Assembly (NCBI GenBank): GCA_013299115.1
Contig: JAAFKA010000001.1
Location: 1-64,000, forward strand
Direction of reading: 5' to 3'
DNA length: 64,000 bases
Source: Cytophagales bacterium
GTDB taxonomy: Bacteria; Bacteroidota; Bacteroidia; Cytophagales; Thermoflexibacteraceae
Shown: one piece after another, positions 1 through 64,000 of the stretch
How the letters are laid out: each line of letters starts with the position of its first letter
Position numbering within the stretch: the first letter of the stretch is position 1
Notes under the pieces: generated by a model
What the model saw: only the letters and a program-made list of their open reading frames with translations
Database searches by the model: none
Told to the model about the DNA's origin: nothing
Position numbers and translations under genes: made by a program

Positions 1-389
1 AAGAACAGCTATAAGAAAAGATATAAATTTTAAACCACTCCAACAAATCAACAGGGTCGCAAAGGTATAACTAATTTTTAAAATATCCAAATCCTAAAAC
101 ACTTTTTTTAATAAAAAATCCATAAGCACAAAGAAAAAAATACAAAAGAGAAATTAAAAGCCTTTGTAACAAAAATTAACATAATTAAGAATGTATTAAA
201 GAAAAACCTATAAAAGCAAAAAAAAACTAAGTACAAAAAAAGACTTAAATTTAGTCATGCATCCCTAAGTCAAGGTTCTTTGTTTTTAGCATATTTGACA
301 GCAAAGAATACTGAAAATAGTTTAAAAATTTGTAACAATTCGTAATTTTGTAAGAAACCCTTGCAGATTTTCTTACTATTTTCTGTGCT
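1..389. other. AT-rich intergenic stretch without a recognisable gene
   Basis: Very AT-rich sequence with no convincing open frame, tRNA or hairpin terminator. It may hold the promoter of a gene to the left of the window or flanking sequence of the transposase remnant that begins at 390. Nothing else is seen. Confidence 0.5.
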
Positions 390-701
390 ATGTTAGGCAA
401 ATCCCCGATTCAAACCATGCCAATAGACTTTTTTCGCCCTTTGTTGGCATCTTTTATAAACCTTCATCACGAGTTGATTCACTTGGGCAATCAACTTGGC
501 AAGCAGCGACTTGAAAGCCATTTTGTCTATTGTATTCCTGCATGGGCACTCTTTCTAAACTATTCGACTGATAGGCAAGTCAGAAAGCAAAAAACGGAAA
601 TTTATGTAGAGGGGTGTTGCCATAGAACCGAAGATAAGCTATTTAAAGAAAGATTTTCGGATGCAGATTTTGTATTTGAAAGTGGTTGTAGGTTATGTTA
701 A
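390..701 (+). pseudogene. N-terminal remnant of an IS5-type transposase
   Basis: The first ~45 residues (MLGKS...FFRPLLASFIN..HELIHLGNQL...LESHF) match the start of the IS5-type transposases common in Bacteroidota, which begin MLGK, then LF.xPL..FIN..HEL..LA..IDW..xE..F. After HF the similarity stops. The expected GRPS.PIR..VG motif and the downstream DDE domain are absent, and the frame closes after 103 codons against the roughly 450-550 residues I expect for the family. This is therefore a truncated relic that still has an intact ATG. The remaining ~55 residues are not recognisable. No inverted terminal repeats were found. The assignment rests on remembered family pattern, not a search. Confidence 0.55.
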
Positions 702-784
702 AGAATAATCTTGCATAAAATTTGTTTAACACAAAAGCAGTGTGTATTTTTAAAACCTATAACAGCCTATTGCCATTTAATGCC

Positions 785-1438
785 ATGAACATTCTACTTA
801 TTCCTTTTATTTTGGCTTTTTTGCTTTATTTATTACCAACTTATTGTGCCTTAGCACAAACAGAGGAGGACAATAATAGCAATAGCCCCAAATTTAAGAT
901 GACTAAATGGTCTAAACCTGTTGATTGTCAGCAGAAAGGGAGTAAGTTCGAAACAGGTTATGTGGACATATCCCAAAGCAACAGCAATGTAGAAGTTGCC
1001 ATTTTTTTCCAAAAAACCGATGGTACTTGGGTCAAAAAAACTTTTCAACGCACAGGCTCAGGCTATATTCAAATCAATGTAACCGACTGCGATTTTACAG
1101 GCAACCACTATGGCTATGTGTGCGAAAGTGGCGAGGCTTGTAAATTTCCAACTGAATCGGAGGTGTCAGCCATGCACGCAAAAAGTCCCCAACTCCCCCG
1201 TTTTAAGGTTACGAAACGTAGCAAAAAAGACGACTGCAATGGCGTGAATTTCGAGGATGGCTATGTCTACTCGCCATCGGGCAAAACCGTAGAGGTTTCT
1301 ATCTATATGGAAAAGAAAGACGGCACTTGGCGAAAAAAACACTATCTTTACTATGGCACAGGCAATATTTCTCTTGGCATAGCAGATTGCGACCTCACAG
1401 GTAATTATAAAGCTACCGTACAATATATAGAGCAGTAA
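785..1438 (+). CDS. secreted protein with two tandem copies of a Cys-containing domain
   Basis: Start set at the ATG at 785, which opens a clear signal peptide (hydrophobic core, ending YCALAQ); an upstream TTG would put 21 extra residues before it. The mature protein holds two homologous units of about 75 residues. The first runs KFKMTKWSKPVDC...GYVD...VEVAIFFQKTDGTWVKKTF...VTDCDFTGNHYGYV. The second is RFKVTKRSKKDDC...GYVY...VEVSIYMEKKDGTWRKKHY...IADCDLTGNYKATV. Each unit keeps two cysteines (DC near the start, DCD near the end), which suggests one disulfide per domain. The function is unknown. It was probably made by internal duplication and is exported to the periplasm or outside. Confidence 0.6.
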   Translation: MNILLIPFILAFLLYLLPTYCALAQTEEDNNSNSPKFKMTKWSKPVDCQQKGSKFETGYVDISQSNSNVEVAIFFQKTDGTWVKKTFQRTGSGYIQINVTDCDFTGNHYGYVCESGEACKFPTESEVSAMHAKSPQLPRFKVTKRSKKDDCNGVNFEDGYVYSPSGKTVEVSIYMEKKDGTWRKKHYLYYGTGNISLGIADCDLTGNYKATVQYIEQ

Positions 1439-1487
1439 AAATATTGGTGGGAAAATTGAATAAAAGGTTCAGCCTAAAAAATAACCT

Positions 1488-1742
1488 ATGACAAATGAAC
1501 TACGTAAACAAATAGAAAAAGACCTTACTATTTTTAATAGGCAAAAAGAAAAATTATTACAACATATAGAAGAAACTAAAGCCTATATTGAGGAATTGAC
1601 AACGCAAATAGAACAATATCCAAATGATATTGAGTTGTCTAAAGTTTTGTCATCTGCCAATCATATTTTAGCTGCCAAATATCAAGAGTTGGCAACAATC
1701 AACAGTAAAATAGAAGGGGCAAACTATATGTTAGAAGACTAA
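1488..1742 (+). CDS. small coiled-coil protein
   Basis: 84 residues, ATG start, rich in Glu, Lys, Gln and Leu with heptad-like spacing (LRKQIEKDLTIFNRQKEKLLQ...). It predicts as one long helix or coiled coil with no signal peptide or membrane segment. It sits 26 bp before a second small helical protein on the same strand, so the two may be co-transcribed. No family is recognised. Confidence 0.45.
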   Translation: MTNELRKQIEKDLTIFNRQKEKLLQHIEETKAYIEELTTQIEQYPNDIELSKVLSSANHILAAKYQELATINSKIEGANYMLED

Positions 1743-1768
1743 ATATCATCTCCAAATAACCTACTGTT

Positions 1769-1963
1769 ATGAAAAATAAAAGCCAAATGCCCCCAGAGGC
1801 AAAAGAAAATGTACGCAAAATCATGGAAAAAATCTATGAATTAGACCAAATAATGAATGAGGAAATAGCACAACTTCATCAAGGATTAGACCAACTGAAA
1901 GAAAATATTATTTTGGCACTTGCTCAAGAAATACAAGAGAAACGCAATAAAACCACGAAATAA
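1769..1963 (+). CDS. small helical protein
   Basis: 64 residues, ATG start, highly charged and helical (IMEKIYELDQIMNEEIAQLHQGLDQLKENI), with no export signal. It lies directly after the 84-residue coiled-coil gene and its stop is only 4 bp from the convergent end of the glycoside hydrolase gene. No function is assigned. The pair looks like a small two-gene unit of accessory proteins. Confidence 0.4.
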   Translation: MKNKSQMPPEAKENVRKIMEKIYELDQIMNEEIAQLHQGLDQLKENIILALAQEIQEKRNKTTK

Positions 1964-1967
1964 TTGG

Positions 1968-4199
1968 TTAGTCAATTTTCCTCAATCTCCCTCCCTGCAC
2001 AATTCCATCATTGATTTTTCCGTTCATGTTTTGATTTTGGTCTATGTACTGCATGGTAAATTGGTGAGTGCCAGCTTCCAAAAACAAAATAATTGGATTG
2101 GTATAACCCATACTACTCCAATCATTTTCGCCTCGTTGAGGAAAAATAACGGGTGCTATGGGTTCTTCGTTTTTAAACAAAGTGCGGATTCCACATTTAT
2201 TGTCTGTGTTTATGGGACCTCTGCCGTTGGAGTACAACAACTCAAAAACATACCTGCCTGTTTTGCGGACTGCTGCGGTCATTATCATACGTTGTTCTTT
2301 GGTGGGGTACAACGTGAGTTCTGGAAATGTATCGTCTGGAAACATACTGACAATGGACAAAGGCACGTCTTCGGGTGAAACAATCAGCGGTTGAGTCAAA
2401 AAAGACTCGTTGCCTTGTGCATCTGTACTTTTGATTTGATATTCCCCATATTTTTTCTCTTTTTCGGGCAAGTTAAACGTGGCTTCGGTTACGGTTTGCA
2501 ACAAAACTCCATTCCTAAAAATTTGGTAGTTGATTGCATTGGCTACTGATTTCCAAACTAATTGCTTGCCTATTTGCGTAATTTGGGGCATTTCGGGTGC
2601 AGTTTCGTTGTCTTTGAGATTAATAGTTTGCGGGTGTATAGGCTCGTTGTCTAATTCTATGACCAAACTATGTTCGCCAATCAAACCACCCACAATAATT
2701 GCCGTTTTTATTTCCTTGCCGTTGAGTGTAACTTTTTTGATACTTTTACCATAACCTTTCACTGTAATATCCAAAACTGCATGGCGGTAACGGAAATTTT
2801 TTAGTCTTTTGACCCCTTCAAAGGCTTTGGGAACAAAAGGGGCAAAAATCAATTTGTCTTCTCTAAAATCCATACCAAAAAATATACGATAAACAGTTGC
2901 CAAATTGCCCGCCACCGACCAAAGTTGTCTATCGGAATTGATAGCTGTTCCTTCAAAATTACCGTTTTCAACTACCAAGTTTTCTTTGTTTGTGAGGAAC
3001 AAAGCCGACTGCCTATACAAAGCCGAAATGCCGTATGTAACAGCAGTTTCGTTTTGAGCTTTGGCTGCTGCCCAGTTCCAATAGGCTTGCACAAAAGCCC
3101 AGCTTGCGTTGTTGTGGTAGGGTTTGATGGTTGGAATTTGCGGGAAAAAGCAAGGCACACCATAAGGCAACACAGGCGTATTGGCAATGACTTGCTCCTT
3201 TTTTTCGTCTGCAATATCGAACAAAACAGCAAGAGCCTCGCCCAAAGTTTCAGATTTTGGCGAAACTGAAGGGTAAGCCTGTCCGTAGAGGTATTGTCCG
3301 TAATATTTTTTGCTTTCGACCCACAAAAAACGATTGATACCAAACTTAATTTGCTCGGCTATGTCTGTGTATTCGCTGGTTTCTTCGCCCAATACATTTG
3401 CCATTTTTTCCAAAATCTTATACGTTTGGTAGTGTACAGCATTTGTACCCAAACAAATAGATTGGTAAATATCTTTTGGCTCCATCCAAGCGGGGTAGCT
3501 TTGCTCTCGCCAATCCAAAAACGAAGATTCGCCATAAAACAAATTGGTACGGCTATCTCTCGCCAATAAAAGGTCTTTTTGGGTCGACTGTTGAATGATT
3601 TGGTAAGACTTTTTGAGCCACTGAATGTCGCCTGTTACAACATAGACCTCCCAAGCAGCCAATGCCCACGTCATTCTATCGGTAGAAACAGGGTAAGAGC
3701 CACCAGTGCCTGTGTCTTGAATGATGATGCCATTTTGCACTTTTTTCATCAGGCTTATTTTGGCGTTTTCGGGGTGGGTAATTGCCAATGCCAATAAAAT
3801 GCTGTAACTTATATCTCTTGTCCAGACTCCTTCCCATTCTTTGCCCGCCATAAAAGCCGAGTCGGGGCGTATGTTTTTGATAGTCTCCTCCAAAGAAAGA
3901 TTGTAAAGGGCATTTGCCAGCACCATGTCCGACTCGAAATGCGGAAAAGCAGCCAAATCTGCGGTTTGTTTCCAAGTTCGCAAGCTGGGTGGCGTGTTTT
4001 TTTGCTGTTCAGAAATGCTTTGATAATCCGAAGTCATTTCGTTGGCAGCCAAAGCAGTGGCAGTAGCCTTGCCCTCTTTTACGGCATTGGAGGAAACAGC
4101 AAAGGCTTTGTTTTGGTAAATAACAGATTGACCCATAACCCACAAAGGTTGTAAACAGCCTAAGCCTGCGAGGAGAAAAGATAAAAAGTAGGTTTTCAT
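1968..4199 (-). CDS. secreted six-hairpin glycoside hydrolase (glycogen-debranching / GH63-like fold)
   Basis: 743 residues with a signal peptide ending WVMGQ. The central ~350 residues look like an (alpha/alpha)6-barrel glycosidase: EGVWTRDISYSILLALA, DRMTWALAAWEVY, a Trp/Tyr/Asp-rich groove (YGESSFLDWREQSYPAWM) and NNASWAFVQAYWNWAA, which resemble amylo-1,6-glucosidase and GH63-type enzymes. The C-terminal ~270 residues hold beta-rich segments (KKVTLNGKEI; a fibronectin-like stretch around WKSVANAINYQIFRNG), likely for sugar or surface binding. It probably acts in the periplasm or outside on an alpha-glucan or another oligosaccharide. The exact family and substrate are not settled. It has no sus-type transporter neighbours in this window. 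Confidence 0.65.
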   Translation of the reverse strand: MKTYFLSFLLAGLGCLQPLWVMGQSVIYQNKAFAVSSNAVKEGKATATALAANEMTSDYQSISEQQKNTPPSLRTWKQTADLAAFPHFESDMVLANALYNLSLEETIKNIRPDSAFMAGKEWEGVWTRDISYSILLALAITHPENAKISLMKKVQNGIIIQDTGTGGSYPVSTDRMTWALAAWEVYVVTGDIQWLKKSYQIIQQSTQKDLLLARDSRTNLFYGESSFLDWREQSYPAWMEPKDIYQSICLGTNAVHYQTYKILEKMANVLGEETSEYTDIAEQIKFGINRFLWVESKKYYGQYLYGQAYPSVSPKSETLGEALAVLFDIADEKKEQVIANTPVLPYGVPCFFPQIPTIKPYHNNASWAFVQAYWNWAAAKAQNETAVTYGISALYRQSALFLTNKENLVVENGNFEGTAINSDRQLWSVAGNLATVYRIFFGMDFREDKLIFAPFVPKAFEGVKRLKNFRYRHAVLDITVKGYGKSIKKVTLNGKEIKTAIIVGGLIGEHSLVIELDNEPIHPQTINLKDNETAPEMPQITQIGKQLVWKSVANAINYQIFRNGVLLQTVTEATFNLPEKEKKYGEYQIKSTDAQGNESFLTQPLIVSPEDVPLSIVSMFPDDTFPELTLYPTKEQRMIMTAAVRKTGRYVFELLYSNGRGPINTDNKCGIRTLFKNEEPIAPVIFPQRGENDWSSMGYTNPIILFLEAGTHQFTMQYIDQNQNMNGKINDGIVQGGRLRKID

Positions 4200-4418
4200 G
4201 GTTGTTTTATCAGCAAATTACATCTGTGGCACTATCCAAATTGCATAGTTATTTTTTGCAAAGGTATAAAATTTTATTAGATTTGTCGAAAATTTTTATT
4301 AAATTAGGTTTTGTTACTCACTTTAATTATTTTGTGAATAGCTTGAACTCCTAAAACTATTGGAGGATTTACAACAGAATAAAGGTTATACTAAATTCAA
4401 AATTTACAACGACCCAAC

Positions 4419-6575
4419 TTGTTTATTGCTCGGATTTTTGTTTTTCTGCTTTGCCTTAGCTGGACTTTGACAGGTTTTGCTCAACAAACTTTGCAAACCG
4501 CCAAAGCCGACAGCCTTTTGGCGTTGCTCAAAAATGCTGGGGCTGATACTGTAAAAGTAAAATTACTCAATGAATTGGCTGCTGAATACAGATTTTCGCA
4601 ACCTCTTTTGCACTATGATTATGCAACGCAGGCTTTTCAGTTGGCAGCGGAAATTGGCGATGTCAAAGGGCAAACGGCAGCGAATATGAATTTGTATTAC
4701 TATCACTTTCATCGGGGCAATTATACCAAAGCCTTAGATTATTTGCAAAATAACCTTAGTGTGCAACAAAATACGCGGCACGACAAGGATTTATTGGCTG
4801 CCATTTATACCAACATGGCTGCGGTCTATTCTAAGGGTTTTAAGCAATATAAAAATAGTTTGACCTACCAATACAAGGCGTTGGCAATGTATAAAAGCCT
4901 GAATGACAAGCAAAATACGGCTCAACTCTACAACAACATTGCCGACAATTATATGAAACTCAAAGAGAATTTAGACTCGGCTATGTTGATGATAGACCAA
5001 GCCATTCTCATAGTCAAAGAAAGCCAAAACAACAGGGCATTGGCGGGTTTTTTGGCTACCAAAGGCGAAATTTACGACCAACAAGGTAATTACGCCCAAG
5101 CACTTGCCACTATGCAGCAAGCCATTGAGTACAAAACCAAGTTCAGACCCGTAGGCGTAACGTATAGCCTCAACGTGATTGGAAATATTTACCTCAAACA
5201 AAAACAAGCTGCACAAGCCTTGCCTTATTTCGAGCAGGCTTTGAAACGGAGTTTTGTCTATGATACCAAAGAATTTAGGTTGCGGAGTTATGAAGGATTG
5301 GCGGCGGCTTACAAACAGTTGGCAAATTATCAAAATTCTTTGCTTTATTACCAAAATTACGTAGCCCTGCGAGATTCGCTGACCGACAAGGAATCTGCCC
5401 AACGTATGGCTGTGATGGAGTCGCAACATGAGTTAGAAGACCAAAAAAGCAAAATTGCTATGCTCGAAAAAGACCAAGCTCTGCAAAACGAAACAGCAAA
5501 TCGCCAACGGCTGTTTTTGGTGGTTTTGGTGGTGGTTGTCATTGCGGTTGGTTTTTCTTTGTTTGTGGTGATGCAAAGCAACAAAAAGCAAAAAGCAACC
5601 AATTTTTTGCTACACCAACAACGAACAGAGCAAGAAGTGCTAAACGAGGAGTTGCGACAAGTAAATGAGGAATTGGCTACGACTGTACAGTTTGTGAATG
5701 ACCAGAAAAATGAAATTCAACGCCAAAGTGAAGACATTACCAGCTCTATCAAATATGCCAAAAGAATACAAACGGCTTTGCTGCCTTTTGAGGAGGAATT
5801 TACGCAGTTGGTAGGGGCTGCCAATTATTTTGTACTGTTTAAGCCAAGAGATATTGTAAGTGGAGATTTTTATTGGTTGCACGAGGTAAAAGACAAAGAA
5901 GTTATAGATAGTCAAGCTGGTGATAATCAAATAATTACAAAATTTATAGTAGCCGTAGCCGACTGCACAGGGCATGGCGTACCTGGTGCTTTAATGTCTA
6001 TGATTGGGCATCAGTTGTTATTAGAAATTGTGGAAGTTCGCAATATTACTACGCCCAATTTGATTTTGTCGGAACTGCACAAACAAATTATGCGTACCCT
6101 CAAACAGCAAAGTGAGCAAGACAATACGAGGGACGGTATGGATATTTCCCTTTGTTTGGTGGACAAAACAACGCAAACCATCACTTTTGCAGGGGCTATG
6201 AATCCTGTTTATTTAGTTAATCACACGGCTGCACAGCCCACTTTGGTAGAATTGAAGGCAGACAAAAAACCTATTGGTGGTTTTGTTTTTGAAAATGAAA
6301 CCAACCAAAACCGAACTTTTGAGCAGCAAATTTATAGTTACAATGAACCAATTACCTTGTACTTATTCACAGACGGCTACAAAGACCAATTTGGTGGGGC
6401 AGGAAAGAAAAAATATAAGTCCAGCACTTTCAAAAATGATTTGCTCACACTTTGCAAACAACCCATGCAAGCACAAGGCGAAAAATTAGGCGAGCAAATA
6501 GAACACTGGCGACTGCAAGCCTACGAAGTCCAAGTAGATGATATTACGGTGGTGGGCGTAAAATTGGAGTTATAA
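4419..6575 (+). CDS. TPR protein with a C-terminal SpoIIE (PP2C-type) phosphatase domain
   Basis: 718 residues: signal peptide (1-21, ending TGFAQ), tetratricopeptide repeats (~40-340: N.A..Y...G.Y..AL.Y...), one transmembrane segment (~365-388, [18 protein letters not shown]), a coiled coil, then a SpoIIE serine phosphatase domain (~455-718). The phosphatase part shows [47 protein letters not shown] and [13 protein letters not shown], and keeps its metal-binding Asp residues. Such proteins sense through the periplasmic TPRs and dephosphorylate a cytoplasmic partner, often an anti-sigma-factor antagonist. No ATG is available: an in-frame stop lies at 4392 and the only standard initiator before the signal peptide is the TTG at 4419. 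Confidence 0.8.
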
Positions 6576-6620
6576 AAGTGATAATTGCAAATTCAACTTT
6601 CTATTCTCAATTAAATTTCC

Positions 6621-6628
6621 TACCTTTG
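6621..6628 (+). promoter_or_regulatory. -7 promoter element upstream of metG
   Basis: TACCTTTG matches the Bacteroidota -7 consensus TAnnTTTG and sits 17 bp before the metG ATG, implying a very short leader. No clear -33 TTG lies at the right distance. Confidence 0.45.
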
Positions 6629-6645
6629 CCTTTTGTCAATTTGGT

Positions 6646-8730
6646 ATGAAAGATTTTAGACGATATACGATTACGGCTGCTCTGCCTTACGCCAATGGTC
6701 CTTTGCATATTGGGCATTTGGCGGGTGCTTATTTGCCTGCTGATATTTATGTGCGTTATTTGCGTGCAAAAAACAAAGACGTGGCTTTTATCTGTGGCTC
6801 AGACGAACACGGTGCAGCCATTACTTTGCGTGCAAAAAAAGAGGGTATCACGCCGCAACAGATTATAGACAAGTACCACGCCCAAATGAAAGGTACTTTC
6901 GAAAATTTTGGAATTGCTTTTGATATTTACCACCGCACTTCTTCGGCTTTGCACCACCAAACAGCCCAAGATTTCTTTTTGCAACTCAACAAGACAAATA
7001 AATTTCAACTCATAGAATCTGAACAGTTTTTTGACGAAACAGCCAAGCAGTTTCTTGCAGACCGTTACATCATAGGCACTTGCCCCAAATGTGGGCATGA
7101 TTCGGCTTATGGCGACCAGTGCGAAAAATGTGGCTCTACGTTAAGCCCCACCGAATTGATTAACCCAAAATCTACGTTGAGTGGTAGCACACCAGTCTTA
7201 AAAAATACAACGCATTGGTATTTGCCCCTCAATGAATACGAAACATGGCTGCGTGAATGGTTGCTCGAAGGCAAAAAAGACGTGCTAAAAGCTAATGTTT
7301 TTGGGCAATGCAAATCTTGGCTCGACCAAGGGCTGCAAGCAAGGGCAATGACTCGTGATTTGGATTGGGGCGTAAAAGTGCCTGTGGCGGGTGCAGAGGG
7401 CAAGGTGCTGTATGTGTGGCTCGATGCACCGATTGGCTATATTTCTGCCACCAAAGCATGGGCAGAAGCAAACGGCAAAAATTGGGAGGATTATTGGAAA
7501 TCAACAGACACCAAATTGGTACATTTTATTGGCAAAGACAATATTGTGTTTCATTGCATCATTTTCCCCATTATGCTCAAAGCTCATGGCGACTTTACGC
7601 TGCCCGATAACATACCTGCCAATGAATTTTTGAACTTAGAAGGAGATAAAATTTCAACTTCCCGCAACTGGGCTGTTTGGTTGCACGAATATTTGCAAGA
7701 TTTTCCGAACAGACAAGACACCTTGCGTTATGTACTCACGTCTATTGCACCCGAAACCAAAGACTCCGAATTTACTTGGAAAGACTTCCAAACTCGCCAC
7801 AACAGCGAATTGGCAGATATTTTGGGCAATTTTGTAAACAGAACACTCAAACTGATTCAGGTTAATTTTGGTGGTGCTGTGCCAGCCAGAGCCGAATTGA
7901 CTTTGTACGACCAACAAGTGCTGTCGGATTTAAAAGATTTTCCTCAAAAAATTGATACCTTGCTCGAAAACTACAAATTCAGAGATGCACAAGTAGAATT
8001 GATGAATTTGGCACGTTTGGGCAACAAATACCTCACAAGTACAGAGCCTTGGAAGTTGATAAAACAAGACAGAGAAGGTGCAGGCACTGTGCTAAACATC
8101 GCCTTGCAAATAACGGCTTCGTTGGCTATTTTGGCTGTACCTTTTTTGCCTTTTGCAGCCGAAAAATTGCAAATCATGTTGGGCAAAGGCAAAAATAGTC
8201 CGTTAATACCCGAAAATTTAAGAAATGAAACCAATCCTTTTGTTTGGGAAAATGCGGGCAAGGCAGACCTTATGTTGCCTTATCACCAAATAAATGAGCA
8301 GATAGAAGTCTTGTTTTCTAAGATAGAAGATGCCGACATAGACAAGCAATTAGCCAAATTGGAAACAAGCAAAACAGCTAACAAAAAACCTGAACCGTTG
8401 AAAGAAAACATCAGTTTCGAAACTTTTGCTACCTTAGACCTACGCATTGCCACCATTACGGCAGCAGAAAAGGTAGCCAAAACTAAAAAATTGTTGAAAC
8501 TAACCTTAGATACAGGTTTAGATACCCGTACTGTGGTGAGTGGCATAGCCGAATATTACGAACCCGAAAAAGTGATAGGGCAACAGGTCATGTTGCTTGC
8601 CAATCTTGCCCCACGTGAGATGAAGGGCATTGTTTCGCAAGGTATGATACTGATGGCTGCCGACAAAGATGGCACGTTGCGTTTTATGCAGCCCAATGAA
8701 AAAACTGCCAATGGTGTGGTGGTGGCGTAG
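6646..8730 (+). CDS. metG: methionyl-tRNA synthetase
   Basis: Charges tRNA-Met with methionine in the cytoplasm. 694 residues with every landmark: HIGH at 21-24, the zinc knuckle CPKC...CEKC (Cys146, 149, 159, 162), the KMSKS-type loop KISTS at 335-339, the anticodon-binding helical domain, and a C-terminal OB-fold tRNA-binding domain (~586-694, [16 protein letters not shown]...GIAEYYEPE...[15 protein letters not shown]). That appended domain is usual for the longer, dimeric bacterial enzyme. The length is normal. The gene appears monocistronic, with its own -7 element just upstream. Confidence 0.97.
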
Positions 8731-8817
8731 GGAGTTTTTAGTTGGTAAGTTTTTTTAGCAGTCTTCATGGGTAGGTAACTTATTGGCAAGGAAAAGATAA
8801 TAAGAAGTATTTTTATG

Positions 8818-8847
8818 TTGCGAATCTGAATTTATTTTTTACCTTTG
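8818..8847 (+). promoter_or_regulatory. promoter of upp
   Basis: TTG at 8818-8820 and TACCTTTG at 8840-8847, separated by 19 bp, fit the Bacteroidota -33/-7 promoter. The ATG of upp follows 28 bp after the -7 element. Confidence 0.55.
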
Positions 8848-8875
8848 GTAAAGAGTTTTTTAATCTTTAGGGCTT

Positions 8876-9520
8876 ATGTTTATTCTTCACCAAACAACAT
8901 CGGTAGCCAATCATTTTTTGGCAGACTTGCGTGATGTTCATGTACAAAAAGACAGTATGCGTTTTCGCAAAAATTTAGAGAGAATAGGCGAAATATTGGC
9001 TTATGAAATTTCCAAACAGATGGATTATGTGAACAGGCAAACTACAACGCCTTTGGGAATAGCCGAAACCAAACTTTTGCGGCAACAGCCTGTATTAGTT
9101 TGTATTTTGCGAGCAGGTTTGCCGTTTTATCAAGGTTTTCTAAACTTTTTTGACGAAGCTGAAAATGCTTTTATTGGAGCATATAGAGGTAAACCTGATG
9201 AAAATTATCAATTTGAGATAGAAATGCACTATACAGCTACTCCAAATTTGGAAGGTAAAACTCTTATTTTAATAGACCCTATGCTGGCTTCAGGTAAGTC
9301 ATTAGCTAAAACTTATCATTCGCTAACTCAATTTGGTACACCCGCCAAACTTCACGTGGCATGTGTGATAGCAAGCCAAACTGGTGTAAATTTCCTCAAA
9401 GAGCAACTGCCAACCCATCAACTTTGGCTCGGTGACTTAGACAAAGACCTCAACAGCCATTCTTACATAGTACCGGGATTGGGTGATGCAGGAGATTTGG
9501 CATTTGGTAACAAATTGTAG
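8876..9520 (+). CDS. upp: uracil phosphoribosyltransferase
   Basis: Converts uracil and PRPP to UMP in pyrimidine salvage. 214 residues, the normal length. The PRPP-binding loop LILIDPMLASGKSLAKTY (Asp134 in DPMLASG) and the C-terminal uracil-contacting GLGDAGDLAFG are both present, as is CILRAGLPFYQG near the middle. ATG start 28 bp after a good promoter. It stands alone between metG and rsmG. Confidence 0.93.
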   Translation: MFILHQTTSVANHFLADLRDVHVQKDSMRFRKNLERIGEILAYEISKQMDYVNRQTTTPLGIAETKLLRQQPVLVCILRAGLPFYQGFLNFFDEAENAFIGAYRGKPDENYQFEIEMHYTATPNLEGKTLILIDPMLASGKSLAKTYHSLTQFGTPAKLHVACVIASQTGVNFLKEQLPTHQLWLGDLDKDLNSHSYIVPGLGDAGDLAFGNKL

Positions 9521-9637
9521 CATTCAAGCACTGTTGAAATTAGATTATCCAAATAAATCTCTTGAAAATTTTTGCTCTTTGCCTACCAATCTTTACGAAT
9601 TGCCTTTATTTTGCGACAAAAAAGACCACAAAAAACC

Positions 9638-10264
9638 ATGACTGTTGATATTATTTTTCAATATTTTACTGACCTTACGCCCCAACAACGCCAACAATTT
9701 GCAGCCTTGCAGCCTTTGTATGTAGATTGGAATAGCAAAATCAATGTGATTTCTCGCAAAGACATGGAACAGTTTTATGTTCACCACGTCTTGCATTCGT
9801 TGAGCATAGCCAAAATCATAGACTTCAAACCGCAAACCAAAATCTTGGACATAGGCACAGGCGGCGGTTTCCCTGGTATTCCATTGGCTATTTTGTTTCC
9901 TGAAGTGCAGTTTCATTTGATAGATTCGATTGGCAAAAAAATAAAAGTGGTGGAAGACGTAGCAACCCAATTAGGTCTTCCTAATGTGAAGGCACAGCAA
10001 ATCAGAGTTGAGGACTTAGAGGGCAAATACGATTTTATTTTGAGCCGAGCTGTAACCGAAGTGAAAAATTTGTATTTTTGGGGCAAGAAGAAAATAGCAA
10101 AAACTTCATTTAACGACTTGACCAATGGGCTGTTGCTGCTAAAAGGCGGAGATTTAAAGGCCGAGTTTGAGGATTTTAACTACCACCACCGATTTACAGA
10201 GGTTAAAACTTTGTTTGCGGAAGAGTATTTTGAAACTAAAAAAATAGTCTATGTAAAAATGTAA
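9638..10264 (+). CDS. rsmG: 16S rRNA (guanine527-N7)-methyltransferase RsmG/GidB
   Basis: Methylates G527 of 16S rRNA using S-adenosylmethionine. With the ATG at 9638 the protein has 208 residues, the usual GidB length; an upstream in-frame TTG at 9572 would add an uncharacteristic tail. Landmarks are W.SKINVISRKD, the SAM-binding ILDIGTGGGFPGIPLAILFP, LIDSIGKKIKVVEDV and FDFILSRAV-type residues (YDFILSRAVTEV). Its stop is 76 bp before sdhB. Confidence 0.93.
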   Translation: MTVDIIFQYFTDLTPQQRQQFAALQPLYVDWNSKINVISRKDMEQFYVHHVLHSLSIAKIIDFKPQTKILDIGTGGGFPGIPLAILFPEVQFHLIDSIGKKIKVVEDVATQLGLPNVKAQQIRVEDLEGKYDFILSRAVTEVKNLYFWGKKKIAKTSFNDLTNGLLLLKGGDLKAEFEDFNYHHRFTEVKTLFAEEYFETKKIVYVKM

Positions 10265-10340
10265 CAAAAAGGCAGCACAACTTTTTATTTAATCAAAAAA
10301 TATAGTACATTTCGCACCAAAACAAAAACTTCATATAGAC

Positions 10341-11132
10341 ATGAGTACTACCAAAGGAATGAATTTGACGCTGAAAGTTTGGCGACAAAAAAATAAAGAT
10401 TCGGAAGGTAAAATGGTTGATTACAAAGTAAGCAATATTTCACCAGATATGTCTTTCCTCGAGATGTTTGATGTCTTAAACGAGGAGTTGTTACTAAAAG
10501 GAGAAGACCCTATTGCTTTCGACCATGATTGCAGAGAAGGTATTTGCGGTATGTGCAGTATGTACATCAACGGCAAACCTCACGGACCTTGGAAGGGAAC
10601 TACCACTTGCCAACTCCACATGCGGGCATTTAAAGACGGCGACACTATTTTTGTGGAGCCGTGGCGTGCAAAACCTTTTCCTGTTCTGAAAGATTTGGTA
10701 GTTGATAGAACCTCATTCGATAGAATCATACAAGCAGGTGGTTATGTATCTGTGAACACAGGCGTAACGGTAGATGCCAACGAAATTCCGATTGCAAAAC
10801 CCATTGCAGATGAAGCTTTTAACTCTGCTACTTGCATTGGTTGCGGAGCTTGTGTAGCCACTTGCAAAAATGCTTCGGCTATGCTTTTTGTGTCTGCTAA
10901 AATCACTCAACTTGCTTTGTTGCCACAAGGACAACCTGAAAGAGCAAAAAGGGCTCAAAAAATGGTGGAACAAATGGACGCAGAAGGTTTTGGTGCTTGT
11001 ACCAATACAGGTTCTTGTTCGGCTGTTTGCCCAAAAGAAATTTCTTTGTTCAATATTGCCAAAATGAACAGAGAATATTTAACTGCCAAAGTTACAGCAG
11101 AGGAAGAAAAACAATATGCTGCGGGAGTATAA
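10341..11132 (+). CDS. sdhB: succinate dehydrogenase / fumarate reductase iron-sulfur subunit
   Basis: Electron-transfer subunit of respiratory complex II, carrying electrons from the flavoprotein to the quinone site. 263 residues. The N-terminal ferredoxin domain has CREGICGMC (Cys64, 69, 72) and Cys90 for the [2Fe-2S] cluster. The C-terminal domain has [11 protein letters not shown] (Cys165, 168, 171, 175) and [11 protein letters not shown] (Cys220, 226, 230) for the [4Fe-4S] and [3Fe-4S] clusters. The usual partners sdhC and sdhA are not beside it: rsmG lies upstream and a strong terminator follows, so either the operon is split in this genome or this is a second copy. Confidence 0.93.
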
Positions 11133-11148
11133 GTTAGGTCGTAATTTT

Positions 11149-11199
11149 GATAAGATACAACCCTATAAAATCTTAAATTTTATAGGGTTGTATTTTATC
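11149..11199. terminator. bidirectional terminator between sdhB and the bioF-like gene
   Basis: Two 23-nt arms (11149-11171 and 11177-11199) pair with one mismatch around a 5-nt CTTAA loop. The arms carry A- and T-rich ends on both strands. It lies between convergent genes and would terminate both. Confidence 0.8.
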
Positions 11200-11222
11200 A
11201 AAGTTACACTATACTTCATACC

Positions 11223-12368
11223 TCATGTTCTATTTATTTGTTTGACTAATTTTTCAATTTCCTCTGTTGTATTGTAGGTATGCAAACAAATTCTAATTCG
11301 TTCTTCACCCGCAGCCACTGTGGGTGATAGAATAGCACGTACTTCAAAACCTTGTGTTTGTAAGTCGGCTGCTTTTTGTTTGCAAGCCTCGTTGCCTTTT
11401 ATTTTCACGACTTGAATAGGGCTGTGATTCAACGAACAAGCTAATTGATTTTGTAGAGGTGCAAAAAAACGGCAATAATCCTCAATTCTTTGCTCCAATT
11501 CACTGATGAGGTGTGGGTGGGCAAGCAAATAATCCAAAGCACAAGTTAGGCTGGTAAGTTGGTGGGGGGGCATGGCGGTTGTGTAGATAAATCCTTTGGC
11601 AAAGTTTACCAAATACTCAATCAAAACTTGCGACCCCACGACGCAAGCCCCTTGCACACCCATTGCCTTGCCAAAAGTGTAAACCCTTGCAAAACAATTT
11701 TTCTCTACATTTTCTGCACAAGCCAAGCCTCTCCCCTGCCCTACCCAACCTGTGCTGTGGGCTTCGTCTATGATAAAATACGTATTTGAATAGGGTTTGC
11801 AACAAGCCATTAGTGTTTGCAAAAGGCATTGGTCGCCGTCCATAGAATAAATTGATTCTACCACTACAAAGATTTTTCCGTTTGGGTTGGCTGTTTTTTC
11901 AGCAGCTAAACGCAATTTTTTTTGGAAGTCGTCCAAATCATTGTGTCGAAAAGCCCAAGACCTAGCCAAACTAAGCCGACAACCTTCGTGCAGGCTGGCG
12001 TGTAGGAGAGAATCGCAGAGAATGATGTCGTGTTTGGTGGTAACAGTAGCCAACAAAGCAGAATTGGCAACAAAGCCCGAATTGAACAACAGGGCAGCTT
12101 CGCCACCAAAAAAGTTTGCTAATTGCTGTTCGGTTTGCTGTGCCAAGTGGTTATTGCCCGAAAGCAGTCGAGAACCCGTAGCCCCATTACCCATAAAGCC
12201 TTGATTTTCATATCGTTGGGCTATTTGCTCTGCCAATGCTTGATTGCGAGCCAAACCCAAATAATCGTTAGAAAAGAAATCTATGGGCTGCAAAGGCAGG
12301 TGGAGTTTTCTTAGGTTGCCTTGTGCTTGACGCTGGGCTAATTGGGCTGCATAACTACTTAAATTCAT
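11223..12368 (-). CDS. bioF: 8-amino-7-oxononanoate synthase family PLP enzyme
   Basis: 381 residues, alpha-oxoamine synthase family. It condenses an acyl thioester with an amino acid; in biotin synthesis pimeloyl-ACP/CoA plus alanine gives 8-amino-7-oxononanoate. Visible landmarks: FFSNDYLGLA, GATGSRLLSGN, DEAHSTG (201-207), the PLP lysine in TFGKAMG (Lys234) and ERIRICLHTYNT at the end. The sequence looks more like BioF than like glycine C-acetyltransferase, but no other bio gene is nearby, so the symbol is provisional. acpP is divergently transcribed next to it, which fits an ACP-linked substrate but proves nothing. Confidence 0.82.
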   Translation of the reverse strand: MNLSSYAAQLAQRQAQGNLRKLHLPLQPIDFFSNDYLGLARNQALAEQIAQRYENQGFMGNGATGSRLLSGNNHLAQQTEQQLANFFGGEAALLFNSGFVANSALLATVTTKHDIILCDSLLHASLHEGCRLSLARSWAFRHNDLDDFQKKLRLAAEKTANPNGKIFVVVESIYSMDGDQCLLQTLMACCKPYSNTYFIIDEAHSTGWVGQGRGLACAENVEKNCFARVYTFGKAMGVQGACVVGSQVLIEYLVNFAKGFIYTTAMPPHQLTSLTCALDYLLAHPHLISELEQRIEDYCRFFAPLQNQLACSLNHSPIQVVKIKGNEACKQKAADLQTQGFEVRAILSPTVAAGEERIRICLHTYNTTEEIEKLVKQINRT

Positions 12369-12475
12369 TGTTATTTTTATTTCTTTTTGCGAAAAAAATA
12401 CAAATTGTTTGATTTTACGATTTTTAATCTATTTATTTGCAAGAGTTTTTTAACCACAATTAATTCTGAAACACA

Positions 12476-12715
12476 ATGTCAGACGTAGCAAACAGAGTAA
12501 AAAGAATTATCGTTGATAAGTTAGGCGTAGAAGAAGCAGAAGTTACGCCGGAGGCAAGCTTCACAAACGACTTAGGTGCAGATTCATTAGACACCGTCGA
12601 GCTTATCATGGAATTTGAAAAAGAGTTTAATATTTCTATTCCTGATGACCAAGCAGAAAATATTGCAACAGTGGGTCATGCCGTTGCTTATTTGGAAAAA
12701 CATATTAACAAATAA
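12476..12715 (+). CDS. acpP: acyl carrier protein
   Basis: 79 residues, acidic. Carries acyl chains on 4'-phosphopantetheine during fatty acid synthesis. The attachment motif [10 protein letters not shown] is intact with Ser37 as the modified residue. It is transcribed divergently from the bioF-like gene and followed by its own hairpin terminator. The frequent partner fabF is not adjacent, so it is monocistronic here. Confidence 0.95.
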
Positions 12716-12761
12716 GCCCGCAGCCACCAAAGGCAAAAAATTAAGCAACCAACTATTAGCA

Positions 12762-12795
12762 ACCAAAGTTACACCTATTTAAGTGTGGCTTTGGT
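12762..12795 (+). terminator. intrinsic terminator after acpP
   Basis: 13-nt arms 12762-12774 and 12783-12795 (ACCAAAGTTACAC / GTGTGGCTTTGGT, including G-T pairs) with an 8-nt loop, followed by a T-rich tract. Confidence 0.7.
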
Positions 12796-12960
12796 TTTTA
12801 TTTTTGATAAATGCTGTTCTGTAATTACAAACTACGAAATAATTATGAGTTACGAAATTGCCTCTACTGTTTCACAAATAGTTAAAAATTGTATGATATT
12901 TGCAAATGTGATTGAGGTTGCTCACAACCGAAATTATTTAGACAAAAAAACGCAAAAAAT

Positions 12961-14151
12961 ATGTATTCTATTCGTTATTCAATTTTTCTGTTGTGGCTTG
13001 CCTTACTTGGCACTTTCCAACTACAAGCCCAGTCGGAAGTTTCCAATATGCGGGCTATTATCAATGCAGGTGTAACTTATACCAAAGTCCGTACTGTTTC
13101 GTTGCGTGTGGAGGCAGTGGGGGCAGTTTCTATGCTCGTGGGTAACGACAGCACATTTAGAGGGGCTACTTGGCAAAAATACTCTCCTATTATACCACAA
13201 TGGATTTTGCTCGAAGGAGAAGGAGACAAACTTGTTTACCTCAAATGCAAAGATGCAAAAGGCAAAGAAAGTACCGTTTTTACAGACAAAATAATTTTGG
13301 ACAAAACTCCACCTGAAAATTCTTCCATAGAAATAGACGTACCCGAAGGTATTGTAAAAGATGCAACCAAATTGGTAAAGCTCAAAATAAAATCGGAAGG
13401 GGCAGCATATATGATGATTGCCAACCAAAAAGATTTTAAAACCAGCAAATGGGAGGTTTATAAAACCGAAATGAATTGGAAACTCGATGCTGAAAATGAT
13501 GGAATTAAAGACGGATTGAAACAAGTTTTTATTAAATTCAGGGACAAAGGAGGCAATGTATCTGAGGTTTCTTTTGCTACGATTATGGTGGATACACAAC
13601 TGCCCGTAGATGAAAAAATAACTATCAACAACGGCAAAGCTGTTACGACCATTGCGAATGTGCCTTTGATTTTGTTTGTGAGAGGGGCAATAGAAATGCA
13701 AATTAGCGAAACTCCAGACTTTGCGGGGGTGAAGTGGCAACCTTATGAACCTTCGCAAAAATGGGTTTTGACTAAGCAAGGCAAAACCAAACTCTATGCA
13801 AGATTTAGAGATGATGCCAACAACGAGTCGGCTGTAACCTCTGCCGAAATTTTGTTTGACAATTTGCCACCAACAGATTGCCTCGTAGAAATAGATGGCG
13901 GGGCAGAAAAAAATGCTCACCCTGACCGTCTGGTTAAGCTAAAGATAGCTGCCAAAGATGCACACCAAATGATAGTAGCCAATAGCCTTGACTTTTTTGG
14001 GTCTAATTGGTTACCTTACAATGAAATTATGATGTGGAAATTGGCTACAGGGGCAAATGGAGAAAGATTGGTATATATCCGTTTTAGAGATGCCTATGGC
14101 AACGAAACGGCTGTTTTTAGTGACAAAATTATGTATGAAGGAGGAAGATAA
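12961..14151 (+). CDS. secreted protein with four Ig-like repeats
   Basis: 396 residues. A signal peptide (ending FQLQAQ) is followed by about four units of ~90 residues. Each holds a hydrophobic strand (LVKLKI), a ..W..Y. segment (ATWQKY, SKWEVY, VKWQPY, SNWLPY) and an ending like VYIKFRDxxGNES..S..I.LDxTPP. The pattern looks like bacterial Ig-like or fibronectin modules found in surface and gliding-related proteins of Bacteroidota. No catalytic motif is seen and no T9SS sorting tail is present. A promoter lies in the 165 bp after the acpP terminator but was not pinned down. The role is unknown. Confidence 0.6.
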   Translation: MYSIRYSIFLLWLALLGTFQLQAQSEVSNMRAIINAGVTYTKVRTVSLRVEAVGAVSMLVGNDSTFRGATWQKYSPIIPQWILLEGEGDKLVYLKCKDAKGKESTVFTDKIILDKTPPENSSIEIDVPEGIVKDATKLVKLKIKSEGAAYMMIANQKDFKTSKWEVYKTEMNWKLDAENDGIKDGLKQVFIKFRDKGGNVSEVSFATIMVDTQLPVDEKITINNGKAVTTIANVPLILFVRGAIEMQISETPDFAGVKWQPYEPSQKWVLTKQGKTKLYARFRDDANNESAVTSAEILFDNLPPTDCLVEIDGGAEKNAHPDRLVKLKIAAKDAHQMIVANSLDFFGSNWLPYNEIMMWKLATGANGERLVYIRFRDAYGNETAVFSDKIMYEGGR

Positions 14152-14197
14152 AATTGTTGCTATTTTTCATTAGGCTTCTTGTAACAACATAGAACGG

Positions 14198-14232
14198 TAA
14201 ACTTTCCAAGTCTTTAAGACTTGGAAAGTTTA
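14198..14232. terminator. bidirectional terminator with CTTTAAG loop
   Basis: 15-bp perfect stem (14198-14212 / 14218-14232) around TTTAA. It lies between the convergent Ig-like gene and the first Rpn gene. The loop and inner stem match the hairpin at 55470. Confidence 0.75.
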
Positions 14233-14257
14233 TCTAAAAATGACTTTTGCAAAAAGC

Positions 14258-15154
14258 CTATTTTAATGTCTTGCGTAACTTCTCTATTTCTTTTACCGTC
14301 AGACCTGTCAATTCAGCAATACTTTCATTGTCAAAGCCTTTGGAAATAGCTTTGCTTGCTATTTCAATTTTTCCTTCAATTTTGCCTTCAATTTTCCCTT
14401 TCAATTCTCCTTCTGCTAAACCCTCAATTTTACCCTCTTCTTTTGCCTTGCTCACTGCCTTGTCTAACCTCGCCCTTTCGTCTTCCTCTCTGATGTAAAT
14501 GGCATCATAAGCATCGAGTTCTTCCTTCGACCATGTGTATTGGTTGGCATTTTCGTAGGCAGATTTTAGTCCTTCGTCCTGCACATCATCAGGTATGAAG
14601 GTCATGTTTTCTGCATTTTTGATAAAATACACCCACTTCTCAAACAAATTTTGCAATTTATTGAGTTTTTTCTTGAATTTGGGCAATTCTATCAGCGTAA
14701 ATTCTACATCTTTGAAAGTTTGTTCCCCTGTTTCTACATCTACTACTTGGCTGCGACTAATGTAGCTTTTACCTTGCGTATAGTCAAAATTCAGAATACC
14801 AATAAAATAGACAGGTTTCAGTTTACGGTACTGGTCGCCGCGTTTGATTTGGTTGCTATATGCTTTGGCAAAATAATACAAAACTCTTTTGCCAAACCCA
14901 TCTTTGTCTGCCACCTGCATCTCCACAATATATGACCTGCCCGACTGGTCGGTTGCCTTTACGTCCACAATGGTAGCCTTGCCACTTTTCAACTTCGGGA
15001 GTTGATACGGATTTACAATAGCCACTTCTTTTATTCTTTGTTCTCCTTCAAACTGCAAGGTCGCATTGAGAAAAGAAATCAGGCTTTCTTTGCGGTCTTC
15101 GCTGCCAAAAATCTTGTGGAAAGCAACGTCATTTTTTATGTCGGCAAATTTCAT
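14258..15154 (-). CDS. Rpn family recombination-promoting nuclease / putative transposase (copy A)
   Basis: 298 residues. Start ATG opens MKFADIKNDVAFHKIFG, the typical N-terminus of the PD-(D/E)XK transposase family. The nuclease core shows Asp64 (TIVDVKATD), then Glu78-x-Gln80 in YIVEMQV, the E-x-Q form characteristic of Rpn proteins. A helical region (KFKKKLNKLQNLFEKWVYFIKNAE) and an acidic/basic tail of tetrapeptide repeats (KIEG, LAEG, ELKG) follow, ending in a short helix (ESIAELTGLTVKEIEKLRK). Six bp separate it from upstream copy B, so the two probably share a transcript. Rpn relatives are known as DNA endonucleases that raise RecA-independent recombination; activity here is inferred. 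Confidence 0.85.
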   Translation of the reverse strand: MKFADIKNDVAFHKIFGSEDRKESLISFLNATLQFEGEQRIKEVAIVNPYQLPKLKSGKATIVDVKATDQSGRSYIVEMQVADKDGFGKRVLYYFAKAYSNQIKRGDQYRKLKPVYFIGILNFDYTQGKSYISRSQVVDVETGEQTFKDVEFTLIELPKFKKKLNKLQNLFEKWVYFIKNAENMTFIPDDVQDEGLKSAYENANQYTWSKEELDAYDAIYIREEDERARLDKAVSKAKEEGKIEGLAEGELKGKIEGKIEGKIEIASKAISKGFDNESIAELTGLTVKEIEKLRKTLK

Positions 15155-15160
15155 GGGGTA

Positions 15161-16105
15161 TCATTTCTGTTTTTTGCGTAATTGCTCAATTTCTTTCACT
15201 CCCAAACCTGTTAGTTCTGCAATACTTTCATTGTCAAAGCCTTTGGAAATAGCTTTGCTTGCTATTTCTATTTTGCCTTTTAATTCTCCCTCTGCCAAAC
15301 CCTCAATTTTGCCTTCAATTTTGCCTTTTAATTCTCCCTCTGCTAAGCCTTCTATTTTGCCTTCTATTTTGCCCTTTGCCTCCCCCTCTTCCATTGCTTT
15401 GCTCACTGCCTTGTCTAACCTCGCCCTTTCATCTTCCTCTCTGATGTAAATGGCATCATACGCATCGAGTTCTTCCTTCGACCATGTGTACTGATTGGCA
15501 TTTTCGTAGGCAGATTTCAAACCTTCGTCCTGCACATCATCAGGTATGAAGGTCATGTTTTCGGCATTTTTGATAAAATAAACCCACTTCTCAAACAAGT
15601 TTTGTAGTTTGTTGAGTTTTTTCTTGAATTTGGGCAACTCTATCAGCGTAAATTCTACATCTTTGAAAGTCTGCTCCCCTGTTTCTACATCGAGTATTTG
15701 GCTGCGACTGATGTAGTTTCTGCCTTGTGTATAGTCAAAGTTCAAAATGCCAATGAAATATACAGGTTTCAGTTTACGGTACTGGTCGCCGCGTTTGATT
15801 TGGTTGCTATATGCTTTGGCAAAATAATACAAAACTCTTTTGCCAAACCCATCTTTGTCTGCCACCTGCATTTCCACGATGTACGACCTGCCCGACTGGT
15901 CGGTTGCCTTTACGTCCACAATGGTAGCCTTGCCACTTTTCAACTTCGGGAGTTGATACGGATTTACAATAGCCACTTCTTTAATTCGTTGCTCTCCTTC
16001 GAATTGCAAAGTCGCATTGAGAAAAGAAATCAGGCTTTCTTTGCGGTCTTCGCTGCCAAAAATCTTGTGGAAAGCAACGTCATTTTTGATGTCTGCAAAT
16101 TTCAT
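15161..16105 (-). CDS. Rpn family recombination-promoting nuclease / putative transposase (copy B)
   Basis: Start set at the ATG at 16105 (MKFADIKND), because the 24 residues in front are non-homologous between copies and overlap the promoter hairpin; this gives 314 residues. It is almost identical to copy A over the nuclease core (Asp64, Glu78-x-Gln80), which marks a recent tandem duplication. The tail carries a longer set of KIEG / LAEG / ELKG repeats than copy A. It is first in the A/B pair. A 14-bp hairpin overlapping a TATTTTTG -7 element lies just upstream. Confidence 0.85.
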   Translation of the reverse strand: MKFADIKNDVAFHKIFGSEDRKESLISFLNATLQFEGEQRIKEVAIVNPYQLPKLKSGKATIVDVKATDQSGRSYIVEMQVADKDGFGKRVLYYFAKAYSNQIKRGDQYRKLKPVYFIGILNFDYTQGRNYISRSQILDVETGEQTFKDVEFTLIELPKFKKKLNKLQNLFEKWVYFIKNAENMTFIPDDVQDEGLKSAYENANQYTWSKEELDAYDAIYIREEDERARLDKAVSKAMEEGEAKGKIEGKIEGLAEGELKGKIEGKIEGLAEGELKGKIEIASKAISKGFDNESIAELTGLGVKEIEQLRKKQK

Positions 16106-16121
16106 AGGGTTACTATTTCTA

Positions 16122-16165
16122 CAAAAATACGAAAAGCAAATCACAAATGGAATTTGCTTTTCGTA
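16122..16165 (-). promoter_or_regulatory. hairpin overlapping the -7 element of Rpn copy B
   Basis: The 14-nt arms TACGAAAAGCAAAT (16128-16141) and their complement (16152-16165) overlap, on the minus strand, a TATTTTTG -7 box (16122-16129) upstream of copy B. The same arrangement precedes copy C, and half of it precedes copy D. It could be an operator, an attenuator, or a terminator for the upstream TPR gene. Confidence 0.5.
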
Positions 16166-16192
16166 AAATTTTATCAAAATAATTTCAGCAAC

Positions 16193-17944
16193 TTACCTCA
16201 TTAACACCTCATACAATTCTTTGGACTGCCCCAAAACTTCTACCCAATACGTTTGATAACTCCCTCCAAAATATCTTGAACCATATCTATAACTTTCTTT
16301 AAACTTTTTCAAATTACTAATATGTTCAATGTAATTTGCTGCCTCCAAATGCTGATAATCAGATGAAGCAATGCCCACACTCCAATAGGCTTTATACAAT
16401 TTGCCTGTTTCCAAATAAGCCAAACCCAAATAAAAATGTTCATTGCCGTCTGAAGACAAACCTAATGACAGAGATTTTTGGAGGTAGCTAATAGCTTTGT
16501 CAAACTCTTTTTGCAAAACACAAATTTTGCCCAAATTGCTGTAAGGTTCTTGCAACTGTTTGTCATGTTGCAAGGCAGTGTGATAACAAGTTATGGCTTG
16601 CTCAAAATCTAATAACCCAGCATAACAATTTCCTTTATTGTTCCAAACAGCAGCCAAATGTTGGGTATATTTTTTGAGAATTTTGTCAAAATAATAGAGA
16701 GCAGTTGCAAAATCATTGGTTTGCAAATAGCTAACTCCACTTTCAAACAGCTTTTCAAAATTCTCTTTGTTTGCTTGCGTGGGAAACAAATTAGCTAAAA
16801 ATTTATTGGCTACTGTTATCCTATTTCGGTCTAATAAAATGATTTTGGGTTTTCCTTTTTCTCCTGTGATGTAATAATTTTTGGCAATGGTTGGGGTAAA
16901 ATGAGTTTGAAAAACCTCCTTAATACGGCTACATTTTTCGTTGAAAGAATTTTTTAGCGGATTAGTCAAGTCGGCTATGCTTTGCTGCATTTCTTGGTAA
17001 CTTTCTTTGTAGGCAAGGTGCTTGTAAATTTCCAACAATTCCTGCCTATAATCAGGCAAGTTTTTGGCTACAATTCCTTCGGGATAAAGTAGAAACAAAA
17101 AATACAGGGCTTTGTGAATAGGCGTAAGAACAATTTCGGTTGCAATTTCGCCATTTTCCACAAAAATTTTGAAATCACCAGTTATCAACAAATCTTTTAT
17201 TGCTGTAAAAACTTCGTTTTGATTGTTGGCTATGGTTTGTGCTATTGGATTATCAACGCCCAACAAATCAACCAGCAAAGGTGCTAAACCTTTGTTTTGC
17301 AGTTGTTTAATGTTTGCCAAAACATTTTCTAATGCCCGAAAATCTTGGTAAGTGCTGTTAGCTAATTTGGAATTTTGCTTTGCAATTGGCTTTGTATTTT
17401 CGCCTGTTTGTGCAATAACTTTATCAAATTCTAAGTCAATGGCATAGCTAATTTTGTAGTCCGTAAAATGTGTTTTTTGGTAAGCTAATTGGTGAAAAAA
17501 CTGCAACAAAGTAAAATCAGTTTTTTTGAGAGCATACAAAGACAATTTTTGAATAAGTAGGCTCATTGTAATATCTTCCTTGAAAAAATAGAACAAATAA
17601 GGATTGTCATTTTCGCTAAAACTTATTGCGGTATCAGGCAAAGTAAAAGCCTCCAATAAATTTGGAATGTCTGCGGTTGTATAGTGTGTAGGAAAGGAAT
17701 TGACAAAAAGCAAAAGTTCTGTTGCTGCGTTTAGCCAACTCAATGTTTCTTTGGAAATAAAAATAAACTCCTGCCCCTGTGCGTGAAAAATATCTTTCAC
17801 TTTTTGCAAATTCTTTGCAAAAAAATCTAACAAAACAGCCCTTTCTGCATCAACTACGCTGTTTTTGTAATCAATATCTGCATAAATTAGTAGCTTAGTA
17901 TATGAATTTGAGCTGTTTTCAGGCGTGGATTTCCAAAGGTTCAT
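16193..17944 (-). CDS. winged-helix-like domain plus TPR protein
   Basis: 583 residues, cytoplasmic. Residues 1-250 are not recognised. Residues ~257-375 form a domain shared with the gene at 23170-24638: DFKIF, EIVLTPIHKALYFLFL..PEGI, LPDYRQELLEIY, DLTNPLKNSFNEKCSRIKEVF, IAKNYYITGEKGKPK. Its order (core LTP.xxAL.LLF, recognition-helix-like KCSRIKEVF, hairpin YYITGEKGKPK) recalls the OmpR-type winged helix, but that is inference. Residues ~393-560 are tetratricopeptide repeats. It may be a regulator whose DNA-binding-like domain is controlled by the TPRs. It faces an XRE regulator across a palindromic spacer and is followed by two Rpn genes. Confidence 0.6.
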   Translation of the reverse strand: MNLWKSTPENSSNSYTKLLIYADIDYKNSVVDAERAVLLDFFAKNLQKVKDIFHAQGQEFIFISKETLSWLNAATELLLFVNSFPTHYTTADIPNLLEAFTLPDTAISFSENDNPYLFYFFKEDITMSLLIQKLSLYALKKTDFTLLQFFHQLAYQKTHFTDYKISYAIDLEFDKVIAQTGENTKPIAKQNSKLANSTYQDFRALENVLANIKQLQNKGLAPLLVDLLGVDNPIAQTIANNQNEVFTAIKDLLITGDFKIFVENGEIATEIVLTPIHKALYFLFLLYPEGIVAKNLPDYRQELLEIYKHLAYKESYQEMQQSIADLTNPLKNSFNEKCSRIKEVFQTHFTPTIAKNYYITGEKGKPKIILLDRNRITVANKFLANLFPTQANKENFEKLFESGVSYLQTNDFATALYYFDKILKKYTQHLAAVWNNKGNCYAGLLDFEQAITCYHTALQHDKQLQEPYSNLGKICVLQKEFDKAISYLQKSLSLGLSSDGNEHFYLGLAYLETGKLYKAYWSVGIASSDYQHLEAANYIEHISNLKKFKESYRYGSRYFGGSYQTYWVEVLGQSKELYEVLMR

Positions 17945-17968
17945 AATTTGTTGGTTTTAGTAGTTGGG

Positions 17969-18042
17969 CAAAGATTTAGTTGAAGATGACATCTTGCGAG
18001 TTGTCGCACCATTAAAAGATGTTAGCTTCAACTAAATCTTTG
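17969..18042. repeat. 27-bp inverted repeat between divergent genes
   Basis: Arms 17969-17995 and 18016-18042 pair at 25 of 27 positions around a 20-nt spacer. It lies between divergent promoters, so it is not an ordinary terminator. The inner AAGATG..CATCTT segment recurs in the hairpins at 36105 and 52199. Confidence 0.7.
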
Positions 18043-18170
18043 GGTTTTAACAAAAATACAAAACAGTTTTTATTTTTTCGTATAGTTTTTTATCTACAAG
18101 GTTGCAGCACGCTGCCCTGCGTTTGGTTTGTATTTACCTTTGTGTTATTAACAACGTAAAACTACAAAAT

Positions 18171-18485
18171 ATGGCACACAACTGTATAGAAATTTGCTCA
18201 CGTATTCAGCGAATTAGGGAGCAGCAACGCATAAAGCAAGAGGAAATAGCAGACTTTTTGGGCATCACTGCCTCTGCATACAGCAAAATAGAAAATGGAC
18301 ATTCTACCCTCACAATGGTTACTGCCTGCAAAATTGCCAACTTTTTGGGAATAGAATTGGCAGAGTTGGTGCAAGAGGAAAAAGAAATAGAGAGAATTGA
18401 AACCAAAACAGAGGACAAAGAAACTGAATTTTATGAGGAGGGCATCGCATTTTTCAAAGAAGCCCTCAAGTGGTTGAAAAAGTGA
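18171..18485 (+). CDS. XRE-family helix-turn-helix regulator
   Basis: 104 residues from the ATG at 18171; a longer frame would begin before the -7 box TACCTTTG at 18135-18142. Residues ~9-65 form a Cro/C1-type HTH: IQRIREQQRIKQEEIADFLGITASAYSKIENGHSTLTMVTACKIANFLGI. A Glu/Lys-rich helical tail follows, probably for dimerisation. Regulators of this size often control neighbouring accessory genes. Here it lies between the winged-helix/TPR gene and a nuclease-like gene in the island; the target is not known. Confidence 0.85.
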   Translation: MAHNCIEICSRIQRIREQQRIKQEEIADFLGITASAYSKIENGHSTLTMVTACKIANFLGIELAELVQEEKEIERIETKTEDKETEFYEEGIAFFKEALKWLKK

Positions 18486-18506
18486 GTTTACCCATCAAGT
18501 GGCTGC

Positions 18507-18539
18507 ATTTGTCTGACACCTCATAGGTGGCAGACAAAT
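18507..18539. terminator. terminator between the XRE regulator and the nuclease-like gene
   Basis: 14-nt arms (18507-18520 / 18526-18539) with one mismatch and a 5-nt loop, followed by six T residues on the plus strand. It lies between convergent genes. Confidence 0.75.
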
Positions 18540-18544
18540 TTTTT

Positions 18545-19138
18545 CTACAAATAACTTTTGATAATATGATGCCATACGCCAAGAATTTCGGGTAAATTTG
18601 TATAAATTTTGTTATCTATATAAAAAACATTGTTCTCAAAACGCAAAAATTGCCACTGCACACTATCCGTAGCACAACCATAGAGAATAGGAAAGTTTTT
18701 GCCTTCACTTTCGTTAAACAATTTTGCTCCATAAAGCTGGGCTGCACATTGGGCAATGCCATAATCCATATCCTCATTTTTTGCCTCTACTAATGAAATA
18801 ATAGGACATTCTATATAAGGTTTGCGCGGGGCAAGGACAAAGAAAAAATCACACTCACCTGACAAATCTCTATCACTATCAATAGGTAACTCTTCGCCTG
18901 AAAACAAGGTTATGCTATCCACGTATGCCTCTGCCACTTCTACCAAAATAGGCGAAACAATCCTTTCTAACTTTGTTTTTTCATTATTCAAAGGCACTAA
19001 TTTAGCTTTGCTAAGTGTCATTTTTAGCCAATTACTAGATTTAATAGGCTTGATAGCCTGAAATAAATCAACTTTCTCGGCATTAAGCCCAAAAGTTTTT
19101 GTAACCTCTTTCAACTTTTTAAATTTGCTATATCCCAC
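18545..19138 (-). CDS. small PD-(D/E)XK-like nuclease, paralogue 1
   Basis: 198 codons if started at the GTG at 19138, giving xGYSKFKKLKEV, which aligns with MAYNKFKKLEQL of the paralogue at 22477. A TTG further up at 19162 overlaps a TATCTTTG -7 box and is unlikely. The candidate active site is CDFFF followed 13-18 residues later by ISLVEAKNEDMDYGIAQCAAQLYGAKL. This Asp...Glu-Ala-Lys spacing is that of the PD-(D/E)XK fold. The C-terminal half (ILYGCATDSVQWQFLRFEN) is conserved in the paralogue. It could be a defence- or mobile-element-associated nuclease; no partner methylase is present. Confidence 0.6.
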   Translation of the reverse strand: MGYSKFKKLKEVTKTFGLNAEKVDLFQAIKPIKSSNWLKMTLSKAKLVPLNNEKTKLERIVSPILVEVAEAYVDSITLFSGEELPIDSDRDLSGECDFFFVLAPRKPYIECPIISLVEAKNEDMDYGIAQCAAQLYGAKLFNESEGKNFPILYGCATDSVQWQFLRFENNVFYIDNKIYTNLPEILGVWHHIIKSYL

Positions 19139-19159
19139 CGTTTTGTCGTTTTGATTGCA

Positions 19160-19167
19160 CAAAGATA
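19160..19167 (-). promoter_or_regulatory. -7 element of the nuclease-like gene
   Basis: TATCTTTG on the minus strand, a match to TAnnTTTG, 21 bp before the GTG chosen as start. It decides against the longer TTG start that overlaps it. Confidence 0.5.
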
Positions 19168-19230
19168 CAAAATAAAATAGTAGTTTTAAAAAGATATTTG
19201 TACAAAAAAACCTTATAAGGTTTTACCTTA

Positions 19231-19455
19231 CTACAAAACCAAAAGAGAATCCGAATAAGACTGTAACATCTTATTGGGTTCTCTTAATTGATTGTTGTAT
19301 TTGATTAGACTATCTACTTTATTAATTACTACAAACCTATTGTAATCTACTATTACTCTTTCAACAGGTTCAATAGAATAATAAAATATAGTACAAATAG
19401 TTAAGGAAAACATTACGAAGTTTTCTCTTATAGTATTTAATAAAGTATAGAACAT
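19231..19455 (-). CDS. small membrane-anchored protein
   Basis: 74 residues. One hydrophobic segment near the N-terminus (FVMFSLTICTIFYYSI) and a hydrophilic C-terminus (VIVDYNRFVVINKVDSLIKYNNQ). It begins 7 bp after the stop of the upstream lipoprotein gene, so the two form an operon. The stretch is more AT-rich than the core genes, typical of recently acquired sequence. No family recognised. Confidence 0.45.
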   Translation of the reverse strand: MFYTLLNTIRENFVMFSLTICTIFYYSIEPVERVIVDYNRFVVINKVDSLIKYNNQLREPNKMLQSYSDSLLVL

Positions 19456-19462
19456 GGTTTTG

Positions 19463-19954
19463 TTATTTTTTGTAGTGTGTAATTGCCATTGGAATTAAAG
19501 TATTTAATCCTGCTAAAGTCCTTTTTTTATCATACTGTTTTTCAGTTATTTCGTTATCATTTAGTTCATAAAGAAGCGTATAATCTGTGTAGCTTCCATT
19601 TAAATATTTTATCCATTTATTTGGTGCTACACTATCTGCTTTAGATTCCAAATTAACACCAAGAAACACATTTTCCTGTTTATTTCCAACAACTGGTAAA
19701 ACACAGTAATAACCTACGTTATTGTTACCATAATTAGAGTGAAATTCAGTGTATAGTGTGTTTTTGTAGATAACTAAACCACTTGCACATCTATTTTCAA
19801 ATATGTATATAAATTGTTTTGTTCTTTCATCATAATAAGTAGCATACTTATAAAAAATATAAGGATTTACTACTACTCTTTGAGAACTAATATTCTCTTT
19901 ACTGCAACTGAATAAAGCACTAACGAATAATGCTATAATTATTAAATTTTTCAT
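19463..19954 (-). CDS. small lipoprotein
   Basis: 163 residues with a lipoprotein signal (MKNLIIIALFVSALFSC, lipobox Cys17). The mature part is Tyr/Asn-rich and beta-like (YIFYKYATYYDERTKQFIYIFENRC), with no recognised domain. It heads a two-gene unit with the small membrane protein downstream. Its upstream region carries a 51-bp sequence repeated before the outer-membrane-like gene at 21577, which suggests shared control. Function unknown. Confidence 0.55.
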   Translation of the reverse strand: MKNLIIIALFVSALFSCSKENISSQRVVVNPYIFYKYATYYDERTKQFIYIFENRCASGLVIYKNTLYTEFHSNYGNNNVGYYCVLPVVGNKQENVFLGVNLESKADSVAPNKWIKYLNGSYTDYTLLYELNDNEITEKQYDKKRTLAGLNTLIPMAITHYKK

Positions 19955-19995
19955 TGTTGTTTTTGTTTAAATTGTGAAAATTGAAAATGTGTTTT

Positions 19996-20046
19996 ACTTC
20001 ACAAAGTTCGGCAACTCCTCACATTTTCCGATTTCCTAATTGGAAA
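19996..20046 (-). repeat. 51-bp upstream repeat, copy 1
   Basis: Matches 22314-22364 at 46 of 51 positions, including an unbroken CAAAGTTCGGCAACTCCTC core. It begins 42 bp upstream of the lipoprotein start. The far end holds the near-palindrome TTTCCTAATTGGAAA. Confidence 0.7.
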
Positions 20047-20095
20047 ACGAAAATGCCTAACAGGAAATTTTATTTCCTGTTAGGCATTTTCGTTT
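20045..20095. terminator. 23-bp perfect hairpin
   Basis: Arms 20045-20067 and 20073-20095 are perfect complements around a 5-nt loop. It lies between Rpn copy C (ends 20116) and the lipoprotein gene, both on the minus strand, so it is a likely terminator for copy C. Confidence 0.7.
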
Positions 20096-20115
20096 GTTGC
20101 ACACAAATTTTATGT

Positions 20116-20943
20116 TTATAAATTTAGTTCTACTCTTAATTGCTCTATTTGTTCTACTGTTAAACCTGTATGTTTTGCAACGTCCTGATGAGATAATGTA
20201 GTTTGTAACAAACTTTTAGCAATCTCCATAGCTTTTTTCTGCTCCACCAACTTCTTTTCTGCCCTTTCGTCCATTTCACGTAGCTGTGCATAGTGATAAG
20301 CCTCCAAATCCTCTTTTTTCCAACTATGCTGGTTGGCTTCATTGTAGGCTGTTTTTAGCCCTTCGTCATCTAAACCTTCGGGAATTACCTCAAGGTTTTC
20401 AGCATTTTTAATAAAAAAAACCCATTTTTCTATTAAACTTTGTAGTTGCTTTTGTTCAAGATTAAATTTTGGTAATTCTATAAAATTAAAATCTAAATCT
20501 TTTAATTTATGCTCATAAGTATTAGCATCTAAAATTAAATGCCTTGATAAATAATGCTCACTTTCCAAAAAAGTGAAGTTCAGAATACCAATAAAAATAG
20601 TAGATTTTAATTTAGCAAAGTCTTCGCCCACCGAAAGTTGTGCCGAATAACTTTTGGCGGTGTAATAAACCACTCTTTTATCAAAACCTATTTTGTCTGT
20701 TACCTGCATTTCCACAATGTATTCGTTACCAATTTGGTCTTTTGCCTTTACATCCAAAATAGTAGATTTTGCACCCAATACAATAGGCACTTGATAGGGA
20801 TTGAGAATTTGCACCCAAACAATCTTTTTCTTACCTTCCAATTTTAGGACAGCATTCAAAAAAGAAATCAAAATTTCTGTTTTGTTTTCATTGCCAAATA
20901 TCTTACGGAAGGCAATATCATTTTTGATGTCTGCAAATTTCAT
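20116..20943 (-). CDS. Rpn family recombination-promoting nuclease / putative transposase (copy C, divergent)
   Basis: 275 residues from the ATG at 20943 (MKFADIKNDIAFRKIFG). Same architecture as copies A, B and D but clearly diverged. The core keeps ILDVKAKD...YIVEMQVTDKIGFDKRVVYY, so the Asp and Glu-x-Gln signature is intact. Instead of KIEG repeats the tail reads RAEKKLVEQKKAMEIAKSLLQ and ends TGLTVEQIEQLRVEL. The gene is more AT-rich than A/B/D. It is probably an older family member or an independent arrival that shares the same upstream hairpin module. Confidence 0.82.
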   Translation of the reverse strand: MKFADIKNDIAFRKIFGNENKTEILISFLNAVLKLEGKKKIVWVQILNPYQVPIVLGAKSTILDVKAKDQIGNEYIVEMQVTDKIGFDKRVVYYTAKSYSAQLSVGEDFAKLKSTIFIGILNFTFLESEHYLSRHLILDANTYEHKLKDLDFNFIELPKFNLEQKQLQSLIEKWVFFIKNAENLEVIPEGLDDEGLKTAYNEANQHSWKKEDLEAYHYAQLREMDERAEKKLVEQKKAMEIAKSLLQTTLSHQDVAKHTGLTVEQIEQLRVELNL

Positions 20944-20959
20944 GGCATTAGTCTTTTCA

Positions 20960-21004
20960 CAAAAATACGAAAAGCAAATCAAAAAATGTAATTTGCTTTT
21001 CGTA
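20960..21004 (-). promoter_or_regulatory. hairpin overlapping the -7 element of Rpn copy C
   Basis: 14-nt arms 20966-20979 and 20991-21004 are identical in sequence to those before copy B, with a different spacer. A TATTTTTG box lies at 20960-20967 on the minus strand. Confidence 0.5.
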
Positions 21005-21011
21005 AAATTTT

Positions 21012-21227
21012 TTACCGAAGTAATTTTTTCAATAATCCACCGACATCACCCAGCATTTCCTCTGCAAAATCATCTGCTGCTCTACGCACTACTTTTATAG
21101 TCCGTTTAAAAAAATCGTCTAAATCAGGGCTACTATCAATAAATTGTTCTGCAAAAGTCCAAATGTGATTATTATCCATAATCATTACTTTGCCAACTTT
21201 AACAGTCCTATTTATTTTATTAGCCAC
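21012..21227 (-). CDS. small acidic helical protein
   Basis: 71 residues, ATG start, no export signal. The C-terminal half is amphipathic (LDDFFKRTIKVVRRAADDFAEEMLGDVGGLLKKLLR). It begins 5 bp after the stop of a small secreted protein gene, so they are probably co-transcribed. It ends 8 bp before the hairpin upstream of Rpn copy C. No family recognised. Confidence 0.45.
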   Translation of the reverse strand: MANKINRTVKVGKVMIMDNNHIWTFAEQFIDSSPDLDDFFKRTIKVVRRAADDFAEEMLGDVGGLLKKLLR

Positions 21228-21232
21228 TCTTA

Positions 21233-21433
21233 CTATCTACTATGCGACCAGCAATAAGAACTGTATTGTTGGCAGCAGTTTTTGCAACGGTAGCCATCGT
21301 CTTTTATTTTTACGCATTGTCCATACTGGCAATCTACGTTCTCTGTTTTTGGCTCTGCCTTTGGAGCATAGACACTAAAAGCCGTTGCAGTCGTAAACAC
21401 AACCGTAGCAAGGATTAACATTATTTTTTTCAT
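21233..21433 (-). CDS. small secreted cysteine-rich peptide
   Basis: 66 residues. Signal peptide (MKKIMLILATVVFTTATAFS) and a mature part with five to six cysteines in close spacing (DCQYGQCVKIKDDGYRCKNCCQQYSSYC). The pattern suggests a disulfide-stabilised or metal-binding peptide. It heads a two-gene unit with the 71-residue protein. It could be a toxin, inhibitor or metal carrier; nothing in the sequence decides. Confidence 0.5.
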   Translation of the reverse strand: MKKIMLILATVVFTTATAFSVYAPKAEPKTENVDCQYGQCVKIKDDGYRCKNCCQQYSSYCWSHSR

Positions 21434-21500
21434 AATTGTATCAATTAGCTTGTTTTCCCTACTCTGTTTAATAGGCTTTTCGGGTGTCGCCTTTACGTTA

Positions 21501-21578
21501 TTTTTGGTTTTGAGAAACCAAAAACACCTTGTGCTTTCGGTTTCTCAAAACCGAAAGTGCAGGGTTTCTAAAAACCCT
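21501..21578. repeat. three consecutive GGTTT/AAACC hairpins
   Basis: Perfect stems at 21501-21524 (TTTTTGGTTT, loop TGAG), 21534-21557 (CTTTCGGTTT, loop CTCA) and 21561-21578 (AGGGTTT). All share the inner GGTTT...AAACC pair, with outer bases that differ but stay paired. Another copy is at 29129-29152. They may terminate the outer-membrane-like gene, whose stop overlaps the last one. Confidence 0.65.
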
Positions 21579-22284
21579 AAAAACTTATCCCTGTCCGTAC
21601 GCCTACAAAATGCAGTAAAGTACCAGCCTCGACAGAACTATAATAATCTCTATAATAACGTTGCACATATACACGTGCCTCGTAGCCCAAATTGATATGC
21701 CAAGCCACATTTTGGGCAACAAATACCTTCACGCCAAAGCCACTGCCCGCCATAGCCGTACTTGCCCCACCTGTGAGTGATACACAATACCCACCGTTGA
21801 ACATCCAGAAAGGTGTAACATTTCCTTTGCTAAAATTTGCTCGCATATCCAAGAAAAGTGGTGTTTCTATGCTGCCTCCACTGCCAAAATTTACGCCTGT
21901 ACCCAAACCAATAGAAAATGTTTTGCTCGTTTGCAAGGCATTCACATACCGAAACCCATACAAACTGCCACCACCACTGCCTACATAAAACAAATAATTG
22001 CCTTCTGCAATCCCTGTATATTTTGAAGTTTTCGTGTTTAGAGAACCTGCTCGGCTGACGTTGTTATTCACTTCCTTAGTCATTTTTTCTATTTCCTCAA
22101 ACGTATAGACAAACACACTGCCGTCGGCTGTTTGGACTTTGATACTCTTGTTTGGCACTTGTTCTATGATAGTGCCTTTGATAATACTACCATTTTTTAG
22201 GTGTATTACATCTTGCATAGCTTGTTGTGCGTAGCCCACAAAACCGAAGGCAAACAGCACCAACAAAAAAATTAGTTTTCTCAT
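21577..22284 (-). CDS. secreted outer-membrane beta-barrel-like protein
   Basis: 235 residues. Signal peptide ending VGYAQ, then a ~45-residue SH3-like module common in Bacteroidota (DVIHLKNGSIIKGTIIEQVPNKSIKVQTADGSVFVYTFEEIEKM). A glycine/aromatic-rich region with alternating beta strands follows (FYVGSGGGSLYGFRYVNAL...VGVRTGISF), ending in a terminal aromatic residue like outer-membrane barrels. It is likely a small outer-membrane protein of unknown cargo. The 51-bp repeat lies 30 bp before its start. Confidence 0.6.
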   Translation of the reverse strand: MRKLIFLLVLFAFGFVGYAQQAMQDVIHLKNGSIIKGTIIEQVPNKSIKVQTADGSVFVYTFEEIEKMTKEVNNNVSRAGSLNTKTSKYTGIAEGNYLFYVGSGGGSLYGFRYVNALQTSKTFSIGLGTGVNFGSGGSIETPLFLDMRANFSKGNVTPFWMFNGGYCVSLTGGASTAMAGSGFGVKVFVAQNVAWHINLGYEARVYVQRYYRDYYSSVEAGTLLHFVGVRTGISF

Positions 22285-22313
22285 TTTATACTTTTTAGGA
22301 GTTTGGAGTTTTT

Positions 22314-22364
22314 ACCTTGCAAAGTTCGGCAACTCCTCGCATTTTCCGCTTTCCTAATTGGAAA
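22314..22364 (-). repeat. 51-bp upstream repeat, copy 2
   Basis: 46 of 51 positions identical to 19996-20046, in the same orientation relative to a downstream minus-strand exported protein, 30 bp before that start. It is probably a duplicated control region. Confidence 0.7.
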
Positions 22365-22476
22365 GTCATTATGCGAATTAGGAATGTTTATTTCCTTTTA
22401 AGAAAGTGGGTTGTCTTTGTTTGTTGGTTTCTATTTTTTTGCTTAGCTTTGTGAAAAGCAAAACAATAATAAAACA

Positions 22477-23091
22477 ATGGCATACAACAAATTTAAGAAA
22501 TTGGAACAGTTGCGACCTTTGGGAATTGTGGATTATAAGGCAGAGTGGCTACCCAAAGACTTAACGACCAAACACATTAGCAATGCCTTGTTAGAAGCCT
22601 TGACAGAAGCCAAAACAGAGTTTTTAGGCACAGAAAAAGCAAAATCTGAATATGTGATTGTGCCTGTCATTAAAGAACTCAAACGAAATAATATAGATAA
22701 ATTTAGCACTTTTTCGGGCTATGAGTTCAATATAGACAGCAAGCAAGGACTAACAGGTTATTGTGATTTTATTTTCTCCTCAGCCACCAATAGAGGCGAA
22801 ATGACAGCACCTATTTTTTGTTTGGTAGAAGCCAAAAACGACAATGTAGAAAAAGGAATAGCCCAGTGTTGTGCCGAAATGTATGCAGCAAAGCTGTATA
22901 ACGAAAAAGAAGGCAATGCCAAAAATATCATGTATGGTTGCGTTACAACGGCTTTTTCTTGGTGTTTTCTCAAATTAGAGCAAAAAAATCTTTATATAGA
23001 CCCCAATCATATTCCTCTCACTTTCTCCGAACCACACCAAGTGTTGGCAGTTTTGCAGTGGATTTTAGATGCTTCGCTGGCACAAAAGTAA
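22477..23091 (+). CDS. small PD-(D/E)XK-like nuclease, paralogue 2
   Basis: 204 residues, ATG start. Paralogue of the gene at 18545-19138 across the whole length: KFKKL at the N-terminus, TFSGYEFNID (versus LFSGEELPID), CDFIF, FCLVEAKNDNVEKGIAQCCAEMYAAKLYNEKEG, IMYGCVTTAFSWCFLKLE. The Asp in CDF and the Glu-Ala-Lys in VEAKN form a candidate PD-(D/E)XK site. Transcribed opposite to its paralogue. A hairpin follows the stop. Function unknown; an island- or defence-type role is inference. Confidence 0.6.
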   Translation: MAYNKFKKLEQLRPLGIVDYKAEWLPKDLTTKHISNALLEALTEAKTEFLGTEKAKSEYVIVPVIKELKRNNIDKFSTFSGYEFNIDSKQGLTGYCDFIFSSATNRGEMTAPIFCLVEAKNDNVEKGIAQCCAEMYAAKLYNEKEGNAKNIMYGCVTTAFSWCFLKLEQKNLYIDPNHIPLTFSEPHQVLAVLQWILDASLAQK

Positions 23092-23094
23092 AAA

Positions 23095-23135
23095 TCTACC
23101 TATCGGGTGGCTCTCGCAGCCACCCGATAGGTAGA
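23095..23135 (+). terminator. 18-bp hairpin after nuclease-like paralogue 2
   Basis: Perfect arms 23095-23112 and 23118-23135 with a 5-nt loop, 4 bp after the stop. There is no strong T tract, so termination efficiency is uncertain. Confidence 0.6.
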
Positions 23136-23169
23136 AAGAAGTTAATTTTATTCTCAAATCCTGTTTCTT

Positions 23170-24638
23170 ATGCTTATTTATTTTTGTGTTTATCTGTTTA
23201 TTTGTTTGGTTTTGCTATTACGTTATTTGCCATTAGTTGATACTATCAAAAGAGGTTACACAGACGCAAAAAAAGAATTAGCAGAGATTTATAAAGAGAA
23301 ATCTATCTTTTTCTTTCTTGCTCTAATCATATTAGGGGGCTTGCTTATTCTTTTAGCACTAATCTTTGTAGTGGTAGCAGCACCAATAATTATACTCCTT
23401 AAATACAAAAACCTACGTACCAAATCCCCTACAAAACCATTAACAGAAACTACAAAAATGAAAGACGAAGCCAAAGAACCATATGTACAAATCATTAGAG
23501 CTACAAACTTGATACGCTATTACAAAATACAGATATTTTTTATGTTGAAGGTAAGCATAATAATTTTCTGAACACTTATTTTGAAAATAACTATGAATTA
23601 GTTAGCGATATTTTTTCATCATCAAACGACGAGTTTAAAGCTAATACTTTTAATTTTATCTATGTACCCAAACTTACTTCAACTTGGTCAGATATTTTCC
23701 CCAATTTCAAAGAAATACTTGCCTATCGTTTCCCCAATTATACGAAGGAGGAAATAACACATATAATTTCAAGATTAGACAAAGTAACAACCGTAGAGTT
23801 TACCCAAATCTTGCTTAATTCTATTGGTTACAAGGGTGAAATTTATGAAGGTTTGTTACGAGCAAAAAATAATGATACAACTTACTATCCAGATATCGAG
23901 TATAGCTATGTAAAATTAGAAAGTGATAATGAGGAAGAACTAACAGAAATATTACGAAGATATGTAGCTAATGTAGCACATAGACGAGGAAAGATATTTT
24001 ACCAAAAAATATCTACCGAAGAATTCTTAGCCCGCCTAAAAGCCGAAGGCAGAGAAAATGAAATAGCCGATGTCTTATTTGACAGCCATGCCTTAGCAAT
24101 AGCAGAAGAAATCAGGCAAAAAATAGCCTCTTTACAAGTCAGTGGTTATAATCAGTTGTTACTGAATTTGGTAGCCCAGCAGTTGGCAAATCCTGAACTT
24201 TTGGCAGCACCAAAAAATGTTTCCTTAACTGCTGCACCATTAAAATTGAGCAGGTTGGTAATTACCCAAGATTTCAAAATATTTTTGCCCGATTTCAATA
24301 ACCTTGAAATTGTGATGACACCACTGCCCAAAGCTATATTTTTGCTGTTTTTGCAGCATCATGAGGGTATATTGTTGAAGCATTTGCCTGATTATCGAAG
24401 GCAATTATTTGGTATTTATATGCAAATTTCATACAGAGAAACTCCCGAAGAAATACTTACAAGTATCAAAGATGTTACAGACCCAACCAAAAACTCAATA
24501 AACGAAAAATGCAGCCGCATTAAAGAGGCTTTTGTCCGCCATTTTGACGATTCTATTGCCAAACATTATTACATTACAGGCGAAAGAGGAAAGCAAAAAC
24601 AAATAACTTTGGATAGGAAATTGGTGGAGTGGCACTGA
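23170..24638 (+). pseudogene. membrane-anchored winged-helix-like protein, interrupted by a frameshift
   Basis: The first frame (23170-23571) gives two transmembrane segments (LIYFCVYLFICLVLLLRYL; FFFLALIILGGLLILLALIF), then MKDEAKEPYVQIIRATNLIRYYK. The protein continues in another frame with NTDIFYVEGKHNNFLNTYFE... to 24638, and no start codon exists for that part: a stop lies at 23496 and the next initiator is well inside the domain. One extra A in the AAAA run at 23524-23527 would join both into a single ~490-residue protein. The C-terminal ~120 residues (DFKIFLPDF...LTSIKDVTDPTKNSINEKCSRIKEAF...YYITGERGKQK) match the domain in the gene at 16193. The cytoplasmic part could also start at the ATG at 23458. 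The cause is either a real mutation or a sequencing error in the homopolymer. Confidence 0.65.
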
Positions 24639-24658
24639 AAATACATGACAATAGCAAA

Positions 24659-25582
24659 CTATACTTTCTGTTTTTTTCGTAACTTTTCTATTTCTTTCAC
24701 AGCCAATCCTGTTAGTTCTGCAATACTTTCATTGTCAAAACCTTTGGAAATAGCTTTGCTTGCAATTTCTATTTTGCCTTTTAATTCGCCCTCTGCTAAA
24801 CCCTCTATCTTGCCTTCAATTTTGCCTTCAATTTTGCCTTCAATTTTGCCTTTTGCCTCCCCCTCTGCCATTGCCTTGCTTACTGCCTTGTCTAACCTTG
24901 CCCTTTCGTCTTCCTCTCTGATGTAAATGGCATCATACGCATCAAGTTCTTCCTTCGACCAAGTGTATTGATTGGCATTTTCGTAGGCAGATTTCAGCCC
25001 TTCGTCCTGCACATCATCAGGTATGAAGGTCATGTTTTCGGCATTTTTGATAAAATACACCCACTTCTCAAACAAGTTTTGTAGTTTGTTGAGCTTTTTC
25101 TTGAATTTGGGCAATTCTATCAAGGTAAATTCTACATCTTTGAAAGTTTGTTCTCCTGTTTCTACATCAAGGATTTGGCTGCGACTGATGTAGCTTTTAC
25201 CTTGTGTATAGTCAAAGTTCAAAATGCCAATGAAATATACAGGTTTCAGTTTGCGGTATTGGTCGCCACGTTTAATTTGGTTGCTGTAAGCCTTTGCAAA
25301 ATAATACAAGACTCTTTTGCCAAAACCGTCTTTGTCTGCCACCTGCATCTCCACAATATATGACCTGCCCGACTGGTCGGTAGCTTTCACGTCCACAATG
25401 ATTGCCTTGCCACTTTTCAACTTCGGTAGTTGATAAGGGTTTACAATAGCCACCTCTTTAATCCGTTGCTCTCCTTCAAATTGTAAGGTGGCATTGAGGA
25501 AAGAAATCAGGCTTTCTTTTCTATCTTCACTGCCAAAGATTTTGTGGAAAGCAACGTCATTTTTGATGTCTGCAAATTTCAT
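24659..25582 (-). CDS. Rpn family recombination-promoting nuclease / putative transposase (copy D)
   Basis: 307 residues from the ATG at 25582. Nearly identical to copies A and B in the nuclease core, with the Asp of IVDVKATD and the Glu-x-Gln of YIVEMQV retained. It differs mainly in the number of KIEG repeats in the tail (four in a row before LAEGELKG). It is convergent with the frameshifted gene, only 20 bp away, and divergent from tilS. The upstream hairpin module of copies B and C is cut in half here, keeping just the arm near the gene. Confidence 0.85.
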   Translation of the reverse strand: MKFADIKNDVAFHKIFGSEDRKESLISFLNATLQFEGEQRIKEVAIVNPYQLPKLKSGKAIIVDVKATDQSGRSYIVEMQVADKDGFGKRVLYYFAKAYSNQIKRGDQYRKLKPVYFIGILNFDYTQGKSYISRSQILDVETGEQTFKDVEFTLIELPKFKKKLNKLQNLFEKWVYFIKNAENMTFIPDDVQDEGLKSAYENANQYTWSKEELDAYDAIYIREEDERARLDKAVSKAMAEGEAKGKIEGKIEGKIEGKIEGLAEGELKGKIEIASKAISKGFDNESIAELTGLAVKEIEKLRKKQKV

Positions 25583-25661
25583 GGGCTTAGTATTTCCACA
25601 AAAATACGAAAAGCAAATCACAAAATGTAAAAATTAAGAGAATTGGTTTTATATTTTTGCC

Positions 25662-25669
25662 TATCTTTG
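25662..25669 (+). promoter_or_regulatory. -7 element of tilS
   Basis: TATCTTTG, 9 bp before the tilS ATG at 25679, implying a nearly leaderless mRNA. A TTG lies at 25643-25645. The element favours the ATG over an upstream in-frame TTG at 25643. Confidence 0.5.
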
Positions 25670-25678
25670 CAAATTACT

Positions 25679-27025
25679 ATGCTGACCACACAAAACTTTG
25701 TAGCTTATATCGATGAAAATCAACTGTTTCAGCCTACGGACAGCCTGTTGGTGGCTGTGAGTGGTGGCATTGATTCGGTTGCTCTTACGCATTTGCTGCA
25801 TACGGCAGGTTACAGGTTTTCTATGGTGCATTGTAATTTTGGGCTGCGTGGCGAAGAGTCGGAGGCAGATGAGGTATTTGTGCAGCAGTTGGCAGCTAAG
25901 TATGGCGTTGCCCTGTTTCATAAATACCTAAATGTGAGTTACATAGCCCAAAAAGAACAGCAATCAATTCAGTTAGCAGCCCGAACTATGCGGTATCATT
26001 GGTTTGATTTGTTGCTCAAACAATACCACTACCAATATGTTTTGACTGCCCACCACCAAAACGACACCCTCGAAACCGTATTGTATAACCTCACCAAAGG
26101 CACAGGCATAGCAGGCTTGCACGGAATTAAACCGCAACAGGGCAATTTGGTAAGACCTTTGCTATTTGCTACCAAACAAGAAATACAAGATTATGTAAAA
26201 CAACACCAACTTACTTGGCGTGAGGACAGTTCCAACCAATCCAGCAAATACAGTCGCAATCTCATTCGCAATGAAGTTGTGCCTTTGCTCAAACGGATTA
26301 ATCCGAATTTGGAGCAAACGATGCAAAACACCATAGAAAGAATAGCTGCGGTGGAAAGAATTTTTGAGGCTGAAATCCAAAAACTTCGGTTGCGGGTGCT
26401 GCGTGGTGGCGAAAATCCGCAAACTCCTGTTTACATAGACCTTAGTTTGCTCAAAACTGAAAATGAACTGGTGGTAAAACTCTATGAATTGCTAAAATCG
26501 TATCATTTTAATTATGTGCAAACGCAGCAACTCATCGACACGTTATACAAACCTGCGGGGCGAAGTTTTGAAAGTTCCACGCATTGGTTGGTAAAAGACA
26601 GGAATCAGTTGGTAATTACGCCAAAAATAGAAAGGGACACCACTGTTTTGCAACTTTCAGAAGACACCCAATATGCAGTTAATCCTTATTTTGCTCTGCA
26701 CACCAAACAGTTTGCCTACAATCCCGCAGAAGAACTGAACAAACAGGCTGCGGTGGCGTGGTTGGACAAAAGCAAATTGACTTTTCCCTTAGTTGCCCGA
26801 CTCTGGCAGGAAGGAGATAAATTTCAACCTTTGGGTATGCGAGGAATGAAAAAAATTAGTGATTTTTTGACCGACAAAAAAATTCCCCTCAACCTCAAAT
26901 CCACAATTTGGGTGCTTTGCAGTGGCGAGCAAATTGTGTGGGTCATTGGACATAGGATAGATGACAGGTGTAAGGTTACTGAAAAAACACAAACTATTTA
27001 CCAAGTGGCGTTGAAAGTGGTGTAA
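25679..27025 (+). CDS. tilS: tRNA(Ile)-lysidine synthetase
   Basis: Modifies C34 of the CAU-anticodon tRNA-Ile to lysidine, so that AUA is read as Ile. 448 residues from the ATG at 25679. The ATP pyrophosphatase P-loop SGGIDS is at 28-33; VHCNFGLRGEESEADEVFV, TAHHQNDTLETVLYNLTKGTG and EDSSNQSSKYSRNLIRNEVVPLL follow, all typical. The C-terminal TilS domain contains FQPLGMRGMKKISDFLTDKKIP. Complete and normal in length. Divergent from Rpn copy D. Confidence 0.95.
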   Translation: MLTTQNFVAYIDENQLFQPTDSLLVAVSGGIDSVALTHLLHTAGYRFSMVHCNFGLRGEESEADEVFVQQLAAKYGVALFHKYLNVSYIAQKEQQSIQLAARTMRYHWFDLLLKQYHYQYVLTAHHQNDTLETVLYNLTKGTGIAGLHGIKPQQGNLVRPLLFATKQEIQDYVKQHQLTWREDSSNQSSKYSRNLIRNEVVPLLKRINPNLEQTMQNTIERIAAVERIFEAEIQKLRLRVLRGGENPQTPVYIDLSLLKTENELVVKLYELLKSYHFNYVQTQQLIDTLYKPAGRSFESSTHWLVKDRNQLVITPKIERDTTVLQLSEDTQYAVNPYFALHTKQFAYNPAEELNKQAAVAWLDKSKLTFPLVARLWQEGDKFQPLGMRGMKKISDFLTDKKIPLNLKSTIWVLCSGEQIVWVIGHRIDDRCKVTEKTQTIYQVALKVV

Positions 27026-27084
27026 GGTTGGTGCTTTTTATTTATATTTGCAAAAACTTATAACGACCTTTTGTTAATTTACTC

Positions 27085-28380
27085 ATGCAACAATTCATTT
27101 TAACTGCCGAACAAGATTTTCAAAATCTGTTACAAAGACCAACTTTTGATACCGAACATCTGACCGAAACAGTCCGCCAAGTGCTGGCTGCTATTCGTCA
27201 AGAAGGAGATAAGGCAGTTTTGCATTACACCCAGCAATTTGACAAGGTGCAACTCGACCAGTTTGTAGTTTCGCCAGAGGAAATTTCGCAAGCCATAAAA
27301 GAATGTTCTGATGAGCTAAAAACAGCCTTGCAACAGGCAAAAGACAATATTTACCGTTTTCACGCAGCCCAGCAAGAACCTTTGCTTACAGTGGAAACCA
27401 TGCAAGGAATCACCTGCCAACGCAAAGCCGTAGCCATAGACAAAATAGGTTTGTATATTCCGGGGGGGTCTGCCCCTTTGTTTAGCACTATTTTAATGCT
27501 TGGTGTACCAGCCCAATTAGCAGGCTGCAAAACCATTATTTTGTGTACGCCACCCAACCAAGAGGGCAAAGTTCACCCTGCTATTTTGTATGCTGCCCAT
27601 TTGGTAGGCATCACGCAAATTTTTAAAATAGGCGGCGTGCAAGCCATAGGGGCTATGGCTTACGGCACAGCCACTGTACCCAAAATATATAAAATTTTCG
27701 GACCAGGCAACCAATACGTAACTTGTGCCAAACAATTGGTGCAGCAGCAAGGCACAGCCATAGATATGCCCGCAGGTCCTTCTGAATTGGCAGTTTGGGC
27801 AGACGAAAGTTGCTTACCTCGTTATGTAGCAGCCGATTTGCTTTCGCAAGCAGAGCATGGAGCAGATAGTCAAGTGATTTTGGTTACAACTTCGGCAACA
27901 GTGTTGGAAACTGTACGCCAAGAGGTAGCAACGCAAGTACAAGCCTTGCCCCGCAAAGAAATAGCCCTGAAAGCCCTGAATAACAGCAAGTTAATTTTGG
28001 TGGCAAACCAAACCCAAGCAGTCCAACTACTGAATGACTATGCTCCTGAACATTTGATTATTGCCTGCAAAGATTATGAACAGTTGGCAGACCAAATTAC
28101 CAATGCAGGGTCGGTGTTTTTGGGCAACTATGCACCCGAAAGTGTGGGAGATTATGCTTCGGGAACTAATCATACCTTGCCTACGAATGGCTATGCACGT
28201 ACATATAGCGGTGTTTCGTTAGATAGTTTTGTGAAAAAAATTACCTTCCAACACCTCACCCCACAAGGTTTGCAAGCAATAGGCAAAACGGTGGAAATAA
28301 TGGCTGCTCACGAACAACTTTTTGCTCATCAAAATGCTGTTACCTTGCGTTTGAAAGATTTGGAGAGTGGAGTTATGTAG
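27085..28380 (+). CDS. hisD: histidinol dehydrogenase
   Basis: Oxidises L-histidinol to L-histidine with two NAD+ in the last steps of histidine synthesis. 431 residues, full length. Landmarks: IGLYIPGGSAPLFSTILMLGVPA, FGPGNQYVTCAKQLVQ, DMPAGPSELAVWAD, LLSQAEHGADSQVILVT (zinc-binding Gln and His) and NYAPESVGDYASGTNHTLPTNGYAR. No other his gene is in the window, unlike the usual his operon, and no leader peptide or attenuator is visible upstream. It starts 59 bp after tilS and could be co-transcribed with it. Confidence 0.95.
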   Translation: MQQFILTAEQDFQNLLQRPTFDTEHLTETVRQVLAAIRQEGDKAVLHYTQQFDKVQLDQFVVSPEEISQAIKECSDELKTALQQAKDNIYRFHAAQQEPLLTVETMQGITCQRKAVAIDKIGLYIPGGSAPLFSTILMLGVPAQLAGCKTIILCTPPNQEGKVHPAILYAAHLVGITQIFKIGGVQAIGAMAYGTATVPKIYKIFGPGNQYVTCAKQLVQQQGTAIDMPAGPSELAVWADESCLPRYVAADLLSQAEHGADSQVILVTTSATVLETVRQEVATQVQALPRKEIALKALNNSKLILVANQTQAVQLLNDYAPEHLIIACKDYEQLADQITNAGSVFLGNYAPESVGDYASGTNHTLPTNGYARTYSGVSLDSFVKKITFQHLTPQGLQAIGKTVEIMAAHEQLFAHQNAVTLRLKDLESGVM

Positions 28381-28384
28381 AAGT

Positions 28385-28460
28385 TACCGATTGTCAATGT
28401 CTTCGACCATTGCCAACGAGCCAGTACGTTGACAATGGTCGAAGACATTGACAATCGGTA
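28385..28460. repeat. 34-bp long hairpin of the GATTGTCAA family (also terminator)
   Basis: Arms 28385-28418 and 28427-28460 pair with a single mismatch around an 8-nt loop. It lies between convergent hisD and rdgB, so it can terminate both. The outer GATTGTCAA is shared with the hairpins at 35946 and 50235, while the middle of the stem is different. Confidence 0.75.
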
Positions 28461-28465
28461 TAAAT

Positions 28466-29041
28466 TTATCTCAAATTTAAAAACTCTACCAACTGTTGCA
28501 AAGCTAAAGCTCGATGGCTGATTTTGTTTTTTTCTTCTGCTGTCATTTCGGCAAAGGTTTGGGTGTAGCCATCAGGCATGAAAAGAGGGTCATAACCAAA
28601 ACCATTTGTGCCTTTGATGGTGTGTAACAACTGCCCTTTCACAATTCCGTTGAACTGAAACACCTCACCATTGAGTAAAAGTGTGATACAAGTTCTAAAT
28701 TGAGCTATTCTATTGGTTTGGGTTGCCATGTTTTGGAGGAGCAAAGTATTATTGGCTGCATAATTTTTTTCTTTGCCTGCATAAAAAGCTGAATTTACAC
28801 CAGGTTCTCCGTTTAAGGTTTGCACTTCCAAGCCACTGTCGTCTGCAAAACAGTTTACTTGATAGGTTTCCCAAACAAAACGTGCCTTTTGCAAAGAATT
28901 AGCCTCAAAAGTGTTGCCATCTTCTGCTAATTCTGCCGTATGTCCTAAGTCTGCCAAGCCTATCAGGTCAAATTGTTTGCCCAGAATAGCCTGAATTTCT
29001 TTAATTTTATTTTGGTTTTGGGTTGCAAAACAGAGTTTCAT
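28466..29041 (-). CDS. rdgB: XTP/dITP pyrophosphatase (RdgB/HAM1)
   Basis: Hydrolyses non-canonical purine nucleoside triphosphates to monophosphates and keeps them out of DNA. 191 residues from the ATG at 29041 (MKLCFATQNQNKIKEI), the usual start and length; an in-frame ATG 33 bp earlier adds 11 residues. Landmarks: FADDSGLEVQTLNGEPGVNSAFYAG, FQFNGIVKG, GTNGFGYDPLFMP and the terminal SHRALALQQL. Convergent with hisD across a long hairpin. Confidence 0.92.
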   Translation of the reverse strand: MKLCFATQNQNKIKEIQAILGKQFDLIGLADLGHTAELAEDGNTFEANSLQKARFVWETYQVNCFADDSGLEVQTLNGEPGVNSAFYAGKEKNYAANNTLLLQNMATQTNRIAQFRTCITLLLNGEVFQFNGIVKGQLLHTIKGTNGFGYDPLFMPDGYTQTFAEMTAEEKNKISHRALALQQLVEFLNLR

Positions 29042-29128
29042 GGTTTTGTAGGTGTGAAGTTTAAATTTTTTCAACTGTTTAGATATGTGATTTCAGTTTC
29101 TTAAAACAGCAATGGCGGCCGACCCTAA

Positions 29129-29152
29129 CTTTCGGTTTTGAGAAACCGAAAG
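29129..29152. repeat. CTTTCGGTTT hairpin
   Basis: 10-bp perfect stem with loop TGAG. Same sequence as the hairpin at 21534-21557 but with the loop in the other orientation. It lies between the amidase and rdgB genes, both on the minus strand, and could terminate the amidase gene. Confidence 0.6.
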
Positions 29153-29174
29153 CACCCAACTAAATAGTTATTTT

Positions 29175-30485
29175 TTACTGCAAATAACGCAACGCAGCCT
29201 GATAATATGCCTCTGCCACTTGTTGCACACGCAAAGCTGGTTTTTCTAAACTATTGTCGTGTAGCACTTTTAGTTCTGATAGACAATCTTGATACATACT
29301 TTCGCCATAGGCTATGGGGCTGTTGATAAGCCGACAAAGCCCCAAATTTCGAGCATATACGCCTTGATTGACATAAATACTTGCCCTGTTGAGGTATGCC
29401 AATTTGTTGAGTTCGGGAATGGCAGGCACTGCCAATCTTGCCTCAAATTCTTGCTGCACAATGGTAGCCAAATTGATAGACCTTTCGAGATTGCCCAATA
29501 AAAGTAGTTTCAAAAACGCCATTCTATCTTCGGGTTTTTGCAATTCGTTTTTGAGAAAAGCTCCTGGCACAAAGGTCATGCTGTAATTTCGGTTGGTGGA
29601 TTTGTTCCATATTTTTTTCTCTGCATCGGCGTTGTAGTGAATGACAAAGCTAATATCGGGGTTAAATTCATTGATTTTTCTCATTCTATCCCTAAAATCT
29701 TCATACAAAAAATAAGTTTCATAGATTTCTCTTGCCTGTGGTTTTGCTAAGAGTTGATTTGCTTTTTCTCTGGTCAAAGTTTTTTCTTTTACATACCTGT
29801 CTAATACTTTTGGCAATTCCTCAGCCAGCCATTTTTTGTAACTTTTGCCCGAAGCTGTTTGGTTGGGTGCTTGGCGGGTGAGGACAACCTCCGCCCCTGC
29901 TGCCTCCAATTTCTTCTTGAGCAAAATAGCCGTAGTCAAGGTCAAATCTCCCTCGAAAAACGAATAGGTTTTGTTACCCTCTTTGATTTCTATAAACCGA
30001 CTTTCCAATTTGGCAGTTTCCAAATCTCCTGCAATGTGTCCAGGGTCTATTGCAACTTTTTTACCCAACAAAGGCTTATTGGCAACGGCTTTTGGCATTT
30101 TGCTACCCTGATACGCCATGAGCAACAACTTTTTGTGTTGGTCTGAAAACTTTTTTGCACCTTTTTCCAAATACAATTTGAGTTGCGTATCTGTATCTGC
30201 GTGCATGATGAGGTTGCGAAAGTCGTTGATTTCGTCCCAAAAAACAAAACATTCGGCTTTGTTGTTTTTCTTGTCCTTCTCGTTAGCAAAAGTTGCTACT
30301 CCTTTTAGCGAAATATCATAATAAACCGCCAAAGAAGGGTCTTTTATCAGGTATTTTTTGGCATGGAGTATATATTTTTTCTGCAAGTCAGCAGGAGTTT
30401 GTCCCTTTGTTGCAAATACATATAAGCTACACAACAAAATAAATCCGCAAAAACGGCAAAAGGAAAATAAGGAGGTCGCAAGCAT
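29175..30485 (-). CDS. N-acetylmuramoyl-L-alanine amidase-like exported protein
   Basis: 436 residues. N-terminal hydrophobic export signal, then an Amidase_3-type zinc hydrolase fold: VAIDPGH (His150), FFEGDLTLTTAILLKKKLEAAGAEVVLTR (Glu178) and ISFVIHYNAD (second His). These are the three zinc ligands of the family, which cleaves the amide bond between MurNAc and the stem peptide. A long insertion (~210-280) and a ~120-residue C-terminal helical part (IYVNQGVYARNLGLCRLINSP...) depart from small amidases, so the substrate may differ. Likely periplasmic. It is transcribed alone. Confidence 0.75.
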   Translation of the reverse strand: MLATSLFSFCRFCGFILLCSLYVFATKGQTPADLQKKYILHAKKYLIKDPSLAVYYDISLKGVATFANEKDKKNNKAECFVFWDEINDFRNLIMHADTDTQLKLYLEKGAKKFSDQHKKLLLMAYQGSKMPKAVANKPLLGKKVAIDPGHIAGDLETAKLESRFIEIKEGNKTYSFFEGDLTLTTAILLKKKLEAAGAEVVLTRQAPNQTASGKSYKKWLAEELPKVLDRYVKEKTLTREKANQLLAKPQAREIYETYFLYEDFRDRMRKINEFNPDISFVIHYNADAEKKIWNKSTNRNYSMTFVPGAFLKNELQKPEDRMAFLKLLLLGNLERSINLATIVQQEFEARLAVPAIPELNKLAYLNRASIYVNQGVYARNLGLCRLINSPIAYGESMYQDCLSELKVLHDNSLEKPALRVQQVAEAYYQAALRYLQ

Positions 30486-30552
30486 ATTTTTAGGTTAAAT
30501 TGCTACAAAAATAATAATTTTTGTAATTTACGACAGGACAAAGTTAGATAAA

Positions 30553-31401
30553 CTAGGAATTACTTTTAATTACCTTACTCACTCCCAACGCCACTACAAA
30601 CAACACACCTGCCATGGTGGACATTGCCCCTGCAATGGAACCGTCTATCCAGACTGCCAAATAATAGCCACTGATAGCCAAAAAAACGCCAAAACAAGTT
30701 GCCAAGCCCAACATGACAGGCAACCTCGAACTGAGGAGATAAGCCGTAGCTGCAGGACAAATCAGCAAAGCAACAACCAAAATAGCCCCTACGGACTCGA
30801 AAGCTGCTACTGTGGTCATTGAAACTGCACCTACTAACAGATAATGCCAAAGCATAGTCCGCAAACCAATAGCCGAAGCAAAAGCCGAGTCGAAGGAGGT
30901 CAAAAGTAGTTCTTTGTAGCCCAAATAGATAAAAAGCAAGACCATAAGTAGCAAAATGGTCATAGTCCAAACAGCTTTGGGTCCCATATTGGTAGTGCCA
31001 CCCAACAACCAAACATCGAGAGGTGTATAGGCAATTTCGCCATATAGCACACAATCGGTATCCAAATCTATCTGTTCGGCAAAGGCACTAACCAAAATTA
31101 CGCCCAAAGCAAACAAGGCGGTGAACGTAACGCCAATGGCTGCGTCTGATTGCAAATTGCCTTTGCGGTGCAAAAACTCGATGATAATGGTGGTGAGAAG
31201 CCCCAAAAAACCTGCCCCTATGAGCATAGCCGTACTATCTCGTGAGCCTGTAATAAAAAAAGCAACCAAAATACCGGGCAAAATACTATGCGAAATAGCA
31301 TCGCTGACCATTGCCATTTTTCGCAACACCAAATAACAACCCAATAAGGCACAAGTAACGGCAGTAAGGCTGGCAACCAAAATAGTCCAAAAGGCAAACA
31401 T
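30553..31401 (-). CDS. zinc/manganese-type ABC transporter permease
   Basis: 282 residues with eight or so hydrophobic segments, ABC-3 family. Landmarks: LLGCYLVLRKMAMVSDAISHSILPGIL, the characteristic N-terminal stretch with SH..LPG, and SVGAILVVALLICPAATAYLLS near the end. It forms the membrane channel for zinc, manganese or iron import with an ATPase and a binding protein. Neither of those genes is adjacent: an amidase follows and an M48 protease precedes, so the transporter is split in the genome. The metal cannot be told from the sequence. Confidence 0.85.
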   Translation of the reverse strand: MFAFWTILVASLTAVTCALLGCYLVLRKMAMVSDAISHSILPGILVAFFITGSRDSTAMLIGAGFLGLLTTIIIEFLHRKGNLQSDAAIGVTFTALFALGVILVSAFAEQIDLDTDCVLYGEIAYTPLDVWLLGGTTNMGPKAVWTMTILLLMVLLFIYLGYKELLLTSFDSAFASAIGLRTMLWHYLLVGAVSMTTVAAFESVGAILVVALLICPAATAYLLSSRLPVMLGLATCFGVFLAISGYYLAVWIDGSIAGAMSTMAGVLFVVALGVSKVIKSNS

Positions 31402-31477
31402 AGGTAGTAGTTAGAATTTAGTAGGTAGTAGGTAGTAGGTAATTGCAAGACTAACTACTAACTACTATTAACTCAAA

Positions 31478-32272
31478 TTATTTTGGCAAACTATCTTTCA
31501 ACTGTTGGTAGGTATTGGCACGTCTGACAGTCTGCGATTTGCACTGTCTGCGTGCAGCATCTGCCCTGATGGTAGCCACTCGGTTGGCGGGTGCGGGGTG
31601 CGTACTCAAAAAAGCTGGTGTACCACTGCCTTGTCCTTGTTTGAGTAATTTTTCAAAAAATCCTGCTGCCCCATCAGATTGGTAAATGGTGGCACAAAGA
31701 TAATTAACAGAGGCTTTGTCGGCACTGGTTTCGTCATCTCTACTAAATTTGAGAGAAAGTAAGTTTTTGGCAATGTTGGCAATGGCGTTTTGGTTTTTAC
31801 CCAATACCATTTCAGATAACATTTGTACGCCTTGACTTTCCAGCATTTGTTTGGTGCTGTGGCGTTGGTCGGCGTGGGCTATTTCGTGTCCCATGACTCC
31901 TGCCAAATGGTCTTCTGAATCCAAATATTTTATCAAGCCTGTGTAAACATAGATAAAACCGCCAGGGGTGCAAAAAGCATTGAGAGTTTTGTCGTCATGA
32001 ATAATTTTGACCTCCCAAGGAAAGTTTTTTGCGTTTTTTACTTGCCCACTTTCCAAAATATTTTTGGTAATGTTTCGCAAATATTCGTAAGCCTTTGGAT
32101 AATCTTTTTCGCTAAGAATTTTAATAGACGGGTCTTTTTCTACTTGGCTGCTCACTTGTCTGCCCAAAGCTACATCATGCGACAAGGGAACTAAGGCTGA
32201 TAAAATATCTTGTGCTGCCAAAGGCAAACTCAAATAAAAGGACAAAAGTCCAATCAAATAAATGGTTTTCAT
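31478..32272 (-). CDS. secreted M48-family metalloprotease
   Basis: 264 residues from the ATG at 32272, which opens a signal peptide (ending SLPLAAQ); the 73 codons upstream are AT-rich and non-protein-like. The zinc motif HEIAH (His129, Glu130, His133) sits after GGFIYVYTGLIKYL, with ETSADKASVNYL supplying the third ligand, as in BepA/LoiP-type proteases. STHPAPANRVATI is also typical of the family. It probably acts in periplasmic protein quality control. Upstream of it lies a plus-strand ncRNA candidate. Confidence 0.85.
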   Translation of the reverse strand: MKTIYLIGLLSFYLSLPLAAQDILSALVPLSHDVALGRQVSSQVEKDPSIKILSEKDYPKAYEYLRNITKNILESGQVKNAKNFPWEVKIIHDDKTLNAFCTPGGFIYVYTGLIKYLDSEDHLAGVMGHEIAHADQRHSTKQMLESQGVQMLSEMVLGKNQNAIANIAKNLLSLKFSRDDETSADKASVNYLCATIYQSDGAAGFFEKLLKQGQGSGTPAFLSTHPAPANRVATIRADAARRQCKSQTVRRANTYQQLKDSLPK

Positions 32273-32422
32273 ATTTTTGCTGTATTTTAGTACAAAGATG
32301 TACGGACAAAGGTAGGAAAAGTTGTTAGTTATTGGTAAACAGTTATTATTTTCCTGATTTACGCTGTGAGTTCTCGGATTGTGATTGCTTTGAAGGTTAT
32401 TTTCATTGTTTTTTATTAAAAT

Positions 32423-32454
32423 TTTGCAAACGACAAATAAAAATTGTATTTTTG
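32423..32454 (+). promoter_or_regulatory. promoter of the ncRNA candidate
   Basis: TTTG at 32423-32426 and TATTTTTG at 32447-32454, 20 bp apart, match the Bacteroidota -33/-7 pattern. No protein gene lies downstream on the plus strand. Confidence 0.6.
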
Positions 32455-32459
32455 TAGTT

Positions 32460-32573
32460 GAAAGGAAACCAAACCGTTTTGGACGTTGCAATGGACGACT
32501 TTTCTATGAAAAGGGACATACCATGTTGGTCGAATTTCTAAGGTCTTTTGTTAAAGCAAAAGACCTTATTTTT
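32460..32573 (+). ncRNA. candidate structured small RNA, ~114 nt
   Basis: A consensus promoter ends at 32454 and an intrinsic terminator at 32540-32567 closes the transcript; no convincing coding frame lies between. Predicted by eye: a closing helix GAAA/TTTC (32460-32463 with 32535-32538), a symmetric 4+4 internal loop, ACCAA/TTGGT (32468-32472 with 32526-32530), a large internal loop, ATGG/CCAT, and an apical hairpin CTTTTC-TAT-GAAAAG. GGA occurs repeatedly (GGAAACC, GGACG twice, GGGAC). The rod with a central bubble recalls 6S-type RNA, but that is only a resemblance. The terminator is convergent with the small nuclease gene at 32566. Confidence 0.5.
32540..32567 (+). terminator. intrinsic terminator of the ncRNA candidate
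   Basis: Perfect 11-bp stem AAGGTCTTTTG / CAAAAGACCTT with a 6-nt loop, followed by a tract of eight T residues. Confidence 0.85.
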
Positions 32574-33006
32574 TTATATAAATGGTACTAACAACCAAAC
32601 GGTTTTTCTTTCCCTTTTTCTTTACTATTCTAATTTCTAAAACCACAAAATGTGTATGCTGAAATTGTTTTTGAAATCTTAGTAATGGCTTTCCAGTAGC
32701 CCAAGAAACACCTATACTTTCTATTTTATCAGCATCTGTAATCACTTCAATTATTTTTGTAAAATCTATTTTGGTAATACCAACTTGTTGTAAATTCTTT
32801 TCTGTATAATCAGAATGTTTATTGACTGCGTGAATAATGCCATAACTATCCAATGAAATAAGAAAATCTATGAGTTCAAAACCTGTTGCTTTTTGTATTT
32901 TTTCTGCCAATGGGTTATCAACAACACCAATATCTATACTCCTAAATTCATTTGTGCCACTAAAAGCAAAATCGAATAAATTTTCTATTTCTTTAAAAAT
33001 ATCCAT
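32566..33006 (-). CDS. stand-alone barnase/EndoU/ColicinE5-RelE-like nuclease domain protein
   Basis: 146 residues. The C-terminal ~105 residues resemble the phage-barnase-EndoU-ColicinE5/D-RelE-like nuclease (PBECR) families: DFLISLDSYGIIHAVNKHSDYTE..., ITKIDFTKIIEVITDADKIESIG, then FVVLEIRIVKKKGKKNRLVVSTIYIKK. In that family the central His/Lys pair (HAVNKH) and the final Thr/Ser-x-Tyr are the likely active site. These domains usually cap phage structural proteins or polymorphic toxins; here the domain stands nearly alone after a ~45-residue N-terminus (GTNEFRSIDIGVVDNPLAEKI...). No immunity gene is evident. Its stop codon overlaps the convergent ncRNA terminator. The family call is by remembered pattern. 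Confidence 0.55.
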   Translation of the reverse strand: MDIFKEIENLFDFAFSGTNEFRSIDIGVVDNPLAEKIQKATGFELIDFLISLDSYGIIHAVNKHSDYTEKNLQQVGITKIDFTKIIEVITDADKIESIGVSWATGKPLLRFQKQFQHTHFVVLEIRIVKKKGKKNRLVVSTIYIKK

Positions 33007-33476
33007 TTAGTTTTTTTACAAAGAAAATTAAAATTATTTGAAGATATTGGTTTTAGATTACTAATTGTTTGGAAAAATGAATACACCTCGCACACAACAC
33101 GCACAACTTCTTGTGTTTGCTTTGTTGAGGTTGGTGTTAAGAGATTTTTTGGGCATGAGGGAGAATTCTGTTTAGTCTTTTTGATATTTTTTCATAATTT
33201 CCAATAAACCAACAAAATACTCTTTATCCTCAGCACAAGTTTTTTTGCTTGTCAAAAATTGACTAAAGTCAAATGCTATTAAGCTAAGGAAAAAACACTG
33301 TGCTGGGGGTTGCTACAACCCCAACGCACTTTCGGTTGTAGCACAGTGGCGAACTGCCGACCCAAAGCACCTTAGCCTATAGCATAGACTTTAGTCCAAT
33401 GCTACAGTGATTATTCATAAACTCTAAAGTTAGCAGTTATTTTTTTACTGTTCCCTGCTAACTATTTACTGAAAAA
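33007..33476. other. 470-bp intergenic region with repeats
   Basis: Holds a 110-bp repeat element at 33300-33409 (listed separately) and the phrase ATTATTCATAAACTCTAAA at 33411-33429, which recurs at 52271-52289. A 32-codon frame at 33077-33175 is too short and unrecognised to call. The upstream control of the minus-strand nuclease gene should lie in the first ~100 bp. Confidence 0.5.
33300..33409. repeat. composite intergenic repeat, copy 1
   Basis: Shares 26 identical bases with the element at 36645 (33306-33331 versus 36651-36676), containing the hairpin GGGGTTG-CTA-CAACCCC. Like that copy it ends in a CTAAAG-type palindrome (33381-33406, GACTTTAGTC then ..ATGCTAC). Confidence 0.65.
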
Positions 33477-34454
33477 TTATTTATACAGCACCGCCTTAAT
33501 TGCCTGCATAGTCCGTTTTACGTTTGGCAGAATAACGTCTATCAACGTAGGGGCATAAGGTAGAGGCAAATCTAAGGAATTGATGCGGTGTATGGGGGCA
33601 TCTAAGTAATCGAAGGCGTATTTTTGCACGTGGTAAGTAATTTCAGAAGAAATGGCAGCAAGGGGCCAAGCCTCTTCTACAATCACGAGTCGGTTGGTTT
33701 TTTTGACCGAAGCCACTACGGTTGCATAGTCTATTGGGCGTACAGTCCGCAAATCTATTACCTCTACCGAAATACCTTCTTTGGCTGCTTCTTCGGCAGC
33801 TTGCAAAGCCACTTTCATTATTTTGCCAAAACTTACAATCGTAACATCTGTGCCTTGTCTTTTGACATCTGCCACACCCAACGGCACAATGTATTCACTA
33901 TCAGGCACTTGTCCTTTGTCGCCATACATTAATTCAGACTCCATAAAAATAACAGGGTCGTCATCGCGGATAGAGGCTTTGAGTAGTCCTTTGGCATCAT
34001 AAGGCGTATAAGGCACGACCACCTTCAAACCAGGGCAGTTTGCATACCAACTTTCGAAGTTTTGGGAGTGTTGCGAACTAAGCATACCTGCATTGCCTGT
34101 GGGTCCCCTGAACACAATGGGTACACTGTATTGCCCACCCGACATGGACATCATTTTGGCTGCGGAGTTAATCACTTGGTCTATGGCAACCAACGAAAAG
34201 TTGAAGGTCATAAACTCTATGATAGGTCGCAAACCATTCATAGCTGCCCCTACGCCTATGCCCGCAAAACCTAATTCGGCTATGGGAGTGTCTATTACTC
34301 GTTTAGCACCAAACTCGTCAAGCATACCTTGACTTACTTTATAAGCTCCGTTGTATTCGGCTACTTCTTCGCCCATCAGAAAAATACGGTCATCTCTCCG
34401 CATTTCCTCAGACATAGCCTCGCGCAAGGCTTCTCTAAATGCTATTTCTCTCAT
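33477..34454 (-). CDS. pdhB: pyruvate dehydrogenase E1 component, beta subunit
   Basis: 325 residues from the ATG at 34454 (MREIAFREALREAMSEEM), the normal start; an earlier in-frame TTG adds 11 residues. With E1-alpha it binds thiamine diphosphate and decarboxylates pyruvate for acetyl-CoA. Landmarks: FLMGEEVAEYNGAYKVSQGM, RVIDTPIAELGFAGIGVGAAMNGLRPIIEFMTFNF, RGPTGNAGMLSSQHSQNFESWYANCPGLKVVVPYTPYDAKGLL, and VIDLRTVRPID. The alpha subunit and E2 genes are not adjacent, so the complex is encoded at separate loci. Confidence 0.93.
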   Translation of the reverse strand: MREIAFREALREAMSEEMRRDDRIFLMGEEVAEYNGAYKVSQGMLDEFGAKRVIDTPIAELGFAGIGVGAAMNGLRPIIEFMTFNFSLVAIDQVINSAAKMMSMSGGQYSVPIVFRGPTGNAGMLSSQHSQNFESWYANCPGLKVVVPYTPYDAKGLLKASIRDDDPVIFMESELMYGDKGQVPDSEYIVPLGVADVKRQGTDVTIVSFGKIMKVALQAAEEAAKEGISVEVIDLRTVRPIDYATVVASVKKTNRLVIVEEAWPLAAISSEITYHVQKYAFDYLDAPIHRINSLDLPLPYAPTLIDVILPNVKRTMQAIKAVLYK

Positions 34455-34640
34455 TTTCAAATACAGATGTTGTGTAATTGGTAGCAATAAAATAAATTTT
34501 TTGGAAAAATCATTAGAGTTTAGGAATAAATTTTGAAAGATGTCATGTTATACTATTTCCTCAGAGAATTTACAAACAAATTCTACAAAACAAAAAACAC
34601 CTGACTTTTATAAGCCAAGTGTTTTTATTATTGGTTTTTG

Positions 34641-34713
34641 TGAACCTGCCGGGATTCGAACCCGGGACCCCAACATTAAAAGTGTTGTGCTCTACCAGCT
34701 GAGCTACAGATTC
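34641..34713 (-). tRNA. tRNA-Lys (anticodon UUU)
   Basis: 73-nt cloverleaf on the minus strand. Acceptor GAATCTG pairs with CAGGTTC, the anticodon loop is CTTTTAA, and the T loop TTCGAAC is intact. The 3' CCA is not encoded. Identical to the copy at 34923. Confidence 0.95.
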
Positions 34714-34733
34714 AAAATTTTTGGTATGGTAAG

Positions 34734-34786
34734 CACACGCTAAAGCGTATGTTACATTCTTTTTCACAGGCTAAAGCCTATGTTAC
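34734..34786. repeat. two CTAAAG-family 22-mers
   Basis: CACACGCTAAAGCG then TATGTTAC at 34734-34755, and CACAGGCTAAAGCC then TATGTTAC at 34765-34786. The constant flanks CACA and TATGTTAC are identical. The palindromic core differs (CGCTAAAGCG versus GGCTAAAGCC) but stays self-complementary. Confidence 0.75.
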
Positions 34787-34806
34787 ATTTTCAATGATAC
34801 TGTTTG

Positions 34807-34890
34807 TGCGCACGAGAAGATTCGAACTTCCACAGACTTGCGCCCACCACCCCCTCAAGATGGCGTGTCTACCAATTTCACCACGTGCGC
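34807..34890 (-). tRNA. tRNA-Leu (anticodon GAG)
   Basis: 84-nt class II tRNA on the minus strand. Acceptor GCGCACG / CGTGCGC, anticodon stem CCATC/GGTGG with loop TTGAGGG, a long variable arm and T loop TTCGAAT. It lies between the two tRNA-Lys copies. Confidence 0.92.
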
Positions 34891-34922
34891 ATCATTGGTA
34901 AGGTTTTCATTGTTACTTTTTG

Positions 34923-34995
34923 TGAACCTGCCGGGATTCGAACCCGGGACCCCAACATTAAAAGTGTTGTGCTCTACCAGCTGAGCTACAGATTC
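34923..34995 (-). tRNA. tRNA-Lys (anticodon UUU), second copy
   Basis: Identical in sequence to 34641-34713, on the minus strand. It is first in the transcribed Lys-Leu-Lys order. Confidence 0.95.
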
Positions 34996-35144
34996 TTGCA
35001 AAGTATTCAGTACTTAACTTAAAAAAACAGTACTCATAAAAACTAACTTTCTTTGGAATGGTTGTTAGTAGTTATCAATATTGGTTGCTTTTATCAAAAG
35101 TATTTATTTTATTTGCGGTGCAAAGGTACAACCTATTTTTAGAA

Positions 35145-35873
35145 ATGCAAAAGATTTTACAAAAAATATTATTACTTATTTTAAGCTTTATTTGTTGGCA
35201 GCCTAATGGCTATGGACAGAACGAGGACAAGTTGCAAAAAGCTGATACAGACTTCAAAGAAAAGAATTATGAATTAGCTTTTAAAGGCTACGAATCTATC
35301 TTGCATGGGGCAAAGCAATATAGCGAAAGTATGTTGCTTAAAATGGCTTTTATCAAAGAAAAACAAGACGATATTCCTTCGGCTTTGTATTATTTGGCAC
35401 TGCACTATACCAAAAAGCCCGACGAAAACGTATTGCAAAAAATTACAAATTTGGCAGAAGTGCATAAACTCAAAGGGCATAAACCTACCGATATTGAATA
35501 TCTGTTTTATCTGTTTCACTATTACCAACTTTGGATTGTGGCGGGTTTTATCTTGGTAATGGTAGCAGGTGGCATTTTGTTGTTTAAGCAAAGTCAAAAA
35601 GGAAATGAAATTTTATTTCCTTATATTCTTTTTGCTTTGTTGGGAGGTACTTTTTTTTATGTCTATAACTTTGGGCAACCAGCCCTGCGTGCCATAGTCA
35701 AAACCAATAATGCAATGGCTATGCAAGCACCTTCGGCGGGGGCAGAACAAGTGGAGGTAATAGGCAAAGGAACTTGTGTGCAAGTTTTGGACAAGAAAGA
35801 TATTTGGTATTTGGTAAGGTGGGACGACAAAAAAGCCTACATTCGCGAAACCAATATTTGGTTAGTAAAGTAA
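35145..35873 (+). CDS. BatE-like TPR / SH3 membrane protein
   Basis: 242 residues from the ATG at 35145, just before a signal peptide (LLLILSFICWQPNGYG). The first part has TPR-like helices (KADTDFKEKNYELAFKGYESIL). Two transmembrane helices follow (LWIVAGFILVMVAGGILLF; FPYILFALLGGTFFYVY) and a C-terminal bacterial SH3 domain (VIGKGTCVQVLDKKDIWYLVRWDDKKAYIRETNIWLV). This layout is that of BatE from the batABCDE (aerotolerance) operon of Bacteroidota. The von Willebrand-domain BatA/BatB and the BatD partners are absent, so it is an orphan or a diverged relative. Confidence 0.65.
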   Translation: MQKILQKILLLILSFICWQPNGYGQNEDKLQKADTDFKEKNYELAFKGYESILHGAKQYSESMLLKMAFIKEKQDDIPSALYYLALHYTKKPDENVLQKITNLAEVHKLKGHKPTDIEYLFYLFHYYQLWIVAGFILVMVAGGILLFKQSQKGNEILFPYILFALLGGTFFYVYNFGQPALRAIVKTNNAMAMQAPSAGAEQVEVIGKGTCVQVLDKKDIWYLVRWDDKKAYIRETNIWLVK

Positions 35874-35945
35874 GTTTTTTACAAAAAACTTGTTTGGTTG
35901 CTTGCCAAAAGAAGTTTTTTGTATAAAAAAGCATAGCTTTTTGTA

Positions 35946-36040
35946 CGATTGTCAAAGTCTTGATGGGCTACCTAAGCCATTGACAACCTACCAACACCGT
36001 TGTCAATGGCTTAGGCAGCCCATCAAGACTTTGACAATCG
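35946..36040. repeat. 42-bp long hairpin of the GATTGTCAA family
   Basis: Arms 35946-35987 and 35999-36040 pair with one mismatch around an 11-nt loop. The outer CGATTGTCAA matches the hairpins at 28385 and 50235, whereas the inner 30 bp are unrelated to theirs but internally paired. It lies between the convergent batE-like and tube genes. Confidence 0.75.
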
Positions 36041-36104
36041 GTAAGTTTTTAGAAACAACTAAAAAAGTCCAAAGTAATCTCTATTTGATAAGCAGAATCA
36101 GGAC

Positions 36105-36139
36105 AAAAGACAACATCTTTTTGAAAGATGTCATCTTTT
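36105..36139 (-). terminator. hairpin after the tail-tube gene
   Basis: 16-nt arms 36105-36120 and 36124-36139 with a two-base mismatch and a 3-nt loop, 25 bp past the tube stop. The AACATCTTT arm recurs in the inverted repeats at 17969 and 52199. Confidence 0.55.
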
Positions 36140-36163
36140 GCAATGAGTTTTTAGAACTATTTT

Positions 36164-36616
36164 CTACCCATTTTTCATCACAATTCCCTCGTGTGCCAAT
36201 TCCAAAGTCTCGACAGCCACCTCGTTTCCGTCTGATTTGAGGTCGGTGCTGGTGATTTTGGTAGGCCATGCATTGGTCAGAGTCCATGACATGGTAGGGG
36301 CGTCGGTTTCGTCGAGCAACTGAATGGTGATTTCCTGCCGTTTTATGGTATTCAGCTTAATTTCGTTGTACCAATCAAACAGTTTGTTATCACCCTTAAA
36401 AATACCTTTTTTCATGGTAATGTTGCTAAACTTCTTGATACCAGGCATCTTGATAGTCGAAAAGACTTTGCTATTGCCATGACGGTACTCAATAATTTGT
36501 GTTTCGGTATCCAAACCAGAAACTTCTTGAAAAGCTATTTCGCCTTTGTCGCCAAGTGTAACTTTGAAGTAAAACTTGGGCAAAGGCCAGTTCATGTCTT
36601 GTGCTTCGCCTGCCAT
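36164..36616 (-). CDS. contractile-tail inner tube protein (T4 gp19-like)
   Basis: 150 residues from the ATG at 36616 (MAGEAQDMNWPLPKFYFKVTLGD). The upstream 30 codons run through a repeat element and were excluded. Typical tube features: FKVTLGDKGEIAFQEVSGLDTETQIIEYRHG, then KKFSNITMKKGIFKGDNKLFDWYN, ITIQLLDETDAPTMSWTLTNAWPTKITSTDLKSDGNEVAVETLELAHEG. Stacked hexamers form the inner tube that the sheath drives outward. It directly follows the sheath gene on the same strand, separated by a 118-bp spacer containing a repeat. Length is normal for extracellular contractile injection systems. Confidence 0.9.
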   Translation of the reverse strand: MAGEAQDMNWPLPKFYFKVTLGDKGEIAFQEVSGLDTETQIIEYRHGNSKVFSTIKMPGIKKFSNITMKKGIFKGDNKLFDWYNEIKLNTIKRQEITIQLLDETDAPTMSWTLTNAWPTKITSTDLKSDGNEVAVETLELAHEGIVMKNG

Positions 36617-36644
36617 AATATTTTTGATTTTTGATTTATGAATT

Positions 36645-36733
36645 GTGTTAGGGGTTGCTACAACCCCAACGCACTTGCAGTTGTGAGCAACCGCAAGCAC
36701 GAACAAACTACGGACTAAAGTCCGTAGCTACAG
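36645..36733. repeat. composite intergenic repeat, copy 2
   Basis: 26 bases identical to copy 1 at 33306-33331, followed by the hairpin CTTGCAGTTG-TGAG-CAACCGCAAG and the CTAAAG-family palindrome at 36708-36731 (CGGACTAAAGTCCG, then TAGCTAC). It fills the gap between sheath and tube genes. Confidence 0.65.
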
Positions 36734-36734
36734 A

Positions 36735-38321
36735 TTAGGACTCTTGCATTTTTTGTTGGAAAGTTATCACAATAAACTCAGCAGGTCTTGATACAGCTAC
36801 TTTTATGGTGATGTTCATTTTGCCATCTAAAATGTCGGTTGGCGTCATGGTAGCCCCCAAACCTATCAAGACTTCAAAGGCTTCTTTTGGTGAGCCACCT
36901 ACCAAGCCTCCTTGTTTCCAAACATTGAGCAAAAAACCCTCGATAGTGCCTTGCACGTTGAGCCAGGTACTTGCCGTATTTGGCTCGAAAACAAAGGCTT
37001 TGGCTGCAATTTTGATAGACTGTTCTATATACATCAGGGTACGTCTTACGTTTACATACCGCCAATCTTGGCTGTTGCCGTCTAAGGTTCTTGCCCCCCA
37101 AACCACAGTACCTTCGCCTACAAAAGAACGGATAGCATTGACAGATTTACCTGTTAGGGTTACGTTGAGGTCTGCTTGGTCGTCGTGGGTCAAATTGACC
37201 GTAGGAGAAACTACGGCAGTCATGCTCACGTTGGCGGGTGCTTTCCACACGCCGCGTTGGGTGTCCACCATAGTATAAATACCCGCCATAGCTGCTGCGG
37301 GAGGCATCATATTGAGTTTGTTTCGCAAAGTTTGCAAAATCATTTTATAGGTAGGAAACAAAGCTACCAAAGTTTGCGACAATTTAGTTGGGTCTATTTT
37401 GTTTGCTACGTAGGTTGTAATTTTGTCTATCTCTGCATCTAAAGCTTCTTTCTTTTTAGTTTTCTTTGCTTTCTCATCCACTACATTTTGAGGGTCTGCT
37501 GTATTTGCGGTTATATCACCAATAGAAGCTGCTACTTCTGCTTTGAGTATTGTTACTAACTCAGCTTTATCTGCATCGAGAAAATTGGTAAAATCAACAT
37601 CATTGTTAGAGAAAATGCTGGTATTTAGCCAAGGATAATAAGCTGCCCCATAACTCAAAAAGTTATTGCCTACATTGCCCCTAAAAGTTTCAATCACATT
37701 AGTTTTGGTAGGTTTGTAACCATTATAGACATCGAACAAAGCAATTCTGCTCATCATTTTTCCACAATGGGCAAGCATTGTTTGGCAAACTTCCTGAAAA
37801 CCTGCATTATCGAGCAAAACTGCTTCGGGAATGAGCAACATGGTAGGCACAGTTTCGCCAATCAAAGGCTCTAACCCACCCAACAAATCTGCTTTGTTTA
37901 CATCTATTTTTCCTTGTTTATCGCCACCATAAGTACCCACAGAAACAATGTAGCAAGTGCCTCCGCCATTGCTATAAAACAGGCGTATAGCTTGTGCCAA
38001 AAAACAACGAGTTTTCTGGGCATCTGCACCTTCTTGCGTTAGTTTGTAATTATTGACCCCAGAAACAAATTCTGTTTCGGAGGAATTGGTGGCTGGTGCT
38101 ATCTCAAATAGTGCTTTGATAGAACCACCAAAGGTTTCGGCAAATTCTGCCAATGATGAAATACGGATAGGTTTGTTTAGCACTGATTTTCCGCCTTGAT
38201 TGGCTTTTTCTGTATAGCCAATGAATGCAGGCACAGCTGTAGGCACACCTACCACCGAACGGGGGAATGCGTCTTTCTCCTCGATATAAACTCCCGGAGT
38301 TCGCAAGTCTAATACTGCCAT
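36735..38321 (-). CDS. contractile-tail sheath protein
   Basis: 528 residues. N-terminus VLDLRTPGVYIEEKDAFPRSVVGVPTAVPAFIGYTEKA is the canonical sheath start. The C-terminal domain has IYTMVDTQRGVWKAPANVSM, DLNVTLTGKSVNAIRSFVGEGTVVWGARTLDG, DWRYVNVRRTLMYIEQSIKIAAKAFVFEPN, and ends IKVAVSRPAEFIVITFQQK, as in extracellular contractile injection systems and type VI subtype iv. The middle (~170-330) is a variable surface domain with a charged helix (KAKKTKKKEALDAEID). Contraction powers ejection of the tube. The rest of such a system (baseplate, spike, AAA+ ATPase) is not within reach on either side. Confidence 0.92.
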   Translation of the reverse strand: MAVLDLRTPGVYIEEKDAFPRSVVGVPTAVPAFIGYTEKANQGGKSVLNKPIRISSLAEFAETFGGSIKALFEIAPATNSSETEFVSGVNNYKLTQEGADAQKTRCFLAQAIRLFYSNGGGTCYIVSVGTYGGDKQGKIDVNKADLLGGLEPLIGETVPTMLLIPEAVLLDNAGFQEVCQTMLAHCGKMMSRIALFDVYNGYKPTKTNVIETFRGNVGNNFLSYGAAYYPWLNTSIFSNNDVDFTNFLDADKAELVTILKAEVAASIGDITANTADPQNVVDEKAKKTKKKEALDAEIDKITTYVANKIDPTKLSQTLVALFPTYKMILQTLRNKLNMMPPAAAMAGIYTMVDTQRGVWKAPANVSMTAVVSPTVNLTHDDQADLNVTLTGKSVNAIRSFVGEGTVVWGARTLDGNSQDWRYVNVRRTLMYIEQSIKIAAKAFVFEPNTASTWLNVQGTIEGFLLNVWKQGGLVGGSPKEAFEVLIGLGATMTPTDILDGKMNITIKVAVSRPAEFIVITFQQKMQES

Positions 38322-38352
38322 AATGAAACTGTTTTTGGGTTAAACTATTCGA

Positions 38353-39252
38353 TTAAATATAAACATAGATGACTGCTTTGTCGGCTTGCAACTGTTGCAA
38401 ACTTGCCACAGGCATTCTTTCTATCACTGTTTTGCTTGCTTTTGCCCTATCTCTGCCATACTTTTTTAGCTGAAAATGATAAGGCGAAACTTCGGCTACT
38501 ATCAAAGGTTGCAAGGAATTGATTTGAAAAACCTCGCCCAACTGCTCATGCTGCACCCGCACAGGGTCGGCAAATAAAGGTGGTGTAGCACTTTCTACAC
38601 CCAACTGCAAATCTGTTCCTTTGCTATACTTGGGTACAACTATGTATTGCCAATAGGCAACTTTTGCCTGAAAATGAATGTGGTAAGATGAAAAATTTTG
38701 AGAAGTTGGTATAGCTACTAATTGGTTGAGAAACAACTGAACAAAACTTGTTCCTAAACGATAGAATTTTAAGTTTTGGAGAAAATATTTTTCGTCTGTT
38801 GTCAAAACCTCTTTGTCAAGTAATTGATAGTCAATTAATTGGGCAGTTTGCAAATTGGTTTCAAAAGGCAAGGTTTCAGTGGCAACGGTAGCCGAAGCAT
38901 AATTTTCGTTTGGGGCTTGGTTAGCAAAATAGCAAAAAGTTTGTTGCTCTTTGTCTAAGGGGTTAGCTGCAAGAGTAGGGGCTGCGGTCATAGCCAACCA
39001 ATAGGGATTGGTAGGTTGCAGCGCAAAAGACAATACGATATTTTCTTTTGTTAGCTTTTTCTGCCAATAGGCAATGAGTGCTGTATCTGCCACAAGCCAA
39101 CAGCCATTGTCAAAAAATTTGGGAAACAGCCCCGTTTTATGTATAAACTCTTGAGTAGTAGGCATAGGCACAATTTCCATCTTGCGGAGTTTCAGGTCTG
39201 CATAGTAAGTATGGAAAAATTGCAAGTGGCACAAAGCTCGGTAAGACGACAT
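38353..39252 (-). CDS. protein upstream of sheath, probable injection-system accessory protein
   Basis: 299 residues, no signal peptide, 31 bp upstream of the sheath start on the same strand, so it is likely the first gene of the unit. The N-terminus reads YRALCHLQFFHTYYADLKLRKMEIVPMPTTQEFIHKTGLFPKFFDNGCWLVAD, a pattern I associate with uncharacterised proteins near sheath/tube genes of Bacteroidota injection loci; that memory is not verified. The rest is beta-rich (SYHIHFQAKVAYWQYIVVPKY) and ends in VYI. Candidate roles are baseplate component, cap or assembly factor. No enzyme motif is visible. Confidence 0.5.
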   Translation of the reverse strand: MSSYRALCHLQFFHTYYADLKLRKMEIVPMPTTQEFIHKTGLFPKFFDNGCWLVADTALIAYWQKKLTKENIVLSFALQPTNPYWLAMTAAPTLAANPLDKEQQTFCYFANQAPNENYASATVATETLPFETNLQTAQLIDYQLLDKEVLTTDEKYFLQNLKFYRLGTSFVQLFLNQLVAIPTSQNFSSYHIHFQAKVAYWQYIVVPKYSKGTDLQLGVESATPPLFADPVRVQHEQLGEVFQINSLQPLIVAEVSPYHFQLKKYGRDRAKASKTVIERMPVASLQQLQADKAVIYVYI

Positions 39253-39369
39253 AGCAAATACTTTATGTAGAATATAGCAAGAATGTTACCATTTCAAGAA
39301 ATAAAATACTGAAAACTCTATAGATTTTTTAAAATTAGGAAAAAAGTTATTTAATGTAATTGTTTGGGG

Positions 39370-40182
39370 TTATGGTTTTTTCAATGGCGAATCAGGTTCT
39401 TTTGCCATTGCGTTGAACACCATTTTATCCATAAAAATAGGAAACCATTTGTTCAGAAATACAGTCAATTTGCCTTGTGTGGTAAGAGTCAAAAGAGGTT
39501 TACGTTTCACTATGGCGTTGTAAATATGGGTGGCACATTCTTCAGCAGACATCATTTTTTGCTCATCTCTAGGAGATTCGCCTTGTGCGGTGCCGTCTTT
39601 CGACAAGGCTTTTTGGCGAATGGCAGAAGCCGTAAAACCAGGGCAGGCTATCAATACGTGAACTCCTTTGTAAAGCATTTCTGTTCGCAAGGTTTCTAAA
39701 AAGCCCTGCAAAGCAAACTTGGATGCAGAATAACCTGCTCTACCCGCCAATCCTCTGTAACCTGCAATAGACGAAATGCCAACTACCGAGCCTTTGGTGG
39801 CAAGGAGATGGGGCAGACAGGCTTTGGTAGCATAAACAGCCCCATAAAAGTTGATGTCCATCACTTTGCGAATAACCTCTGTATCTAAATCCTCAAACAA
39901 AGCCCGCATAGAAATTCCTGCGTTGTTTATCAGCACATCTATTCTCCCAAATTGTTTGACTACTTCGGTAGCCATACGGAGATTGTCGGCTTCTTTGCTT
40001 ACATCAGCTTGCAGCGTAAATATTTTAATGTTTTGGGCTTTAAGTTCCTTTTCTGTGGCTGCTAAGGCTTGGGCATCTCTACCTGTAATGACGACTTGCG
40101 ACCCCGCAGCACCAAAAACTGCGGCTAAGGCTTTGCCTATGCCTGAACTTCCCCCTGTGATAATAACGACCTTGTCTTTCAT
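39370..40182 (-). CDS. short-chain dehydrogenase/reductase
   Basis: 270 residues, Rossmann-fold oxidoreductase. The NAD(P)-binding TGGSSGIGKALA is at the N-terminus, NNAG at ~90, catalytic Ser in VGISSIAGYRGL, and YSASK (Tyr and Lys) shortly after. This is the classical SDR pattern. The C-terminal extension (KPLLTLTTQGKLTVFLNKWFPIFMDKMVF) is hydrophobic and may bind a membrane or lipid substrate, as in retinol- or ceramide-type SDRs. The substrate is unknown. 117 bp separate it from the injection-system gene on the same strand; a functional link is not implied. Confidence 0.88.
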   Translation of the reverse strand: MKDKVVIITGGSSGIGKALAAVFGAAGSQVVITGRDAQALAATEKELKAQNIKIFTLQADVSKEADNLRMATEVVKQFGRIDVLINNAGISMRALFEDLDTEVIRKVMDINFYGAVYATKACLPHLLATKGSVVGISSIAGYRGLAGRAGYSASKFALQGFLETLRTEMLYKGVHVLIACPGFTASAIRQKALSKDGTAQGESPRDEQKMMSAEECATHIYNAIVKRKPLLTLTTQGKLTVFLNKWFPIFMDKMVFNAMAKEPDSPLKKP

Positions 40183-40225
40183 ATTAACTTTGTTTAAAAA
40201 AATTAACTCTGCTTATTTTTTTAAC

Positions 40226-41338
40226 TCACTTCCCAAATTGTTTCAGCAAAATTTTCTGTATTTCGTTCATGGCTATGATAGTTTTTGGGTCTGCACTGTT
40301 GGCAAGCATAGCAAAGCCCAAATTTTTGTCTTTAAACAGCACCGCCCTTGCATAAAAAGTACCCAACGACCCTTCGTGAGTCGACACGTGATTGTCGCCT
40401 TTTACTATATTTCGCCAGCCCAAGGCATATTCATTTAGCCCAAAGTGCATAAAATTGTAAGTTTCTGCTTTCAAATAAGTGTCCCTGCCTTGCAAACCCA
40501 ATAAATGATGTCGCAGCCATTTGGTATATTCCTGAATAGAAATATTGAGGTCTTCGGCAGGGGCAAAAATTGACAAAGGTTTTTGATGGTCGTCTGGTGG
40601 CGTAGGCACAGTTTTGAGGGCATCTATGCTGCGGTGTCCCCAAGGGTGCTTGCGATTGAGCCTATTTGGAAAACCAAAATCTATACTTAGTTTCATCTCT
40701 AAGTTAAACAGTTCAACGGCTTGTTCTTCCCAAGCCTTATCTGTTTTTTGTTCGAGCATTGCCGTTGCCAACACATAACCCGCATTAGAATAAGAATAAA
40801 AAGAGCCTTGTGGTATTTTTACAGGTTCTTGTTGCAAAGCATATTCTGCAAATAAAACTCGTTGTTCTCTAACAGAGCCTGCAAAAGTAGGAATTTTGAC
40901 TATATCTTTTTCAGAGCCAAAAGGCTGAATACCAGCTCGATGTGATAATAAATCTGCCAAAGTAATGTCCTTGTAAGCAGAGTTTGCTTTTGCCTCTAAA
41001 TTTGGAAAGACCTCAAAAAATTTGGTTTTCCAATCCAATTTACCTTGCTCGACTGCTTTTGCCACCAAAAAAGAGGTAAAGGCTTTGGTATTAGAACCTA
41101 AATGAAACCTGTCCGCCACCTGCACCGCATTGTTTTCTCCAAGTACTCTTGTACCCCAAACGGCTGAGGTCAATTCTTTTTCACCACTGCAAACAGAATA
41201 GCCAAAGCCTATCACTTTGTTGGCTTTGAGTACTGAGTCTATCTGATGTTTATAGTCTGTTTGAGCAGTGGCTTTACACACACACAAGCACGTGAGTAGG
41301 GCAAAAAATGCGAAAGATTGGATTAGTTTTTTTGTCAT
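40226..41338 (-). CDS. exported serine hydrolase of the beta-lactamase (class C / PBP) fold
   Basis: 370 residues with a signal peptide (ending CVCKATAQ). Catalytic motifs: SNTK (the S-x-x-K nucleophile) in HLGSNTKAFTSFL and YSN in FYSYSNAGYVLATAML. The expected third motif (K/H-S/T-G) is probably HEGSLGTFYARA near the C-terminus. Members act as D-alanyl-D-alanine carboxypeptidases, esterases or beta-lactamases, so a specific reaction cannot be stated. It lies 43 bp upstream of the SDR gene, same strand, and may share its transcript. Confidence 0.82.
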   Translation of the reverse strand: MTKKLIQSFAFFALLTCLCVCKATAQTDYKHQIDSVLKANKVIGFGYSVCSGEKELTSAVWGTRVLGENNAVQVADRFHLGSNTKAFTSFLVAKAVEQGKLDWKTKFFEVFPNLEAKANSAYKDITLADLLSHRAGIQPFGSEKDIVKIPTFAGSVREQRVLFAEYALQQEPVKIPQGSFYSYSNAGYVLATAMLEQKTDKAWEEQAVELFNLEMKLSIDFGFPNRLNRKHPWGHRSIDALKTVPTPPDDHQKPLSIFAPAEDLNISIQEYTKWLRHHLLGLQGRDTYLKAETYNFMHFGLNEYALGWRNIVKGDNHVSTHEGSLGTFYARAVLFKDKNLGFAMLANSADPKTIIAMNEIQKILLKQFGK

Positions 41339-41471
41339 TTTTTTATGGTTTTTCTAAAAAGAGTATTTCACTTAAACACTTTTCCCATTGGCACTTTCAA
41401 ATCAGGAAACAAAGGTTGTTTGACGAAAGAATTTCTATAGTCAAATCAAGGGCTCCATTGCAGCCTTTGAT

Positions 41472-41529
41472 GTAACGTACACTTTAGCGTGTGATTTTTT
41501 TGCAAGCACCACGCTAAAGCGTATGTTAC
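41472..41529. repeat. CTAAAG-family inverted pair
   Basis: Two copies of the family facing each other: arms 41472-41491 and 41510-41529, paired at 18 of 20 with the other two as G-T. Core CGCTAAAGCG and flank TATGTTAC match the element at 34734. Possibly the terminator of hldD. Confidence 0.65.
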
Positions 41530-41536
41530 ACTCATA

Positions 41537-42508
41537 TTACCAATATTCATTTTTTACCAAATAATTCTGCACGTATTCTTTCACGCCTTCCTCCAACGAA
41601 GTAAAAGGAGCATCATAACCTACACTACGCAATTTGCTCATGTCTGCCTCCGTAAAATATTGGTATTTGTCCCTAATGTCTAAGGGTGTATCTACAAAAT
41701 TTATTTTTTCGGGAATTTCTAAGGCAGCAAAAACAGCCTTTGTCAAGTCTAAAAACGACCTTGCTTTGCCTGTACCTAAATTATATAAGCCTGATTTTGG
41801 CTGTTTGTGAAACAAAAACAAACAAACGGCTGCCAAATCTTTCACATAAATAAAATCTCGCAACTGTTCGCCATCTTTGAAATCAGGGCGGTGAGAACGA
41901 AACAATTTGACTTCGTTATGGGCTTTGATTTGGTTGAACGAATGAAAAATAACCGAAGCCATGCGTCCTTTGTGGTATTCATTGGCACCATAGACATTAA
42001 AAAATTTTAGTCCTGCCCAAAATGGTGGTGTTTGGTGTTGGTGAATTACCCATTTGTCAAACTCATTTTTAGAAACCCCATAAGGATTGAGAGGTTGCAA
42101 CTGTGGTGCTAAGGATTCCTCGTCTTTGTAGCCAAATTCTCCACCACCGTAGGTTGCTGCTGACGAGGCGTAAATCAAGGGAACTTGGTGTATCGTGCAA
42201 AATTCCCACATTTTTTTGGAATATTCCACGTTCAACTCCTCAAAAATAGCATAATTAAATTCTGTGGTGTCTGTCCTTGCTCCTAAGTGAAATACGCACT
42301 CTACAAAACTGCCACTTTCTGCAAACCATTTAAAAAATTCTTTGCGGTCTATTTTTTGTCGCCATAGTTTTCCGCCACCTAAATTTTTGTTTTTTTGGGG
42401 ATTAGAAAAATCATCAACCAATATTAAATCTGTGTAGCCATGTTCATTCAAACTGCGGACTAAGCCACTTGCTATAAAACCTGCTGCACCCGTTACAACG
42501 ATTGCCAT
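41537..42508 (-). CDS. hldD: ADP-L-glycero-D-manno-heptose 6-epimerase
   Basis: 323 residues from the ATG at 42508 (MAIVVTGAAGFIASGLVRSL). NAD(P)-dependent epimerase of the extended SDR type that makes the ADP-heptose used in LPS inner core. Landmarks: GAAGFI near the start, FHLGARTDTTE, IYASSAATYGGG, YGVSKNEFD (catalytic Tyr/Lys), FNVYGANEYHKGRMASV and GEQLRDFIYVKDL. The HKGRMAS segment is characteristic of this epimerase. No other heptose gene is adjacent. Confidence 0.9.
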   Translation of the reverse strand: MAIVVTGAAGFIASGLVRSLNEHGYTDLILVDDFSNPQKNKNLGGGKLWRQKIDRKEFFKWFAESGSFVECVFHLGARTDTTEFNYAIFEELNVEYSKKMWEFCTIHQVPLIYASSAATYGGGEFGYKDEESLAPQLQPLNPYGVSKNEFDKWVIHQHQTPPFWAGLKFFNVYGANEYHKGRMASVIFHSFNQIKAHNEVKLFRSHRPDFKDGEQLRDFIYVKDLAAVCLFLFHKQPKSGLYNLGTGKARSFLDLTKAVFAALEIPEKINFVDTPLDIRDKYQYFTEADMSKLRSVGYDAPFTSLEEGVKEYVQNYLVKNEYW

Positions 42509-42738
42509 GTTTGTTTCGAGATTATAAAAATAAATTTTTGCCAATATTAGTTATTTCTTTCGATTTTAGCTAATTCGACCTACTAAAAAAATTAGGATTT
42601 AGACAACTTATAAACTTGTCAATAGGCTATTTCGTTTGTATATTTGCAAAATATCATGACTTAGGTAGGTTGGTAATTGCTTTTTATAACCTGACAATCT
42701 TATAAAAGTTGCCACTGCCAATTAAACTTGAATTCCTT

Positions 42739-43386
42739 ATGCTCATTGCCAATCCCATTTATGATGTCGTTTTCAAACGACTAATGGACAACGAAAAAGT
42801 TGCTAAGTTTTTCATTGGCACTTTTCTGGAACAAGATGTCGACTTATTAGACTTGCAACCGCAAGAATACACCTACGAAGGGCTGTTGGACATTAAAGAC
42901 GAAGTAGAACTCGAACAAAAAAAGGAAATGATAGCCCAACGGCTCGGTATTCGAATTTTTAGAATGGATTTTGTGGCAACAGTTAGAACCAAAGCAGGCG
43001 ACCGCAAAAAAATCTTGATAGAAGTACAAAAAGCCCAAGAGATAGAAGATGTCATGCGGTTTAGGCGTTATTTGGCAGAACACTACAAAGGTACAGAGCC
43101 AGAAGAAAGAAAGAAAATAGCAGATGAGGAGGAGGCTTGGCGTACTATCAGTGCCTATATGGAGGATTTGAAACGCAAGGCGGTGAAGTTAGAAAAAGAG
43201 TTGGCTATCAAAGAAAAAGTGTTGGAGGAAAAAGACAAGGTGTTGGAGGAAAAAGACAAGGTGTTGGAGGAAAACGCAAAAGTGTTGCAGGAAAACGCAA
43301 AAGTGTTGCAGGAAAATGCAAAGGCTTTGAGTGAAAAAGATAAGTTGATACAAGAATTGTTGGACAAATTGAATAAGCAAACTTAA
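42739..43386 (+). CDS. internally deleted PD-(D/E)XK transposase-family protein
   Basis: 215 residues from the ATG at 42739; a TTG at 42709 is less likely. The N-terminal nuclease half is intact (NPIYDVVFKRLM, then Asp77 in RMDFVATV and Glu95-x-Gln-Lys in ILIEVQKAQ, followed by DVMRFRRYLAEHY). Directly after comes the C-terminal helix (EPEERKKIADEEEAW...). Family members that start this way usually carry ~150 residues between those parts (a YFLGYKL...-type region), so a large in-frame deletion has removed the middle. The tail is a ladder of heptads (VLEEKDK x2, VLEENAK, VLQENAK x2), giving a coiled coil. It could still bind DNA or act as a dominant-negative partner. Confidence 0.6.
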   Translation: MLIANPIYDVVFKRLMDNEKVAKFFIGTFLEQDVDLLDLQPQEYTYEGLLDIKDEVELEQKKEMIAQRLGIRIFRMDFVATVRTKAGDRKKILIEVQKAQEIEDVMRFRRYLAEHYKGTEPEERKKIADEEEAWRTISAYMEDLKRKAVKLEKELAIKEKVLEEKDKVLEEKDKVLEENAKVLQENAKVLQENAKALSEKDKLIQELLDKLNKQT

Positions 43387-43428
43387 AAATTTGCAATTCA
43401 TTGTGAAAAAAACAACTTAGGTTTAGTT

Positions 43429-45021
43429 TTATCTTGATGCTAAGTAAGCTACAAATTGTTTTTTGCCCGCACTTTCGGCATATTCCTTTGCATTTTCTCC
43501 ATTACTGAACTTTTGCGTGAGGTCTGCTCCGTTGTTTACCAAAAGTTTGAAAGTATCGAAATCATCTCTTTTTATGGCTATTTCTAAGGGACAGCCAAAA
43601 AAACCGCAACTGTTTACATTTTTTTTGTGCTTACTATAAACTTGTACCAATTTGTAATTGGCTACCTTATCAACGGAGAAATTTAATTGGTAGCTCAATA
43701 AATCTTCGGCAGGAGTTACGCCCAAACCAAACAAAAAATCTAAGGAGGCTGCGGAGGCACTGCTTAGGTCGGAATTTCCCGACAAAAAAGTGAGGTCAGG
43801 CTTGTATTTTTGTACGACTAACTTCAATTTGGCTTCACTGTCCAACAAAGCTACCAACATAGCATTCGATGGTTTGAAACCTGCTGCTGCCAATAAATCT
43901 AAACTGCGGAGAGAAATCTCCGAAAAATTGCTTTTTTGTTGCAATAAAGCCAAGTTTGGTTGGTATTTTTTGAGTACAATTTCCAAAATATCGGGTTTTT
44001 CGAGTAGGCAACTTACGTCTATATTTTCGTTAGGGAAACCTTTTGCAACCAAATAATCCAAAATGGCTATGTTGTCCGTGCAAATTGGTCGTTTGACTGT
44101 AAAAATCCCCTTGTCTGCCAACAACTTGACTACACTCAATTTATTGTTTTCGATGGCTGCTTGCATAGGGCAAGTAAAAAAGCCACAGGCAGACAAATCT
44201 GCACCATATTGGTCGAAAATTGGTGCATAGTTTTCCATATTTCTTGCCGAGAAGTTAAAATAGAAGTCTATCAATTCGGTATCAGGTTTTACGCCGCACT
44301 GAAAAACTAAGGCTAAGGTTTTGGGCGAAAGACTTTTCCAATGACTCGTATTTGCATAAGAAGCAGCAGCCAAATTAGGTTTGTATTTTTCCAAAGTAGC
44401 TTGTAAAACAGCCTCGTTGTTGCTCATACAAACCCAATCTGTTTTTTCTATTTTGCCACCAACCGACAACAACCAATCAAAGGTTGGCAAAGAGTTGGTA
44501 CAAATTTTTATATTTTCAGCCGAAGCCCCCAAACTATGCAACCATTGGGCAGTTTCTAATTGGTTGCTTGCAACGACCTCCTCCAAAAGATAGGTTTTTT
44601 GTAGAGTTTGCAAATTAAGATTTGCCCCATATTTTTTCACTACATACTCCACTAAGGCTTTCTTGTCTGCCAATGTCCACAGATGCACAGGCGTATAATA
44701 TTCTTTTTGGGTATAAGTTTCGCCCCTATGGTCTTGGTGCTTTCGTTGCAAGAAAAAAGAGGTAAAAGCATTTTTTATGCCATTAGCTAATACACGCAGC
44801 CCATTGGTATAAGTTTTGGTTAGTTCACAATTACAATTTATGTTAGCCCCTGCCAAGACAAAAGAGTCTATCGCCAATTTAGCAGAGTCCAAGTTATTGT
44901 TCTTTGCTCGGCTAATCCAATCGCAAAGGTTTTGGTCGGCTTGCGTTGTATTTTGCCCTTGACAAATAAAAGTAGTTGCAAAGGCAACAAAAAATGAGAA
45001 AAATAAAAATGGGTTTTTCAT
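43429..45021 (-). CDS. secreted ankyrin-repeat-like protein
   Basis: 530 residues from the ATG at 45021, which opens a signal peptide (ending TFICQGQ). About a dozen degenerate ankyrin-like units follow (..LLADKGI.., LDYLVAKGFPNENIDVSCLL.., LDLLAAAGFKPSNAMLVALL, LVVQKYKPDLTFL, FKLLVNNGADLTQKFSNGENAKEYAESAGKKQFVAYLAS). Two units carry a Cys-Gly-Phe-Phe-x-Cys-Pro motif (ACGFFTCPMQ and SCGFFGCPLE) in which the two Cys could form a disulfide. Presumably it mediates protein binding in the periplasm or outside. Its role is unknown. Confidence 0.65.
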   Translation of the reverse strand: MKNPFLFFSFFVAFATTFICQGQNTTQADQNLCDWISRAKNNNLDSAKLAIDSFVLAGANINCNCELTKTYTNGLRVLANGIKNAFTSFFLQRKHQDHRGETYTQKEYYTPVHLWTLADKKALVEYVVKKYGANLNLQTLQKTYLLEEVVASNQLETAQWLHSLGASAENIKICTNSLPTFDWLLSVGGKIEKTDWVCMSNNEAVLQATLEKYKPNLAAASYANTSHWKSLSPKTLALVFQCGVKPDTELIDFYFNFSARNMENYAPIFDQYGADLSACGFFTCPMQAAIENNKLSVVKLLADKGIFTVKRPICTDNIAILDYLVAKGFPNENIDVSCLLEKPDILEIVLKKYQPNLALLQQKSNFSEISLRSLDLLAAAGFKPSNAMLVALLDSEAKLKLVVQKYKPDLTFLSGNSDLSSASAASLDFLFGLGVTPAEDLLSYQLNFSVDKVANYKLVQVYSKHKKNVNSCGFFGCPLEIAIKRDDFDTFKLLVNNGADLTQKFSNGENAKEYAESAGKKQFVAYLASR

Positions 45022-45487
45022 AAAAGTAAATATCACTTTCTTACTCGCAGGATAATGAGCAGAAAGCAAATTTATGTTGTTTCGTCTTTGCTGTCCTTCA
45101 AGTTTCCTGCCAAATTATGAAGACAGTATTTTTTAGTAGCAGGTTGCAAAGAAGTTATAATAAGTAGTTTGCATTAAACAATAAATTTTTGATAAGTCCT
45201 AAAGATTTATTTGATGTTTTTATATTTGTAAAAACGAATAAGCAAATAATGTACTTTTTATGGTTTTACTAATTACTTGCAATTAAATTTTAAACACCTA
45301 AAAACCAATAAAAATACTATGTTAATTTTTGTTAAGTAATTGACAATCAAATTTATTTGTTTTAACAAATACAAATATTTTAATATAAAAACCAAAATAA
45401 CTACAAACAACATTTTAAAGCCTATAAATTGTATTTTTTATTTTGTTGTATTTTTTATGGTTTTTTTAAAAAATATTTTCAAAAAAA

Positions 45488-45520
45488 TTTGGAAATTCAC
45501 TCAAACAGCTATTACCTTTG
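45488..45520 (+). promoter_or_regulatory. promoter of the T9SS metalloprotease gene
   Basis: TTTG at 45488-45491 and TACCTTTG at 45513-45520, 21 bp apart, fit the Bacteroidota -33/-7 model. Confidence 0.55.
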
Positions 45521-45618
45521 CATTGTCAAAAACGAAAAGGCAACAAAGTAAAAAATACCAAATTGTTTTTCCTTTTTTAGACATATCAACCTATATATAG
45601 TTTCACCTACTTCTTTTG

Positions 45619-45640
45619 CACAGGTTAAAACCTATGCTAC
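45619..45640. repeat. CTAAAG-family 22-mer
   Basis: CACAGGTTAAAACC then TATGCTAC. Same flanks as the copies at 34734 and 34765. The core is GGTTAAAACC, again a perfect palindrome although the bases differ. Confidence 0.7.
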
Positions 45641-45689
45641 AACAACAAAAAGCAACAACAACAATTTTACATTTAACCTATTTAAAACA

Positions 45690-47774
45690 ATGTTCAAGAA
45701 AATTTTTACAACAGCACTTTTTACAGCAGCTACAGTATTTGCAGCTTCTGCACAAGACAAAAAAGAAGAATTCAATGGTGGCGGTGGTAGAACCGAACAC
45801 AATCATGGCAGAAGCTGCGGCTCGCCAACAGTAGAACAAATGTTGCAAGCAGACCCACAAGCATGGGAAAAAATCCAAAAATTGGAGCAACATACTCAAA
45901 ACTTCTCTAAAACTTTCTTTACAGACAGCAAAGGCGTAAAACAACAAAAAGCCGTTGTGATTATCCCTGTTGTAGTCCACGTAGTTTATAATACAGCAGC
46001 ACAAAATATTTCTGACGCACAAATTCAATCACAAATCGATGTATTGAATGCCGATTTCAGAAAAACCAATGCAGACAGAACAAACGTACCAGCAGCATTT
46101 CAAGGCGTTGCAGCAGATATGGAAATTCAATTCCAAATGGCTACAAGAGACCCAAATGGTGCAGCAACCAATGGTATCACAAGAACACAAACAACAAGAA
46201 GTTTCTTTGAATATGGTGGTTCTGACGTAAACGGCGTGTTTGTAAAACAGGCTTCACAAGGTGGAAAAGACGCATGGAATCCAAGCCAATACCTTAATAT
46301 GTGGGTGTGTAACTTCGGTGGTGCAAGTTCAGATTTATTAGGTTATGCAACTTTCCCAACCGACGCAGGTACTTTCAAAGACGGCGTGGTAATGGGTTAC
46401 AAATTCTTTGGTGTTAATCCTTCTTTGGGCGGTGTGTTCGGTTATGGCAGAACAGCAACTCACGAAGTTGGTCACTGGTTAAACCTTCGCCACATTTGGG
46501 GTGATGCAAATTGCGGAAACGACCAAGTGGCTGATACACCTACACAACAAACTTCTAACGGTGGTTGCCCTACTTTTCCAAAAAGAACTTGCGGTAACAC
46601 AACCAATGGCGATATGTTCATGAACTACATGGATTATGTAAACGACCAATGTATGAATATGTTTACAACAGGTCAAAAAGCAAGGGCACAGGCTTTATTT
46701 GCTGCGGGTGGTGCAAGAGTTAGCTTATTGACTTCTCCAGCTTTGGGCGGTGGCACTACAACCTGTGGCACACCAGCAGGTTTGACAAGTTCTGCAATCA
46801 CTTCTACTTCTGCAACTGTTTCTTGGACTGCTGTTTCGAGTGCAACTTCATACACAGCACAATTCAAAACAAGTGCAGCAACTACTTGGACAAATGCAAC
46901 AGTAGCTGGTACTTCGGCTAACATCACAGGTTTGGCAGCAGGTACAGTTTATAACTTCCAAGTTAGTGCAACTTGTGCAAGTGGTACAAGTGCTTTTGCA
47001 ACCACTAACTTTACCACTTCTGGCGGAACTACTACACCTACTTATTGTGCATCAAAAGGCAACAGCGTAGCAGATGAGTGGATACAAACAGTAGCTTTGG
47101 CAAGAGGAACTACAAGCATCTTTAACAACAATTCAGGCAAAAATGCAGGTTACGGCAACTTTACAGCCACAGCTTACAATGTAGCAAGAGGAAATACTTT
47201 AACAGTTACAATCACACCAGGCTGGACAAGCACAAGATACAGCGAAGCACAAAGTGTTTGGATTGACTACAACAGAGATGGTGATTTCTTAGACGCTGGC
47301 GAGCAAGTATTTTCAAGAGCAGCTTCTACAACAAGTCCTGTAAGTGGTTCATTCACAGTACCTTCTACCGCAACTTTGGGAACAGTGAGAATGAGAGTAT
47401 CACAAAAATACAATGCTGCACCAACTTCTTGCGAAACATTTAGCTATGGTGAAGTAGAAGACTACACCTTGAATATCTTAGCAACTGGTGGAGCAAGAGA
47501 AGACGAAGAAAGTTTTGGTTTGGGTGCAAACGTATATCCAAATCCTACGGCAGCAGACGCAACTTTGAGTTTCTACTTCAATGAAAACGCAGAAGACGCT
47601 AAAATATCTGTTTTCAACTTGCAAGGTCAAGAGTTTTATACAGAAACAGTAAAAAATCAAACAGGTTTGGTTGAACGTCAATTAAACACTTCAAACTTGG
47701 CAGCAGGTCTTTACATTGTAGCCATTCAACAAGGCGACAAAAGAGAAGTAAAAAAATTGATGGTTACAAAGTAA
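45690..47774 (+). CDS. secreted M43 (pappalysin-type) metalloprotease with fibronectin, GEVED and T9SS domains
   Basis: 694 residues. Signal peptide (ending TVFAASAQ), propeptide, then a zinc protease domain with HEVGHWLNLRH at 258-268 (HExxHxxGxxH-like; the sixth position is Asn, with His258, His262 and His268 as ligands) and the Met-turn MNYMDYVNDQCMN after it. A fibronectin type III domain (~355-445, GLTSSAITSTSATVSWTAV), a GEVED domain (~450-590, ending YGEVEDYTLNI) and a type IX sorting domain (~612-694, VYPNPTAADATLSFYF...LYIVAIQQGDKREVKKLMV) follow. It is secreted through T9SS and anchored or released outside. Its codon choice (AGA, ACA and GCA rich) looks more strongly biased than its neighbours, as in highly expressed genes. 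Confidence 0.92.
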   Translation: MFKKIFTTALFTAATVFAASAQDKKEEFNGGGGRTEHNHGRSCGSPTVEQMLQADPQAWEKIQKLEQHTQNFSKTFFTDSKGVKQQKAVVIIPVVVHVVYNTAAQNISDAQIQSQIDVLNADFRKTNADRTNVPAAFQGVAADMEIQFQMATRDPNGAATNGITRTQTTRSFFEYGGSDVNGVFVKQASQGGKDAWNPSQYLNMWVCNFGGASSDLLGYATFPTDAGTFKDGVVMGYKFFGVNPSLGGVFGYGRTATHEVGHWLNLRHIWGDANCGNDQVADTPTQQTSNGGCPTFPKRTCGNTTNGDMFMNYMDYVNDQCMNMFTTGQKARAQALFAAGGARVSLLTSPALGGGTTTCGTPAGLTSSAITSTSATVSWTAVSSATSYTAQFKTSAATTWTNATVAGTSANITGLAAGTVYNFQVSATCASGTSAFATTNFTTSGGTTTPTYCASKGNSVADEWIQTVALARGTTSIFNNNSGKNAGYGNFTATAYNVARGNTLTVTITPGWTSTRYSEAQSVWIDYNRDGDFLDAGEQVFSRAASTTSPVSGSFTVPSTATLGTVRMRVSQKYNAAPTSCETFSYGEVEDYTLNILATGGAREDEESFGLGANVYPNPTAADATLSFYFNENAEDAKISVFNLQGQEFYTETVKNQTGLVERQLNTSNLAAGLYIVAIQQGDKREVKKLMVTK

Positions 47775-47799
47775 GCAGATAATAAAATCACAAATAAAG

Positions 47800-47821
47800 C
47801 ACAGACTTAAGTCTATGCTAC
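47800..47821. repeat. CTAAAG-family 22-mer
   Basis: CACAGACTTAAGTC then TATGCTAC, just after the metalloprotease stop. Constant flanks with another self-complementary core. Confidence 0.7.
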
Positions 47822-47832
47822 AGAATAATAAA

Positions 47833-47865
47833 CCCCTTACAAGGAAACTTGTGAGGGGCTTTTTG
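47833..47865 (+). terminator. intrinsic terminator after the M43 protease gene
   Basis: 11-nt arms CCCCTTACAAG / CTTGTGAGGGG (one mismatch) with loop GAAA, then CTTTTTG. A classic rho-independent terminator. Confidence 0.85.
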
Positions 47866-47925
47866 TTGTGTATTGTAAGAAACTGAAAAATAGAAACTGC
47901 ATTTTTGCAAATAACCCTAAAAATT

Positions 47926-49859
<1,934 letters not shown>

Positions 49860-50219
49860 ATGAAACCCAAAATTTTACTTGTAGAAGATAACCCTATCAA
49901 TTTGGTAGTAGTCAAAAAATTTGTCGAGTCTCTTTACGAAGTAGATTCTACCACTTCGGGCAAAAAAGTAGAGGCAATGTTGCAACAGCGAAACTACCAA
50001 TTAGTGCTGACCGACATCAACTTGGGCGATGAGGAAATATCAGGCGTGGAGGTGATGCAACACATTCGCCAAAACTATCCGCAGTTGCCTGTGGTGGCTA
50101 TTACAGGTTATAGTATGGCAGCTGATATAGACAGATTTAAGGAGCAAGGTTTTACTGATTTTGTCCCTAAACCCATAAACAAAGAGCAACTGCTGGCAAC
50201 CATAGCCAAACATATTTAA
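49860..50219 (+). CDS. single-domain response regulator
   Basis: 119 residues consisting only of a receiver domain. ILLVEDNPINLVVVKKF carries the acidic pair (Glu9, Asp10), VLTDINLG the phosphorylated Asp52, and VPKPINKEQL the conserved Lys near residue 104. TGY..AADIDRFKEQGF is the expected switch region. It has no output domain, so it acts by protein contact or in a phosphorelay (CheY- or Spo0F-like). No histidine kinase is adjacent, so its partner is elsewhere. Confidence 0.92.
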   Translation: MKPKILLVEDNPINLVVVKKFVESLYEVDSTTSGKKVEAMLQQRNYQLVLTDINLGDEEISGVEVMQHIRQNYPQLPVVAITGYSMAADIDRFKEQGFTDFVPKPINKEQLLATIAKHI

Positions 50220-50234
50220 CTGTAACCGTTTAGG

Positions 50235-50331
50235 TACGTTGGCAATGGTGCTTTTGCACCTTGACAATCGTACCGTACCATACCTACTTTCATACGATTG
50301 TCAAGGTGCGAAAAGCACCATTGCCAACGTA
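50235..50331. repeat. 38-bp nested hairpin of the GATTGTCAA family
   Basis: Arms 50235-50272 and 50293-50331 pair with a single 1-nt bulge around a 20-nt loop. Each arm is itself an imperfect palindrome (TTGGCAATGGTGC ... GCACCTTGACAA). An extra outer pair CTACTTTCATACG / CGTATGAAAGTAG brackets the right arm. It lies between the response regulator and uvrC. Confidence 0.75.
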
Positions 50332-50377
50332 TGAAAGTAGATAGCTAAGTAATTAGATTTAACCTAAAAAACAGCCT

Positions 50378-52180
50378 ATGATAGAAAATTTAGCACCGCA
50401 TTTGGCAGAACAGCTTAAAAATTTGCCCACTGTGGCAGGAGTTTATCGTTATTATGACCAAGAAGGCACTATTTTGTATGTGGGCAAGGCAAAAAACTTG
50501 CGTAGTCGCGTAGGTAGCTATTTTCAAAAAGACTTGCCCAATTTTAAAACTTACCGTTTAGTCAAGCAAATTGCCAAGATAGAATATACGGTTGTCGACT
50601 CTGAATTTGATGCTTTGTTGTTGGAAAACAACCTTATCAAAGAATTTCAACCGAAGTACAATATTTTGCTCAAAGACGACAAAACCTATCCTTATATTTG
50701 TGTTACCAATGAGGCTTTTCCGCGTATTTTTCCCATTAGGCGAATAGACAAAAAATTGGGTCGTTATTTTGGTCCTTTTAGCAGCGTAAAAACTATGCAC
50801 ACTGTTTTGGAATTGGTAAAAAAACTTTACACTGTCCGCAGTTGCTCCTTGCCTCTCCGCCCTGAAAGCATAGCCCAAAATAAATTTAAACTTTGTTTGG
50901 AGTATCACATCAAAAACTGCCAAGCACCCTGCGAAGGGCTGCAAAAACAAGCCGACTATGTGGCTGATATAGAGCAAGTTACGCATATCTTGAAAGGAAA
51001 TTTGGCTATACCCAAACAACACCTGAAAGAAAAAATGGCAGAGGCAGCCAGTCGTTTGGCTTTTGAGGAGGCTCAACATTACAAAGAAAAATTAGATAGT
51101 TTAGACAATTTTCAAAGCAAGTCGTTGGTGTCTAATCCCACCATTTCGGATATTGACGTATGCACCATAGCGTTTGAGGGCGAAGAAGAAGCCTATATCA
51201 ACTTCCTGCACATAGACCATGGGAGTATTACGCAAGCCCAAACCTTGCGGGTGAAACGAAAATTAGACGAAACGCCAGCCGAAATTTTGTTAGTGGTCTT
51301 GTTCGAAATTAGGCAACAGGTGGAAAGCAAAGCCCCAAAAGTGGTGAGCAACGTGGAGATAGAAATGGAATTGAAAGGCGTGGAGTTTACAGTACCCAAA
51401 ATTGGTGATTATAAAAAGTTGGTGGACTTGTCGCTAAAAAATATTTTGTACTACAAAAAAGAAAGGTTAGACAACAAAAAAGAGAAAGTTACTCACGCCA
51501 CAAGGATTCTTACGCAGTTGCAACAGGATTTGCGACTAAAAAAATTACCTGAACATATAGAATGTTTTGACAATTCCAACATACAAGGCACTAATCCTGT
51601 GTCGTCTATGGTTTGTTTTCGAGATGCAAAACCTTCTAAGAAAGATTACCGCCATTTTAAGGTGGAAACTGTGGTAGGGGCAAACGACTTTGCGACCATG
51701 TATGAAGTGGTTACACGCCGTTACAAAAGATTGGTGGCAGAAAACCAACCTCTGCCCGACTTGATAATCATAGACGGGGGCAAAGGGCAGTTGAGTTTTG
51801 CCTCCCAAGCCCTGAAAGACCTCGACCTCTATGGCAAAATTCCTATTATCAGCATAGCCAAAAAATTGGAGGAGATTTATTATCCCGAAGACGAAATTCC
51901 GATTCACCTCAGCCGAAAATCGGAGTCTTTGAAGTTGATACAACAATTAAGAGATGAAGCCCACCGTTTTGGTATTACTTTTCACCGCCAACTGCGGAGT
52001 AAAAATAGTTTGCAATCTGCCTTAGACCACATAGAAGGCGTAGGCGAAGTAAGCAAAGAAAAATTGCTGGCTACTTACAAAACATTAAGCAAAATCAAGG
52101 CTGCAACAGACGAGGAATTGGCTGTTTTGATAGGCAAGCAACGTGTGGCTGCTTTGCGAGAGGCTTTGCAAAAAAAGTGA
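50378..52180 (+). CDS. uvrC: excinuclease ABC subunit C
   Basis: 600 residues. Makes the dual incisions in nucleotide excision repair. N-terminal GIY-YIG domain (GVYRYYDQEGTILYVGKAKNLRSRVGSYF), the cysteine-containing CSLPLRPESIAQNKFKLCLEYHIKNCQAPCEG, the UvrB-binding UVR region (~200-245), the RNase H-like endonuclease domain (IECFDNSNIQGTNPVSSMVCF, IIIDGGKGQLSFASQAL) and C-terminal helix-hairpin-helix motifs (LDHIEGVGEVSKEKLLATY). All parts are present and length is normal. Confidence 0.97.
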   Translation: MIENLAPHLAEQLKNLPTVAGVYRYYDQEGTILYVGKAKNLRSRVGSYFQKDLPNFKTYRLVKQIAKIEYTVVDSEFDALLLENNLIKEFQPKYNILLKDDKTYPYICVTNEAFPRIFPIRRIDKKLGRYFGPFSSVKTMHTVLELVKKLYTVRSCSLPLRPESIAQNKFKLCLEYHIKNCQAPCEGLQKQADYVADIEQVTHILKGNLAIPKQHLKEKMAEAASRLAFEEAQHYKEKLDSLDNFQSKSLVSNPTISDIDVCTIAFEGEEEAYINFLHIDHGSITQAQTLRVKRKLDETPAEILLVVLFEIRQQVESKAPKVVSNVEIEMELKGVEFTVPKIGDYKKLVDLSLKNILYYKKERLDNKKEKVTHATRILTQLQQDLRLKKLPEHIECFDNSNIQGTNPVSSMVCFRDAKPSKKDYRHFKVETVVGANDFATMYEVVTRRYKRLVAENQPLPDLIIIDGGKGQLSFASQALKDLDLYGKIPIISIAKKLEEIYYPEDEIPIHLSRKSESLKLIQQLRDEAHRFGITFHRQLRSKNSLQSALDHIEGVGEVSKEKLLATYKTLSKIKAATDEELAVLIGKQRVAALREALQKK

Positions 52181-52198
52181 TAAGATTAGCACAAAAAA

Positions 52199-52283
52199 GT
52201 TTATGAATAATTTTTTGTTAAGGGGCTTGGCAAAAGATGTAATGTTTCAAAAAAATAACATCTTTGGATAATTATTCATAAAC
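52199..52283. repeat. nested inverted repeat after uvrC
   Basis: Outer arms GTTTATGAATAATT (52199-52212) and its complement (52270-52283); inner AAAGATGT / ACATCTTT (52234-52241, 52258-52265). The right end, ATTATTCATAAACTCTAAA, also occurs at 33411-33429. It probably terminates uvrC. Confidence 0.6.
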
Positions 52284-52332
52284 TCTAAAAAAGATTTCTT
52301 ATTTTTAATTAAAAATTTATCAAAATACAAAA

Positions 52333-52959
52333 ATGCTTTTAGAACTTGCTTTATACCTCCACATTGCTGCTGGTTTTACTGCCTTAGTTGTAGGTGCTGT
52401 GGCTTTACTAACCAAAAAAGGGGCAAAAAACCACCTCTTGGCAGGCAAAATTTTCTATTGGGCTATGACTTGCATTGCCTTATCAGCTGTTGTGTTAGCA
52501 ATAGCAAAAAGTATTACATTCTTGTTCTTAATTGCTATTTTCAGCTATTATATGAACTTTACAGGCACACGCACCTTGCAACTCAAAAATGTAGGCAACG
52601 GACAAAGCCCAGCCTTGATTGATTGGGTAGCTTTTGGCATAGCTGCGGTGGGTAGTGCTACGATGATAGGCTCTGCCTTGTTGAAATATGTACCACTTCC
52701 ACAGGCTGTTGGCTTGTTTGGGCTAATTCTTTTACTCTTTTCTTTGGAAGATTTCTTCTTTCTTATCGGCAAGTTTAAAAATAAAAAAAATTGGCTACTT
52801 CGCCACATCAGGCGTATGTGTGGGGCTTACATAGCCACTTTTACGGCTTTTTTGGTCGTCAATGTGCGGACAGACCCTGCTTATATTGCGTGGATTTTGC
52901 CAACAGTGATAGGTACGCCTATTATTTTGTATTATGCAAGAAGTTATAGCAAAAGTTAG
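52333..52959 (+). CDS. integral membrane protein (DUF2306-like)
   Basis: 208 residues with six or seven hydrophobic helices: HIAAGFTALVVGAVALLTKKG (the first helix, with its His), HLLAGKIFYWAM, LFLIAIFSYYMNFTGTR, VAFGIAAVGSATMIG, LFGLILLLFSLEDF, and AWILPTVIGTPIILYY. The pattern HxxxG...GxxHxxxGxxFY is that of a small membrane family of unknown function in which the His residues may bind haem. Its stop is 13 bp before the extended reading of the TonB receptor gene. Confidence 0.65.
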   Translation: MLLELALYLHIAAGFTALVVGAVALLTKKGAKNHLLAGKIFYWAMTCIALSAVVLAIAKSITFLFLIAIFSYYMNFTGTRTLQLKNVGNGQSPALIDWVAFGIAAVGSATMIGSALLKYVPLPQAVGLFGLILLLFSLEDFFFLIGKFKNKKNWLLRHIRRMCGAYIATFTAFLVVNVRTDPAYIAWILPTVIGTPIILYYARSYSKS

Positions 52960-53059
52960 AAAGTAAAAAACTATGAAAACAAAACAAAAACTAAATATTT
53001 TTGCAAAGATGTACCATACAGCTCATTATAAAATTTCCATTGCAAGCCTTAGACAGGCT

Positions 53060-55453
53060 ATGCACCACAGATTGGCAGTTTTCTTATATTTTTTAGGTTG
53101 CTTTGTTGTTCCCCATCTCACTTTTGCCCAAACCCCTACGGACAGTTTGGTCAATCGTATGAATAAATTGGGAGTACCTGAAATTATCACAGGCAAAGCC
53201 TTGACCGAAGAAAAAATTATCGGGGCAAGCAGGTCAGTCCGCAAATTAGAGGATTTGCCTATTACGGTTTATGTAATCAATCAGGAAGACATTTTTCGCA
53301 ACGGCTACACTTCTTTGACAGATGTGCTAAAAATGGTGCCTGGCATCAGAGTTTCGCAACCGGGCAATGGTTTTAGTGGCGAAACTTTTTTAGTTCGAGG
53401 GTTGGAAGGCAACAGCTACACCAAAATTTTGCTCAATAACCTACCTATACAACCTGCGGTGAGTGGCACGTTGAGCATAGCCGAACAGTTGCCCATAGCC
53501 CAAGTAGAAAAAATAGAAATTATTTATGGCTCTGCTTCTGCGGTCTATGGGGCAGACGCCATGGCAGGCGTAGTCAATATCATTACCAAAGGCTCACAAA
53601 ATTCGAGTTTTGCCCAAGTGAATGCCATAACAGGCAATTATGGATACAGGCACGTCAATTTTATGGTAGGTGGCAAAATTGGAAAAAACAAAGACATTAT
53701 CCAATACAGCTTATATGGCAACCAAGGCGTAAGAGAGCAACTTAACATTATCAATGGCAACAACCGCAAAGTGTTTAGCCCCTTGCGTTTTGCTCTGTTT
53801 GATAGTTTGCTGCCTTCCTCCTATACAGACTCAGACGAGCAAATTAGTCAGTTCATCCGCAACACTCCCGATGTAGTGAGAAGTTTAGGTGTTTTACGAG
53901 GATTTCCTTTTTATAAAGGTAGTTATCTTCAAGCACCACTGAGCAATATGCCCCAAGAAAGTTATTTATTGGCAGGTACACTCAAATACAGAAACTTCCA
54001 ATTAAGTTTTCACGAAATGTACCGCACAAGCCATTCTTCTTTGGGACGCCAACCACTATATTTTGGCTACCAAGATGCCAGCAACCAAATCAAAGAAAAG
54101 CAGCAAATTACGGCACTCAACTATACCAAAGGGTGGCAAAAATTGACTGTTTCTGCCAACTTAATGTATCTCCGCCACCGCTACGACCCGCAGTCTTCTT
54201 TGGCTACAAACTACGACAATTTGGGCAAAAGCTATATTTACCAAGCCTCTGACGATTTTTTTGGCGAAGCTGTTATCAACTATAATTTAACCAAAAAGTG
54301 GGAATTAACAAGCGGCGTATCTTACAAAGTGGCAAGTGCTTTGCCTACGACCAGAGATTTGTTAGAACCTTTTAATCCTGATGATTACAAACCTTTTACC
54401 AACAATAGACCTAAACCAGATAGTATTTTAGGTAATTTTGGCTACAATCCTACCATAGTCAATAACTTTGGAGTTTTTGCTCAAGCCTATTTTAGCAGCA
54501 AAAGATGGAATATCGTTATTGGTTGGCGTTATGACAAACCTTCAAACTACGCAGAACAATCTTACCAACGATTGGCTGCCCTCTACAAATTAACTCCTAA
54601 AACTTCTTTGCGTTTGTCGGGTGGTTATGCTTTCAAAGCCCCCGCCTTGACTACTGCTTACCAATCCGTAGCCGTAGCCGACAGAGAAATAAACCCCGCA
54701 ACAGGACAGTTTGAACCCACAGGCAGGGTTATTTACCAAGTAGTTCCCAATCCCAATTTAAAGCCTGAAGAAAGTGGAGGCATAGAATTAGGCTTGCGTT
54801 ATGCCGTCAATTCTAATACTTATTTAGACGTTATAGCCTTTGGTACTTCTGTTCAGCAACTTATCATAGCCACTCCTGATACCATACGGGCTGGCGACCC
54901 TCGTTACCCACGTGCTGCGACCAATGATAGGGTACGTACTTATAGAAATGGATTAGATACAAGGTCTTTTTTAGTTGGTTTGCAAGTAGTGGGCAGAGCA
55001 AAAAACATTATTCCTGCCATTCAGTTACAAACCAATTTTGCTTATAGTTTGCAGTTAGGCACAGAAGTTTTTGGCAATGATTTTAAGCTAAAAAGCATCA
55101 GTCAACACCGCCAAGTACCTGTTCACACCTTGCAGTGGTCTATTGCTGCCAATCCTTATAAAAAATTGTATCTAAATTTTGACCACGTACTCATGTCGGG
55201 TTGGTACAGGCGGTATGTACCTTCTGATGTCAGCCTATCCTCGTTGCCCAAACAATTTATCAAAGGCTACTATACCTTAGATTTTGTTGGTCGATATTAT
55301 TTTACCAAAAATATGAGTAGCTATATCAAAGTTATCAATGTCTTTGATGCCGAATATGGCGGTTTGTCGGCAACAGGCTTAGACGTAGATATGTATTATA
55401 TGCCCCAGTTTGGTAGGAATGTGCAGGTGGGTGTGTCGTTTCAGTTGGAGTAA
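53060..55453 (+). CDS. TonB-dependent outer-membrane receptor
   Basis: 798 residues from the ATG at 53060, which opens a signal peptide (MHHRLAVFLYFLGCFVVPHLTFAQ). An in-frame ATG at 52973 adds 29 residues, but TATTTTTG at 52996-53003 inside that stretch looks like a -7 element. Plug domain: EDLPITVYVINQEDIFRNGYTSLTDVLKMVPGI..., FLVRGLEGNSYTKILLNN, IYGSASAVYGADAMAGVVNIIT. A 22-strand-type barrel follows (..NPNLKPEESGGIELGLRYA...), with the terminal VGVSFQLE. It imports a ligand such as a siderophore, cobalamin or oligosaccharide with TonB-ExbBD energy. The short plug extension and absence of a SusD neighbour argue against glycan uptake. Confidence 0.9.
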   Translation: MHHRLAVFLYFLGCFVVPHLTFAQTPTDSLVNRMNKLGVPEIITGKALTEEKIIGASRSVRKLEDLPITVYVINQEDIFRNGYTSLTDVLKMVPGIRVSQPGNGFSGETFLVRGLEGNSYTKILLNNLPIQPAVSGTLSIAEQLPIAQVEKIEIIYGSASAVYGADAMAGVVNIITKGSQNSSFAQVNAITGNYGYRHVNFMVGGKIGKNKDIIQYSLYGNQGVREQLNIINGNNRKVFSPLRFALFDSLLPSSYTDSDEQISQFIRNTPDVVRSLGVLRGFPFYKGSYLQAPLSNMPQESYLLAGTLKYRNFQLSFHEMYRTSHSSLGRQPLYFGYQDASNQIKEKQQITALNYTKGWQKLTVSANLMYLRHRYDPQSSLATNYDNLGKSYIYQASDDFFGEAVINYNLTKKWELTSGVSYKVASALPTTRDLLEPFNPDDYKPFTNNRPKPDSILGNFGYNPTIVNNFGVFAQAYFSSKRWNIVIGWRYDKPSNYAEQSYQRLAALYKLTPKTSLRLSGGYAFKAPALTTAYQSVAVADREINPATGQFEPTGRVIYQVVPNPNLKPEESGGIELGLRYAVNSNTYLDVIAFGTSVQQLIIATPDTIRAGDPRYPRAATNDRVRTYRNGLDTRSFLVGLQVVGRAKNIIPAIQLQTNFAYSLQLGTEVFGNDFKLKSISQHRQVPVHTLQWSIAANPYKKLYLNFDHVLMSGWYRRYVPSDVSLSSLPKQFIKGYYTLDFVGRYYFTKNMSSYIKVINVFDAEYGGLSATGLDVDMYYMPQFGRNVQVGVSFQLE

Positions 55454-55469
55454 AAACAAACCACCTAGC

Positions 55470-55504
55470 AAACCTTATAAGGTCTTTAAGACCTTATAAG
55501 GTTT
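55470..55504. terminator. terminator after the TonB receptor gene
   Basis: 15-bp perfect stem AAACCTTATAAGGTC / GACCTTATAAGGTTT around TTTAA. Same CTTTAAG apex as at 14198. It lies between convergent genes. Confidence 0.8.
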
Positions 55505-55520
55505 AGGAAACCATTGCAGT

Positions 55521-55676
55521 TCAATGTCTTTTGTAACTTCTATATTGAATACTATTATAGTGTGCGTGTTTGCTGGCTGCGTGTTTTTTATTGGCATGGC
55601 AGGCAGATTTCATACAGGCACTAAACAAAAGAGCCGAAACAAAACAAAATGTAGCAACTAAAAGAAACTTCTTCAT
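55521..55676 (-). CDS. small lipoprotein with basic, His-rich tail
   Basis: 51 residues from the ATG at 55676. Lipoprotein signal (KKFLLVATFCFVSALLFSAC, lipobox LFSAC), leaving only about 30 mature residues rich in His, Lys and Tyr (CMKSACHANKKHAASKHAHYNSIQYRSYKRH). Too short for a family assignment; the His/Cys content suggests metal or surface interactions. Convergent with the TonB receptor gene. Confidence 0.45.
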   Translation of the reverse strand: MKKFLLVATFCFVSALLFSACMKSACHANKKHAASKHAHYNSIQYRSYKRH

Positions 55677-55829
55677 GGCTTTGAAAAGTGAAATAAAATT
55701 CAATATAGTGATTAAAATAGTTATTGCAAAAAATACAATAACATATTTTAAACAAATACGTTAATTGTTTATTGTAGTTGCAAGTTAATAATTTCTTTTT
55801 GATAACTACCAAAAATAAATAAACACTCG

Positions 55830-56339
55830 ATGAAAACAGCAAAAAAATATTTCTCTTTGCTCTTATTTTTGCCTTTATTTGCAGCAAGTTGCAATGATAC
55901 AGCCAGCACAACCCCCAATCCTACCAACAGCGTGGGGGCAACAGGGGTCAATGAAACCAAAATTTTGCAATTAGTCAATGATTTACGCCGCCAAGGTTGT
56001 AATTGTGGGGCTACGGCTATGCCACCAGTGGCTACTGTAACATGGAATAATTTGTTGGCTAATGCAGCCTTCGACCATAGCAAAGATATGGAGCAAAAAA
56101 GCTATTTTTCGCACACTTCGCAAGACGGTAGAAATCCAGGGCAGCGTATCACAGCCAAAGGCTACCAATGGAGTACGTATGGCGAAAACATAGCCAAAGG
56201 TTATGCTAACGAGGAGGCTGTTGTGCAAGGTTGGCAACGCAGCGAAGGGCATTGCAGAAACATCATGAACGGAAATTTTACGGAGATGGGCGTAGGCAAA
56301 AGTGGCGACTATTGGACACAAGTTTTTGGAAAAAGATAA
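55830..56339 (+). CDS. CAP/SCP-domain lipoprotein
   Basis: 169 residues. Lipoprotein signal (lipobox FAASC, Cys21), then a CAP domain: LVNDLRRQGC, LANAAFDHSKDM, YFSHTSQDGRNPGQRI, YGENIAKGYANEEAVVQGWQRSEGHCRNIMN and MGVGKSGDYWTQVFGK. His, Glu and His of the CAP cavity are in the usual positions (HTSQ, ENIA, EGHC). Bacterial members are exported and of largely unknown function; lipid or peptidoglycan interactions are suggested for some. Confidence 0.88.
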   Translation: MKTAKKYFSLLLFLPLFAASCNDTASTTPNPTNSVGATGVNETKILQLVNDLRRQGCNCGATAMPPVATVTWNNLLANAAFDHSKDMEQKSYFSHTSQDGRNPGQRITAKGYQWSTYGENIAKGYANEEAVVQGWQRSEGHCRNIMNGNFTEMGVGKSGDYWTQVFGKR

Positions 56340-56392
56340 TTGTATATTCGCCTTTAGGCGAATGAAAAGAAAATTTATAAAAATTAGCAACC

Positions 56393-56650
56393 ATGAGAAG
56401 TAAAATAGAGAGTTACGATACAATTGCAAAGCAATTAAAAAAAGACTATCCAAAATTGTCAGATTTTGAGATATTATCTCTTTCCATTCAAATAGAAAGA
56501 AACCAAATTTTGGAGAATGGCTTGGCTGTAAGTACATCAGATAGCTGCCCTGTTGGATTAGAGGCAATTGCAAATGCATTAGGGCATGGAGATACACCAT
56601 TTCAGGTTAGTGTAGCAGAATCTCTCAAACAAATTGTAGATAAAAAGTAA
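56393..56650 (+). CDS. small hypothetical protein
   Basis: 85 residues, ATG start. Helical N-terminus (YDTIAKQLKKDYPKLSDFEILSLSIQIERNQIL) and a short C-terminal part with a Cys (TSDSCPVGLEAIANALGHG). No export signal or known motif. It follows the CAP gene by 53 bp on the same strand. It resembles in size a small adaptor or antitoxin, but there is no partner to support that. Confidence 0.45.
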   Translation: MRSKIESYDTIAKQLKKDYPKLSDFEILSLSIQIERNQILENGLAVSTSDSCPVGLEAIANALGHGDTPFQVSVAESLKQIVDKK

Positions 56651-56743
56651 TTTCATATACATTTGTAAGATAGGATTTAGCCTAATACTATTAAACGAGT
56701 AAATTGGAAATTACTATTTTAATTGTTTGTTAATTAAGTAGTT

Positions 56744-56899
56744 AGCAACATAGTTGCGACTCCGTTGGTAGCTAATAAGAGTTACGTTTTCCTTTCAAGC
56801 ACCATAGGTGCGTACCTTTGTATGCAGGTACGCCTCTATGAGGCTTAAAAAAAATAAAAACTTACTTGTGTGCTACCAACGGGTCGCAACTACGTTGCT
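56744..56899. repeat. large nested palindromic element filling the 325-bp gap before tpiA
   Basis: Outer arms 56744-56772 and 56872-56899 pair with one mismatch and one indel. Inner arms 56797-56816 and 56827-56846 share AAGC....CGTACC ends but have different, self-palindromic centres (ACCATAGGTG versus CCTCTATGAGG). It occupies half of the gap 56651-56975, which holds no gene. Confidence 0.7.
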
Positions 56900-56975
56900 T
56901 GAAAAATACTTTTCTTAGCTTAATGGCACATCTTAAAATCTTGCTACAAAAAAATCATAAAACACCACCAAAACC

Positions 56976-57740
56976 ATGAGAAAAAAAATTATTGCAGGTA
57001 ATTGGAAAATGAATCTCAAACAACAAGAAGGAACTATTTTGATTTCCGAAGTTGTGAATATGGTAAAAGACGAAGTTACAAACAACGCCTTAGTTGTTTT
57101 GTGTCCGCCTTTTCCTCATCTTGGCTATGCAAAAAAACTTTTTCAAAGTCAAGCCAATATCTTTTTAGGCTCACAAAATTGTGCCGACAAAGCTTCAGGG
57201 GCTTATACAGGCGAAGTGTCGGCTGCCATTCTCCAATCTTTTGAGGTGGATTATGTCATTATCGGACACAGCGAAAGACGTGAATATTATAAGGAAACAG
57301 ACCAAACTTTGGCTGCAAAAGTGAATTTGACCCTCGAAAATGGCTTACTCCCTATTTTCTGTTGTGGCGAAACTTTGCAACAACGCCAAGCAGGACAACA
57401 CTTTCAACTGATACAAGACCAACTAACCAACGGCTTGTTTCACCTTTCTGCCGAGCAGTTTAGCAAAGTAGTCATTGCCTACGAACCTATTTGGGCTATT
57501 GGCACAGGCGTAACAGCCTCTAACGACCAAGCCCAAGAAATGCACGCACTTATTCGCAAGCACCTTGCCAGCAAATACGGACAGGCAGCAGCCCACCAAA
57601 CGACTATTTTGTACGGTGGCAGCGTAAAAGCCGACAATGCAGCCGAATTATTTGCCTGCCCCGATGTGGACGGCGGCTTAGTAGGCGGTGCCTCTCTCAA
57701 ATCAAGGGAGTTTGTCAATATTGTAAAAGCAATGAAGTAA
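56976..57740 (+). CDS. tpiA: triose-phosphate isomerase
   Basis: Interconverts dihydroxyacetone phosphate and glyceraldehyde 3-phosphate. 254 residues, normal length. N-terminal RKKIIAGNWKMN (catalytic Lys and Asn), the catalytic His in VIIGHSERREYY, Glu in VIAYEPIWAIGTG, and the phosphate-binding ILYGGSVKADNA and VDGGLVGGASL. A tandem repeat begins at its stop codon. Confidence 0.97.
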   Translation: MRKKIIAGNWKMNLKQQEGTILISEVVNMVKDEVTNNALVVLCPPFPHLGYAKKLFQSQANIFLGSQNCADKASGAYTGEVSAAILQSFEVDYVIIGHSERREYYKETDQTLAAKVNLTLENGLLPIFCCGETLQQRQAGQHFQLIQDQLTNGLFHLSAEQFSKVVIAYEPIWAIGTGVTASNDQAQEMHALIRKHLASKYGQAAAHQTTILYGGSVKADNAAELFACPDVDGGLVGGASLKSREFVNIVKAMK

Positions 57741-57944
57741 CAACGGTAAAAAGTGAAACCTTGGCAGTGGTCGATAGACCCTGCCAATGGTTGAACGGAG
57801 GGCAGCAAGTCGTTTGTGAGGACACAAACAACGGCAGCAGTAACAACGGTAAAAAGTGAACCCTTGGCAGTGGTCGATAGACCCTGCCAATGGTTGAACG
57901 GAGGGCAGCAAGTCGTTTGTGAGGACACAAACAACGGCAGGAGG
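57738..57944. repeat. 103-bp tandem duplication between tpiA and exbB
   Basis: Two units start at 57738 and 57841 and differ at a few positions only. Each contains an imperfect hairpin (CCTTGGCAGTGG / ACCCTGCCAATGG) and the small hairpin GTTTGTG-AG-GACACAAAC. The last part (GAGGACACAAACAACGGCA) is repeated once more right after the second unit. The first unit includes the tpiA stop codon. Confidence 0.85.
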
Positions 57945-58007
57945 ACACAAACAACGGCAACGGCAGGAAAATTTACAACGTACAATCAAAAACTTACAAC
58001 TAACGAT

Positions 58008-58691
58008 ATGACAACCAATTTTTTGACTATTCTCTTACAAATAGTGGAAGAACCACAAGTGCAAGTACAATCTTTAAACTTGTTCGACTTGATAGTAAAA
58101 GGAGGTATTATTATGTTGCCCATTTTTTTGCTGTCTTTTTTGAGCATTTATATTATGGTAGAAAGGTACTTTTTTATCAGCAAAGCAGGCAAAATAGACA
58201 AATCTTTTATGCAAAACATTAAGCAAGCCCTACACAACGGCAACCGCCAAGAGGCTTTGGCTCTTTGCAAAAAAGTAGATTCGCCTATTGCCCACGTGAT
58301 AGAAAAAGGTATTCACCGCATAGGCTTGCCTATCAAAGATATTCAAGACGAAATTCAGACCATTGGCAGTATAGAAATGTCTAAAATGGAAAACAAATTG
58401 TCGTATTTGGGTTTGGTGGCAGGCACAGCCCCCATGTTGGGCTTTATTGGTACAATTATGGGCATTATCAAGATTTTTTACAACATTTCCCTCTCCGATA
58501 ACATCAGCATTGGCATCATAGCTGGTGGTTTGTACGAAAAAATGATAACAAGTTGTGCAGGTTTGATTGTAGGCGTGGTGGCTTACACAGGCTATCATTA
58601 CCTGAACATGATGATAGACAAATTTGCTTTGCAGGTAGAAATCACAGCTTCTGAGTTTATAGATTTGTTGCGTGAACCTATAAAAAAATAA
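58008..58691 (+). CDS. exbB: MotA/TolQ/ExbB proton channel family protein
   Basis: 227 residues from the ATG at 58008; longer frames run back through the tandem repeat and are rejected. Three membrane helices: IVKGGIIMLPIFLLSFLSIYIMVERYFF, KLSYLGLVAGTAPMLGFIGTIMGIIKIFYN and ITSCAGLIVGVVAYTGYHYL. The GTAPMLGFIGTIMGI core is diagnostic of ExbB/TolQ. With ExbD it converts proton motive force into work on TonB or the cell envelope. No exbD or tonB follows, though the window contains a TonB-dependent receptor. Confidence 0.88.
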   Translation: MTTNFLTILLQIVEEPQVQVQSLNLFDLIVKGGIIMLPIFLLSFLSIYIMVERYFFISKAGKIDKSFMQNIKQALHNGNRQEALALCKKVDSPIAHVIEKGIHRIGLPIKDIQDEIQTIGSIEMSKMENKLSYLGLVAGTAPMLGFIGTIMGIIKIFYNISLSDNISIGIIAGGLYEKMITSCAGLIVGVVAYTGYHYLNMMIDKFALQVEITASEFIDLLREPIKK

Positions 58692-58715
58692 GGTAGTGCT
58701 ATGAAATTGATGTTT

Positions 58716-58748
58716 AGAAGTAACATTTTTCAAAAAAATGTTACTTCT
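58716..58748 (+). terminator. terminator after exbB
   Basis: 15-bp stem 58716-58730 / 58734-58748 with a 3-nt loop, 24 bp after the stop. Confidence 0.6.
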
Positions 58749-58859
58749 ATTGTAGTTTAAGTACTATTGGGCAAGGCATTACCAAAAAAATAATGCAAGG
58801 GCTGTTGAAAAACAGAGAAATTATTATAATTTTGGGCAAAAATAAACTGTACACAGAAT

Positions 58860-59153
58860 ATGAAATTTTGGGAACAAGAAGACCAAGACGTTGCGGTGAT
58901 GGACAATCCCACCGTTAAAAAAGAAACGCAAGAAGAACGTAAATTGGTGGTTTACAATGACGACCACAATACGTTTGAATTTGTAATAGAAACTTTGATG
59001 GAGGTTTGCGGACACAGCGAGGAGCAAGCCGAGCAATGTACCTTTATCATTCACTACAAAGGCAAATGCACAGTGAAAGAAGGCAGTTTTTCAAGACTCA
59101 AAGCCATGTGTGCAGCTATTTGCGACAGAGGTTTGCAAGCAGAAATTTTTTAA
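58860..59153 (+). CDS. clpS: ATP-dependent Clp protease adaptor ClpS
   Basis: 97 residues. Delivers N-degron substrates to ClpA/ClpC for degradation. Core LVVYNDDHNTFEFVIETLMEVCGHSEEQAEQCTFIIHYKGKC, with the Asp-Asp/Asn pair of the N-end pocket and the conserved His of HYKGK. N-terminal extension of ~25 residues is acidic and flexible, as usual. It stands alone; clpA or clpC is not adjacent. Confidence 0.93.
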   Translation: MKFWEQEDQDVAVMDNPTVKKETQEERKLVVYNDDHNTFEFVIETLMEVCGHSEEQAEQCTFIIHYKGKCTVKEGSFSRLKAMCAAICDRGLQAEIF

Positions 59154-59159
59154 ATGTAG

Positions 59160-60044
59160 TCATTGAAAATAACCTGCCTGATGACGGATAATGAGCAACG
59201 GAATACGGTTATTTTCTTCTATCAACTGTTTTGTAAAACTTTGGTCAAAAAAACGAGTGATAAAACTACGTCCTTTTGCCCCGACTACTATTAAAGATGC
59301 CTCTATGTCTTTGGCATTTTCATAAGTCCGCAAAAAGTCTTCGTCCTCGTTGCCAGGTGCCAGCAAAGGCGTAATAGCAAGAGTTTTGGTGTCGATTTCC
59401 AGTATAAATTTTTCGTATTGGATTTCAGCCTCTCTGCGTGCATCAGCTAAACTTTCTTTGTAATCCTGTTCGTCAAGCCAACTGGCTGGCACATCAAAAA
59501 TAGATTGACAATAGAGAGAGGCATAAGGTACTTTCTCTACTAAATCAACAGCTGTTTCCATTGCTTTGCGAGAATAAACTGAAAAATCACTATTGACAAG
59601 CACAGTATCTAAGTTTTTCTCTACTATTTCAGGCACTAACAAAACCGAGCAAGGCGAATGAAAGGCAAATTGTTGGGGCATCATGCCACTGCCTTGCAAA
59701 GTCAATTTTCGACCTATAACTATCAAATCTGTTTCTTTGACCACAGCCCAATGCAACATTTCATCATGCGGCTCACCTTCTCCCACTATATATTCTATTC
59801 GTTTTTGTAGGGTTGCCGAAAAATATTGACCTGTTATTCCTTGCATTTTGCCTTTCAGGTATTCGTCTACGGGCAGGTTGGTGTCCCAAACTTTTTGCTT
59901 TTCTTCCCTATTTTCTGTCAGGGAATCTGTTACATAGAGGCAATAAATGACTTCAGGTTGCCAATAATTGCCAATAAAAGCCAGATAACCTGCCAAAACG
60001 TCGTCCATTTCGGTCAAATCAAAACCTATAATAATTCGTTTCAT
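59160..60044 (-). CDS. tandem universal stress protein
   Basis: 294 residues with two UspA domains (~1-145 and ~150-294). First: RIIIGFDLTEMDDVLAGYLAF...DLIVIGRKLTLQGSGMMPQQFAFHSPCSVLLVPE. Second: VLVNSDFSVYSRKAMETAVDL...SLIVVGAKGRSFITRFFDQSFTKQLIE...IPLLII. The second keeps a G-A-K-G-R ATP-loop-like start but not a full G-2x-G-9x-G(S/T) motif, so nucleotide binding is uncertain. Likely cytoplasmic stress response. Convergent with clpS, 6 bp apart. Confidence 0.85.
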   Translation of the reverse strand: MKRIIIGFDLTEMDDVLAGYLAFIGNYWQPEVIYCLYVTDSLTENREEKQKVWDTNLPVDEYLKGKMQGITGQYFSATLQKRIEYIVGEGEPHDEMLHWAVVKETDLIVIGRKLTLQGSGMMPQQFAFHSPCSVLLVPEIVEKNLDTVLVNSDFSVYSRKAMETAVDLVEKVPYASLYCQSIFDVPASWLDEQDYKESLADARREAEIQYEKFILEIDTKTLAITPLLAPGNEDEDFLRTYENAKDIEASLIVVGAKGRSFITRFFDQSFTKQLIEENNRIPLLIIRHQAGYFQ

Positions 60045-60118
60045 ATTATGTTAGAAATACCTCTTTGGCAAGTTACCAACTATTTTTTATTTTTGCAAAC
60101 GCAAACCACTAAATAAAA

Positions 60119-61225
60119 CTAATCCCCATCGCCACTGTTAAACGTAATGGCAATGCCGAGCAAAGAGGACATATCACTTTTGAAAAAACGAGTTTGTTTT
60201 TGCATTTCTACTGCCAATTTTTCTACTACAGCAAGGTTGGTGTTTATGGTAGCAGACAAGGGAGTTTCAGGCAAAGCATTGGCAGCTTGCTGCACAGCCG
60301 TAAATTGCGTTTTGGAGTTGCTGACCAATACACTGCCACCAACTACGGAGTTGAGATACTCCTCAAAACCCAAGCCGTCCTGCCCATTCATGGCTCTGCC
60401 CGCCCAGATGTTGTCTATGGCTTTGAGTTGCTCTTTCAAAAATTTAACCGATTTGCCCGAATAGTAGCCTTCTACTCTCGTAGGTTCGGGCATGGTCTGC
60501 CCTACTCTTTTACCTGCGGGCAAACTCACTTTAAAGTTTTTTGCATTTTCATAACTTGCTATGAAATTGTTGTAAAGTTGCGAAGTGGAACTGCCTACGT
60601 CTGTTCCGTTGTTGGCTATAAATTCTTTGGTAAATTTGTCTGTCCAGCCCGCCACTGCTATATCCACCTTGCTTTTAATATCTGCCGACACATTTTGCAA
60701 ATATTGTTTTCTTGCTGCTACATTGGTGGCGTTTGTAGCATATTTTGGCAACACAGCCGTATTGCCGTTGAGGTCAAACAGCAAATAATCTATTGCCAAA
60801 AAACCTCGTTGTTTGAACTCAAAGTTGTCCATCGATACTTGATTGCTACTAATTTTGCTCTCAATGGCTGGCACTTCGGCAGGAAAAGTAGCAACGACCT
60901 TGCTTAATTCTCCAAATACATCTAAGTCTGCGGGACCAAAATTAAAGGCGTTGCAGTGTTGCCAAGCCGTATAAGCCTCCTCCCATGCGGTTTGGGCTGC
61001 TGCAAGATTGGCGGCGTTGCTTTCCGTAGCAAACAGCCGAATGGCTGCGTCCATGCCATCGGTTTTGGTTTTGAGATTAGCAAAATTGGGTTTTATCAGG
61101 TTGTTCGCCATATTTTCCAACAGTTTGCTGCGGTCAAACGAAGAGGAAGGCGTGGTATTGCCATTGCCACAACCCCACAAAAAGAGGGCAAATAAAACCA
61201 AAAAGGTTAAATTAAAAGATTTCAT
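60119..61225 (-). CDS. imelysin-family lipoprotein
   Basis: 368 residues. Lipoprotein signal (lipobox FLWGC, Cys19). All-helical imelysin-like domain: ANNLIKPNFANLK, AQTAWEEAYTAWQHCNAFNFGPADL, KQRGFLAIDYLLFDLNG, and the C-terminal LGFEEYLNSVVGG...LNTNLAVVEKLA-type helices. Imelysin proteins are periplasmic or surface proteins linked to iron regulation. The family's GxHxxE motif is replaced or degenerate here; I cannot place it. No EfeB/EfeO partner adjacent. Confidence 0.82.
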   Translation of the reverse strand: MKSFNLTFLVLFALFLWGCGNGNTTPSSSFDRSKLLENMANNLIKPNFANLKTKTDGMDAAIRLFATESNAANLAAAQTAWEEAYTAWQHCNAFNFGPADLDVFGELSKVVATFPAEVPAIESKISSNQVSMDNFEFKQRGFLAIDYLLFDLNGNTAVLPKYATNATNVAARKQYLQNVSADIKSKVDIAVAGWTDKFTKEFIANNGTDVGSSTSQLYNNFIASYENAKNFKVSLPAGKRVGQTMPEPTRVEGYYSGKSVKFLKEQLKAIDNIWAGRAMNGQDGLGFEEYLNSVVGGSVLVSNSKTQFTAVQQAANALPETPLSATINTNLAVVEKLAVEMQKQTRFFKSDMSSLLGIAITFNSGDGD

Positions 61226-61408
61226 GCTGTTGAATCAAATTATAAATGAGTGAATTGCGAATTACAAAAGTATTGCAAATTTATTTTAATTTAGACTAAT
61301 TCCAAATAAAATAATTTAAAAAATAGACAAATTACAATTTTTTGCCTTTTAAGTAGGAGAACTAAAAAGGTATTGTTTACTTTGTAATACAAACTTACTA
61401 ATTTCCTC

Positions 61409-62431
61409 ATGCACACTCCTCTTGCCAATATAGGCGAATTTGGTTTTATAGATAGAATAAAAAAACAGGCAACTCGCAAAAATTCCTCTACTATCAAAGG
61501 AATTGGCGACGATGCAGCCGTTTTGGGCTATGAGCCTAACGAAAAAGTGTTAGTTTCTACTGATATGTTGGTGGAAAAAATCCACTTCGACCTTAGCTAT
61601 ATGCCCCTCAAACATTTGGGTTACAAAGCCGTTGCGGTAAATGTATCGGATATTGCGGCGATGAACGGAATACCGCAACAAATCACTGTAAGTTTGGCAA
61701 TTAGCAACAGGTTTTCGGTAGAAGCTTTAGACGAATTGTATGCAGGAATTTTTGCTGCTTGTGAGGCGTATCAAGTGGATTTGGTGGGTGGCGACACGAC
61801 TTCTTCGGCTGCGGGTTTGGTTATTTCTATTACGGTCATAGGCAAAGCTGCTTTGGACAAAATTGTGTATAGGCATATGGCACAGCCAACGGACATTTTG
61901 TGCGTAACAGGAGATTTAGGCGGGGCTTATTTGGGCTTGACTTTGTTGGAAAGAGAAAAACGTGAATTTTTGGAAAACCCCGATATGCAGCCCGACATAG
62001 ATAGGTTTGCTTCCCTTATTCGCCGCCAACTGAAACCCGAAGCTCGTTTGGATATTATTCACGAATTGGCAGAATTGGGCATCATACCAACGGCGATGAT
62101 AGATATTTCAGATGGTTTAGCCTCCGAAGTGCTGCATCTTTGCAAAGAATCGGGGTTAGGGGCTGTTTTGTTTGAGGACAAACTGCCGATAGACAAAGAA
62201 ACGTACAATGTGGCAATAGAGGAGTTTAAAATTTCGCCAACTACTTGTGCCTTAAATGGTGGCGAGGATTACGAACTGCTGTTTACTATCAAACAAGCTG
62301 ATTTTGAGAAGATTAAAAATCACGAGGATATTTCGACCATTGGTTATATGCAAAAAGATACAGCCATTAATTTGGTCAGTCGCAATAATCAAGTCTTGCC
62401 CTTAACAGCACAGGGCTGGAAACACTTTTAA
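61409..62431 (+). CDS. thiL: thiamine-monophosphate kinase
   Basis: 340 residues. Phosphorylates thiamine monophosphate to thiamine diphosphate. Landmarks: TPLANIGEFGFIDRI, IKGIGDDAAVL (metal and ATP Asp residues), VSTDMLVEKIHFDLSYMPLKHLGYKAVAVNVSDIAAMNG, VDLVGGDTTSS, IDISDGLASEVLHLCKESG and GGEDYELLFTI. Complete. No other thi gene nearby; downstream are a TetR regulator and a hydrolase with unrelated control. Confidence 0.95.
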   Translation: MHTPLANIGEFGFIDRIKKQATRKNSSTIKGIGDDAAVLGYEPNEKVLVSTDMLVEKIHFDLSYMPLKHLGYKAVAVNVSDIAAMNGIPQQITVSLAISNRFSVEALDELYAGIFAACEAYQVDLVGGDTTSSAAGLVISITVIGKAALDKIVYRHMAQPTDILCVTGDLGGAYLGLTLLEREKREFLENPDMQPDIDRFASLIRRQLKPEARLDIIHELAELGIIPTAMIDISDGLASEVLHLCKESGLGAVLFEDKLPIDKETYNVAIEEFKISPTTCALNGGEDYELLFTIKQADFEKIKNHEDISTIGYMQKDTAINLVSRNNQVLPLTAQGWKHF

Positions 62432-62531
62432 TATTGTAATAGGTACTTTCACCCTCAATTTGACAAATAAATAGAGTTTTCAGAAGAAGATGCAAAAAGT
62501 TTGTTTATATACAAATTGTTGTTATTTTTAC

Positions 62532-62549
62532 ATACTAATCATTCAGTAT
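62532..62549. promoter_or_regulatory. probable TetR operator O1
   Basis: ATACTAATCATTCAGTAT, an imperfect dyad, ends 1 bp before the TetR ATG. Its right half matches the perfect dyad at 63125. The position suggests autorepression. Confidence 0.6.
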
Positions 62550-62550
62550 A

Positions 62551-63105
62551 ATGCCAACTCAAAAAACAACTCCAGAAAAAATTATCAAACAAAGTATCCA
62601 AGTTTTTCGCACTAATGGATATTACAGAACCACGATGAATGATTTGGCAAAGGCAACAGGGCTGACCAAAGGTATTTTTTATCATCATTTTGAAAACAAG
62701 GAGGAGGTAATGAAAAAATCGTTACAAGCCACTTCCTTATGGTTTGAAAAAAAAATATTTAGCCTTGCCTACAACGAAACTTTGCCTAAAAAAGAAAGGC
62801 TGATACAAATGGCAGAAACTCTTTTTGCAGCTTTTACAGAAAATGCAGGTGGTTGTTTTTTTGCAAATACTATTTTGGAAACAGCCCATGTGGAGGATAC
62901 TTTTTTAGAAGAAATAAATCATTTTTTTGAACTTTGGGAAAATGCACTCCTACACATTTATAAGGAGAAATATAATGAAAAAGAACTAAAAGAAGTTGTA
63001 CAGCAAACTATTGCAGATATTGAAGGGACAATTATTGTGATGCAATTAAAAAAGCAGCCTTTGTTATTAAAAAACGCATTGAATAGGGCTATAGAAAAAT
63101 TATAA
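62551..63105 (+). CDS. TetR-family transcriptional repressor
   Basis: 184 residues. N-terminal DNA-binding domain ~10-60: KIIKQSIQVFRTNGYYRTTMNDLAKATGLTKGIFYHHFENKEEVMKKSL, the typical TetR HTH. The ligand-binding region is helical, with ENAGGCFFANTILETAHV, similar to AcrR/FabR-like regulators. A dyad operator abuts its start codon and a second is in front of the next gene (63 bp gap), so it probably represses itself and the hydrolase. The inducer is unknown. Confidence 0.93.
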   Translation: MPTQKTTPEKIIKQSIQVFRTNGYYRTTMNDLAKATGLTKGIFYHHFENKEEVMKKSLQATSLWFEKKIFSLAYNETLPKKERLIQMAETLFAAFTENAGGCFFANTILETAHVEDTFLEEINHFFELWENALLHIYKEKYNEKELKEVVQQTIADIEGTIIVMQLKKQPLLLKNALNRAIEKL

Positions 63106-63124
63106 TTTTTTTTATTATAAAACT

Positions 63125-63140
63125 TACTGAATGTTCAGTA
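63125..63140. promoter_or_regulatory. probable TetR operator O2
   Basis: TACTGAATGTTCAGTA: 7-bp perfect arms around TG, 30 bp before the hydrolase ATG. TACTGAA...TTCAGTA is a typical TetR-class half-site pair. Confidence 0.7.
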
Positions 63141-63169
63141 TAATATTTTTCAAAAACAAACTAAAAAAG

Positions 63170-64000
63170 ATGACAAAAAATTCAATGAACAACAAAATCA
63201 ATATTGAAAAATTTGAAACCATTTGTGATGATGGCGTGGTGCTGAGAGGTATGCTGCTAATACCTGAAAATCCGAAGGCTGTCATTCAATTTAATGGGGG
63301 AACAGCTACCAAAAAGGAGTTTTATCTGCCTTTTGTGGAGTACCTCGCCCAACACAACTACATTTGTTGCCTGTGGGATTATAGAGGAAGTGGCGAATCT
63401 GCCCCTGACAAGTTGGCTACTTGTGCCTATAGTTTTAAAGAGTACGGTATAAAAGATATGCCTACTATCAAAAATTTTTTGACCCAAAAATATCCCAATA
63501 AACCCTTTCTATTTTTTGCTCATAGTGTAGGTGGGCAACAAATTGGCTTGATGAACAATTTAGAAGGTGTAAAAGGCATGGTAGGTTTTGCTATTTCTAC
63601 AGGTTATTCGCCTAATATGCCCTTGCGTTATAGGCTGCTTTCTTATTACTTTTTTTATCTTTTTACGCCCCTAAGTATTTTTTTAACAGGTTATTTGCAA
63701 GCAAAAAAATTTGGCTATATGGAAGATTTACCCCAAAATGTGGTTAGAGATTGGCGAGATTGGTGTTCAAAAAAAGATTATTTTTTTGATGAAAAATTTT
63801 ACGGAAAAACAATTCCGAAAGGTAATTTCAAGAATTTAGGCTTCCCTATTCATATTTTTTGGACACCAGACGATGATATTTCTAACGAAGCAAATACCAA
63901 AAATTTTTGGAAACACATCAAAAGTAGCAAAGAAATCAGTTTTACGAAGTTGATTCCTTCTCAATTCGCCTTGCAAACTATCAACCACTTTGGTTTTTTT
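63170..64000 (+). CDS. alpha/beta hydrolase, 3' end beyond the window
   Basis: Open frame from the ATG at 63170 (another ATG at 63185) to the window edge, 277 codons without a stop. VIQFNGGTATKKEFYLPFVEYLAQ, then LWDYRGSGESAP (oxyanion region), the nucleophile elbow FAHSVGGQQIGL, the probable acid in FWTPDDDIS and the His in INHFGFF at the very end. The elbow is H-S-V-G-G rather than G-H-S-x-G-G. It carries membrane-like stretches (LSYYFFYLFTPLSIFLTGYL) in the lid. It may process a lipid or ester compound that also induces the TetR regulator upstream. Confidence 0.85.
   Translation, partial: MTKNSMNNKINIEKFETICDDGVVLRGMLLIPENPKAVIQFNGGTATKKEFYLPFVEYLAQHNYICCLWDYRGSGESAPDKLATCAYSFKEYGIKDMPTIKNFLTQKYPNKPFLFFAHSVGGQQIGLMNNLEGVKGMVGFAISTGYSPNMPLRYRLLSYYFFYLFTPLSIFLTGYLQAKKFGYMEDLPQNVVRDWRDWCSKKDYFFDEKFYGKTIPKGNFKNLGFPIHIFWTPDDDISNEANTKNFWKHIKSSKEISFTKLIPSQFALQTINHFGFF

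Follow-up and report, generated by a model that had tools for sequence, protein, structure and literature searches.

A conserved structured RNA lying tail to tail with PBECR3 genes, a candidate antidote to a predicted BECR-fold nuclease

The window analysed here, a stretch of 64,000 nucleotides from a Cytophagales bacterium (contig JAAFKA010000001.1, positions 1 to 64,000), carries at positions 32460-32573 of its plus strand a member of an RNA family with a covarying structure and a near-universal tail-to-tail link with genes encoding the PBECR3 domain. As far as the libraries searched go, this RNA family is previously undescribed. We consider it likely that this RNA makes up one half of a two-gene toxin-antitoxin or immunity module, in which it would serve as an antidote that binds and blocks the PBECR3 nuclease directly.

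A small RNA with its own promoter, terminator and conserved fold

The promoter that an earlier note on this DNA had placed at 32423-32454 was confirmed, with a -33 element TTTG (32423-32426, plus strand) and a -7 element TATTTTTG (32447-32454) separated by a 20-nt spacer. Read from the sequence, this TTTG-N20-TAnnTTTG arrangement corresponds to the Bacteroidota housekeeping consensus, and TAnnTTTG occurs at the corresponding position in 18 of the 21 Bacteroidota relatives, pointing to a promoter of its own. From promoter and terminator, an RNA of about 115 nt is predicted (32460-32575, plus strand), and covariance models whose training set included the window sequence match it at 32464-32534. 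An intrinsic terminator, for which the scan returned one hit in the segment versus 0.2 expected from shuffles, is indeed present at 32539-32575, its size differing from the 11 bp and eight T residues first noted: a stem of 13 pairs (32539-32568) is followed by seven T residues (32569-32575). This T-run overlaps the stop and last codons of a convergent ORF (32566-33006, minus strand), and the strand opposite the U-run of the RNA thus reads as the stop and Lys codons of a basic C-terminus, an arrangement that recurs in most of the RNA-toxin pairs described below. No plus-strand gene lies between the RNA and this ORF, as already noticed, and the view that the segment lacks a convincing coding frame also stands, the small plus-strand frames being absent from the relatives, whose bodies differ. 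The idea of a structured RNA that stands alone, between a promoter and a terminator of its own, is thus supported; its transcription we infer.

The fold of the single sequence was of little help. The whole segment folds better than its shuffles (z -3.2), a gain owed to the terminator, and the RNA body without the terminator folds no better than shuffles (z -0.04); the fold of this one sequence is therefore no evidence, and for the structure we rely on the covariation seen between relatives. Blast comparisons with 19 relatives gave short matches only, the direct ones being promoters and terminators, and matches over query positions 20-60 revealed separate promoter-RNA-terminator units that have GTTTTGGACGTT in common directly after the RNA start. 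Searched across the order, the motif pattern mostly hit coding sequence by chance, and true members were separable only by promoter, closing stem (P1) and terminator taken together. N-padded hand alignments were used because MAFFT alone misaligned P1. With 11 members aligned in this way, P1 and the H1 hairpin contained 23 double-changed cells, versus 6.6 in shuffled alignments and at most 9 in slid ones. A first covariance model built from these 11 retrieved further members in genomes of the same GTDB family, and a second one added copies in the window's own genome as well as one in another family (G046). The final alignment of 22 members, which takes in copies from a Rhizobium phage and a UViG, contained 73 double-changed cells versus 26.4 shuffled and at most 29 slid. 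Placing P1 by hand inflates its pairing; guards against this are the slid controls, which are far lower, and those members that were found without recourse to P1. Both the homologues and the covariation that the earlier note had proposed to look for were thus found.

Covariation across the 22 members supports a nested three-way junction, which replaces the rod with a central open loop proposed earlier; the claim of a structured small RNA is upheld by the relatives and not by the body fold of the single sequence. Both sides change in each of the nine pairs of P1 and the three pairs of P2. H1 (CG-UUUYGGA-CG) hardly varies, being conserved from Bacteroidota to an Azospirillum plasmid. In the window, P1 pairs ACCAA (32468-32472) with UUGGU (32526-32530), both arms being assigned by P1 covariation in relatives, and may be extended by an outer segment, GAAA (32460-32463) with UUUC (32535-32538), suggested by the fold and by relatives with an interrupted P1. 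H1 occupies 32475-32485 as CG-UUUUGGA-CG, with a 12/12 match to the family motif and the conserved 7-nt loop. P2 is formed by AUGG (32491-32494) and CCAU (32521-32524), again assigned by covariation, and encloses the P3 hairpin CUUUU-cuaug-AAAAG (32499-32513), predicted from the fold and variable in sequence and length among relatives. The segment has no internal repeat, each locus holding a single unit. The family can be described as a real structured RNA with a variable closing stem P1, a short H1 hairpin with a conserved 7-nt loop and a second hairpin.

At both gathering and permissive thresholds, Rfam yielded no matching family for the segment or its relatives, the 6S-Flavo family (RF01685) named by the earlier note included, and the PyrR binding site (RF00515) reached 25.9 bits in the segment against a gathering score of 54 (E 0.087). 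A PyrR leader was considered on account of this weak match and of one RNA copy in G125 (L281, 4182-4252), which precedes a pyrR-like gene on the same strand and has a T-run directly after P1; this is a single case, and the idea was set aside. Three other candidates were dropped, none of them with an Rfam match: an attenuator or leader peptide, which would have no plus-strand gene to control, an integron attC site, for which the attC core consensus is missing, and a retron RNA, with no reverse transcriptase gene seen nearby. Elsewhere in the window, Rfam detected a DUF805b RNA motif above its gathering score (21456-21493, minus strand).

Association with genes ending in a PBECR3 domain

The convergent gene (32566-33006, minus strand), which the earlier note had not mentioned, encodes a protein of 146 aa whose only Pfam match is PBECR3 (PF18812; 46.6 bits for a cut-off of 30, E 3.8e-12), the match spanning 32566-32922 in a profile search of the genomes of the GTDB family. 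According to PMC5512222, the PBECR active site consists of a His in a helix and a Thr/Ser near the C-terminus. The window protein fits this description with H59, H64 and an ST near its end: two His are invariant in 15 of 15 PBECR3 sequences, and the C-terminal Thr/Ser is invariant in the 14 that are not frameshifted. A structure model built with three sequences (pLDDT 77) has helices followed by a four-strand sheet, and a structure search of the PDB gave weak matches, the best toxin being a Salmonella toxin-antitoxin protein (7vd7_A, E 0.087, prob 0.87). PADLOC, NCBIfam and PHROGs held no model matching the protein. The gene is predicted to encode an RNase of the BECR (RelE/colicin-like) fold.

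The link between the two genes was assessed starting from the protein. Within the GTDB family, whose 13 genomes were searched, PF18812 matched 15 genes, and the genome of the window accounts for eight. These genes were found by the profile and not by the RNA, the opposite strand being read at each 3' end. All 15 have the RNA on the opposite strand just beyond their stop codon, one copy (G002:C36) running into masked bases, and only about half of these RNAs had been caught by the covariance models alone. Across the order, the RNA was found at seven more stand-alone PBECR3 genes and, as a weak match, at one polyvalent gene with a C-terminal PBECR3 domain. Outside the order, it adjoins PBECR3 in another class of Bacteroidota (G663), in a UViG, in the Rhizobium phage RHph_N28_2, where the gene beside it lies between portal and head genes, and, with P1 as a perfect 9-bp stem, on an Azospirillum lipoferum plasmid. 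In total, 27 of 27 genes with an ORF-ending PBECR3 domain, from at least two phyla, have the antisense RNA, one as a weak match. Where PBECR3 is internal and other domains come after it (G127, G545, G577 and G1027), no RNA was seen at the end of the ORF. Under a fixed rule requiring at least 10 of 12 motif positions within the antisense 200 nt past the stop, 19 of 25 PBECR3 genes scored, as compared with 0 of 25 for each of the other three flanks of the same genes and 30 of 1233 control ORFs, a set drawn in part from loci chosen for the motif. The distance from motif to stop is 54-129 nt, and in most pairs the terminator of the RNA covers the final 3-44 nt of the ORF; in the C73 pair, a 28-nt gap separates the two. 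At G000:C34:227015-228868, a PBECR3 gene occurs in two identical copies at a distance of 1.5 kb, both of them accompanied by the same convergent RNA.

Copies of the RNA also occur away from the toxin. There is no PBECR3 neighbour at five copies in the genome of the window, nor at others in G005, G002 and G125; another faces the fragments of a broken PBECR3 gene (G003:C277), and the C73 toxin gene is frameshifted near its end. None of the 27 ORF-ending PBECR3 domains lacked the RNA. This asymmetry fits an antidote, as loss of a toxin would be tolerated and loss of its antidote would not. Among the copies without PBECR3, one converges on an MNT-HEPN toxin-antitoxin pair (L267, 3036-3962; G000:C11) and others on a DUF416 (L270) or HTH gene (L269). 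Two identical copies lie 2.6 kb apart (L265, 2448-2515 and 5089-5156; G000:C29) with near-identical flanks, in a cluster of small toxin-antitoxin-like genes; this would be either a segment that was duplicated or a mobile unit.

Across 23 pairs, the distances between RNAs are correlated with those between toxins, with Mantel values of r 0.27 (p 0.009) and r 0.33 (p 0.00015). No such correlation was seen in the seven pairs of the window's own genome (r 0.02), so cognate specificity is unsupported and the overall correlation may reflect shared descent. A pyruvate dehydrogenase gene neighbours the module in the window, and the RNA is absent around this gene in 80 other Bacteroidota contigs. An insertion in this lineage is thus probable, which is what one would expect of a mobile conflict system. 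Further along the window are an intergenic inverted-repeat stretch (33280-33400; GGGTTGCTACAACCC...GGTTGTAGCAC), probably a dispersed repeat with a look-alike in contig C67 (L168), and contractile-tail-like genes with tube- and sheath-like ORFs (36164-38321), possibly an injection system.

A proposed RNA antidote and competing explanations

In the mechanism we propose, the PBECR3 protein would act as a BECR-fold RNase on cellular RNA, and the RNA, running from a strong promoter of its own to a terminator that abuts the stop codon of the toxin, would fold into a three-way junction of closing stem P1, H1 and the P2/P3 hairpin. H1 would then present its nearly invariant UUUYGGA loop to the nuclease, which the RNA would bind directly and block in the manner of type III RNA antitoxins. 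Toxicity, direct binding and neutralisation are steps that we infer. A loop that stays constant while the stems vary points to recognition by a protein. The suggestion of a regulatory or protein-binding RNA made in the earlier note survives in its second form, protein binding being the leading idea, and is not supported in its 6S-like one.

Several other explanations have to be weighed against direct neutralisation. The RNA could work together with the nuclease, activating or directing the protein as a cofactor, a guide or a regulated substrate, which we regard as unlikely. Near-universal pairing and a conserved loop would suit any protein-RNA partnership, and BECR enzymes such as colicins D and E5 are established to act on RNA loops; however, the RNA is kept without the toxin and beside a broken toxin, never the reverse, and this direction of loss fits an antidote better. 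The tail-to-tail layout, with a terminator that in most pairs extends 3-44 nt into the end of the ORF, might instead suggest a type I-like antisense RNA that reduces expression of the toxin by pairing with its mRNA at the 3' end. Such a role seems quite improbable, as the overlap essentially amounts to the terminator and the poly-Lys codons and is missing in the C73 pair, the conserved loop and three-way junction fall outside it, and the orphan copies have no overlapping PBECR3 mRNA to act on. Taken together, the constant loop, the copies away from PBECR3 and the terminator-only overlap favour direct binding over both an antisense and a cofactor or guide function.

That several copies adjoin other genes (MNT-HEPN, DUF416, HTH) would be expected of a housekeeping or regulatory small RNA, 6S-like or other, standing beside PBECR3 by happenstance. 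This we hold to be very improbable: the RNA accompanies 27 of 27 ORF-ending PBECR3 genes in at least two phyla, chance is excluded, Rfam gave no match, and the RNA does not recur around pyruvate dehydrogenase in the 80 contigs. A functionless chance pairing of promoter and terminator, to which the single-sequence fold at shuffled level might point, is ruled out for practical purposes by the RNA family, its covariation and the genomic link.

Returning to direct neutralisation, the H1 loop may also hint at how the nuclease is blocked. In most members it fits the rule of an anticodon loop (pyrimidine, U, three bases, purine, A), and can be read as Y32 U33 ... R37 A38, that is, YU-NNN-RA within a 7-nt loop. 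Colicins D and E5, which belong to the same fold class, cut anticodon loops. A substrate-mimic antidote is therefore possible. As a tentative extension that we consider rather doubtful, the RNAs may form a phylum-crossing class of antidotes for BECR-fold nucleases, also carried by phages, in which an anticodon-loop look-alike would occupy the active site of a tRNA-cutting nuclease. Should this be true, it would define a new toxin-antitoxin type, with an antidote mimicking the substrate of the toxin, and phage-carried PBECR3 toxins would gain an RNA immunity factor.

Phages and mobile elements are known to carry PBECR nucleases. The conserved RNA found here beside each ORF-ending PBECR3 domain is a concrete candidate antidote, and its conserved loop a lead to the target of the nuclease.

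Relation to known RNA and toxin systems

A likeness to 6S-Flavo RNA (RF01685) lies in the similar length (108 model positions) and in being a transcript of its own in Bacteroidota. The two differ in architecture and in the link of the present RNA with a nuclease gene, and there is no match to the model; a search of the whole genome with RF01685 was also negative, but its control was equally silent. As in type I systems, the RNA stands on the strand opposite the toxin; in contrast to these systems, the overlap is limited to the extreme 3' end, the conserved structure falls outside the overlap, and the toxin is not a small hydrophobic peptide.

PBECR domains occur in phage polyvalent and MuF proteins and are predicted to be metal-independent RNases, and the PF18812 toxin half belongs to the same group. 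The paper that defines them deals with the protein alone, and its passages on PBECR name neither an RNA partner nor an immunity factor (PMC5512222). Our literature search on PBECR3 with RNA or on convergent RNA antitoxins, with most subscription papers and preprints outside its scope, returned nothing relevant. AbiF/RCd22 of C. difficile (abiF motif, RF03085) is another case in which a structured RNA motif regularly accompanies a single toxin family; there the RNA was shown to neutralise, both in cis and in trans, through direct contact with the protein (PMC12373285). Protein and RNA are both unrelated to those described here, AbiF being an Abi_2, ancestral Cas13-like protein, and RCd22, which contains the motif twice, is located upstream of its toxin on the same strand.

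The closest parallel is with type III systems (ToxIN, CptIN and TenpIN), in which the RNA is a repeat array with a pseudoknot, processed by the toxin and located upstream of the toxin on the same strand and co-transcribed with it from one promoter, with a terminator between RNA and toxin (PMC5086642). Both pair an RNA gene with an endoribonuclease gene, the RNase activity being predicted and the direct-binding antidote proposed in the present case, and both occur on phages, plasmids and chromosomes. The RNA described here differs in being one non-repeated three-way-junction unit, convergent with the toxin and under its own promoter instead of upstream in a bicistronic operon, and the toxin is a PF18812 PBECR3 protein of the BECR fold and not ToxN, CptN or TenpN. 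If the RNA is indeed an antidote, it would add a toxin fold and a gene layout that are both new for RNA antitoxins, and looking opposite the 3' end of toxin genes would be a simple way to find more such systems. The best reading is thus a type III-like module with a single-unit RNA, its own promoter, a convergent layout and a BECR-fold toxin.
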